Shown: positions 1-44,411 of the stretch, one piece after another
How the letters are laid out: each line of letters begins with the position of its first letter
Position numbering within the stretch: the stretch's first letter is position 1
Assembly: GCA_016786785.1 (NCBI GenBank)
Contig: JAEUVR010000338.1
Span: 1-44,411, forward strand
From: Chitinophagaceae bacterium
Lineage (GTDB): Bacteria > Bacteroidota > Bacteroidia > Chitinophagales > Chitinophagaceae
Direction of reading: 5' to 3'
DNA length: 44,411 nucleotides
Program-made: the position numbers and the translations under genes
The notes under the pieces: model-generated
The model's input: the letters and a program-made list of their open reading frames with translations, nothing else
The model's database searches: none
Told to the model about the DNA's origin: nothing

Positions 1-516
1 GATGCGAACGGTAACGCCCGAACCGGGCGTGGCGCCGGCCGCAACCACATCTATCCCCGGCGTACGCCCCTGCAGGGCTTGCTGAAAATTGGTCAGCGGA
101 AGCTCTGATATCTCTTTGGAAGAAATAGAAGCTACGGCCCCTGTTACGTCGGCGCGACGTTGCGTGCCATACCCCACGTTCACCACAACGCTCTGCAGCA
201 TCATCGCATTCTCCTGCATCACTACATTGATCGCGCTTCGCGAGCCAACAGTTACCTGCTGATCTGCATAACCGATGATCGAAAAAACAAGAACGTCTGA
301 AGGAGCGGCCTGAATGCTGTATTTCCCATTCTCATCAGTGGATGCGCCTCGGGAGCTGCCTTTTACGATAATGCTCACTCCTGGAATAACGTTATTCGCG
401 CTGCTATCGTAAACCGTCCCCGTAATATTTTTTAAACTTTGCGCAAGTAGGGAAAGAGGAACTGTAGCAATAAAGACAGTCCAGAAAAGCAAAAGAAGAA
501 GATGTCTGATTTTCAT
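1..516 (-). CDS. SusC/RagA family TonB-dependent receptor, N-terminal part (3' end outside the window)
   Basis: This is the first 172 residues of an outer-membrane receptor of the SusC/RagA family, which imports glycans, peptides or other large nutrients together with a SusD lipoprotein. The start at 516 gives a clear signal peptide (MKIRHLLLLLFW... ending near LLAQS, about residue 26). It is followed by a carboxypeptidase-regulatory-like domain (about residues 29-113, with ITGTVYD, PGVSI and DENGKYSI) and the start of the plug domain, which holds the family signature near VVNVGYGTQRR and the ALQGRTPGIDV segment. The reading frame is open to base 1, so most of the barrel and any SusD partner lie to the left. 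A three-codon ORF (ATG CAA AAA TGA) ends in an ATGA overlap with this start codon. The family call is secure; the substrate cannot be judged. Confidence 0.93.
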   Translation of the reverse strand, partial: MKIRHLLLLLFWTVFIATVPLSLLAQSLKNITGTVYDSSANNVIPGVSIIVKGSSRGASTDENGKYSIQAAPSDVLVFSIIGYADQQVTVGSRSAINVVMQENAMMLQSVVVNVGYGTQRRADVTGAVASISSKEISELPLTNFQQALQGRTPGIDVVAAGATPGSGVTVRI

Positions 517-993
517 TTTTGCATGTTAGTTTGGTTAATTAAATCGGTAGCCATACGACCTCATTAACTGGACAGCAGACCATATACGAAGCTGTTCCTC
601 AATTGAGGTTATCCGCATAAACGCCAGTGAAATGAATACGTTTGCATATCCCAGGGGATGATGCCAGTATAAAAATCCGTCTTCCGTTAAATCCCGGTTT
701 TCGCAATGCAACAGGAATGACAACTACTCTGATCTACCAGGGGTTTTAATTCGTCATTTACGCAAGTTCATTATGATCATAAACAAAAAGCGCTACTGTA
801 AGACGAAATAAATGGAGGGAATAACTATGCTAAAAGAAAAATAATAAAATAATTATGCAATAAAAGAAACCGGCTATTCCTGTTTTAAAACGCAGACAAC
901 TTTAGGGAAGGGAAATAAAAAAGGAAACAAAGCACGGGTATTGCTATTGCTTCCTTAATATTATATTGTTCAGGAAAGATCTGCAGCAACTCT
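517..993. other. Intergenic region between the divergently read susC start and the trpB 3' end
   Basis: These 477 bases lie upstream of the SusC-like gene and downstream of trpB, both on the minus strand. The region is AT-rich, especially around 780-860. The longest ORF is a 62-codon minus-strand frame at 535-723 without recognisable domain, signal peptide or convincing start context, and I do not call it. I see no tRNA-like fold and no strong terminator hairpin after the trpB stop. It presumably carries the susC promoter. Confidence 0.5.
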
Positions 994-2358
994 CTAAACA
1001 GCCGGCGTATCCAGGGCTTCGAGCGAGCGATTGATATCTTCCTGGGATACTTCATAGTCAACCAGTTTACCGCTGAGGTACTGCTCATAAGCGCTCAGGT
1101 CAAAATGACCATGGCCGCAGAGGTTGAACAGGATCGTCTTCGACGTTCCCTCTTCATCGGCGCGTTTCGCCTGGCGTATCACTTCCGCAATGGCATGAGT
1201 GGCTTCGGGCGCGGGGATGATCCCTTCAGCGCCGGAGAACAGCAGGCCGGCGTCAAAACACTCCGTCTGGTTAATGGCTACGGCTTCAATAATATCATCC
1301 TTTAACAGCTGGCTTACAATAGCGCCCGCCCCATGATAGCGCAGGCCTCCCGCATGGATAGGCGATGGAATAAAATTATGCCCCAGGGTATACATGGGAA
1401 TCAACGGCGTCATTCCAACAGTGTCGCCAAAATCATAACGGAAAACGCCTCTTGTCAACTTTGGACAGGAAGTAGGCTCTACTGCGATAGCCCTTACCTT
1501 TTTTCCCTTTGTCAGTTTATCCTGCAGGAAGGGAAAGGCAATGCCTGCAAAGTTTGATCCGCCTCCGAATGGCGCCACCACGATATCAGGGTAGTCGCCG
1601 GCTTTCTCCATTTGTTTCAGCGCTTCCAGGCCTATAACGGTTTGATGCGTCAGCACATGATTCAACACGCTGCCCAGGGAATATTTTGTATCCTCGTTAG
1701 TGGCCGCCACTTCCACCGCTTCAGAGATCGCGATGCCCAAACTGCCGGGAGAGTTGGGATCTCCAGCCAGGATAGTCCTGCCGGCATTCGTCAGGTTGCT
1801 GGGGGAAGCATGCACCGTCGCTCCCCAGGTATTCATCATGATCTTCCTGTAAGGCTTCCCTTCATAACTCACTTTTACCATAAACACTTCGCAGGATATG
1901 CCAAATAGTTTACAGGCAAAACTCAAAGCGCTTCCCCACTGGCCGGCGCCGGTTTCCGTGGAGATCTTTTTCACGCCTTCCTTCATATTATAATAAGCCT
2001 GCGGTACGGCCGTATTGGGCTTATGAGAACCCGCGGGACTGACGCCCTCGTATTTGTAATAAATTTTAGATTTCGTGCCCAGCGCTTTTTCCAAACCATA
2101 GGCCCGGAACATAGGAGTAGGCCGCCAGATAGCATACAGGTCTCTTACTTCATCAGGGATCTCTATCCATTTCTCCGCGCTCACTTCCTGTTTGATCAGC
2201 TCCATAGGAAATAGCGGCGCCAGGTCCTCCGGCCCGACAGGCTGCTTGGTTCCTGGATGCAAGGGCGGCATAGGCTTGTTGGGCATATCCGCTACAATAT
2301 TGTACCAATGGGTGGGGATCTCCGATTCCTGCAAAGTGATTTTCCTTTGTTGTGCCAT
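994..2358 (-). CDS. trpB: Tryptophan synthase beta chain, TrpB2 type
   Basis: A 454-residue PLP enzyme of the TrpB2 subgroup, longer than classical TrpB (about 400 residues) because of an N-terminal extension. TrpB condenses indole with serine to make tryptophan; TrpB2 enzymes often act without TrpA, and some handle free indole or O-phosphoserine. The PLP-binding lysine is K113 in GSHKPNT (classical TrpB has HKxN). TETGAGQWG at about 134-142 holds the catalytic glutamate, and GGGSN at 265-269 is the phosphate-binding loop. No trpA or other trp biosynthetic gene is nearby, which fits a salvage role rather than the main pathway. The start ATG is the first in the frame and matches family N-termini. 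The upstream region carries two copies of a 19-bp repeat and a hairpin that may regulate it. Confidence 0.93.
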
Positions 2359-2878
2359 GTTATGGGGTTTTGACAGTCAATATACTGAAAATGGGCAAAG
2401 ACGAAAAATCCAATCTATTCCATTATGTAGATCAGTCGGCGCTAACAACGCCTGCCGCCTGGAAAAAATTCAATCTATTCCAAGCGGCAAGTCATTTTGA
2501 ATTTTTATCTGAGGACGCCTAAGGCATCAATGCTGAAGCTATGTCGCTATCTTATCCCATTACGCATAGTTGCGCGTATTCTTTTAACGCAAAGCGTTTT
2601 GTTTACAGCGCCTTTTAAATTTATATTCGCATTCAACAGTTTGAACTTACAGTCGCAAGCAAGACCTTACCGGCATATTCTTTAGCTGGTAGCGCAGGCG
2701 CTCATTTTAACGGCAAGAACTAATTTTGTTATAGGTTTGTTTAACCAGTAACAGCCAATTACCTAATAGTCGTTGGCAAGAGGAAGCTAACTTTGTCGTG
2801 GGCTTGATTAAGCTGGCCGCTAAGATCGGGGGCCAGCGATCGCCGGCGCCGTCAAATTAACCGATCAATCATATAGCC
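2359..2878. other. Divergent intergenic region with repeats, between trpB and the PEP mutase family gene
   Basis: This 520-bp stretch contains the trpB leader on the minus strand, with a 19-bp direct repeat at 2404-2422 and 2464-2482 and a hairpin at 2453-2489. Further right is an imperfect duplication at 2712-2748 and 2775-2816 whose translated frames look alike (NFVIGLFNQ and NFVVGLIKL), possibly the remains of a decayed gene. The ORFs that cross it (2192-2500, 2497-2685) have no recognisable domain and overlap trpB or its leader; I do not call them. Confidence 0.5.
2404..2482 (-). promoter_or_regulatory. Two 19-bp direct repeats and a hairpin in the trpB leader
   Basis: Read on the minus strand, TGGAATAGATTG(G/A)ATTTTT occurs at 2422-2404 and again at 2482-2464, 18 of 19 bases identical and exactly 60 bp apart. 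The distal copy lies in the loop of an inverted repeat: TGCCGCTTGG at 2489-2480 pairs with CCAGGCGGCA at 2462-2453, nine of ten pairs, loop about 17 bases. These could be operator sites or an RNA leader structure. No Trp-rich leader peptide is visible, so a classical trp attenuator is not supported. Confidence 0.4.
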
Positions 2879-3748
2879 ATGCTAACGCCATCCAGTTCGC
2901 TAAGTCGCGCAACATTATTCAGCAACCTGCACCGGCAGGAAGGATTATTTGTCGTTCCCAATCCCTGGGATGCAGGGTCGGCAAGGATCCTCGAAACGAT
3001 GGGATTTAAAGCGCTGGCTACAACCAGCGCGGGACTTGCATTCGCATTGGGAAAACCGGACGGACAGGCTACTCTTTCCCGGGATGAGACCTTGCAGAAT
3101 GCCCGCGCTATAGTCGAAGCCACTCATCTACCGGTATCTGCCGACCTGGAGAACGGCTATGGCGACGATCCCGCATCTTGTGCGGAAACGATCAGGCTCG
3201 CCGCCAAGGCAGGCTTATCCGGCGGATCGATCGAAGACGCGACAGGCAGACCGGATGATCCTATTTATCCATTTGAGCTCGCTGTCGAACGCGTAAAAGC
3301 GGCTGTGAAAGCTGCAAAAGAACTCCCGGAGCCGTTCATGCTGACCGCGCGGGCGGAAAACCTGATCCACGGGCGACCCGACATGCGGGATACGCTGAAA
3401 CGACTGGAAGCATATGCCGACGCCGGCGCCGATGTAGTATTCGCGCCGGGACTCAAAACAAAAGAAGAAGTAATATCCGTGGTTAACGCCGTCGCGCCAA
3501 AACCGGTGAATGTAGTGATGGGACTTTCGGGCGGCAAGTTCTCCTTGCAAACGCTGGAACAGATCGGCGTCAAACGGGTAAGCCTCGGATCCTCGCTTTC
3601 GCGCGCTGCATTTGGCGCTTTTTTCCGCGCCGCAGAAGAGATACTGCATCAGGGAACCTTTAGTTTTGCCGCAACGGCAAAACCCTATGCCGACATGAAT
3701 AAATTATTTAATCAATACGAGCGCTTTTCTGATCAGGCGCACAGATAA
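2879..3748 (+). CDS. PEP mutase/isocitrate lyase superfamily protein (COG2513-like)
   Basis: A 289-residue enzyme of the isocitrate lyase/PEP mutase superfamily, Mg-dependent TIM-barrel lyases or mutases that act on C-C or P-C bonds of 2-oxo or 2-hydroxy acids. Visible family marks are PNPWDAGSA (28-35), the SADLENGYGDD segment (about 87-97, corresponding to the D-x-x-x-GYG metal loop), IEDATG (118-123), and LTARAEN further on. It lacks the cysteine signature (KKCGH) of true isocitrate lyases, so it is more likely a PEP mutase/2-methylisocitrate lyase-like or oxaloacetate-hydrolase-like enzyme. No phosphonate genes are adjacent, so the substrate is unknown. It is followed by a 146-bp gap before the ABC importer on the same strand, so co-transcription is possible but unproven. 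Confidence 0.85.
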   Translation: MLTPSSSLSRATLFSNLHRQEGLFVVPNPWDAGSARILETMGFKALATTSAGLAFALGKPDGQATLSRDETLQNARAIVEATHLPVSADLENGYGDDPASCAETIRLAAKAGLSGGSIEDATGRPDDPIYPFELAVERVKAAVKAAKELPEPFMLTARAENLIHGRPDMRDTLKRLEAYADAGADVVFAPGLKTKEEVISVVNAVAPKPVNVVMGLSGGKFSLQTLEQIGVKRVSLGSSLSRAAFGAFFRAAEEILHQGTFSFAATAKPYADMNKLFNQYERFSDQAHR

Positions 3749-3894
3749 AAACAAAGCGGACTCTCATTTCGACGCGTCTTCTTTAATAGGGAGGTTCAAA
3801 ATAATTGTTTATTTTAGACCCTTTTTTCAGCGCTGCCTGCAGGTTTCAATCCATGAAAACCGTTTTCTTTTAATGGTCCTAATCTTATAAAACA

Positions 3895-4857
3895 ATGAAA
3901 AGAGGGCTGCTTATTCTCAGCTTTGCCATAAGCATCGTATGCTGCGATCAGAAGAACCCGAATATTCCCGTGATCGGATTTGCGGACGCTTTCCAGGACA
4001 ACACCATTGAACAGGCAAAGACCGGCTTCATTGACGCATTGCAACAGGAAGGATTCGACGAAAAAAAAGGAACGCTGAAGATCATCTACCGCAATGCGCA
4101 GGGAAATATCCCTACGCTTACGCAAATCATTAAATATTTTATCGCTCAGCCGGTAACGCTTATCGCCGCCAGTCCGTCTATCTCCGCCATTACCGCAATC
4201 CAGAACGCCAAAGGCATCCCTATCTTTATGATGGTGTCTCCCACGCCGGCGCTGATGAAAGTGAACGATGAAAAAGGCAATCCCCCCGCTAACCTGTTTG
4301 GCGTTGGCGAAACGCTGGATTATATAGATACTTCCTTTCTGCTCATTCCTAAAACCATCAAGCCAAAATCGGAAAAATTAACGGTGGGAATGATCTTTAA
4401 CCAATCGGAACCGCAGTCTGTAGAATCAATGGATCGCATAAAAAAGCTTGCCGGCGAAAACAATATCCATCTTGTTGCCCGGCCCGTAAACGCATCCGCA
4501 GACGCGCAGCTGGTAACCGCTTCCCTGCTATCGGAAAATATAGACGTGTTTTTTGCAAACCCCGACAATATCGTTTTCGGATCCTTCGAAACCATTCTTC
4601 AGCTGTGCAATCAAAACAATATTCCCATTTTCACCAGCGAAGCGGGGCTGGTTGAAAGAGGCGCCCTGGCGGCATACGGCGCCGATATTTATCAATGGGG
4701 TTACCAGGCTGGCAAGCAGGCGGCGGAATACCTGAAAACAAAAAATGTTGAAGGCCTCCATTGGGAAATGGTCGAGACCAGGAAAAGGGTCTATAATCCT
4801 GCCGCCGCAAAAAAATTTGGCATTGATATTCCCTCAAACTTCCAAGCTGTGCAATGA
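3895..4857 (+). CDS. ABC transporter substrate-binding lipoprotein (COG2984; TrpX-like family)
   Basis: A 320-residue periplasmic binding protein of the COG2984/PF04392 family, which includes the tryptophan-binding TrpX of streptococci. The N-terminus is a short hydrophobic signal ending in two cysteines (C16, C17) followed by DQ, consistent with a lipoprotein anchor although the lipobox is not textbook. Characteristic segments are VIGFADAFQDN near residue 25, then IAASPSISAI and the family-typical IPIFMMVSPTP, and FFANPDNIVF in the second lobe. Its stop overlaps the start of the permease gene by four bases (ATGA), so the two are translationally coupled. The transporter class is clear. Tryptophan or another aromatic ligand is an inference from family and neighbours only. 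Confidence 0.85.
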   Translation: MKRGLLILSFAISIVCCDQKNPNIPVIGFADAFQDNTIEQAKTGFIDALQQEGFDEKKGTLKIIYRNAQGNIPTLTQIIKYFIAQPVTLIAASPSISAITAIQNAKGIPIFMMVSPTPALMKVNDEKGNPPANLFGVGETLDYIDTSFLLIPKTIKPKSEKLTVGMIFNQSEPQSVESMDRIKKLAGENNIHLVARPVNASADAQLVTASLLSENIDVFFANPDNIVFGSFETILQLCNQNNIPIFTSEAGLVERGALAAYGADIYQWGYQAGKQAAEYLKTKNVEGLHWEMVETRKRVYNPAAAKKFGIDIPSNFQAVQ

Positions 4858-5729
4858 GTCAATTTTACCTGGCGGCGCTGCAACTTTCACTTTGCCTCGG
4901 ACCGATGGCCATGGGCATCTATATCACTATGAAGGTCTTCAACATACCCGATATCACCACCGATGGCAGCTATACCCTGGGCGCCGCAGTAGCCGCCACG
5001 CTGCTCATGCATCACTGGCCCCCTCTTGTCGTATTGCCGATATGCATGCTTGCGGGCGCAATCGCCGGGATCTGTACGGCGCTGGCCCATACAAAACTGA
5101 AGATCGACGCCTTGCTGGCGGGGATCTTGGTGATGACCGGCCTGTATTCCATCAACCTGATCATCCTTGGGAGGTCCAATATTCCCCTGATCAATATACC
5201 CGGACTTTTCCATTCATTTGTCTTTTTTAAAAACGAGCTATACAACCAACTATTCATTGCCGTTATTATTGTTCTTGTATTGAGCTTGGCGCTCCATTAT
5301 TTATTGAGAACAGATTTTGGCATTGCCATGCGCGCTACCGGCAACAATCCCATCATGACCCGGTCGCTGGGCGTCAATAACGATGTTATCAAAATTATCG
5401 GACTGGCGATCGCCAATGCGCTCACGGCGTTAAGCGGTTTCCTCGTTTCGCAATACCAGGGTTTTACCGACATCAACATGGGCATTGGTATTGTCATTAC
5501 AGGCCTGGGGTCTGTGCTGATCGCGGATTCATTACGCGCATGGATGAACATTACCCATATCGGCCTGCAGATTGCAATGATTTTAGTTGGCAGCTTTTTA
5601 TTCCAGATGGTTCTTGCATTTACGCTGGCAATGGGGGTAGATCCTAATTTCCTGAAACTGGCCACGGCGCTATTTGTTTTGCTGATCGTAGCGCTTCCCA
5701 AGGCAGGCAGGATATTAAAAAGAGGTTGA
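4854..5729 (+). CDS. ABC transporter permease (COG4120; TrpY-like family)
   Basis: A 291-residue integral membrane protein with about eight hydrophobic segments, the permease of the importer encoded here. The motif NIPDITTDGSYTLGA near residues 27-41 matches the conserved D-L/I-T-x-DGSFxLGA segment of COG4120 permeases, relatives of branched-chain amino-acid permeases. The cytoplasmic loop TDFGIAMRATGNNPIMTRSLGV (in the 155-180 region) is the likely ATPase-docking segment and resembles the LivH/LivM coupling loop. It overlaps the binding-protein gene by ATGA and is followed 30 bp later by the ATPase gene. The length is normal for the family and no defect is seen. Confidence 0.88.
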   Translation: MSQFYLAALQLSLCLGPMAMGIYITMKVFNIPDITTDGSYTLGAAVAATLLMHHWPPLVVLPICMLAGAIAGICTALAHTKLKIDALLAGILVMTGLYSINLIILGRSNIPLINIPGLFHSFVFFKNELYNQLFIAVIIVLVLSLALHYLLRTDFGIAMRATGNNPIMTRSLGVNNDVIKIIGLAIANALTALSGFLVSQYQGFTDINMGIGIVITGLGSVLIADSLRAWMNITHIGLQIAMILVGSFLFQMVLAFTLAMGVDPNFLKLATALFVLLIVALPKAGRILKRG

Positions 5730-5759
5730 TTTATCGCAGCGCCATTAAATTTAGAACGA

Positions 5760-6509
5760 ATGATTACGTTAGAAAATATCAGTAAGGTCTTTCATAAGGG
5801 AAAGGAAAACGAGCTCGTAGCCTTAGCGGATGTTTCTTTACAGATCGCGAAAGGGGAATTCGTCACGCTTGTTGGCGCAAACGGGAGCGGAAAAACAACG
5901 CTGCTGAATATTATCGGCGGCGTGGAGAAGCCCAGTTCAGGTTTGGTCAGGATAAATGGCGAAGATATTACCCGGATCCCCGAACACAAAAGAAGCAAAT
6001 GGATAGCCCGCGTTTTCCAGAATCCCAATAACGGCACGGCTCCCGACCTGACCATACTGGATAATTTCAGGCTCGCCGCCTTGCGTACCCGGCATAAAAG
6101 CCTAAGGGTCGGCGCCGATAAGGCATTTAAAAAAGAGGCGATCAACCGCATCGCCGATCTTGGAATGGGCCTTGAAAACAAGCTCAATCAATCCATGGGC
6201 AATTTATCAGGAGGACAGCGGCAGGCGCTGACCCTGTTGATGAGCGTTATGGATAAAACAGATATTTTATTACTGGATGAGCCGACTGCGGCGCTCGACC
6301 CAAAATCTGCCCGCGTCGTTCTAGGCCTTGCCGATAAATTTAATAAGCAGCTGGGCATTACCGTTATACTTATCACCCATAGCCTGAAAGACGCTCAGCA
6401 ATACGGGAGTCGGCTTATACAATTGCAGGAAGGAAAAATAGCGCGGGATATCAATACCGAATCAAAATGGCAGTTGTCGCTCGCCGATATCTCCGAGTGG
6501 TTCGGGTAA
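5760..6509 (+). CDS. ABC transporter ATP-binding protein (COG1101; TrpZ-like family)
   Basis: A 249-residue ATPase that powers the importer. All nucleotide-binding motifs are present: Walker A GANGSGKT at 39-46, Q-loop at Q87, signature LSGGQ at 149-153, Walker B ILLLDEP at 169-175 and H-loop H207. The sequence between the Q-loop and the signature (NLTILDNFRLA-type) fits the COG1101 group that pairs with COG4120 permeases and COG2984 binding proteins. It is the third gene of the operon and lies 30 bp after the permease. The next gene is convergent, so the operon ends here. Intact and of normal size. Confidence 0.9.
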   Translation: MITLENISKVFHKGKENELVALADVSLQIAKGEFVTLVGANGSGKTTLLNIIGGVEKPSSGLVRINGEDITRIPEHKRSKWIARVFQNPNNGTAPDLTILDNFRLAALRTRHKSLRVGADKAFKKEAINRIADLGMGLENKLNQSMGNLSGGQRQALTLLMSVMDKTDILLLDEPTAALDPKSARVVLGLADKFNKQLGITVILITHSLKDAQQYGSRLIQLQEGKIARDINTESKWQLSLADISEWFG

Positions 6510-6584
6510 GATCAACCATAGCGCGAACGCCCGGGACAGGCCGATGACAAGAAGAAGACACTGCGCGCGTTCAGGTTGCCGCCG

Positions 6585-7757
6585 CTATTTTAAGCGATCC
6601 CGGTCCAACCGTAAAAAGTCTATGGGCATATCCGTCTTCCCCTCAGCGGCAAGATCAGCCAGTATCTCTCCCACAACCGAAACAAACTTAAAGCCGTGAC
6701 CGCTGAATCCGCAGGCTATCGCCACGTCTTTATCATAGCCGGGGAGAAAGTCTATGATAAAATCCTCATCCCTGGTATTTGTATACAAACAGGTTTTCCA
6801 CCCGGCAATTTCAATATCCGTCATTGTAAAATAATCCCTTAAGATCCCGCGTATCTCTTCCTCATCATGCGCTGTTATGTTTCTGTCCACATTATCGGGA
6901 TCGGCAGTCGCATGCGGATAATGATGAGCAATTTTTAAGCCAACGGGGCCGCCAAACTCGCTTAACGGCAATATCGGAAAGCCATAATATATGCCTCCTT
7001 TATCATTAGGAGCTACCAGCCAACAGGGGAAATTACCCAATGTAAAAGACGATTCATCCTTTGGCTTGATCCAGGCCAGCGTTTGTCTGGTCACCCTCAA
7101 ATCAACTTTGAGCTCCGGAATAAGCTTACCAGCCCAGGCGCCAGCGGTGATGATCAGTTTCCTGCAAAAATAGATATCCTTATCTGTCGTCAGCTTAAAG
7201 CCATCCGGTCCTTTTTTCCATTCAATGACTTTCTCATTCGTTTTGATCGTTGCGCCCATTTTTAGAGACTCGGACTTATAGGTTAACACCGATCTTTCCG
7301 CTGTCACAAAGCCTGCGTCAGGCTCGATAAAACTTATAAAATCATTGGGAATCCTAAATTGAGGAAACCTGCTTTTCGTTTCCCGCGCATCCAGCGGGTC
7401 TAATTCAATATCGTATAATGCCGCGGAATCCTTTGTTCCCGATATGATCGGATGATCAGGCTTACCGTGGTAAAGCAATCCTGTTTGATAATATATTTTT
7501 GCGCCGGACTGGCTTTCCAGCCGCTTCCAATTTTCATATGCTCTCTTCAGAAGCGGTATATAGTCCGGGTTTTCAAAATAAGCTTTACGTATGATACGGC
7601 TCTGCCCCGCATGCGATCCCTGTTCATGAGGTATATCAAACTGATCAATGCCTAATACCTTAATGTTCTTTTGAGCAAGATAATAACAGGCGGCGGCCCC
7701 CATCGAGCCTACTCCGGATACGATAACATCGTAGTGATTGTTTGTATTTATACCCAT
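6585..7757 (-). CDS. N-methyl-L-tryptophan oxidase/sarcosine oxidase-like FAD enzyme (SolA/MSOX family)
   Basis: A 390-residue flavoenzyme of the monomeric sarcosine oxidase family, which oxidatively demethylates N-methyl amino acids to the free amino acid, formaldehyde and peroxide. The FAD-binding GxGxxG motif is GVGSMG at 15-20, with D38 at the end of the second strand. Cys323 in KTCLYTNTRDEDFIID lies where MTOX and MSOX attach FAD covalently (Cys308 and Cys315). ACGFSGHGFKF (348-358) is the usual C-terminal flavin loop. The substrate could be N-methyltryptophan, sarcosine or another N-methyl amino acid; the sequence alone does not decide. It lies 19 bp downstream of the unknown secreted-protein gene on the same strand, so the two are likely co-transcribed, and it converges with the ABC importer. 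Confidence 0.87.
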   Translation of the reverse strand: MGINTNNHYDVIVSGVGSMGAAACYYLAQKNIKVLGIDQFDIPHEQGSHAGQSRIIRKAYFENPDYIPLLKRAYENWKRLESQSGAKIYYQTGLLYHGKPDHPIISGTKDSAALYDIELDPLDARETKSRFPQFRIPNDFISFIEPDAGFVTAERSVLTYKSESLKMGATIKTNEKVIEWKKGPDGFKLTTDKDIYFCRKLIITAGAWAGKLIPELKVDLRVTRQTLAWIKPKDESSFTLGNFPCWLVAPNDKGGIYYGFPILPLSEFGGPVGLKIAHHYPHATADPDNVDRNITAHDEEEIRGILRDYFTMTDIEIAGWKTCLYTNTRDEDFIIDFLPGYDKDVAIACGFSGHGFKFVSVVGEILADLAAEGKTDMPIDFLRLDRDRLK

Positions 7758-7776
7758 AGATTTGATTCGTTAAACG

Positions 7777-9501
7777 CTATTTATTAATGGTAATCTTAGC
7801 CACGGCAATCTTTGTTTTACCCAACAGTCGGTCTTCTTTTCCCACGAGATACATGCTATTGTCTATTACCGAACCAAGCCTTGGCATGGCGGTAGGCTCG
7901 TCCCCATTGCCAAAGAACATTTTTCTTGTCGCCTTGCCGGTAGCTTCATCTACAGACAATATAAAGCAATCTGATTTATCAAAACGGGTGGTAAGCTTAA
8001 CTTTTTGTCCGGGCTGCGTCACCACAGCGTTTTTAGGATTATCGTTAAAAAAAACCTGGATGGAATTGTTTGACTGGATCGCTCCAAAGCCGGAATAATA
8101 CGGCGTATTGGCAACGTCAAAAAAACCGGCAACGCCATATTGGCCGGCAAGATAAGTTTTAGATATGGCATACGTTCTTTCCCGCTGCGCCTTGGGAAAC
8201 ACCTGGAGCCACCCGATATTACCGCCCGCATCGATCTTGCACATCAGGATATCGCCGCTGTCGTGTACCCGGTAGTTCGTGGTCGTAGACCTGCCCGGCA
8301 TTCCGTTTGGCCCGGAGGGACTATAGTCATAAGAAGTGGCAATAAAACTGCTGTACTTTTCAGCCAGTATGACCAGCTCATTATTTTTAGTATAAAAAAT
8401 ATTCCTGAACTGCATGTACTTTGAAAAACCTTCTCCCTCATCTTTTAATTTTTCAAGCCTCTCCCTCTCCTTTCTCTCTGTCTTGCTTTCTTCTTCATTC
8501 GGAGAGTCGTCCGGGTCGTAGGATAGTAAAGCGTTACTTATCTTCTTATTGCTTGTAGAGATCACCTCTCCGGTAACCGGATGAATGCGTTGCACCAGCA
8601 TGCCGTCGATCATTTTTCCTTTTTTCTTATCGCTGTAGAACGCTGCCAGCACAATATCCTTATCTTTTTCCTGCACCAACTTTGTATTGACAAGCCATTT
8701 TCCATTCACATCAGTATTTATCTCTTTCTCCTGCTGACCTGCTTCATTGTATAAGCGGATATTATAATTAGCGAAATCCAGGAATTTTTCTTTCTTCTTT
8801 TTCCCTTCCTGGTATTCGTAGATCCTGCCCACCAGGATTATTTTCCTGTTGAAAGTATACAGCACATCTTCAAGCTGAAAGGTTTTAGGCTCAAAATCAT
8901 TGGAAATAGTCGTCGCTTCGGTAGTTGGCTTGAAAGTCTTATCAAACTCCTGGATACTATATTCATTTCTTTCCTTTCCCTCAATGCTGCTTACGATCAC
9001 CATATTGGCGCTGTCGGCATTGTACGTGATCTTAAAATTGATATCATCTTTTCTTTCCTCTTTTTTAAAACTGGCTACCTGCATCCACTTCCCCCCCAAC
9101 ATGCCTGAGTTTTTGTTTACTTCTGCGCCGTAGATGTTCAGCTGTTTCTCCGGCCGTATATACTCGGACGCGAATACCAGTAGTTTCTCCTGCAGCGCGA
9201 AAAACTGGACAAATTCCTTTCCTTTCAAATCCTGGTTGAAATGGCTGCGATATACTTCGTTCAGGTTTTTATCCAGTTTTACCAGCGTTGCGGACGCCCG
9301 CGCCGTTGCGCCGATCACAAAATAGCTTTTCAGGGCCAGGTGGCCTTCCTGCAGGTACACGCCGCTTTTATCCGCATGTATCACTTCCAGATCAGTGCTT
9401 CCCTTACGAAGCTTAAATTCGCCGCCCCAGGTTATCCTGGGCTTCTGTGCAAAGCCTGCAAGCGAAAAAAACAGGCAGGTCAAAAAAATACTCATTTTCA
9501 T
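7777..9501 (-). CDS. Secreted protein of unknown function, Bacteroidota type
   Basis: A 574-residue protein I cannot assign to a named family. It begins with a clear signal peptide (MKMSIFLTCLFFSLAGFAQ, cleavage near residue 19). The rest is rich in charged residues and alternating beta-strand-like stretches (for example KLLVFASEYI, ILVGRIYEYQEG, ELVILAEKYSSF), which suggests a propeller-like or other all-beta periplasmic protein. A lysine/glutamate-rich segment (about 335-360) looks like a helical or disordered insert. There is no lipobox, transmembrane segment or T9SS signal. It is the first gene of a probable two-gene unit with the flavoenzyme 19 bp downstream. A plausible promoter lies at 9595-9624. 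Confidence 0.8.
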   Translation of the reverse strand: MKMSIFLTCLFFSLAGFAQKPRITWGGEFKLRKGSTDLEVIHADKSGVYLQEGHLALKSYFVIGATARASATLVKLDKNLNEVYRSHFNQDLKGKEFVQFFALQEKLLVFASEYIRPEKQLNIYGAEVNKNSGMLGGKWMQVASFKKEERKDDINFKITYNADSANMVIVSSIEGKERNEYSIQEFDKTFKPTTEATTISNDFEPKTFQLEDVLYTFNRKIILVGRIYEYQEGKKKKEKFLDFANYNIRLYNEAGQQEKEINTDVNGKWLVNTKLVQEKDKDIVLAAFYSDKKKGKMIDGMLVQRIHPVTGEVISTSNKKISNALLSYDPDDSPNEEESKTERKERERLEKLKDEGEGFSKYMQFRNIFYTKNNELVILAEKYSSFIATSYDYSPSGPNGMPGRSTTTNYRVHDSGDILMCKIDAGGNIGWLQVFPKAQRERTYAISKTYLAGQYGVAGFFDVANTPYYSGFGAIQSNNSIQVFFNDNPKNAVVTQPGQKVKLTTRFDKSDCFILSVDEATGKATRKMFFGNGDEPTAMPRLGSVIDNSMYLVGKEDRLLGKTKIAVAKITINK

Positions 9502-9594
9502 AATCGTACTTAAGTTCAGGAGTTAATCGATTTTTCGCTAATGCCTGCCTTGCCTAAAGTCAGGACAAGAAGCAGAGACAGGAGAAAGTTGCGT

Positions 9595-9624
9595 TAAAAC
9601 TAAGGTATCAAATTCTTTTCTCAA
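9595..9624 (-). promoter_or_regulatory. Candidate Bacteroidota promoter for the 574-residue secreted-protein gene
   Basis: Read on the minus strand, TTG at 9624-9622 is followed after 19 bases by TAGTTTTA at 9602-9595, seven of eight positions matching TAnnTTTG. The spacing suits a -33/-7 pair. The predicted leader is about 90 bases. Based on motif match only. Confidence 0.4.
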
Positions 9625-9645
9625 TGCAATCTTTAAAGTCATTAT

Positions 9646-9708
9646 CCTATATCAATACGATTACTTACCCTATATCAATGGAACGGCCCCGTCCGCATTG
9701 TATTTTTG
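9646..9708 (+). promoter_or_regulatory. Candidate pirin promoter with two upstream direct repeats
   Basis: TATTTTTG at 9701-9708 matches the TAnnTTTG box at every fixed position, but no TTG stands at the -33 position. Instead, CCTATATCAAT occurs twice just upstream, at 9646-9656 and 9669-9679 (centre spacing 23 bp, about two helical turns), both preceded by TTA(T/C). The second copy would cover about -44 to -34. The layout suggests an activator-dependent promoter. Confidence 0.45.
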
Positions 9709-9720
9709 TTTTACCAAAAA

Positions 9721-9790
9721 AGGAGGTCAGGATGCAACGATTAAACAAATGAATTTCTCGGCTGGGTCGGTTATTCGGGATCTCACCTAG
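9721..9790 (+). other. Two overlapping mini-ORFs with a strong ribosome binding site in the pirin leader
   Basis: AGGAGG at 9721-9726 stands five bases before an ATG (9732) opening a six-codon ORF (MQRLNK, stop 9750-9752). Its stop overlaps the ATG of a 13-codon ORF (9749-9790) through ATGA. A full Shine-Dalgarno sequence is unusual in Bacteroidota. These could act as leader peptides controlling the pirin gene 47 bp downstream, or could be chance. Confidence 0.25.
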
Positions 9791-9837
9791 TATTAAGAAC
9801 GTCTGATCATTAATTCAACAAAAAAATCAAAAACATC

Positions 9838-10710
9838 ATGAGCACAAAAAAGATAGCAAAAATAATCGCGCCTTCTGCGCCGCATTTTGTAGGCGACGGT
9901 TTCCGGGTGCATAATTTTATACCCGGCATTTCCACCATGGAGGAGATGGATCCTTTCATTATGCTGGACTACAACAGTAAATACACATTCAGTCCTTCTG
10001 AAATTCCCCGCGGCGTAGGCGCGCACCCGCACAAGGGTTTTGAAACGGTGACCATTGCTTATAAGGGAAGAGTGGAGCATGCCGACAGTTCAGGCGGCGG
10101 GGGCGTGATACATGAAGGCGATGTACAGTGGATGACAGCCGCCAGCGGTATCCTGCATAAGGAATTCCATGAAAAAGAATGGAGTAAGAAAGGCGGCGAA
10201 TTTCAAATGGTGCAATTATGGGTAAACCTCCCCGCCAAATATAAATCGGGCATGCCCGGATACCAGAACCTGCGCAATGCCGATATGGCAAAAATACCGC
10301 TGTCCGACGGCGGAGGCGAAATAGAAATCATCGCCGGAGAATATGAGGGCCATAAGGGCACGGCCGCTACCTTCTCTCCCATTCACCTGTTCAACGCCAA
10401 ATTGAAAAAAGGATCAAAGAAAACGTTCAGCTTTCCGGCAGATTATACGACGGCAATTTTAATGATCGAAGGAAGCGCCAGGGTGAATGACGGCGAAACA
10501 GTTCACCAGGACCATTTTGTCATGTTTAAAAAAGAAGGCGAAAGTCTTACCATTGAAGCTCTGGAAGATGCAGTGGCATTGGTATTGAGCGGAGAGCCGC
10601 TCCGGGAGCCCATTGCAGCGCACGGCCCCTTTGTGATGAACACCCGCGAAGAGATCGTACAGGCATTCAAAGATTATAACAACGGCAAATTCGGCTACCT
10701 CGAAGATTAA
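9838..10710 (+). CDS. Pirin family bicupin protein
   Basis: A 290-residue pirin, a two-domain cupin with a metal site in the N-terminal barrel. Bacterial pirins have been described as quercetin dioxygenases or as redox-sensing protein partners. The metal ligands align as H63 and H65 (in GAHPHKGFET) and H107 and E109 (in GILHKEFHE), matching H56, H58, H101 and E103 of human pirin. FRVHNFIPG and MDPFIMLDY at the N-terminus and VQLWVNLP at the domain junction are also family marks. The C-terminal cupin (about 175-275) is present and the length is typical. It appears monocistronic, with a long leader carrying direct repeats and mini-ORFs, and the next gene is convergent. Confidence 0.93.
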   Translation: MSTKKIAKIIAPSAPHFVGDGFRVHNFIPGISTMEEMDPFIMLDYNSKYTFSPSEIPRGVGAHPHKGFETVTIAYKGRVEHADSSGGGGVIHEGDVQWMTAASGILHKEFHEKEWSKKGGEFQMVQLWVNLPAKYKSGMPGYQNLRNADMAKIPLSDGGGEIEIIAGEYEGHKGTAATFSPIHLFNAKLKKGSKKTFSFPADYTTAILMIEGSARVNDGETVHQDHFVMFKKEGESLTIEALEDAVALVLSGEPLREPIAAHGPFVMNTREEIVQAFKDYNNGKFGYLED

Positions 10711-10869
10711 TAAGACGCGGGGCCTCATGTGTATTACATTCGCGATCTTCGGAAATGTTTGCAGTCAAATATATGCCGGTAGAAACAAATGCGGGAATGG
10801 GTTCGTTTCTTTGCTTGTCGCGAAAATGCGGGTAATGATAAGGTTGGCATCAAAGGGATAATATGTCGT

Positions 10870-11982
10870 CTACAACTTGCTGTATTGCTGCAGCCGGGAT
10901 TCAAGGGCAGCCAGCTCAGCCTGGGAAGAATCTTTTCTGTCTTTCATCTCTTCAATGGCTTTTTTCAGTGAATTTATCGCTTTTGATTTATCCTTTGCGC
11001 GCCAGTACCATTCTGCCATGGTACTATAATAAATGGACATATTAATAATTTCAGGATAGGGGATCTGATCAATACTCCGTTGACAGGCTTCTGCGCCTAA
11101 CCGATAAATTTCCGATGGAAGATTCAATTTGTTCGAATAGGTTTTGATAGCTCCAATAATTGCATCGCTTGCAGGGTCTTCATAGGTTGGCGTTACTATC
11201 GCTGCCTTTCCATATTCATAGGCTTTTTTAGGGTTTGTTTTTAGCAATGAAGAAAAAGTATCATAAGCGATTGCGGGCGTATATTTCAGCCGCGGTTCGC
11301 CGCTGACAATTTTATTGATCATGATTAATGCTAAATATGGTTTACCGATGTCGCCGGGTTTAGAAGGATCATCCCGATATTGAAAAAGTTCAAAATGGGC
11401 ATCTTCATCCTGATACCTTAAATGTCTATCCAGGTTTCGCTTAGCTAATGCTTCTTTTAAATCCCAGGTACCGTTCACTATTTTAGGCAGTACCTGATGA
11501 AGATACATGGGATGACCTGCCCAGGCGAATTTCCCATCCCTATCGATCACAAAGGATCTGGGTATTCCCTTTTCACCCGAAGCGCCAAACCAGGCTGCCG
11601 CCATAAGACTATCCTGTACCGCCACATAATAATCCATCCGATTCCCCAGGCTATCCACAAAAGCCTTTATTCGGGGCATAGAAATAGCTCCTATCTCGTA
11701 GGTATTGATGCCTAAAACAGTTATTTTATCCTTATACTCATGGGCTAGCTCAGTGAGACGGGGCATTGCCGCAATACAGGGCCTGCACCATGTTGCCCAG
11801 TATTCCAGCACATATATGCGTCCTTTTTCGAACTGTTGAAAGGGTTCGCCTTTTATCCATCCATACACGCTCAATGGCGGGGCGGGATCGCCAATATTCA
11901 ATGTTGGGGATTCATCGTTTTGCGTATAAGCGTTAGCCGATAAAATATAAAACAGCAGTGATAAGTAGAATTTTGATCGCAT
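10870..11982 (-). CDS. TlpA-like thioredoxin-fold protein with C-terminal TPR-like region
   Basis: A 370-residue exported protein. A signal peptide (residues 1-20, ending NAYT) is followed by a TlpA/ResA-like redoxin domain (about 25-165). Its active site is C66-R-P-C69 in YWATWCRPCIAAMP, and the conserved cis-proline region is GIPRSFVIDRDG with the downstream AWAGHP. TlpA-type proteins work in the periplasm as thiol reductases or chaperone-like reductants, for example in cytochrome c maturation. The remaining 200 residues are helical with TPR-like features (for example EWYWRAKDKSKAINSLKKAIEEM near the end), so the protein may bind a partner or be a lipid-independent soluble factor. Divergent from the next gene with 153 bp between starts. 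Confidence 0.85.
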   Translation of the reverse strand: MRSKFYLSLLFYILSANAYTQNDESPTLNIGDPAPPLSVYGWIKGEPFQQFEKGRIYVLEYWATWCRPCIAAMPRLTELAHEYKDKITVLGINTYEIGAISMPRIKAFVDSLGNRMDYYVAVQDSLMAAAWFGASGEKGIPRSFVIDRDGKFAWAGHPMYLHQVLPKIVNGTWDLKEALAKRNLDRHLRYQDEDAHFELFQYRDDPSKPGDIGKPYLALIMINKIVSGEPRLKYTPAIAYDTFSSLLKTNPKKAYEYGKAAIVTPTYEDPASDAIIGAIKTYSNKLNLPSEIYRLGAEACQRSIDQIPYPEIINMSIYYSTMAEWYWRAKDKSKAINSLKKAIEEMKDRKDSSQAELAALESRLQQYSKL

Positions 11983-12135
11983 ACCTATAATGAGTTTTAG
12001 AGAAAAACCATGACGAATAAGTATGATCCCGCTTCAAATGTAATAAAAACGATTAATATGAATAGAATTGTTTACCGGCAATGATGAAGCAACTTGCTTG
12101 TTATAAGATTTATCGCTATCTTTTAGCGCCCCTAA

Positions 12136-14529
12136 ATGTTTCGATATACTATACTAGCGCTATTGCTGCTCTCGATAACGAGGGCAAGCTCCCAGGATCT
12201 GGTTCTGGAATGGGCCCAAGAATTTGGGGCCTCGTCCTACAATAACAACATGAGGTCTATGGCAACAGACCCCCAGGGTAATGTTTATTCAGTCGGCCTA
12301 TTTAACACTCCGGCAGATTTTGATCCGGGACCAGGCGTATTCATGATGACCCCGCAAGGCCCTTTTGATGAAGCTATCTTTATCACTAAACTGGATGCAA
12401 ACGGAAATTTTTTATGGGCCGGGCAATTGCCCTTAAATATTGAAGGCCTGATAGAGATGGAGGTTGATAAATATGGCAATGTCTATGTCACTTCCCGTCT
12501 TCGCGACCCTGCCGATATGGATCCCGGTCCCGGCGTTCATATTATCGAACCCGTAGCAGCAATTGATGCATTTGTTTTAAAGCTAAATACCAACGGCGGG
12601 TTTGTATGGGTCAAACAATTCTCAGGAGCATCGTGGGATACCCACGTATCTGGAACCGCCATAGGAGTGGATGAAGAGGGTAATGTGCTTATCTGTGGAG
12701 ACTTCGGCGGCACAATAGATTTCGACCCCGGACCTGGGGTCTTTCATATGACTGGCAGCGGCTCGCCAGGTTTTGTTGTCAAACTAACAGCCGATGGCGA
12801 TTTTATGTGGGCAGGAAAATTTAGCGGCGGAGCTATAGCTATCAGGGATGTCAAACCCGATCTGCAGGGAAATGTTTATGCGACAGGATATTTCGGCGGG
12901 TCCCCGGACTTTGACCCGGGAAGCGGTGAATTCCGCATGAGCAGCAACATTGACAATTCCGCATTCGTTTGCAAGCTTGACAAAGACGGCAATTTTGAGT
13001 GGGCGATAAGGCCCGGCGATCATAACGCTTGCTACAGCATTGATATAGACGAGCAAGGCAATCTATATGTGGCAGGGGATTTTAGCGGAACGCAGGATTT
13101 TGATCCGGGCCCGAATGAATACCATCTCACAGGCAATGGCGGCTTTATTCTCAAACTGAGTTCAGCGGGGAATTTGATATGGGCAAGAAAGGTCGAGAAT
13201 ATGAGCTCTGGCATACTCTATGACGTCGTCGCCGACAATGCAGGCAACGTGTATGCTATTGGCGATTTTTATGTTGCCAACGGCCCCAATCCGTTTACTC
13301 CAGGCCCCACAATAGTGAGGTTTGATGAAGATGGAAATTTTATCTCTACCGTTAGCTTTGCGGGTGGAGACGTTTCGTTTGGGAGACTAGGGATCGATGA
13401 ACAAAAAAACCTTTATCTGGGAGCAAGTCTTTTCAACGACCCTAACGTAAGTCCCGACCCTGGCGAAAGCATACATGTATTTGAAAACGGGCAAGGTCTT
13501 ATTGTTGTAAAAATGTCAAAATGCCCAAACATCACTGCTTCCACCTTAATCATATCCAGTTGCGACAGCTATACTTTAAATCAGCGTACTTATGATGCTT
13601 CCGGCATTTACAAGCAAACCATAAGAAATACCGCAGGATGCGATTCCATTATTACGCTCGATTTAACCATCAACCGGAAATTCTCGGAAGAGACCAAAAT
13701 AATCTGCGAAGGAGGATCTTATGTTATCGGGGGCGTTGAAAGATCTATATCCGGCGATTATGCCGATACGCTTTCTACTTATCTCGGGTGCGATTCAATA
13801 GTAACCGTCCACCTGGTTGTAAACCCGAAACCTTTGCCGGAGCTTGGATCGGAAAGGCCCTTATGCGCCAATGCCTCATTAGAGATTACGCCTGGAAGCT
13901 TTGTCTCCTATATTTGGCAGGATATGAGTACGCAACCATCCCTAACCGTGAGCGCCCCGGGAAAATATTGGGTAACCGTGCGCAACAGCTATGATTGCGC
14001 TGCAAGCGATACGCTGGCGATTTCCGGCATACTGCCGGGGCCCGTTGATTTTTTAAAGTCGACCGATACCGTGTGCCGCAATAGCCATCTTGAGATACAA
14101 CCTTTAAGAGATTTTAACCAATACCAATGGTCCAACGGCAGCGCTTCAAAAACAACTACGATAACGCTTCCCGGAGAGTACCGGCTACAGGTAACCGACG
14201 AGAATGGTTGCCTGGGAGCCGACACCATTAAGATAGCTGAAAAAGAGTGTAGTTGGGGAGTCTTCATTCCAACTGCATTCACGCCCAATGGCGATGGAAA
14301 GAATGAGCTATTCATAGCGGCGGTGCGCGCCGAGCTGGAGCAGTTCAGACTACATGTGTTCGACAGGCGGGGGAGAATCGTTTTCGAAACAACCGATCCG
14401 CGAAAGGGTTGGGACGGGAGCCTGAACGGTCTCAGACTTCCCACAGACGCGTTTGTATGGCAATGCTTTTATAAGGTTAAAAATGAAGAGTCCCGCTTCC
14501 AAAAAGGAACCGTCATACTCATACGCTAA
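12136..14529 (+). CDS. Secreted propeller-like protein with T9SS type B (gliding motility-associated) C-terminal domain
   Basis: A 797-residue secreted protein. The signal peptide is MFRYTILALLLLSITRASSQ. Residues about 20-460 consist of SBBP-like propeller repeats, each with a turn like DFDPGPG; I count five (after residues AD, AD, ID, PD and QD), with NLYVAG or NVYVTS-type strands between. A middle region has two about 60-residue repeats containing CDSY/GCDSI and two Ig-like strand patterns. The end (about 708-797), FIPTAFTPNGDGKNE, then FDRRGRIVFE and GWDGSLNG, is the CHU_C/gliding-associated domain that directs T9SS type B export. Function is probably a surface or released adhesin or binding protein; no catalytic motif is visible. 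TATCTTTT at 12117-12124 could be its -7 box, which would leave a leader of under ten bases. Confidence 0.9.
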   Translation: MFRYTILALLLLSITRASSQDLVLEWAQEFGASSYNNNMRSMATDPQGNVYSVGLFNTPADFDPGPGVFMMTPQGPFDEAIFITKLDANGNFLWAGQLPLNIEGLIEMEVDKYGNVYVTSRLRDPADMDPGPGVHIIEPVAAIDAFVLKLNTNGGFVWVKQFSGASWDTHVSGTAIGVDEEGNVLICGDFGGTIDFDPGPGVFHMTGSGSPGFVVKLTADGDFMWAGKFSGGAIAIRDVKPDLQGNVYATGYFGGSPDFDPGSGEFRMSSNIDNSAFVCKLDKDGNFEWAIRPGDHNACYSIDIDEQGNLYVAGDFSGTQDFDPGPNEYHLTGNGGFILKLSSAGNLIWARKVENMSSGILYDVVADNAGNVYAIGDFYVANGPNPFTPGPTIVRFDEDGNFISTVSFAGGDVSFGRLGIDEQKNLYLGASLFNDPNVSPDPGESIHVFENGQGLIVVKMSKCPNITASTLIISSCDSYTLNQRTYDASGIYKQTIRNTAGCDSIITLDLTINRKFSEETKIICEGGSYVIGGVERSISGDYADTLSTYLGCDSIVTVHLVVNPKPLPELGSERPLCANASLEITPGSFVSYIWQDMSTQPSLTVSAPGKYWVTVRNSYDCAASDTLAISGILPGPVDFLKSTDTVCRNSHLEIQPLRDFNQYQWSNGSASKTTTITLPGEYRLQVTDENGCLGADTIKIAEKECSWGVFIPTAFTPNGDGKNELFIAAVRAELEQFRLHVFDRRGRIVFETTDPRKGWDGSLNGLRLPTDAFVWQCFYKVKNEESRFQKGTVILIR

Positions 14530-14671
14530 TGCCTAACGATCAGTACTCGGATAGCGCCATTGATCAGAAGTTGCCGTACTCATCCGCTAAAGAATTTCTG
14601 AGCAAGAGAAGACGCCCTAAAAATATAGCATAAACATCGCTCCCGTCTACGCAAATCAATCATCATTTATT

Positions 14672-14679
14672 TACATTTG
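14672..14679 (+). promoter_or_regulatory. Candidate -7 box of the Mur-ligase family gene, implying a nearly leaderless transcript
   Basis: TACATTTG matches TAnnTTTG at all fixed positions and ends six bases before the ATG at 14686. If used, transcription would begin at or just before the start codon. It also argues against the in-frame TTG at 14677, which lies inside the box. No TTG is visible at the -33 spacing. Confidence 0.35.
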
Positions 14680-14685
14680 TGCGCT

Positions 14686-16065
14686 ATGATATCAAAGCTT
14701 GAAGATATTCAAAACCCGTTTTTTATTGGCATCGCCGGAGCGGGCATGAGCGCCATCGCCCAGTATCTACAAGGCGCAGGGCTACAGGTTGCCGGCAGCG
14801 ATCGGTTTTTTAACGAGGGAAAGGCTGGCGATATAAAGGCCAAGCTGGAAGCCGAAGGCATCCGGTGTTTCCTGCAGGACGGAAAGGGTATTGATGCCGC
14901 AACGGACCTGGTTGTAGTTTCCACAGCCATTGAAGACACGGTCATTGAAGTAAAACAAGCGAAAGAGTTAGGCATTCCGATTATCCGGCGTTCTGAGCTG
15001 CTGGCGATGATTGCCGCTACAAAAAAGACCATAGCCATAGGCGGCACCAGCGGAAAAAGCACTACCACGGGGATGTTGTTTGAGATCATGAAGCATGCCG
15101 GCGCACAACCTTCAGTGATCAGCGGCGCCGGACTGGTAGACCTGATCAAAAAAGGAAAGATCGGGAATGCCTTTGTCGGCAAAGGCGAATGGCTGATCAT
15201 CGAAGCGGATGAAAGCGATGGATCCATTGTTCAATATCGACCGGAAATTGGCGTATTGCTGAATATTGAAAAAGACCATAAGGAGCTGGATGAACTGATC
15301 AGGATATTCGAGATCTTCCGCAGCAATAGCGCCCGCTTCTCCGTAAACCGATCAAACGCATATTCCGCCAGCTTGTCCGCCGACGCTAACAATGATTTTT
15401 GTATAGACGGCAACGAAGGCGATGTCGGATTCCGGGCGACCAGCTTTCATCAATCCGGATTCCATATTTCCTTTAGTATAAATGGACAGGATTTTGAATT
15501 GAATATTTTAGGGCGACACAATATGGAAAATGCGCTTGCGGCGACGGCCGCGGCAAGCCTGGCAGGCGTTTCGCTGTCTGATGCGGCGGCAGCCTTAAAG
15601 CAATATGAAGGCATTTACCGGCGCGCCCAGGTATTAGGACAAAAAAACGGCATATGGGTAGTAGACGATTTCGCGCATAATCCCGTGAAATGCGCCGCCG
15701 CGATCGCCGCCTGTCAGCCGGTATCAGACAAGGTGGTCGCATGGTTCCAACCTCACGGGTACGGGCCGACAAAATTTCTCCGTAAGGAATTTGTTCATGA
15801 AATCGGCCAGACGTTGAGAGAGCAGGATGAAATATGGATGAGCGAGATCTTTTATGCAGGCGGAACCGCAACCAGGGATATTTCTTCGCTTGACCTGATC
15901 AACGATATAAAGGCATTGGGGAAAAACGCCTATTTCGTCGAGGACAGGGATCTTTTTTTAGCAGAAGCAAGAAGCCATCTTGCCCCTGGAACCACGCTAT
16001 TACTGATGGGCGCCAGGGATCCTTCGCTGGAGCAATTTGGAAAAGACATCTTCGATCGGCTTTAA
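14686..16065 (+). CDS. Stand-alone Mur-ligase family protein (MurC/Mpl-like)
   Basis: A 459-residue member of the Mur ligase superfamily, ATP-dependent amide ligases of cell-wall metabolism. The three usual domains are visible: a Rossmann N-domain (FIGIAGAGMSAIA at about 13-25, like MurC GIGGAGMSG), a central ATPase domain with P-loop GGTSGKSTT (119-127), EADESDGS and LNIEKDHKEL, and a C-domain starting near DDFAHNPVKC (MurC has DDYGHHP). The best guess is an Mpl-like or MurC-like enzyme joining an amino acid or peptide to a UDP-muramic acid derivative. P-loop and histidine motif spellings differ from housekeeping MurC, and no mur/ddl genes are adjacent, so this is not the main MurC. ATG at 14686 is preferred to TTG at 14677. 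Confidence 0.82.
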   Translation: MISKLEDIQNPFFIGIAGAGMSAIAQYLQGAGLQVAGSDRFFNEGKAGDIKAKLEAEGIRCFLQDGKGIDAATDLVVVSTAIEDTVIEVKQAKELGIPIIRRSELLAMIAATKKTIAIGGTSGKSTTTGMLFEIMKHAGAQPSVISGAGLVDLIKKGKIGNAFVGKGEWLIIEADESDGSIVQYRPEIGVLLNIEKDHKELDELIRIFEIFRSNSARFSVNRSNAYSASLSADANNDFCIDGNEGDVGFRATSFHQSGFHISFSINGQDFELNILGRHNMENALAATAAASLAGVSLSDAAAALKQYEGIYRRAQVLGQKNGIWVVDDFAHNPVKCAAAIAACQPVSDKVVAWFQPHGYGPTKFLRKEFVHEIGQTLREQDEIWMSEIFYAGGTATRDISSLDLINDIKALGKNAYFVEDRDLFLAEARSHLAPGTTLLLMGARDPSLEQFGKDIFDRL

Positions 16066-16096
16066 AACGGTCAGGCATAAACCGAATATCAGTAAG

Positions 16097-16112
16097 GCGG
16101 AAATATTTCCGC
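16097..16112. promoter_or_regulatory. Perfect 16-bp palindrome between the Mur-ligase and response-regulator genes
   Basis: GCGGAAATATTTCCGC is its own reverse complement over all 16 bases and lies 31 bp after the Mur-ligase stop and about 130 bp upstream of the response-regulator promoter. With no loop and no T-run it is a poor terminator and looks more like a binding site for a dimeric regulator. Confidence 0.4.
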
Positions 16113-16222
16113 ATCTCCAATAAAATATTCTCCCGTAAAACGCTAGATCTCCTTGTACATTTATTTATTCTTTTAACCAAGGCGAACTTCTCACTAAACT
16201 TTTCATTTATTCTTTGCGTAAT

Positions 16223-16251
16223 TTGTGAACGAAAAATTTCATGTAAGTTTG
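16223..16251 (+). promoter_or_regulatory. Strong Bacteroidota-type promoter of the response-regulator gene
   Basis: TTG at 16223-16225 (in TTTGTG) is followed after 18 bases by TAAGTTTG at 16244-16251, matching all fixed positions of the TAnnTTTG box. It predicts a leader of about 58 bases. This is the best promoter match I found in the window. Confidence 0.6.
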
Positions 16252-16313
16252 GCGCAAGAGAACATATCGTTTACCGCCTCAAACAGCTATAAGGCGACGA
16301 TTAAAAAATACCG

Positions 16314-16961
16314 ATGGATATCAGGGTAGCCGTATTTGAAGACAACAAACTGGTACGCGATGCCATGAAGGAGATTCTGAATGAATCGCCGGGGTTTGTT
16401 TGTACCGGATCCTTTCCGAATGGAGAAGACTGGGAATCGGATATCAGGAACAGCAATCCCCATGTGATACTAATGGACATTGAAATGCCAGGAATAAACG
16501 GCATTGAGCTGACCAAAAAAATCCGCTCGCATTTTCCGGATATAAAAATACTGGCACAAACGGTTTTTAACGATAATGACCGCATTTTTCATATGCTTTG
16601 TAACGGCGCATCCGGTTACCTGCTTAAAACAGACCCTCCTTCCCGGTATCTTGACGCAGTACGGGAAGTGTATAACGGAGGAGCGGCCATCAATACCGCT
16701 ATTGCAAAAAAAATCCTTGGATTTTTCAGCAACAGTAACGTTATTCTTGTCGAGCCTTCGAATCATGATTACCAGATCAGCGACAGGGAAAAAGAAATAT
16801 TAAACCATATGGTGAAAGGGCTCGATTCCAAGGCTATAGCGGCAAAGCTGTTTATCAGCTATGAAACGGTGCGCACGCACGTGAAGCATATTTATAAAAA
16901 ACTCCATGTGGCCAGCCGCAACGAGGCCGTAATGAAAGCAATACAGAAGCGGCTGATATAG
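16314..16961 (+). CDS. LuxR/NarL-family response regulator
   Basis: A 215-residue response regulator. The receiver domain (1-120) has the acidic pair E9-D10, phospho-acceptor D55 in ILMDIEMPG, and the conserved Lys in YLLKTD. The output is a LuxR-type helix-turn-helix (about 150-215) reading ISDREKEILNHMVKG, then TVRTHVKHIYKKL. Regulators of this type are phosphorylated by HisKA_3 kinases. A suitable kinase is encoded 534 bp downstream on the same strand, with a small gene read in the opposite direction between them. It has its own strong promoter and probably controls neighbouring surface-protein genes, but this is inference. Confidence 0.93.
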   Translation: MDIRVAVFEDNKLVRDAMKEILNESPGFVCTGSFPNGEDWESDIRNSNPHVILMDIEMPGINGIELTKKIRSHFPDIKILAQTVFNDNDRIFHMLCNGASGYLLKTDPPSRYLDAVREVYNGGAAINTAIAKKILGFFSNSNVILVEPSNHDYQISDREKEILNHMVKGLDSKAIAAKLFISYETVRTHVKHIYKKLHVASRNEAVMKAIQKRLI

Positions 16962-17037
16962 TTCCGGATACATTGTTATTAATTCCCGCCTTATATACCA
17001 ACGCCATTTACAATATTAGTTTCCGCATTGCCAGGCA

Positions 17038-17466
17038 TCACTCATTGCCTGAAAAATTATTGGCTTCTATGCTATTAAGGCTTATAAGGCCTATTTCCAG
17101 CGTTAGCTTCCGGCGCTCGCAGGCATCGCTGATCACCTTAAAGGAAAGAGAAGAAGCCTCTCTGCTGAATGTATAATATCCGGTATCTGAATAGTTGCAT
17201 AAAATAATAGGTTTTTCGAGATCGTCCCATATTACCAGCGTGTCTTGCATTATTTTGTACCCGCCGAATATTTCTGAGCTCTGCACCATGTTGGTCACAT
17301 TCACCTTAAAAGTATTATTATCTTTAAAATGTATTTTAAAATCGAGCGTGTTATGCCATTTGGAAGTCCATGTGCCGGAGAAAGGATTTAATTTGGCAGA
17401 CTTGCGCCGACAAGCGAAACATATTCCTAACAGTAGGGCTAATAGGGGCAGATAACGAACCATCAT
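17038..17466 (-). CDS. Small putative lipoprotein, lipocalin-like
   Basis: A 142-residue exported protein without firm family. The hydrophobic N-terminus (MMVRYLPLLALLLGICFAC) ends in cysteines at 16 and 19 followed by RRKS, consistent with a lipoprotein although the lipobox is imperfect. The mature part has the pattern FSGTWTSKWHNTLDFKIHFKDN, which resembles the G-x-W strand A of lipocalin-like domains common in Bacteroidota lipoproteins. It lies between the response-regulator and sensor-kinase genes on the opposite strand, and its start is only 28 bp from that of the kinase, so the two promoters must overlap. ATG codons 1 and 2 are both possible starts. It could be an accessory sensor for the kinase; this is speculation. 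Confidence 0.7.
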   Translation of the reverse strand: MMVRYLPLLALLLGICFACRRKSAKLNPFSGTWTSKWHNTLDFKIHFKDNNTFKVNVTNMVQSSEIFGGYKIMQDTLVIWDDLEKPIILCNYSDTGYYTFSREASSLSFKVISDACERRKLTLEIGLISLNSIEANNFSGNE

Positions 17467-17494
17467 TAAATATACGATAATTCATTATAAATAA

Positions 17495-20400
17495 GTGTAT
17501 TATAGGCATAATACCATAAGATTACCAGCAAAGCGCATCCGATCTGCTTATAAATATGGCATTGTATTACTAACAGGTTTGTTTACCTGCTTGTATTGGC
17601 CATCGCAGGCGCAGCAACATATGATACAACCATCATTGTTTCGGGTATACGCCAGCGCCGATGGTTTGTCCAGCAGTAGGATAAACAGTATCCACGCCGA
17701 CAATAATAATTACCTGTTTATCGGCACAGATCATGGCCTTAATATTTTTGATGGCAACAAATTTAAAAGGTTTTATGCATCTGCGAGCAGGAGCGGAAAC
17801 GGCCTTTCAAGCAATATGATCAGAAATATTGTATGCGATAGCCTCGTGAAATGGATCGTCACCGATCGCGGAGGCATAGATTGTTATTTTAATCAGAGCG
17901 ATTATTCCATCAGCTATACGCATAACCCGCATAATCCTAATAGCCTGATAAGCGATGAGGTAAACGATATCTATTTGTCGAAGAATAAAAAAATATTCAT
18001 CGGCTCCCGTAATGGCCTGAGCATATTTACGCGGGAAAAAGGCAGCTTTGAAAATCTTATTGCCCATCCCGTTTCAGGGCAGCCGCTCGACATCAGGAGC
18101 TTTGCCGAGTCGGCAGAGGGCATAATGTGGATGGGAACGAATAAACAGGGATTGATCTATTTTCACCCCGATTCGGGTATCCGCGCAGTTAAAGGCCTGC
18201 CGAAGGAGATAGCTATGAGTGGGATAAACGGTCTGGCATATGCCGCAAAAGAAAAGCTTTTATTACTGAGTATTGAAAACGCAGTATGGCAAGTCAGCCT
18301 GGACGATTTGTACAATCCAACCAAATGGACGCCGGTCTTTAAATTGAAGCAAGAGGGGAATATTACTGCAATTGAAAGGAGCGCCGAAGGGAGTATCTGG
18401 ATAGGCACGAAGGATGATGGATTATATATCTGCCATCAGGACGGTTATACGGAACACCTGAAAAGCGATGACCCGAACGCGCAGGGAATACCCATCGATA
18501 ATATAAGGGATATTTTTTGCGACCCGAATGGGATAGTCTGGGTCGGCTCCTCGAAAGGACTGCTTAGTTACAATGAGCGGCTGTCCAGGTTCCCCCTGTT
18601 AAAGACAACCATTAAGCGGCTTAATAAAACCATTCCTTCCGAACCGATCGGTTTATGCGCCTGGAAGAACTACCTCATAGCGGCGACCAATAATGGAGCT
18701 TGGATCACGGATACCGTAACCAATCAATCATTCCATGCCTCAATAAATGATAGTAAAGGAAAAGTTATTCCATTTACGCAAGTCGGCGCGATAGATGAAC
18801 AGTTATTTATATGGGGCGAATCAGGGATTTACCAACTCCATATTAATAACGGAAAGGCTTCGCTGTCGGCCCCGGAGTTATTACGCGATTTCAGGGATCA
18901 GACCAGCCATGCAATCAGCGATATGATCAAAGCCGGGCCCGCGGTATTCTGGCTGGCGCCGGTCCGCCTTCCTTATATTTTTGCGCTCAACACGGAGACC
19001 CGGAAAGCGGACACAATCGCGCTGCCTGCCGGGAAAAAAATTTTGGCCTATCCGGAGACATACAATCGCGGAACAAAGTTCCTCAAATGGAAAAATGACA
19101 GTATCCTGATCGGCGCTTATGGGCGGTTACTCTCGGCCTCCGCAAACGGCTCGCCGGCCAATGTTATTACAGCGTTATCAGATCCGCTTCGCAACAGTAT
19201 GGTGAATGATCTGTATGATGATGGAAAATATATCTGGATAGCCAGTTCTACGAATGGACTGATTCAATATGATCCCGGTAGCAAGACCGTCAGGGCGTAT
19301 AACAATGATCATGGCGTTAGTGATAATTGTTTGCAGGGCATACTTCCCGATGAAGAAGGAAATCTCTGGCTCACAGGCAACCGGGGATTATCGGTATTAC
19401 AAAAATCTACCGGTAAGATAACGGCATATCATGTTCAGCAGGGGCTTCCCTCCCAGGAATTTAATGTGGGGGGGAGAGCGGCTTTCAAGGATGGAACGAT
19501 GTTCTTTTCTACGCCTGAAGGCATCGTGCGCGTTAACAAACGAGAGTGGAAAAACGGTTCTCGTCCCGGGTTTCATCTGGCTATCAGCAGCCTTGAAGTA
19601 AATGACAGGGTTTTTTCTGAATTCGATCTACATCTTGCCAATGAAGTAAGGGCGCTAACCACAGATTACGGAGAAGAAATTTCAATATCCTTTTCACCGG
19701 TTAACTATGCAGATAATAACGATTACCTGCTACAGTATAAAGTAAAAGAGGAAGAATGGCACAATTTATCGCCGTTAACAGATATTTTATTGACCAGGCT
19801 CGAACCCGGCTGGCATCAACTAGAGGTACGCGGAGTTGATGCAGAAGGGAAGGTTATCGAAAATCCTTTTTCGATGCGTATCGGCATTACGCCGCTGTAT
19901 TATCAGCGATGGCAGTTCAGGATGTTGCTGGCAGTCGCATTCCTGGGTATTATTTGGGGGATTTATAAATACAGGATCCGGCAATTAAAAAAGATCAATA
20001 AAGTACGCGCAAAAATATCCCGCGATCTGCACGACGAAGTGGGCGCTACGCTCAGCGGTTTGTCGATGACCAGCCATCTTGCCAGAAAATACCTTGACAA
20101 CCGGCAACCGGTCGAGGTATTGAGATTGCTGGATGTGATGCAGCGGACCGCTATCGATATGACCGCCAAGCTGAGCGATATTGTATGGGTCATTAACCCC
20201 GGCCGGGATTCAATAAAGGAGCTGGTGAACCGGCTGGAAGAATTTGCCTTATCTGCGGTGGATGCCGAAACGATGACCGTAACTACCAGGGTCCCGGAAA
20301 ACCTGTCGAATTATAAATCGAACATGGAGGTCCGGAAAAATGTTTATCTGATCGGTAAAGAAGCCATTAATAACGCTATAAAGTATAGCGATGCCACCTT

Positions 20401-20602
20401 ACTGGAATTAATAACCGAAGATTTTCATACTCACCTGAGATTCACCATACGCGATAATGGAAAAGGCTTTGATCCTCAAATGATAATCAGAGGAAACGGC
20501 TTGAATAATATGCATCAAAGAGCCGGCGAGATAAAAGCCAGGCTGGCGATAGACGCCGCGCCGGGAATTGGCACAACCGTTTCCGTTTACTATAAGAAAT
20601 AA
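17495..20602 (+). CDS. Two-component regulator propeller sensor histidine kinase
   Basis: A 1035-residue membrane sensor. After a signal-anchor (about 20-40) comes a long periplasmic part with about 12-14 Reg_prop strands (for example YASADGLSSSRINSI, IWIGTKDDGLYI, IWVGSSKGLLSYN, LWLTGNRGLSV), forming two seven-bladed propellers, then a Y_Y_Y domain (about 735-800) and one transmembrane helix (about 810-828). The cytoplasmic kinase has a HisKA_3 H-box with H846 in RDLHDEVGATLSG, an N-box KEAINNAIKYS and a G-box DNGKG (987-991). There is no fused receiver or HTH, unlike HTCS hybrids, so a separate regulator is needed; the LuxR protein at 16314-16961 is the natural partner. The start is GTG at 17495; the first in-frame ATG (residue 42) would lose the signal peptide. 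Confidence 0.92.
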   Translation: MYYRHNTIRLPAKRIRSAYKYGIVLLTGLFTCLYWPSQAQQHMIQPSLFRVYASADGLSSSRINSIHADNNNYLFIGTDHGLNIFDGNKFKRFYASASRSGNGLSSNMIRNIVCDSLVKWIVTDRGGIDCYFNQSDYSISYTHNPHNPNSLISDEVNDIYLSKNKKIFIGSRNGLSIFTREKGSFENLIAHPVSGQPLDIRSFAESAEGIMWMGTNKQGLIYFHPDSGIRAVKGLPKEIAMSGINGLAYAAKEKLLLLSIENAVWQVSLDDLYNPTKWTPVFKLKQEGNITAIERSAEGSIWIGTKDDGLYICHQDGYTEHLKSDDPNAQGIPIDNIRDIFCDPNGIVWVGSSKGLLSYNERLSRFPLLKTTIKRLNKTIPSEPIGLCAWKNYLIAATNNGAWITDTVTNQSFHASINDSKGKVIPFTQVGAIDEQLFIWGESGIYQLHINNGKASLSAPELLRDFRDQTSHAISDMIKAGPAVFWLAPVRLPYIFALNTETRKADTIALPAGKKILAYPETYNRGTKFLKWKNDSILIGAYGRLLSASANGSPANVITALSDPLRNSMVNDLYDDGKYIWIASSTNGLIQYDPGSKTVRAYNNDHGVSDNCLQGILPDEEGNLWLTGNRGLSVLQKSTGKITAYHVQQGLPSQEFNVGGRAAFKDGTMFFSTPEGIVRVNKREWKNGSRPGFHLAISSLEVNDRVFSEFDLHLANEVRALTTDYGEEISISFSPVNYADNNDYLLQYKVKEEEWHNLSPLTDILLTRLEPGWHQLEVRGVDAEGKVIENPFSMRIGITPLYYQRWQFRMLLAVAFLGIIWGIYKYRIRQLKKINKVRAKISRDLHDEVGATLSGLSMTSHLARKYLDNRQPVEVLRLLDVMQRTAIDMTAKLSDIVWVINPGRDSIKELVNRLEEFALSAVDAETMTVTTRVPENLSNYKSNMEVRKNVYLIGKEAINNAIKYSDATLLELITEDFHTHLRFTIRDNGKGFDPQMIIRGNGLNNMHQRAGEIKARLAIDAAPGIGTTVSVYYKK

Positions 20603-20619
20603 AATCGGCAACCGCCTAA

Positions 20620-20638
20620 AATACCCCAATGGGGTATT
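20620..20638 (+). terminator. Hairpin after the sensor-kinase gene
   Basis: AATACCCCAATGGGGTATT forms a perfect 8-bp stem with a three-base loop, 17 bp after the kinase stop. It is followed by GTTCGTTCTATT, only a weak T-rich tail, so it may be a terminator, a 3'-end stabiliser or a binding site. Confidence 0.45.
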
Positions 20639-20823
20639 GTTCGTTCTATTCAATAGTCTAAACTTCGCTGACAGATATATTCAACTTTCTGAAAAGCCGT
20701 TTCATGTACTCTGACCCAGCGATTCCTCGCTGAGTTGGACTCATTCTAAAATTAATACGGATAAAACATCCATGTAAAAAATTTTGCATGGCAGGTTCGA
20801 TCAGGTAAATAAAAAATATACTG

Positions 20824-21897
20824 ATGAAAATATTGTACGCTACGGCTTTGACCCCAATCTTCTTATTGTTTTTTTCTGTTTCTGAAGCCAAGATACTGCG
20901 GATCGGGTACCCCGGCGTGGCCCTCGCAGAAACAGATTATGCTACATTCGCGCTCGCGCACAATGCTGCGGCGCCAGGAGACACTATTCAGATCTACGGC
21001 GTTGTGAGCAGCGGTTCTACCGTTACCAAAAGGCTGGTGATACAGGGATTTGGTTATAACCTCGACATGGCTACAGGATTGCAGGCGATTACAGGATATA
21101 CTGAAGATGCCCCCTCCCAGGTTCCGCTCACTTTTCAGACAGGTTCGGAATATTCCATTGCAGAAGGCCTCCAGATTACTAGCCTTATCATACAGGCAAG
21201 TAACATTACGATCAGGAGATGCCGGATCATTAACTCCGTCGCCGGAGTAGGCCTCTCCGCTAACGTCCAGGATGTGGATTTTCACAGTTGCGTCTTTGTT
21301 TATGCATTTAATGTTGGCGCCTCTGCTTACAAGAGCACAGGCATACGGTTCTATAATTGCATCATGTTTGGAATAGTTGTAACCAATACCGCCAGTTCGG
21401 TGACATTATTGAATTGTTCGTCCCCCGAGGCAGGCGGCGTTTTCAATTTTGGCGGCGCATCTGCATTGGTCAAAAACTGTATCCTCAATTTTAACAACAA
21501 TACCAGCGCCAATGCTAATGCGGTGTATGAGAACAATATTTTTTTTGCCAGCCAGCCTACCACGTTGCCCACAGGGAATAATAATGTGTGGGGTCAGACT
21601 GTCGCAACCGTTTATAACAGGCTCGGCGGCGCATCTAATAATCCTTCCCTCCCATCCAACCCCGCTTTCGATGAAGCCTGGTATGAATTAAAACCCGGCT
21701 CTTCTCCGGCGCTTAACGCAGGTCGGAACGCGGCAGGCGAACCTACGAATTGCGGAATTTATGGGGGAGAACCTGTATATGGCTACAGGAAAGGCGGGTT
21801 GCCTGCCATTCCTTCTATTTATCAGCTTACCGCGCCATCTACCAATACTACGGGAGGAACCTACAATATTACCATCAGCGTAAAGAGCAATAATTAA
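20824..21897 (+). CDS. Secreted right-handed beta-helix-like protein
   Basis: A 357-residue secreted protein. The signal peptide is MKILYATALTPIFLLFFSVSEA. The body resembles a right-handed parallel beta-helix: short hydrophobic rungs with asparagine turns, such as ITIRRCRIINSVAG, VDFHSCVFVYAF, IRFYNCIMFGIVV, VTLLNCSSPEAGG and ALVKNCILNFNNN. This arrangement, together with the opening DYATFALAHNAAAPGDTIQIYG, is typical of pectate-lyase-like or NosD-like surface proteins. No catalytic signature is apparent, so a structural or binding role is as likely as polysaccharide cleavage. It lacks a T9SS C-terminal domain. The gene ends 21 bp before the giant secreted protein, so they are probably one operon and may act together at the cell surface. 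Confidence 0.8.
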   Translation: MKILYATALTPIFLLFFSVSEAKILRIGYPGVALAETDYATFALAHNAAAPGDTIQIYGVVSSGSTVTKRLVIQGFGYNLDMATGLQAITGYTEDAPSQVPLTFQTGSEYSIAEGLQITSLIIQASNITIRRCRIINSVAGVGLSANVQDVDFHSCVFVYAFNVGASAYKSTGIRFYNCIMFGIVVTNTASSVTLLNCSSPEAGGVFNFGGASALVKNCILNFNNNTSANANAVYENNIFFASQPTTLPTGNNNVWGQTVATVYNRLGGASNNPSLPSNPAFDEAWYELKPGSSPALNAGRNAAGEPTNCGIYGGEPVYGYRKGGLPAIPSIYQLTAPSTNTTGGTYNITISVKSNN

Positions 21898-21918
21898 TTA
21901 ATCAGCCAGGCATTCCTC

Positions 21919-24900
21919 ATGAAATTGTTCAAGCGTATATTGTTGTGGGTCGTGATATTTAGTCCGCTGTTCCTCGCCGCTCAATCGAATATTACCAGGG
22001 TAGAATATTTCATCGATAGAGATCCTGGTTACGGTAAGGCGCATATGCTCCCTATTAACGCTGCGCAGGATCTTAACAATATCGCCCTTCCCATCGATCC
22101 GGATACGATCAAACCCGGCGCTCATTCCTTATATGTCAGGGCGCTCAACGCCAATGGCGCCTGGAGCATGACCTTTAGCAAACTCTTTTACAAACCTTAT
22201 AGCGCGCCTTCCCTACCCGATCCCCCGGTTAATATTGTCCGGATAGAATATTATATCGATAATGATCCCGGGGCCGGCAACGCTATGCCCTTAAGCTTTA
22301 CCCACAATACCAATTTGTCCGATCTTATCATCCCTGTCGCAACATCTTCGTTGACCCCGGGCTCGCATACGCTGTATGCGCGGGCGCTGAATGCATCAGG
22401 CGTATGGAGCATGGCGCATAAATGGTCGTTCGTAAAACCCTTTGATGAAGAACACCCGCCTCTGCCCGACCCGGTCAATATCGACCGGATCGAATATTTT
22501 ATTGATAAAGATCCCGGTTATGGATTGGCGACAGAAGCGCCGTTTACAGCAGGCACAGATATAGCCAACCTCGTAATCACGCCTAATATAGATACGCTTA
22601 CGCCCCGCCTGGGACTGCATACTGTGTTTGTCAGGGCAAGAGATATAGACGGCAAATGGGGCATGACCCATTCGTTTGTCTTTACCATCATGCCCGAAAC
22701 CGAATTGTCTATTACCATCGGCGATATTACCGACGAAGTATGCGCCGGCGGCACGATCTATATTCCTTATACGGTGAGCTCCCCGCTCAACCCGGGCAAT
22801 ATATTCACCGCACAACTCTCGGGACCGAACGGCATGTTCGGCGCTTCCCCGCGGGTCATCGGCGCGCTTGCCGCCTCGGAATCCGGCGTCATTACCGCAG
22901 TTATTCCTGCAGATATAGGAGCCGGTTCCTCATACCGTATACGGGTACTCGCTTCTTCTCCTAAGGATACCAGCGAGGTATCGGGCGAAACCTTAACCAT
23001 TAACCGCGGGCCGGGAACAGGATTTTCTATTTCAGGGAATGCGACCCCCTGCAGCGGGCCTGAAATATATACTATCCGCCAAGCGCCTGCAGGAGAATAT
23101 ACATTTAACTGGTCGGTATCGGGAGGCGGCGAACTGCAAGTATCCAACGACACGGCTCGCATTAACTGGACCGAAGCAGGGAATTATATTGTCCAGTTGC
23201 AACTTACTGCATGCGGGAAAGAAGCGACAAAAACATTCCCGACATATGTAGCGCATTCCGTTCCCGCCGAAGCGCCTGTTATATCAGGGCCCGCAGGCAG
23301 GACGCTCCATGCCTCCGAAGCGCCGGCGCACTGGGGTTATCAATGGATAAAGGACGGGATAGATATTCCGGGCGCCACCGAAGCTTCCTATCATGCCGCC
23401 GCCAGCGGAAATTACCAGGCGGCGTTTACCAATGCCTGCGGAAAAGGAACAGCGTCAACCACCCTGACAATGGCTGCCAGCGCTGTATCGCAAACCATCA
23501 GCTTCCCCGATGTGTCGACGCAGAACATGGCCATAGGACTTTTTGTGAAACTGGGCGCTACCAGTAGTTCCGGGCTCCCTGTTTCGTACAGTATTGTCCA
23601 TGGAAATGGAAGCATATCCGGCGATACACTATGGATCAATGCGGCAGGAACCATCCAGGTAAGGGCAATACAGGCAGGCAATGAGACGTACGATATTGCT
23701 GAACCGGTTACAAAAAGCATTACTACGGTAAAAAGCACGCCGGCGATCAGTTTCCCTGATATCGCGCCGAAAAAGTATGGCGGAGATCCCTTTCCGCTTA
23801 GCGCCTCTTCTACCTCTGGAGAAAGGGTTTTGTACACAGTATTGTCGGGGCCCGCCACGATAACCAACGGCCTGTTGCGGCCAACAGGAGTGGGAACAGT
23901 ATCCGTGCGCGCTTATCAGAACGCTACGACAAGTTATAATGCCGCTGCTCCTGTAGAGAAAAGTTTTTGTATAGAAATAGATGCCATCGCTTCAGCGATC
24001 GGGGGACCGGCAACGGCTTGCCCAGGCGGATTTGTCTATTCCGTGCCCGCTATAAACGGCGCAACCTATACCTGGTCCGCCAGCGGCGGCGCTTCCATTA
24101 CAGGTTCCGGAAATACCGTAACCGTGAACTGGCCCGCTAACGGCATATACCAATTGAGCGTACGAGCCTCCGGCGGCTGCGGGTCGCAAAGCGAGACGCT
24201 GCAATCCAATGTAGTGATCAATACGGCTGTCACACCGGGACCCGCGACCAATATGCTGCCGGCAAATGGCGCCCTGAATGCAGTTATGCCGGTGAAATTA
24301 TCCTGGGCGCCCGGAAGTAATACCGACATGTATGATGTTTATGTATGGCCGGAGGATGAATCCCGGCCGTCTCAGCCTTTCTTCGCCGGTATTACAGCAA
24401 TAAATCAGACTATTGCCGCAGGGCTCGACGAGGGCCGCCTGTACAAATGGGAGGTGTTATCTAAAAACACCTGCGCATCTAATAGCAGCCCCGTTCAAAA
24501 TTTCAGCGTCGACTACGATACTGACCTCCCCGATCTTCGTATGCTTGCCATCGAGCACGCCGGGGAAGGTAATGCAGGAGAAACGATAGAGGTACGCTGG
24601 ACGGTCAAGAACGAAGGGCTGAAAGGCACAGGCAATAACCAATGGAACGACTTCGTATACCTTTCATCGGATAAAAGCCTGAATATATCGACAGATATTC
24701 TTTTAGGTAAATTCCAGAACCAGACCTATCTGAACCCGGGAGAGAGTTATACGCAGACCAAAACCCTGACTATTCCCGGAAAGATCTCAGGACCTTACTA
24801 CCTGTTCGTGATTACAGACAATAACGAAGCCGCCTGTCAGTTGGGGGGTAGCTGTGAAATAGAAAATGGATTAAGGACCGCTTCAAATTATGGCGTGCGC

Positions 24901-27900
24901 GAGTCAAACGAGATCAATAATTATAAATACGGGGATATCAGCATCAGCTATGGCAAACTGCCTGACCTTGTAGTTACTTCAGTAGCTGCGCCATCCCTCC
25001 TTTTCGGAGGAGATACCATTTCCGTTACTTACAGCGTAGCCAATCATGGCGACCTGACGGCCTATGGCATAAAAAGAAAACAATGCCCGAACATAAGGGC
25101 GCTGAGAAGCTGGATAGATAATATCTACATCTCGCTAGACTCGGTATTTGATAAATCGAGCAGCACGTTGCTGGCTTCCGGCGGCTTTGGTTTCAATATT
25201 GACTGCGACAACAATATCTATTACGATCCGCTTTATCAGGATTTTATTCCACCGGAAGGCGCTTACGGCAGAATTATAAAAAAAATACCTATTCCGCATA
25301 ATTACTTCGGCAAGTATTATATCCATGTATATACCGATGAACTGCAGAATGTGTTTGAAGGCTTATACGATGTAAACAATGTAGGCACCAGCAAGGGAAT
25401 TACTATTAATCTTCGTCCGCCGGCTGACCTGGACCTCACGCATGTATACACGCCGGATGTCGCCGTGTCCGGAGGAAAAGTAACGGTGCGCTGGAATGTA
25501 CAGAACAACGGGGCAAACAAGCCTTTTGAAAGCATATGGCGCGACAGCATATTTATTACCTCCGGCAGCGCGTTCAACTACGCTGAAGTGATTGCCCGGG
25601 GCGCATTTACCTATACCGAAGGCAGGAAATTCGGCTCTTCAGACGGTTATACCGGGCAGGCTACGCTGAATATCCCCGAAGGCGTATCGGGCGCCTATTA
25701 TGCGCACGTAAAAACAGATGCAGGAGGCAAAGTGTTTGAATACGATAAGGAACATAACAACTCAGACGTATCAAATGCTTTCCTGGTCACGTTGGCTACG
25801 CCTGTTGACCTGGTAATATCCTCCGTAACAGCGCCGGACTCTGTACGGGCCGGCAACCCCTTCAGGCTGATCCTGAAAATTGCCAACCAGGGAAGCGCGG
25901 CAGTAACCAGCCAGTTTTATAATAGAGTGTATGTAACGCCCGATTCCATGCTGAAGTCGGGATTATACAGCCTGGCCAACGTTCCATTTACCAGGGGACT
26001 GCTTGCCGGTCAGCAAAAAGCGGATACCCTGAACCTAACGCTGCCCGACGCCTATGCAGGGAAATCAGTCTACTTCATGGCAGTGGCAGACGCCAACAAT
26101 AATATCTACGAGCACGAGGCGGAAGACAATAACTCCTCTACCAGAGCGCAGCTTGAAGAGCCCGGCAAAACTTATGTAGGCGCCAAAACCCCTGTTGCAC
26201 ATGCGGATATCGTAGTGACTAACCTTACCGGATCCCTGGCTCCCGGCTCCAGGAAACTGACGCTGAGTTGGAAGATTGTAAATGAAGGCGCGGGCGCCAC
26301 TACTAAAGCGATGCGTAATCGAATTTATTTATCAGAGGATAATATCTTCGATCAGCATGATACGGAACTGACATCTGTTGCTCTTGGTAAAATATTAGCC
26401 CCGGCAGAAGCGGCGAGCCAGAGCATGGAGGTGGATCTGGCTCCTGAACTGTCGGGCAATAAATTCATCATTGTGCGCGCCGATGCAGATGAAATGGTGA
26501 CCAATGAAGCAGACCGGTCGAACAATACGGGCTCGACGCCGATCAATATACCCGTATTATCCCCCTCGAACCTATTGGCGTATTTACGGGAACCCTTCCC
26601 GGACGATGTTTATGCAGGCGGCGAGTTTTACCTCCATTATACGGTAGTTAATACCGGTTCAGGAACCACCTTTATGAACCAATGGTACGATGGCTCATAT
26701 TTTAGTGAAACGCCTTCCGTACCGGCAGGCGCCCAGGCTGGATATACCAGGCATACAAACGCGCTGGCGCCGGGAGCCGCTTATTCAGATAGTATACGGG
26801 TAATCGTACCCGCTAATCTTCTCGGCAACTATTACTTGATATTGAATACCGACAGCAAACGACAAAATTATGAAGCTGCCGACACAGCCAACAATATAAC
26901 CTCGATTCTTGTCAATATACAGCCTCCCCGGCAAACGGACCTGGCGGTGACAAACGTACAGATACCCTTATCTGCAGTTACAGGCAAACCGGTACTGATC
27001 GATTACACCGTCAAAAACCAGGGCAATCATCCGGTGAAAGCGCCCTTAACTGATGGAGCCTACCTCTCCGCCGATTATAGCTTTGAAAGCGCTGTCGACA
27101 GGCTGTTGGGTTCCCAGTTGCGGTCCAATATCCTGATCGAACCGGGAAACAGCGTAACCGGCCAGATCAAGGGAATAGCGCTTCCCGAAACGGATGGCGA
27201 CTACACGGCTATTGTACGAACCAATATTACCAATAAGATCAGCGAGACCAACCTGGAAAATAATCTGCTGGCAAGCGATGGCGTGATGACAATAAATGCC
27301 GTTCCGCTTAGTTTAGGGGTAACCAAAGAAGATGTACTACGCACACATGCGGACAGCGCCAGGTATTACAAGATAACTGTGCCTACAGGACTTGATATCC
27401 TGGTTACGCTTAATAGCTCGCTTTCGTCCTATGCCGGCAGGAACCTCATCAGGATGGCGTATAACAGGTTGCCCTCAGAATATATTTATGATGCCGCCAA
27501 TATCGACCCTTCGACGCTTGATCAGCAACTATTACTTTCTTCTTCCAATGCCGGCGATTATTATATCAAGATCGAAACAAAAGAAGCGCCTTCAAGTCAG
27601 GATATATCCGTGCTGGTAGAAGCCATGCCTTTCTCTATCCTTAAGATGACGCCCGGAACGGCTGGACAGGGAGATATCAGCGCTACCGTATATGGCGCCG
27701 GATTCAGAAATGGAGTAAGGGTATACCTGAAGAAATCCGGCGTAACAGTATCGGAAGCGATAGTGAGATCGTTCGTGAACAGCACGCGGCTTGATCTGCA
27801 ATGGAAACTCAGTAACGTGGCTTTGGGTACATACGACGTGGAGGTAGCAAACCCCGATGGCGGAACGGTTGTATTGAACGGTGGATTGACCCTTGAGAAA

Positions 27901-30900
27901 TCCACAGGTTACCAGCTCACCTTTACGCCCGTCGTTCCCAGCGAAATAAGGGCCGATGGCACGCCGCGTAATTTTATGTTCAAAGGAGTCAACTCGGGCA
28001 ATGTGAATATTCCCGTGATCAGGGGAGATATTTCTTTCGACGCCCGCACTTCTGTGCTGGAAGTAAAATCTGATGGCCCGATATTTAATTATAGCGAATT
28101 TTTCCTGGACTCCGCATATTTTGAACGGGGCGATTACTATGTAAACAACGGCAGGAAATATATTCCGTTTATCGGCCGCAACCTTGCCCCCGGGCAAACC
28201 TTTACCGTGAGCATAACGCTGAAAAACTGGTTTGGCGGCCCCAGCACATTCCCAATCCGGCCGCGACTGTATGGCGTTTCGGCCTCCACTTTCATTCGTG
28301 AACAGGCTGCCAAGATTGAGATCATCCGGCTAGGTATCATAGATGATCCGGAAAGCTTTGGAGTAGATCCCGGAACGGATATTTATATAAAATCCCATAA
28401 CCGGAGCGAGTTCCTGGAAAATGTGCTCGGGTTGTTTATTGAGTCCGGGCTGATGTCGGCCGGGGAAGTAGCTGCTACGCCTATTGACCTGGATTGTATC
28501 CCCTGCCTGCTGGACATAGACACCACGGGAATATCTGAACTGGCAGACGACGAAAACGTATATACCTATAGCCCGGGAAATAGTCCGGGTATCCAAATAC
28601 TCAATCAGAATACCTCGTTCAACAGCGGCGAAAGTTATTTATGGGAGATCAATAAATCCAATTACTGGCCTAACTATACCGGAGCTACCGGTAAAGCAGG
28701 AGAAGACCCGGGATGGGATCTGCTATTTATCAATGGTCAACTTTCTATTGACGCCACGCCGGCCAATCCTTTTAAGGTATATGTACGCTCGTTGTCATAT
28801 GCCGGTTATCCCGGTCAGCTTGCCGGTTGGCGCCCTTCGGCAGACACCTGTTGGGTGATGGCAGTAGCTACCGGCGGCATTACAGGATTTGAAGCGGATA
28901 AGTTTATGATCGATGCGACCAGCTTCCAGGATTACAATAATCTTCGTGGAGGATATTTCTATGTGAGCATTAAAGAAGGGCTGGCAAATCAACCCGATAC
29001 CCTGCTGATGTGTTTCAAAGCGTACAGACCCGGCCTGGGAGAAGATGGCGTTGCCGGCGCTCCAGGGGTATATGGCGAGCCGGGAAGCCCGGGAGGACCC
29101 GGTGGTCCGGGTGATGGAGCTACCCCTCCAGGTAATGGAGGACCAGGAGGGCCAGGCGGAGATGGCGATGGAGGCGTAGGCGGCACAGGAGGCGCAGGCG
29201 GCATCGGGGGAACCGGCGATGGCGGGCCCGGAGGTTCGGGCGGGCCGGGCGGACCAGGTGGCAGTCCAAGTGGACCAGGCGGACCGGGCGGGTCGGGCGG
29301 CAGTCCGAGCGGGTCGGGTGGCAACCCCTCTGGGCCGGGAGGTCCTGGCGGCCCGGGTGGGGCCGGCGGTCCGGGAGGTGCGGGCGGCCCTGGAGGTGCG
29401 GGTGGACCGGGCAGCCCGAGCGGCCCCAATGGTCCGGGCGGCGCCAGCGGGCCGGGCGGCTCGAGCGGGCCTGGCATTTCTTCGGAGACATGTGAGGAAC
29501 TGCTCGCTATGCTATCCATTCACTCCAAGGAAAGCGCAATAGAATACCTGCAAAAACAGGCTGAAAAAGGGTTGAAAAAACTTCTTGGCGGAGGCTGCGG
29601 GGCTGATGCATTGGTGGATTGCGGAAAAACCTTCGGCGGCAGCGTACGCAGACTATCGCTATTCAAACCCAGTACCTGGGTGAGACCCCTGATCGACCCC
29701 TTCCGGTGCGGGTTAAAAATCGGCGACTGCATCAACCAGAAGATCTATGGAAAAAAAGATTATACCGGTTCGGGGATCGTGAAAAACCTGATCAAGGGAA
29801 CCGAGTGCCTGGGCGATCTGAAGGACTGCGCGACCAATGTCGTATTCTGCTCGCATGTTGTATTTTCCAGCGACCCCAATGAAATTATCGGCCCTCCGGA
29901 TTTCGATCCGATGGACATGGTGGCGGGCACAGCTACCCTGCCTTATACTATTCATTTTGAAAATGATTCCCTGCTGGCCAATGCCCCCGCTCAAAGGGTG
30001 GTGATCAGGCAACAGATCGATGAACGCCTGGATCCGCTTTCATTCAGGGTGGGAAGCTTTTCTTTCGGGGGACAAAACTATGAGGCGCCTAACGATCGCC
30101 CGACCTACTCTACTGTGCTGGAGATGGCCGATTCAACCGGGTATAACGTTGAAGTGAACATCGGCGTGGATGTGGTCAACAAAGAACTGATATGGATATT
30201 CCAGACCATAGATCCGGCGACCGGTTTTGCTCCGGTCAATCCGCTGGCCGGCATGCTTCCTGTTAACAATCTGCTGCATGAGGGACAGGGTTATGTAAAT
30301 TATACCATCAAGCCGAAAACCAGCGTACGGACCGGCGATTCTATTCTTGCCAGGGCGGATATCATTTTTGATAATAATCCCATCATTTCTACCAATACCT
30401 GGCTGACGCTGATAGACGCCGGCCGGCCTGTCAGCAAAATCATTCCTCTACCCGGCGAAACAAATAAGACGGCCATCACTTTGCAGTGGAATGGCAATGA
30501 TGACGCACAGGGAGTAGGAATCAGGGATTATTCCCTGTATGTATCTACCAACGGAGGCGATTATCGCCATTATGCGACTGGCATTAATACAACCTCCTAC
30601 ACCTTTGAAGGCATTTATGGCAATAGCTACAGCTTTCTTACCATGGCGATAGATAATGTGGGCAATCCTGAATTGCTGCGCCCGGAAGACGCGGTTACCG
30701 TTTTTGTTTCAAACGCGGCGCTTCCGCTCAGGTGGCTGGATTTCACCGGCGAACTTAAAAACAATAACGTATGGCTTGACTGGGCTACAGCTATGGAATC
30801 GAATACCGGCCATTTTGTAATAGAACGGTCTGAGAATGGGGTCGACTTCACTCCTATAGGCGAAGAGAAAGCCGCCGGCAACAGTACAGTTATTCGCCGG

Positions 30901-31308
30901 TACCGTTATATAGACCTGGATATAACAAGCCTGAAAGCCAAAAAAGTTTATTACAGGTTAAGACAGGTGGATGCTGACGGCAAATTCAGCTATTCGCGGG
31001 TGATCAGCGTAAGCCTTCCTGCATATGCTGATCAGAAGACGGTAAGCGTTTTCCCAAGTCCGTTCTCCAATTATATTACGGTTACGATAGACCCTTCTAT
31101 ACCGGTTACCTCCTCGGATTGGCTAGGATTATATGCTATAGACGGGCGGCTGCTCATACAAAAAAATATCGGCGGCAGAAGCCCTGGCAGCGCCATCGCC
31201 ATCACCGATCTATCCAGGTTAAGCCAGGGAACCTATATCCTGCGAGTGTTCACCCACGATCAAACCTTTAGTCTAAAACTAGCGCATGCGGGACCGTTGC
31301 AGAATTGA
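21919..31308 (+). CDS. Giant T9SS-secreted multidomain protein with CARDB repeats and a collagen-like tract
   Basis: A 3129-residue secreted protein (signal peptide ends LAAQS). In order: three about 80-residue repeats beginning [13 protein letters not shown] (18-260); Ig/PKD-like domains (260-520); an MBG-like domain opening TISFPDV (520-680); a PKD-like domain (694-770); a fibronectin-like domain (774-865); seven CARDB domains (867-1794; e.g. [18 protein letters not shown]); a pre-peptidase-C-terminal-like domain (1795-1900); an IPT/TIG-like domain (1905-1990); unassigned sequence; a Gly-X-Y tract (2373-2520); an eight-cysteine segment (2523-2650); a DUF7619/DUF11-like domain (from DPNEIIGPP); beta domains; and a type A T9SS sorting signal (3040-3129, with [12 protein letters not shown]). 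No enzyme motif is seen. It is most likely a long adhesin or matrix protein. Confidence 0.88.
29038..29480 (+). repeat. Gly-rich collagen-like coding repeat inside the giant protein
   Basis: These bases encode residues 2373-2520, rich in GGP, GPG, GGA and GGS triplets. The first part keeps an unbroken Gly-X-Y register ([21 protein letters not shown]) before an interruption at ATPPG; later blocks are GGPGGP-like. The DNA is markedly GC-rich compared with its surroundings and codon use of glycine varies (gga, ggc, ggg, ggt), so it is not a simple recent microsatellite. Confidence 0.85.
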
Positions 31309-31394
31309 GAGGCCTGGACAAACTATTAACCTGTTAACCTGACAAGCGGTCATACATCTAAAGAATGGGTATGCGAAACCGAAATTACTTCATA

Positions 31395-31438
31395 AAGAGC
31401 CCGTGCATGAACTGCCCGGGCTTCTTTATTTTTTTATT
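31395..31438. terminator. Shared terminator between the two convergent giant genes
   Basis: AAGAGCCCG (31395-31403) pairs with CGGGCTTCTT (31417-31426) with one bulged T, followed on the plus strand by TATTTTTTTATT. The stop codon of the minus-strand gene (31426-31428) lies in the T-run, so the same hairpin follows that gene too; its T-run on the minus side is weaker. Confidence 0.75.
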
Positions 31439-34400
31439 ATAATCCTTTTCATAATAATACCGGCGACAGTATTAAACCTTATCGTGTACACGCCGTCCTG
31501 AAGATCAGACAGATCAATGACCCGTGCGCCCTCATCCTTGCTGTACACTTTTCTGCCTACTGCGTTATAGACCTCAACAGTATAAATCGTCTCTATCTTG
31601 ATATCAGATAGCAAATTGAATTTCCCGGTCGAAGGATTAGGATAGATCGTCAGATCGGGTAAATCTTCCTGTCGGGATCTTATTGAAATTGCCGGGGAAT
31701 ACTTGAACTTCCCGGAAAGGTCGAGTTGTTTCAACCGGTAATAGGAAATTTCTTCATAAGGATTCGCATCGATATAACTAAACTCTCCCTTAGCCCCTAT
31801 ATCGCCGCCATGAACGCTGGCTATAGTCGTCCAGCGTATACCATCCTTGCTTTTTTCAATCACAAAGTTTGTATTGCCATCATCCGGCAAGGTTCTCCAT
31901 TTCAGGATATTGTTATTGTTTTTTGCCTTGCCTGTCAGGTTCAATGATTCAGCGGGCAATATGATCATCAAGGCCGGGGAGGACAACGCAAATGGCCCGT
32001 AACCGCTAACAGCGGCGGTGGAGACAATGGTTCCCTTTGTCTTGTCGCCTGTTGTTCCTCCAATGCCTTCATCGCGCCATTGCTCCTCGTCCCAGCGCGC
32101 CACGCGTATATTGGTCAACGCTGTTACAGCGCAGCTTCTGGATTCGTCCCAGCTTAAGGTTACCAATACATCGGACAGGCCATTGTCCCGCTGCAGCATC
32201 CAGTACTCGCAACTGCTTATGTTCTCAAGGCTGACAGGCCTGGCGGTTCTATCATAAACAGGGCCGGGATCGGCGGCGATATATTCGGCCGTAAACCGGT
32301 CGGCAATATTTCCCGGCGCAGAGATAGCAATAGGAGCATAGTGATCATTTTTACCAACAGGAAATACAAAAGCGTCATTCCCTATTTTGCTAACCGGTCC
32401 ATCTACAAAGCCGCTATCGCTTGCTCTCACTACCGCGACATTATCTCCGATCGTCAGCAAATTGGAGGCGCTGGAAACCAATATACCTTTGTTAAATGTT
32501 ATGCTTTGGCCTGGCGCATCTAATAAACAGGCAGAGTTCAGGTTGACCATACCAGATGGTTTACTGATCAACAGGGGGCCATTAAAAAAATCCGTGGCGC
32601 CAGACAAATCAAAATGCTGATCGCCCTCGCCATTAAATATCAACTGCCCGTTCCCGCCGTCAAAAGAAGGCAATACAGTAACATTTCCGGCGGCTACAAT
32701 CCGGGCCGTTGAAATACCATCCTGGTAGACCAGGTTATTCAATACTTTGAGCGTATCCCCCGGCGCCGAGGTAATGGTTGAATTAACACAGTTATATAGA
32801 CCATTGAGCGTAAAATTATAGAACCGGGTTTCAGGCAACACATCAATTGTATATGTCCTTGTAGCGCAGGCATGGCTGGGATTGATGATCACCGTGCCGT
32901 TGTTCGCATTAAAAATACCGCCGCCATGCGTAAACAATGTAGCGTTGATATTCCAGTCCCCGCCGATATTCATGGTTCCCGTAGGAGCGGTAAAACTACC
33001 CGCCAATACGCTAAGACCCTGTATGTACAGATCTGTTGTGCCCGATGCAGGCGTTACCGCGCCCGAAGGCTTATTTACTACGATCTGGCAGGTGCGGGCC
33101 GCTTCCGTCGACACAGCATAGGTTTGACTACTAGCGCTGTTCAATATGATCATTCCCGTACCCCCATCGGCATCAGCGTTAACGGTCAGGTTCCCCTTCA
33201 CGGAAAACAACCCGTTAAGGATACCGTCGGTATGGACAAAGTTATTGACAACATGCACCGTATCGCCGGCAGCTGTAGTAATAGCGGAATTAACGCAATT
33301 ATACAGCCCTTTTATTTCTATATTATAAAACAAGGTAGAGGGTAGCACATCCAGCATATAGGTCCGGCTGGCGCAGCTATGACCGGGATTGATGACCGCC
33401 GTGCCATTGTTCGCATTGAATATGCCGCCGTTATGCGTAAACAACGTAGCGTTAGTATTCCAATCTCCGCCGATATTCATGGTTCCCGTAGGAGCGGTAA
33501 AACTACCCGCCAATACGCTAAGCCCCTGTATATAAAGATCTGTTGTGCCTGATGCAGGCGTTACCGCGCCCGACGGTTTATTTACTACGATCTGACAGGT
33601 GCGCCCGGTTCCCGCCGCTACAGCATAGGTTTGATTGCTGGCGCTGTTTAGTATGATCATTCCCGTGCCTCCATCGGCATCTGAGTTAATAGTCAGGTTT
33701 CCCTTCGCTGAAAATATGCCGTTAAGAATGCCATCGGTATGGAAAAAGTCGTTGGCAACATGCACCGTATCGCCGGTAGCTGTAGTAATAGTGGAACTAA
33801 CGCAATTATACAGCCCCTTTATTTCCATATTATAAAACAGCGTGGACGGCAACACATCCAGCGCGTAAACGCGGCTAGCGCAACCATGACCAGGATTGAT
33901 GATCACCGCGCCATTGTTCGCATTAAAAATACCGCCGCCATGCGTAAACAGCGTAACATTAGCATTCCAGTCCCCGCCGATGTTCATGGTTCCCGTAGGC
34001 GCGGTAAAACTACCCGCCAGTACGCTAAGACCCTGTATGTACAGATCTGTTGTGCCCGACGCAGGCGTTACCGCGCCGGATGGTTTATCTATTACAAGCT
34101 GGCAGGTACGCCCGGTCCCCGCCGCTCCAGTATAATTTTGATTACCAGCGCTGTTCAATATGATCATTCCCGTACCCCCATCGGCAGCGGCATTAACGGT
34201 CAGATTACCTTTCACTGAAAACAACCCGTTAAGGATACCATCGGTATGGATAAAATCATTGGCAACATGAACCGTATCGCCGGCAGCTGTAGTAATAGCC
34301 GAACTAATGCAATTATACAGCCCTTTTATTTCCATATTATAAAACAGTGTGGACGGCAACACATCCAGCGCGTAAACGCGGGTAGCGCAACCATGACCAG

Positions 34401-35454
34401 GATTGATGATCACCGCGCCGTTGTTCGCATTAAAAATACCGCCGCCATGCGTAAACAGCGTAACATTAGCATTCCAGTCTCCGCCGATGTTCATGGTTCC
34501 TGTAGGAGCGGTAAAACTACCCGCCAGTAAACTAAAACTTTGAACATATAAATCAGTAGCGCCTGGGGCTGGGGTTACCGCGCCGGATGGTTTATCTACT
34601 ACAAGCTGGCAGGTACGCCCGGTCCCCGCCGCTCCAGCATAAGTCTGGTTACCGGAACCATTCAACACGATCGTACCCATTCCCCCATCAGCATTGGCAT
34701 TAACGATCAAATTCCCTTTCACCGAAAATAAGCCGTTAAGGATACCATCGGTATGGATAAGATTATTAGCAATACGAATAGTATCTGTAACCGAAGCAAT
34801 AGTTGAGCTAACGCAGTTGTATAGCCCCTTTATCTCCATATTATAAAACAGGGTGGACGGCAACACATCCAGCGTATAAACGCGGGTAGCGCAGTTAGGG
34901 CTGGGATTGATCACTACAGAGCCGTTATTTGCATTAAAAACCCCGCCCGAGATAGTGAGGAGAGCTTGATTCAAGGTCCTTAACCCTGTTAAGAGCAGGC
35001 TTCCCGAGCTGCTGGTAAAAGCCCCGCCGGTCAAAACAAACGCGCCTGCGCTACCTATGTTTATGTCGGCGGTCCCGCCCAAAAAAGTTCCCGAATGCTG
35101 CGTATACCCATAGGTTCCCATCACAATAGCAAATCCATTCTGGGTAATCGTGCCGGCATATCCGTTTATCCGGATGCCAAGGACATTTACTGCTGCATCT
35201 ACGATACAGTTTCCATTAAAGGCGTTATCAAAAATAGCCATGTCCGAGGCGCCGGGGACTCCCGCTCCGCCTGCTCCGCCGGAAGTTAACGACCAGTTCG
35301 CGGATATATTCCATCCGGATGGAGTTTGTCCCACCCAATAACGGTCTGTTGCAAGAGCATTAAATGACATTACAATGAACGCAATGATCCAGCATAATGG
35401 CAAGGCTTTGGGAGGGTACATATATTTACATATTACATATCTAAGGGTATTCAT
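31426..35454 (-). CDS. T9SS type A secreted protein with 169-residue tandem repeats
   Basis: A 1342-residue secreted protein. The N-terminus has a hydrophobic signal (PLCWIIAFIVMSFNALA), after which RYWVGQTPSGWNISANWS is a common opening of Bacteroidota cell-surface beta proteins. Codon 1 is at 35454; Met12 (35421) is an equally good start. From about residue 173 a unit beginning FNANNG, with LDVLPSTLFYN, HTDGILNG, GNLTVN and FTAPTGTMNIGGDWN, repeats at residues 173, 341, 510, 679 and 848, the last copy diverged. The C-terminal region includes a beta domain ending with YYRLKQLDLSGKFKYS, then the T9SS type A signal (about 1263-1342: IYPNPSTGKFNLLS, YNAVGRKVY, LQDGVYTIRF). Probably a stalk-like adhesin; no catalytic motif is visible. 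Convergent with the giant gene. Confidence 0.88.
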   Translation of the reverse strand: MNTLRYVICKYMYPPKALPLCWIIAFIVMSFNALATDRYWVGQTPSGWNISANWSLTSGGAGGAGVPGASDMAIFDNAFNGNCIVDAAVNVLGIRINGYAGTITQNGFAIVMGTYGYTQHSGTFLGGTADINIGSAGAFVLTGGAFTSSSGSLLLTGLRTLNQALLTISGGVFNANNGSVVINPSPNCATRVYTLDVLPSTLFYNMEIKGLYNCVSSTIASVTDTIRIANNLIHTDGILNGLFSVKGNLIVNANADGGMGTIVLNGSGNQTYAGAAGTGRTCQLVVDKPSGAVTPAPGATDLYVQSFSLLAGSFTAPTGTMNIGGDWNANVTLFTHGGGIFNANNGAVIINPGHGCATRVYALDVLPSTLFYNMEIKGLYNCISSAITTAAGDTVHVANDFIHTDGILNGLFSVKGNLTVNAAADGGTGMIILNSAGNQNYTGAAGTGRTCQLVIDKPSGAVTPASGTTDLYIQGLSVLAGSFTAPTGTMNIGGDWNANVTLFTHGGGIFNANNGAVIINPGHGCASRVYALDVLPSTLFYNMEIKGLYNCVSSTITTATGDTVHVANDFFHTDGILNGIFSAKGNLTINSDADGGTGMIILNSASNQTYAVAAGTGRTCQIVVNKPSGAVTPASGTTDLYIQGLSVLAGSFTAPTGTMNIGGDWNTNATLFTHNGGIFNANNGTAVINPGHSCASRTYMLDVLPSTLFYNIEIKGLYNCVNSAITTAAGDTVHVVNNFVHTDGILNGLFSVKGNLTVNADADGGTGMIILNSASSQTYAVSTEAARTCQIVVNKPSGAVTPASGTTDLYIQGLSVLAGSFTAPTGTMNIGGDWNINATLFTHGGGIFNANNGTVIINPSHACATRTYTIDVLPETRFYNFTLNGLYNCVNSTITSAPGDTLKVLNNLVYQDGISTARIVAAGNVTVLPSFDGGNGQLIFNGEGDQHFDLSGATDFFNGPLLISKPSGMVNLNSACLLDAPGQSITFNKGILVSSASNLLTIGDNVAVVRASDSGFVDGPVSKIGNDAFVFPVGKNDHYAPIAISAPGNIADRFTAEYIAADPGPVYDRTARPVSLENISSCEYWMLQRDNGLSDVLVTLSWDESRSCAVTALTNIRVARWDEEQWRDEGIGGTTGDKTKGTIVSTAAVSGYGPFALSSPALMIILPAESLNLTGKAKNNNNILKWRTLPDDGNTNFVIEKSKDGIRWTTIASVHGGDIGAKGEFSYIDANPYEEISYYRLKQLDLSGKFKYSPAISIRSRQEDLPDLTIYPNPSTGKFNLLSDIKIETIYTVEVYNAVGRKVYSKDEGARVIDLSDLQDGVYTIRFNTVAGIIMKRIIIKK
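32430..34938 (-). repeat. Tandem array of 507-bp coding repeats
   Basis: The unit start encoding FNANNG falls at about 34938, 34434, 33927, 33420 and 32913 on the minus strand, spacings of 504, 507, 507 and 507 bp. Blocks of more than 100 bases are almost identical between units (for example from CAACCATGACCAGGATTGAT at 33881 and 34388). The fifth unit diverges after about 150 bases. Repeats of this kind expand and contract by recombination and can also be mis-assembled from short reads. Confidence 0.9.
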
Positions 35455-35811
35455 TTATATAAACCACGCTACTGATAAAAAATTGCATACGCATAAACTA
35501 ATTGACTAATATCAAGAACAGCTGCCCTGACGGTATCCATGCTAAGGGCGCTAACCGCTATATATCAATGCCTCCGGCTGCATTTTCAAATCCCGGCGTA
35601 TGCTTTAGAAAGAATAGGAATCGACTACCCGAAGTCCGCTCTATTCAATTTATAAAACAGCCTCATGAAACCATTATTAGCCGTTTCATTTTGCAAGAGT
35701 TACCAAATTGTAAATAAAACATTACCTCATTTTGAACAAATGGTTAACAATGCGATAGTGAAGTTTTCGGCCTGATCTTTCTTTCATATTTGCGGCTTAA
35801 AGAAAATCCAC
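35455..35811. other. Divergent intergenic region ahead of the susC gene
   Basis: A 357-bp region between two diverging secreted-protein genes. It carries one weak candidate -7 box for susC, CATATTTG at 35785-35792 (seven of eight positions match TAnnTTTG), ending 20 bp before the start codon, without a good -33 TTG. A 71-codon plus-strand frame at 35502-35717 has no recognisable product and I do not call it. No ECF sigma or anti-sigma gene accompanies this SusC/SusD pair in the window. Confidence 0.45.
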
Positions 35812-38800
35812 ATGAGAAAAGTTTATGCATTTATACTGATCATCCTGATCAGTAGCATCGTTTTACCTCCAACCTTATCGGCGCAAAATATAATGTCTGT
35901 ATCAGCGGCAGATACTGCGTTTAATCCGGGCCGATCCGGTTCAACAAATTCCCTTGAAGGAAGCGCATCAGCGGCTGACACCGCATTTAATCCCGCTGCA
36001 ATAGCATTTGCTACAGATACGCAGCCATCCTTTCTGAAGAATACGCTGGACCAGGTAGTGGTTACTGCGCTGGGTATACGAAGAGAAGAGAAATCGCTGG
36101 GTTATGCTGCGCAAAGCATCAAGGAAAACGCGGTTAAAGACGCTAAAACGAACAACTGGGTAAACAGCCTGAATGGCAAAGTGCCTGGCTTAAATATTCA
36201 ATCCGCCGGAGCAGGTCCCATGGGATCCTCGAGGATCACGCTTCGCGGCGAGTCTTCCCTAAACCTTGATAATAACCAGGCGTTGATCGTGGTCGACGGC
36301 GTGCCCGTTAGCAGCAAGATCAGCGGAACCGGTTTTACTTCCCATTTGTCGCAGGACAGTCCCGTTGATTTCGGTTCCGATATTTCGGATCTTAATCCTG
36401 ACGATATAGAAAAGATCACCGTGTTGAAAGGCCCCGGCGCCACAGCCTTATATGGCAGCCGCGCGGCTGGCGGCGCATTGATCATCACTACAAAATCCGG
36501 ATCAAGGAAAGGAAAGGGATTGGGTATCACCTATAACGTTAACGGTAGTATGGACAGGGTTAACCGCTGGCCCGACTACCAATTCGAATACGGAGAAGGA
36601 AGAACAGATAAATATTTTTCGTATTTAGATAGCGAAGACGGCCCCAACACGGCAACAGGCGTTGCCGCCGGTCGCGCATGGGGACCTCGTTTCAACGGTC
36701 AGTTATATTACCAGTTCAACCCCAACTCCCCCACTGGGAAGCCGACGGAGCGCACTCCCTGGGTGGCAAACGAAAACTATGTCTCCGATTTTTTCAGAAC
36801 AGGCTTCAGCCTGTCGAACAGCGTTGCCATAGAAGGCGGATCTGATAAGGGCAGCGCCCGCCTATCCTTATCGCATTTGAAAAATGAATGGATATTACCT
36901 AACACCGGCTTCGAAAGAATAAATGCGGCGCTCACAGTAAACCAGAAAGTAACGGATAAATTAAAGATCAACGGTAAAATAAACTATACGCAGAAGAAAA
37001 GCGATAACCTGCCGGCCGTAGGTTACAACAACCAGACGATCATGTACTTCCTGATCATCGGCGCCATGCCCAATGTGCATGCCGACTGGTACAAGCCTTA
37101 CTGGAAACCGGGACTGGAAAATATCGAGCAAAGAAACCCCTTTAACCCCGGGCCCGACAATCCTTATCTCGACCTGTATGAGATGCTGAATAAAATGAAT
37201 AAAAACGGCGTGATCGGAACCTTATCAGCCAGCTATTCTTTCACGGATAAGCTCGAATTAATGGTGAGAAGCGGTATTGACATGTCTTACGAATACCGCT
37301 CCCAGCAACGTCCGTTCAGCATGACCAAATACCCGCGCGGCATGTTTCGCGAACAAAACATATTTAACTATGAATTGAATACGGATGTTTTGCTAACGTA
37401 CAACGACAAGTTCAGCGATGCGCTGAAATACACTGTTACCGGCGGCGCAAACAGCATGAAGCAACGTTATGATTTTGCAGGCATGTATGCCGACCAACTG
37501 GCGCAACCCGGCATTTACCAGATATCCAACAGCCTTGATCAGGCTGTCGCAGATCCCCAGCGCTCTCAGAAAGCGATCAACAGCGCTTATGGCAGCGCCC
37601 AGCTGGCCTTTAAGGAAAAGATCTTTTTGGATATCACCGGACGTAACGACTGGTCCAGCACCCTGCCCTATGGCAATAACTCATTCTTTTACCCATCCGC
37701 AAGCGCCAGCTTCCTGTTAAGCGATATGTTTGTTTTACCCATAAGCATTTCGTTCGCTAAACTAAGGTTCTCATGGGCGCAGGTGGGCAACGATACCCGC
37801 CCCTATCAGACGGGTAAATACTATGATAAGATTTATAGTAACAGTTTCACCAATGCTACTGTGCTATTCAATCCAGACCTGAAACCCGAGATCACTTCCA
37901 GCTTTGAAGCCGGGGCCGACCTAAGGTTCTTCAACAACAGGATCGGAGTAGATGTCGCCGTTTATAATAACAACAGCCGTAACCAGATACTTGCGCTTCC
38001 GCTGGATCCGGTAACCGGTTACTCAAGCGCACTGGTAAACGCAGGTTTGATCAACAGCAGGGGCGCCGAAGTGGCGCTTAGCTTCAAACCGATTGTCAAC
38101 AACAACTTTACCTGGAACAGCGCCATTACCTGGAGCACAAACAGAAGTTATGTGAAGGAACTCCGGGAAGGAATCAACAACCAGATCATCTATAGCCATA
38201 GCGGCAACGTAAATATCGAAGCGCGGGTAGGAGGAAGAATGGGAGACCTGTATGGCAGAGGATTCCAACGCTCTCCCGAAGGAGAGATCATATATTCCTC
38301 TGTTGGCCTGCCTGCTACGCTCGACCCAACCATGAAGAAATGGGGCAACGCCTTTGCCGATTGGAAAGCCGGGTTCCTTAACGAAATCATTGTTAAGCGT
38401 TTTCGCGCAAGCATCTTAATTGACGGACAGAAAGGCGGCAGCATTTATTCGCAAACCAATCATAAAAACAATACGCTTGGCAAAACTAAAATTACACTGC
38501 CTGGCAGAGAAGGAGGAATTGTCGGGGACGGCGTAGTGTTTAACGCAGCCACTCAAAAATATACGCCCAATACCGTAAACGTCTCTGCAAGTTCTTATTA
38601 CGATAACTACTATGCCATAACCAATGCGGAAACCAATATTTTCGACGCTTCATTTATTAAGATCCGGGAGGTTCGCTTCGAATATACCTTACCAGAAGGA
38701 TATCTCGGTAAAATAGTCCAGCAGGCAAGCATCGCCATCTACGGCAGGGAGTTATTCAACTTTACCAAATTCCCCGGTTTCGATCCGGAAGGAGGGAACC

Positions 38801-38889
38801 TTAATAGCGGAACGCTTACCCCTGGCGTTGAACTCACACAGTTCCCGACCGCAAGAAATATGGGCGTCAACTTAACATTCAAATTTTAA
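35812..38889 (+). CDS. SusC/RagA family TonB-dependent receptor lacking the N-terminal regulatory-like domain
   Basis: A 1025-residue outer-membrane receptor. The signal peptide ends near LSAQ (residue 25). Normally a carboxypeptidase-regulatory-like domain of about 80-90 residues follows, but here residues 26-78 form a short low-complexity stretch with SAADTAFNP at 31-39 and again at 53-61. The receptor then resumes with the TonB-box-like LDQVVVTALGIRREEKSLGYA and the plug domain (NSLNGKVPGLNIQSAGAGP, DGVPV, ITVLKGPGATALYGSRAAGGALIITTKSG), followed by a full barrel ending in NLTFKF, the C-terminal aromatic needed for BAM insertion. The gene ends five bases before susD, so they form one operon. 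Substrate unknown; the downstream phosphodiesterase suggests a phosphoester-containing nutrient. Confidence 0.93.
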   Translation: MRKVYAFILIILISSIVLPPTLSAQNIMSVSAADTAFNPGRSGSTNSLEGSASAADTAFNPAAIAFATDTQPSFLKNTLDQVVVTALGIRREEKSLGYAAQSIKENAVKDAKTNNWVNSLNGKVPGLNIQSAGAGPMGSSRITLRGESSLNLDNNQALIVVDGVPVSSKISGTGFTSHLSQDSPVDFGSDISDLNPDDIEKITVLKGPGATALYGSRAAGGALIITTKSGSRKGKGLGITYNVNGSMDRVNRWPDYQFEYGEGRTDKYFSYLDSEDGPNTATGVAAGRAWGPRFNGQLYYQFNPNSPTGKPTERTPWVANENYVSDFFRTGFSLSNSVAIEGGSDKGSARLSLSHLKNEWILPNTGFERINAALTVNQKVTDKLKINGKINYTQKKSDNLPAVGYNNQTIMYFLIIGAMPNVHADWYKPYWKPGLENIEQRNPFNPGPDNPYLDLYEMLNKMNKNGVIGTLSASYSFTDKLELMVRSGIDMSYEYRSQQRPFSMTKYPRGMFREQNIFNYELNTDVLLTYNDKFSDALKYTVTGGANSMKQRYDFAGMYADQLAQPGIYQISNSLDQAVADPQRSQKAINSAYGSAQLAFKEKIFLDITGRNDWSSTLPYGNNSFFYPSASASFLLSDMFVLPISISFAKLRFSWAQVGNDTRPYQTGKYYDKIYSNSFTNATVLFNPDLKPEITSSFEAGADLRFFNNRIGVDVAVYNNNSRNQILALPLDPVTGYSSALVNAGLINSRGAEVALSFKPIVNNNFTWNSAITWSTNRSYVKELREGINNQIIYSHSGNVNIEARVGGRMGDLYGRGFQRSPEGEIIYSSVGLPATLDPTMKKWGNAFADWKAGFLNEIIVKRFRASILIDGQKGGSIYSQTNHKNNTLGKTKITLPGREGGIVGDGVVFNAATQKYTPNTVNVSASSYYDNYYAITNAETNIFDASFIKIREVRFEYTLPEGYLGKIVQQASIAIYGRELFNFTKFPGFDPEGGNLNSGTLTPGVELTQFPTARNMGVNLTFKF

Positions 38890-38894
38890 TCGCC

Positions 38895-40367
38895 ATGAAC
38901 AGACTAATGATACTGGCATCGATCTGTTTGATCATAACAGGATGCACGAAAAATTTTGAAGAAATAAATACCGACCCTAACAGGCCAAAAACCATTACGC
39001 CGGGCGTAATGCTTGGACAGCTGCAGTACCGGATGGTGAATACGACCATTAACGCAGCCAAAAACTTCACGCATCAGTTAATGCAGGTCGACGCTCCCCG
39101 CTCCAGCCCCGGAGGCGGAGGCTTGCACAGGTATGTGATAAACACGGATGCCGGAATATGGAACAGCATGTACGGTTATCTTACCGATGTGGAAGACATA
39201 TACTATATGGCCGATTCGCTGAAGGAGTATAACTACAAAGGCATTGCGCTATTGTACAAAACATGGGCCTATTCCATATTAACCGACCTGTACGGCGACG
39301 TTCCTTATTCCCAGGCTACGCAGGCCACGAAGGGAGTCTTTCAGCCCGGTTTTGATAAACAGAAGGATGTCTATATACAATTATTGAAAAACCTCGATAC
39401 GGTCAATAGTATTTTAAATACCGGCGCCGCATTACGTTATGGCGGCGACCTGGTATACAACGCAAACACGCTTTCGGGGTCCACAAACCAAGGTATTGTA
39501 AAATGGAAAAAATTCGCAAACTCTCTCAAACTACGATTGTTGTTAAGGATCTCAAAGCGCGATGGAGAACTGAACATTTCGCAGCAGATCAATGAGATCC
39601 TGTCGAACCCTGAAAGCCGGCCCGTATTTGGTTCCACGGCTGACGATGCGATCCTGAAATACCCCGGCTCATTTCCTTATTTTAACCCTTTCTATAATGC
39701 GCGCCAGCTTGATTGGAGAGAGGGATCTTATTTTTCGGAGTTCTTTATGAATAAACTAAACGAGGATGAAGATCCCCGGAGGGCCATCTGGTCGTTCCAG
39801 GTAATGGTAAACGGGGTTCCAACATATACAGGCATCCAAAGCGGATATCCCACCACGGTAGAATACCAGGTGGGTAAAAACTCCAGCTATAACGACGCCT
39901 TGAAAACATCGCCGCAGCTCGGCGTCATGATGACCTACGCCGAAGTGGAATTTATCAAGGCCGAGCTCGCGTTAAAAGGATTTTCAACAGGCAAAACAGC
40001 GCAAGAACATTACGAAAACGGCGTCCGCGCTTCAATGACGCAATGGGGGGCTACGCTTCCCGCCGGCTTTTTGTCGAAACCAGGCGTGAGCTATAATGAA
40101 AGCGGCTCTGCTGAAGAACAACTGGAGCAGATCATGCTGCAAAAATATTATGCGTATTTCTTTGTAGATTACCAATCCTGGTTTGAAAAGAACCGAACCG
40201 GTTATCCCGTATTGCCAAGAGGCGCCGGCATACCGGTCGAGAACCAGTTTCCCAGCCGCGCGATGTATCCGTCTTATCTTCAGTCATTGAACGCGGGAGA
40301 ATTAAAAAAAGCAACCGAGTCGATGGGAGGAGATCTCCAGGAAACAAAGCTCTGGTGGCAGAAATAG
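38895..40367 (+). CDS. SusD/RagB family nutrient-binding lipoprotein (SusD-like_2 group)
   Basis: A 490-residue surface lipoprotein that caps the SusC barrel and binds its nutrient. The lipobox is IITGC with Cys17. The mature start (TKNFEEINTDPNRP) and the stretch VMLGQLQYRM are typical of the SusD-like_2 (PF12771) group, which often accompanies receptors for non-glycan or unknown substrates. KTWAYSILTDLYGDVPYSQA in the first third is the family's conserved TPR-like helix, and the C-terminal WFEKNRTGYPVLPRG is the usual closing motif. It is five bases downstream of susC and 141 bp upstream of the phosphodiesterase gene. No truncation is seen. Confidence 0.92.
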   Translation: MNRLMILASICLIITGCTKNFEEINTDPNRPKTITPGVMLGQLQYRMVNTTINAAKNFTHQLMQVDAPRSSPGGGGLHRYVINTDAGIWNSMYGYLTDVEDIYYMADSLKEYNYKGIALLYKTWAYSILTDLYGDVPYSQATQATKGVFQPGFDKQKDVYIQLLKNLDTVNSILNTGAALRYGGDLVYNANTLSGSTNQGIVKWKKFANSLKLRLLLRISKRDGELNISQQINEILSNPESRPVFGSTADDAILKYPGSFPYFNPFYNARQLDWREGSYFSEFFMNKLNEDEDPRRAIWSFQVMVNGVPTYTGIQSGYPTTVEYQVGKNSSYNDALKTSPQLGVMMTYAEVEFIKAELALKGFSTGKTAQEHYENGVRASMTQWGATLPAGFLSKPGVSYNESGSAEEQLEQIMLQKYYAYFFVDYQSWFEKNRTGYPVLPRGAGIPVENQFPSRAMYPSYLQSLNAGELKKATESMGGDLQETKLWWQK

Positions 40368-40508
40368 ATTAAAGACAGATAACAAATGCAGCTTTTCCGA
40401 ATTGTGTAAAAGCTCAGGAAGAACATAAATTGTACAACCGATCTTTGAGAACCGTTTACCCGAAGCAGCTTTAAAACGCCTCGGCAGAAACAAACTAAAA
40501 ACCAGACA

Positions 40509-42032
40509 ATGAAAAGAATCCTCAGCATACTCTGCTGTTTTACCGTAATTGCTGTTCATGCACAGCAGAAAAATTATCGCACCTTAATATTTTTCTTTGA
40601 CGGGCTGCGTCCGGATTATATCACAGAGACGGGCATGCCCAACTTATTTGCATTCAGCAAGTCCGGGGCATATGGCAAACAACATCATAGCGTATTCCCC
40701 ACCGTTACAAGGGTTAACTCCTCTTCTTATTCTACCGGCAGCTATCCAAAGACGCATGGAATAATGGGAAATACCGTCTATTTCCCGGAAGTGAACCCGG
40801 TAAAGGGTTTGAATACAGGCGAGGCCGAAAATCTTCAGCAGATAAATACGGCCACCAACGGCAACTTACTAACGACGATTTCTATTGGCGAGGTATTGCA
40901 ACAGGCGGGAAAAAGAATGATGGTGTTCAGTTCCGGATCAACCGGACAGGCTTTATTGCAAAACCATAAGGTAAGCGGCGGCGCTATCATCAACCCGGAT
41001 ATGATCCTCCCCGAATCTTTCAGGGAAGAAGTATACCGGCAGATCGGCCCGGCGCCAAAACCCGCCAAACCCAATCGGGCAAGGCACGAATGGACCACAG
41101 ACGCGCTGATCAAATTCGGATTGGTTGACGACGGCCCGGAAGTATGCGCCATTTGGTTATCTGATCCCGACGGAGCCGCTCATGCCGATGGCATGGGCTC
41201 GCCCGCTGCAGTAGAATCCATTAAAATTGTCGACGAGCAGTTCGGCAGGGTCATCAATACGTTAAAGCAGAAGAACATGGAGAACGCGTTCAATATCATT
41301 GTCTCCACGGATCACGGGTTCGTAACCTATCTCGGGGCCGAAAACCTGGCTACCCAGTTGATCAAACAGGGATTGAAACAAGATAGCGCCTCACAGGACG
41401 TGGTAGTTGCCGAAGGAGCGATCTATGTAAAGGACCATGATAAAAACAAGATCCAGGCTATCGTTAGCTATCTACAGGCCCAGCCTTCTGTTGGAGCGAT
41501 CTTTACAAAAGAGAAACGCCCCGGAAGCAATGAAGGATGGGTCAATGGAACCCTTTCATTTTCCGCTATTCACTGGAATCATAAGGACAGGGCCGCCGAC
41601 ATCCTGGTCGATCGCAACTGGAATGACGAAAAGAATGAAAAAGGATATGCGGGATCGGCATACTCCAGGGGCGTTGCCGGACATGGCGGAATAAGCCCCT
41701 ATGAAGTGCATATTGCTTTGCTCGCTTCAGGGCCTTCGTTCAAAAAAGCCTACTCCAGCGAGATCCCTACCAGCAATGTCGATATCGTTCCGACCGTGCT
41801 GTACCTGCACAATTTATCCGTTCCGTCCTCGATGGATGGCAGGATCATGTATGAGTTGCTTTCATCAGGCAATAAAAGCTCTGTCCCGAAGCTCAGGAAA
41901 GAGAGGACAGAAGTCTCGGCCAATTATAACGGCGGCATTTATAAAGTCGCGCTTGAACGTTCGATACTGGACAATAAATACAAATATGTTGATTTTGCAA
42001 CTACGTCCAGGACGGCCTCTGCTGATAAGTAA
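40509..42032 (+). CDS. Secreted nucleotide pyrophosphatase/phosphodiesterase-like protein (alkaline phosphatase superfamily)
   Basis: A 507-residue exported hydrolase of the type I phosphodiesterase/nucleotide pyrophosphatase family, which cleaves phosphodiester or pyrophosphate bonds using two zinc ions. The signal peptide ends at about residue 18 (AVHAQ). Metal and catalytic residues are in place: D31 in FFFDGLRPDY, nucleophile T67 in FPTVTRVNSSSYSTG, the D and H in LSDPDGAAHADG, D and H in VSTDHGF, and the last histidine in GVAGHGG. The C-terminal part is of normal length. It follows susD with a 141-bp gap and shares its strand, so it may belong to the same locus and process the imported substrate. 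Exact substrate (nucleotide, phospholipid head group, other phosphoester) is not decided by sequence. Confidence 0.88.
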   Translation: MKRILSILCCFTVIAVHAQQKNYRTLIFFFDGLRPDYITETGMPNLFAFSKSGAYGKQHHSVFPTVTRVNSSSYSTGSYPKTHGIMGNTVYFPEVNPVKGLNTGEAENLQQINTATNGNLLTTISIGEVLQQAGKRMMVFSSGSTGQALLQNHKVSGGAIINPDMILPESFREEVYRQIGPAPKPAKPNRARHEWTTDALIKFGLVDDGPEVCAIWLSDPDGAAHADGMGSPAAVESIKIVDEQFGRVINTLKQKNMENAFNIIVSTDHGFVTYLGAENLATQLIKQGLKQDSASQDVVVAEGAIYVKDHDKNKIQAIVSYLQAQPSVGAIFTKEKRPGSNEGWVNGTLSFSAIHWNHKDRAADILVDRNWNDEKNEKGYAGSAYSRGVAGHGGISPYEVHIALLASGPSFKKAYSSEIPTSNVDIVPTVLYLHNLSVPSSMDGRIMYELLSSGNKSSVPKLRKERTEVSANYNGGIYKVALERSILDNKYKYVDFATTSRTASADK

Positions 42033-42061
42033 GCCAATCCTTAATAGATAAAAAAGTAAGT

Positions 42062-42098
42062 AAAAGCCCTGCTCGGACAATCCCGGCAGGGCTTTTTT
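42062..42098. terminator. Bidirectional terminator
   Basis: AAAAGCCCTGC (42062-42072) pairs perfectly with GCAGGGCTTTT (42086-42096), an 11-bp stem with a 13-base loop, with T-runs on both strands. It follows the phosphodiesterase gene on the plus strand and overlaps the stop codon (42097-42099) of the small minus-strand gene. Confidence 0.9.
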
Positions 42099-42339
42099 AT
42101 CGAAAGATCTTATCAAGCGCTTCCCCGATCGCGCGAACCAAATTAATATCGATTTTTCCCTGTAAATCCGGATTGTCAATTATCGCGCGAAAATTCCGCT
42201 CCTCATCCGGCTCAAAGACGACGTCTACTTCTTCAACGCTAATGTGTAATCGATAACTATAGCCTCTCCTTACCAATTTTCCTGGCAAAACAATTTCCCG
42301 CCCTTTATAATCAACCGGCAACTCAAATAATTCGTCCAT
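42097..42339 (-). CDS. Small conserved-looking protein of unknown function
   Basis: An 80-residue protein, counted from the ATG at 42339; an upstream in-frame ATG at 42381 would add 14 hydrophobic and aromatic residues that do not look like part of it. The sequence begins MDELFELPVDYKGRE and continues as a soluble alpha/beta domain: beta strands with VLPGKLVRRGYSYRLHISV and VDVVFEPDEERNFRAII, then a helix DINLVRAIGEALDKIF. I do not recognise the family with certainty; the pattern resembles short Bacteroidota proteins of unknown function. The terminator at 42062-42098 follows directly. Confidence 0.7.
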   Translation of the reverse strand: MDELFELPVDYKGREIVLPGKLVRRGYSYRLHISVEEVDVVFEPDEERNFRAIIDNPDLQGKIDINLVRAIGEALDKIFR

Positions 42340-42475
42340 ATAAAAATCTGATGCGATAATAAACTGACGCCATAAAAACACCTAACAGCACTCCCGCGAT
42401 GGATGCCACAACATAATCGCCTATGGTAGTAAAATCATGCCGAACGAAGTTTACGTTGTTAATAACGAAACGCAA
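42323..42475 (-). CDS. Possible small membrane protein overlapping the start of the 80-residue gene
   Basis: The frame is open from 42544 and could start at TTG (42475), giving 50 residues with one hydrophobic segment (GDYVVASIAGVLLGVFMASVYY) and a basic tail. Its stop TGA lies at 42325-42323, so it overlaps the first 17 bases of the next gene, an arrangement that can couple translation. There is no ATG near the beginning, the evidence is limited to hydropathy and overlap, and chance is quite possible. Confidence 0.25.
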   Translation of the reverse strand: MRFVINNVNFVRHDFTTIGDYVVASIAGVLLGVFMASVYYRIRFLYGRII

Positions 42476-42682
42476 AGTGAGCGTACTGTCGCTTGATCTG
42501 TAGGGTCCGTTACGCTTAAGGCTTTTCCTGTATGCCTGATTTTGTTAACGCTCAATAAATGTATAAAAAATTTCAATCAGAATTACAACGGACTAATAGA
42601 GAGTCTTGATTAATACCAAGATCTTGATCTCTATTATATCGCTGATCAAGGCATTCTGGTCACAATTTCCTTTCTTTGCCAG
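42340..42682. other. Divergent intergenic region
   Basis: 343 bp between two diverging genes. Apart from the possible small membrane-protein frame at 42323-42475 I see no gene, no tRNA-like fold and no strong promoter match. It is AT-rich around 42550-42640, where the promoter of the plus-strand gene is likely to be. Confidence 0.4.
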
Positions 42683-43642
42683 ATGCCCCAACACCTATCC
42701 CTTCGCGCCCCTTTCCGCGATTTTTTGCATCGCCTGCGGAACAGCTATGATATTGGCGCCTCATCAGCATATGAGGCTGCGATCCGCGAGGCCAAAAGAA
42801 AATACTGCTTCAACCCCTATCTCACTTCAGAATGCGACGTGCAGGTGAAGCTAGGCGGACTGCTGGAAAACTATTTATTGTCTGAACAGCTGCCTTTCAC
42901 CGTTCACGCCGAAATGAAAATATATGGCGGTAATGGCCGCTCCAGCCGATGCGACCTAACCATTCAGCGCGCTGTACCCGGCGTCTTACAAACGACGCAT
43001 AAAATGGCAACAGATAGCGTAGTAGCGGCCATCGAGATCAAATACGCCAATGCCGCGCATCCCGGCAATGAATTTAAAAACGGCGCAATTGCCGCCGACC
43101 TGGATAAACTCACAACGCTTCAGGGAGTCGATAAGTATTTTGTACTGATCGACGAAGCTGAGGGCGTCTCCGAAACAGATATCCGCTGGCTAACGTATAC
43201 CTGCGAAGAAAAATGTATCCAACTGTTCGCCAACAATCCCCTTGCCATGGAATTGTGCAACTATCCGTTTGGGGAAGAAAGAATGGCCATTCTCATGCGG
43301 TCGCAAGGGAAAGAGTCTGCAAAAGAACAGATTGGCACAAAAAGCGATCTGCTCGAAGCTATGCCTCCGGGTTATGAACAGATTGCCGATGACGGCTACT
43401 GTATGGAATTGAAATATGAAGGTTGTAAGCTGCAATTGTGTTATTCTAATCAGCGGAATACCGATCCTGAAATACTATTCGATCCGCTGCTGATCACTAT
43501 ACATGCCGCGAAAGACCTGACCTGGGAGCGCGTAGCTACCGCCCTCGAACCTTTCCGAGCCTACACTTCCACCAACATAATCGAAGTAGATGATCAGGCT
43601 CAACAGCAAGCCTTATGTAATAAGCAGGATACGCTTAAGTGA
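42683..43642 (+). CDS. Hypothetical protein with a candidate PD-(D/E)XK nuclease fold
   Basis: A 319-residue soluble protein, no signal peptide. The region 50-165 fits the core of a restriction-endonuclease-like fold: a helix with E62 (GGLLENYLL), strand SSRCDLTIQ with D91, strand VVAAIEIKYA with E118 and K120 (ExK), then a helix with AADLDKLTTLQ and a strand YFVLIDE. This E...D...ExK layout, with the D-x-x-K-L helix following, is typical of PD-(D/E)XK proteins, including many with no known cleavage activity. The C-terminal 130 residues are unassigned. No methylase, helicase or other defence partner is adjacent, so function (repair, restriction or non-catalytic) is open. The call rests on motif reading only. 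Confidence 0.55.
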   Translation: MPQHLSLRAPFRDFLHRLRNSYDIGASSAYEAAIREAKRKYCFNPYLTSECDVQVKLGGLLENYLLSEQLPFTVHAEMKIYGGNGRSSRCDLTIQRAVPGVLQTTHKMATDSVVAAIEIKYANAAHPGNEFKNGAIAADLDKLTTLQGVDKYFVLIDEAEGVSETDIRWLTYTCEEKCIQLFANNPLAMELCNYPFGEERMAILMRSQGKESAKEQIGTKSDLLEAMPPGYEQIADDGYCMELKYEGCKLQLCYSNQRNTDPEILFDPLLITIHAAKDLTWERVATALEPFRAYTSTNIIEVDDQAQQQALCNKQDTLK

Positions 43643-43745
43643 TCTCTTATTTGAATAGAAAAGTATTTACCAATACTGTTTATCCAGACAATCAAACTGC
43701 CTCTCTTCGCTTAATAAAAAATCGCCTTTCCTATAACATAAGATA

Positions 43746-44411
43746 CTATGGTAGATAAGGTTTCAGGTACCCGCTTTCTTTAAGGAAAGCAGGATAATCT
43801 TCTATTCTAATTATGCTTTCAACGGCCCGCTTTTTGTCTTTTTCCTTGTTGAAGTATGCTTTCGCAATTTCATACCCGATCCAATAACCTAAATCGTTTG
43901 GTCGGTCATCCTTTCCAGACAATCCGTACAACCAATCAGTAAAGTCAAAACCGTTCATTTTGGAGACGAACTCTTTGCAAAGTTTGTCTTTATGCTTACG
44001 CCCGTAGTCCACCGCTATGTTATTCATATTATAACCGCAAATCAATTCGCCCAGGAAATCGGCTGACCCTTCATGAATTGCTTGAATCAGTAGCGTCGGA
44101 TTATCGGTTTTGCGTTGTTGAAAATGGATTAATTCATGCGCAATTGTATAGGGTATATTATCTATATTTTTCTGCATTTCGGCGCCAATGATCAGGCCTT
44201 CATCATTTGCTGTTCCGCCGGAATTAAAAGCGCCAATCACAAGATATACCGGGGGAAAAACGGCTTTAGGACGCCAATACTTCATTGCATAAAATATGCT
44301 GCGACATTGCTTTTCTTTTTCTATTATTCTAAAACTGTTCTGCCTGATATTATCGTAATCCGCCCTTTTGTTTATCACTATCGATTTTAAATATTCCTTA
44401 TCTACAATTCT
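43746..44411 (-). CDS. Putative zinc metalloprotease, DUF2268-like, 5' end outside the window
   Basis: The frame is open to the right edge (visible upstream residues RIVDKEYLKSI), so the 210-residue reading from GTG at 44378 is only part of a longer protein; 221 residues are visible. It contains a zinc-binding HEXXH (HELIHFQQ, about 92-96 counted from the window edge) followed by EGSADFLGEL, where a glutamate could be the third ligand. This pattern, with VIGAFNSGGTANDEGLIIGAE before it and DYPAFLKESGYLKPYLP at the end, is like the DUF2268/GldB-related predicted Zn-dependent proteases of Bacteroidota. The signal or lipoprotein region would lie to the right of the window. Family call moderate; activity not proven. 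Confidence 0.7.
   Translation of the reverse strand, partial: RIVDKEYLKSIVINKRADYDNIRQNSFRIIEKEKQCRSIFYAMKYWRPKAVFPPVYLVIGAFNSGGTANDEGLIIGAEMQKNIDNIPYTIAHELIHFQQRKTDNPTLLIQAIHEGSADFLGELICGYNMNNIAVDYGRKHKDKLCKEFVSKMNGFDFTDWLYGLSGKDDRPNDLGYWIGYEIAKAYFNKEKDKKRAVESIIRIEDYPAFLKESGYLKPYLP

Follow-up and report, generated by a model that had tools for sequence, protein, structure and literature searches.

A natural SusC/RagA-family transporter without the N-terminal extension in a Chitinophagaceae bacterium and its sister species

An N-terminal extension (NTE, a CarboxypepD_reg-like domain, PF13715) is presented as a SusC feature in a study of BT1763 of Bacteroides thetaiotaomicron, where its function is called unknown (PMC7782687). 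According to that study, the NTE of BT1763 forms a seven-stranded barrel by NMR, and BT1763 lacking it (residues 3–76) failed to grow detectably on levan within 24 h, with expression at about 25–50% of wild type (PMC7782687). Oar without its NTE was, on the other hand, reported at wild-type level in the outer membrane and still supported PopC secretion; the same work describes transporters with no extra N-terminal domain as the commonest kind of TonB-dependent transporter (68%) and the Oar-like architecture as predominant in Bacteroidetes (PMC6434023). The opposite outcomes of these two deletions make a naturally NTE-less SusC of interest, and none was found in a literature search covering titles and abstracts, with most subscription journals outside its scope. 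Transporters such as BtuB also have no NTE and consist of a signal peptide, a short tail, a TonB box, a plug and a barrel. They are mostly not SusC proteins and have no SusD lid.

The window considered here, that is, the whole stretch of 44,411 nucleotides of Chitinophagaceae bacterium DNA that was analysed, contains an open reading frame of 1025 aa (35812–38889, + strand) that encodes a SusC/RagA-family TonB-dependent transporter without an NTE (Table 1). The protein passes the TIGR04056 cut-off without the NTE (499 bits against a curated value of 368.25), in a match that spans model positions 76–981 and leaves the first 75 positions of the model unmatched. Pfam recognizes the plug (PF07715, 68.8 bits) and the beta-barrel (PF00593, 83.7 bits), and the top-scoring solved chain is BT2264 (5fq6_B, E 4.8e-150). 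In the TonB box region T85, A86, L87 and G88 are invariant across 40 aligned proteins, and the presence of the box sequence points to a putative TonB-dependent transport. Relatives number 72 in the genome collection, with best-segment identities of 32–89%, mostly 60–76%. A promoter and terminator scan of 35400–36100 gave nothing above shuffles. The plug, barrel, TonB box and adjacent SusD gene are those of SusC/RagA proteins, and the difference lies in the absence of the PF13715 NTE described as usual for SusC (PMC7782687), which makes the protein an NTE-less variant of the family. It shares the layout of BtuB-type transporters but, unlike these, its NTE-less state is nested among NTE-bearing relatives. 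It also shares with the engineered NTE deletions of BT1763 and Oar a receptor that has lost the NTE and kept the TonB box (PMC7782687; PMC6434023); those are laboratory constructs, whereas this deletion evolved, with the receptor body under strong purifying selection. The other SusC of the window (1–516, minus strand) has the NTE sequence when its translation is read by eye, as an earlier sequence-only reading of this DNA had stated.

Table 1. Features of the NTE-less SusC gene and the two genes downstream of it (window positions).
Feature	Positions	Strand	Remarks
Signal peptide	35812..35886	+	Residues 1–25, end LSAQ; cleavage site inferred from the sequence by reading
N-terminal tail in the place of the NTE	35887..36045	+	Residues 26–78; predicted unstructured
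SAADTAFNP copy 1	35902..35928	+	Residues 31–39
SAADTAFNP copy 2	35968..35994	+	Residues 53–61
DTQPSFLK	36016..36039	+	Residues 69–76; same in window and sister species; shortly ahead of the TonB box
TonB box DQVVVTA	36049..36069	+	Residues 80–86; sequence resemblance to Bt1763 DEVVVTG (PMC7782687)
Plug domain PF07715	36094..36477	+	Residues 95–222
Beta-barrel region	36478..38886	+	PF00593 match at residues 447–777
SusD-like_2 lipoprotein, presumed SusC partner	38895..40367	+	PF12771, E 4.8e-107
Type I phosphodiesterase/nucleotide pyrophosphatase	40509..42032	+	PF01663, E 2.1e-37

The NTE was present in 187 of 189 distinct SusC N-termini and missing only from the window protein and from its sister in the species UBA2791. 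A first set of 113 distinct N-termini was obtained from 120 loci after removal of L103 (not a SusC), L078 (match starting at residue 258) and five duplicates; it comprises 67 of the 72 genome-collection loci plus 46 from the own genome, genus mates and other members of the family and order, and PF13715 was matched by Pfam (E up to 0.01) in 111 of them. A further 76, left from the next 96 loci after removal of 20 duplicates (56 of 60 hand-picked, non-random places and 20 of 36 from wider searches), all matched a local NTE profile built from 109 NTEs, at 49.5–102.6 bits. Conversely, the first 126 residues of the window protein gave no Pfam family at E up to 0.01, and the sister protein gave none even with E up to 1. 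A remnant of the NTE was sought with the local profile in six frames of 35200–36150, in six frames of the sister and in both tails, and the best score was 0.3 bits (E about 1), compared with 61 and 76 bits for the positive controls. The proposal that a short tail stands here instead of a carboxypeptidase-regulatory-like domain is therefore upheld by the absent PF13715, by the lack of any remnant in six frames and by the same state in the sister species.

Two of the 111 PF13715 matches were partial, one running off its contig (L107) and one lying below the Pfam curated cut-off (L063). The latter was considered as a third NTE-less SusC and rejected, since the NTE is there and is interrupted by stop codons or a frameshift; the stop codons within the NTE region of this SusC, from a Cytophagales MAG (L063:5500–6200), represent a broken gene or a sequencing error. 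Seven other apparently short N-termini (L057, L067, L094, L014, L019, L024 and L026) were also rejected, because their alignment began early and each has at least 99 residues ahead of the plug boundary. A record titled Alphaproteobacteria (L071) carries a SusC near-identical to that of Runella (L043) and is probably a mislabelled or mis-binned assembly. In a family-wide search, 328 of 394 genomes matched at an E of 1e-30 or better; with up to six candidates scored per genome, and with matches starting at residues 21–58 in some genomes (e.g., G351 and G097) set apart, those running from residue 1 among the matches listed came from the own genome and UBA2791 only.

The UBA2791 protein comes from a separate assembly, is 89% identical to the window protein and has the same NTE-less architecture. 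In a tree of receptor bodies (70 rows out of 99 full-length relatives, identity of 38% or more) the two proteins form one clade (SH-aLRT 100) that is nested among NTE-bearing SusCs, and the exact placement of this clade among its neighbours is an open fork. Because both NTE-less proteins fall into a single fully supported clade within NTE-bearing relatives, the simplest account would be a single loss of the NTE in the common ancestor of these two Chitinophagaceae species.

The tail was modelled with AlphaFold from an alignment of 40 sequences, and the same set with L033 placed first served for a matched NTE-bearing control. Residues 12–78 of the window protein had pLDDT below 50, with blocks of 25–27 over residues 21–70 and no strands, whereas the control showed a seven-stranded domain at residues 30–98 with blocks of pLDDT 74–81, in agreement with the barrel reported for the BT1763 NTE (PMC7782687). 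The model is suggestive of a disordered tail and is not proof of it; low pLDDT in the tail is partly expected because one other aligned sequence alone covers it. Overall confidence was modest in both models (64.7 for the window protein and 64.0 for L033), and the plug region of the control was also poor, with much of residues 102–260 below 50.

Selection was compared with a custom Nei-Gojobori count between the window and sister genes, a single pair with high synonymous divergence. dN/dS was 0.045 in the receptor body (residues 77–1025), 0.025 in the TonB box plus plug and 0.38 in the tail (residues 26–76), and a nonsynonymous change had roughly eightfold higher odds in the tail than in the body (p about 3e-13). 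The plug and barrel are thus intact and strongly constrained, and the gene has been kept while its tail is loosely constrained. Inside the tail, dN/dS was 0.26 for motif 1, 0.54 for the linker, 0.05 for motif 2 and 0.28 for residues 62–76, each piece having 6–11 synonymous sites and the value for motif 2 resting on 7.0 nearly saturated ones. Nonsynonymous changes were fewer at motif sites (5 on about 38 sites) than elsewhere in the tail (22 on about 70; Fisher p = 0.04, uncorrected and with rounded site counts), a signal of constraint drawn from 17 codons of a single sequence pair. The earlier claim that the peptide is kept by selection is weakly supported by this deficit, but the tail as a whole is loosely constrained and the first copy of the sister keeps five of the nine positions.

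The repeat itself is as it had been described: SAADTAFNP occurs twice in the tail, and the two copies differ at 5 of 27 bases, all third positions and all synonymous. When residues 26–76 were shuffled 50,000 times at constant composition, no exact nine-residue repeat arose (the longest had 7 residues), and the repeat of the window is beyond chance. In the sister, where 10 of 1000 shuffles were as good, the repeat is still detectable, with copies that read SSDTTLNP and SSPDTAFNP; all four copies share S, D-T and N-P. Between the copies of the window gene 5 of 7.0 synonymous sites differ and none of 20.0 nonsynonymous ones, a synonymous difference at least as large as that of orthologous codons of the two species (body pS 0.53). 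Since the copies have diverged to this extent and both are recognizable in the sister, this internal duplication is old, in line with the earlier opinion that it was not a fresh one; its core is perhaps weakly constrained. The core, DTxxNP, is found twice in each of the NTE-less proteins, in none of the 187 other N-termini and, outside those two N-termini, nowhere else in the 99 full-length relatives. The expected recurrence of the motif in homologues holds for this core in the sister and fails for the letter-for-letter peptide, which was found in the window genome only. One more exact DNA match to the motif occurs in the own genome (C277:7006), in frame in a large non-SusC protein. This protein is presumably Rhs/YD-like, to judge from a reading of its sequence. 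The match was rejected as a functional link, as it shows no connection to SusC.

These observations are best accommodated by a natural, working NTE-less SusC whose tail acts mainly as a flexible tether ahead of the TonB box, a reading that we consider likely; the cleavage site, the use of TonB, the substrate and the tether role are what we infer for this protein. After cleavage of the signal peptide, some 50 flexible residues with abundant Ala, Ser and Thr would lie as a tail in the periplasm ahead of the TonB box. No folded domain would precede the box, as in ordinary NTE-less TonB-dependent transporters, and TonB would bind the box and pull the plug so that a SusD-delivered substrate could be imported; this substrate may be an organic phosphate that the adjoining phosphodiesterase has cleaved. 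The doubled S-x-D-T-x-x-N-P peptide would serve as a spacer more than as a signal, with constraint that is at most weak. Two points count against a tail that is a pure tether. An NTE-less SusC would not be expected to work unless compensated, because BT1763 without its NTE failed on levan, and by analogy this outcome favours a functional tail (PMC7782687). Additionally, the occurrence of DTxxNP twice in these two species only and their identical DTQPSFLK may indicate more than a spacer.

It seems unlikely, on the whole, that the doubled S-x-D-T-x-x-N-P stands in for the NTE as a short linear docking motif, with two copies giving avidity and with a target such as TonB, a factor of outer-membrane assembly, a chaperone or another envelope partner. 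A repeat beyond chance in one species and detectable in the other, a core found twice per NTE-less protein against none of the NTE-bearing N-termini, the fewer changes at motif sites and the low dN/dS of copy 2 would all be consistent with docking, and compensation is plausible given the harm done by NTE deletion in BT1763 (PMC7782687), but the partial match of the sister's first copy, the roughly eightfold faster evolution of the tail than the body and a signal of 17 codons in one pair at an uncorrected p = 0.04 speak against it. The docking or signalling peptide proposed by the sequence-only reading goes unsupported, with the core absent from 187 other N-termini and a third DNA match of the own genome lying in a non-SusC protein. 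No need for such a motif is known among ordinary NTE-less transporters.

It appears rather improbable that a duplication left the two copies, which lie 66 bases apart, as a neutral relic, with their identity due to slow drift or to convergence in an Ala/Ser-rich stretch. The tail does evolve fast, 11 Ala and 8 Ser make up its 51 residues, and the flanks of the copies have little in common by eye except a Ser two residues before; however, the concentration of differences between the copies at synonymous sites is unlike neutrality, and the core has been retained in the sister. Quite improbable, in our opinion, is that the lineage swapped a folded NTE for a doubled S-x-D-T-x-x-N-P motif doing the job of the NTE, e.g., bringing in a factor for envelope assembly or one particular TonB; if true, the function of the NTE would be reducible to a contact the size of a nonapeptide, whose partner could then be identified. 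The SAADTAFNP peptide in itself is probably of small interest. That a misassembly dropped the NTE, as the sequence-only reading had warned, or that the start codon is wrong, is highly improbable: the draft genome consists of 464 contigs and its contamination is estimated at 6.1%, but the architecture recurs in a different species, from a separate assembly, whose tail DNA has diverged strongly and whose upstream sequence is recognizable, an in-frame upstream stop lies merely 12 and 4 codons from the two starts, and the NTE is absent from every frame nearby.

A SusD homolog lies downstream of susC in at least 61 of the 72 genome-collection loci and a phosphodiesterase homolog is present in at least 27 of them, UBA2791 included in both counts and some contig flanks being cut. 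As NTE-bearing relatives often have the same gene order, the loss of the NTE is not coupled to a change of neighbours, and near relatives with and without the NTE in the same gene setting provide a clean comparison for testing if the NTE aids biogenesis, selects a TonB or can be dispensed with. By analogy, the SusCD pair possibly takes up organic phosphate as a PusCD-like system. The PusCD systems of Flavobacterium are reported to act in phosphate utilization and to be induced at low phosphate, and they resemble the window locus in their genes: PusCD pairs adjoin a phosphomonoesterase or phosphodiesterase gene and the SusCD pair of the window a phosphodiesterase gene, whereas PusD1 and PusD2 are pf07980/pf14322 proteins and the SusD of the window belongs to PF12771 (PMC8115612).

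With regard to TonB itself, the own genome gave one TonB_C domain match and 14 SusC matches, and three genus mates gave 3, 7 and 2 TonB matches, all from incomplete drafts; a reading of TonB choice from these counts was set aside because the drafts are too incomplete. Divergent to susC, a 1342-aa protein (31426–35454, − strand) ends in a type IX secretion tail (PF18962) and contains TMNIGGDWN four times at a spacing of 169 residues (offsets 319, 488, 657 and 826), the mark of long internal repeats. Further upstream, a 3129-aa open reading frame (21919–31308, + strand) includes at 29284–29475 a collagen-like Gly-rich tract (GPGGPGG...) encoded by G+C-rich tandem repeats of 18–36 bases.
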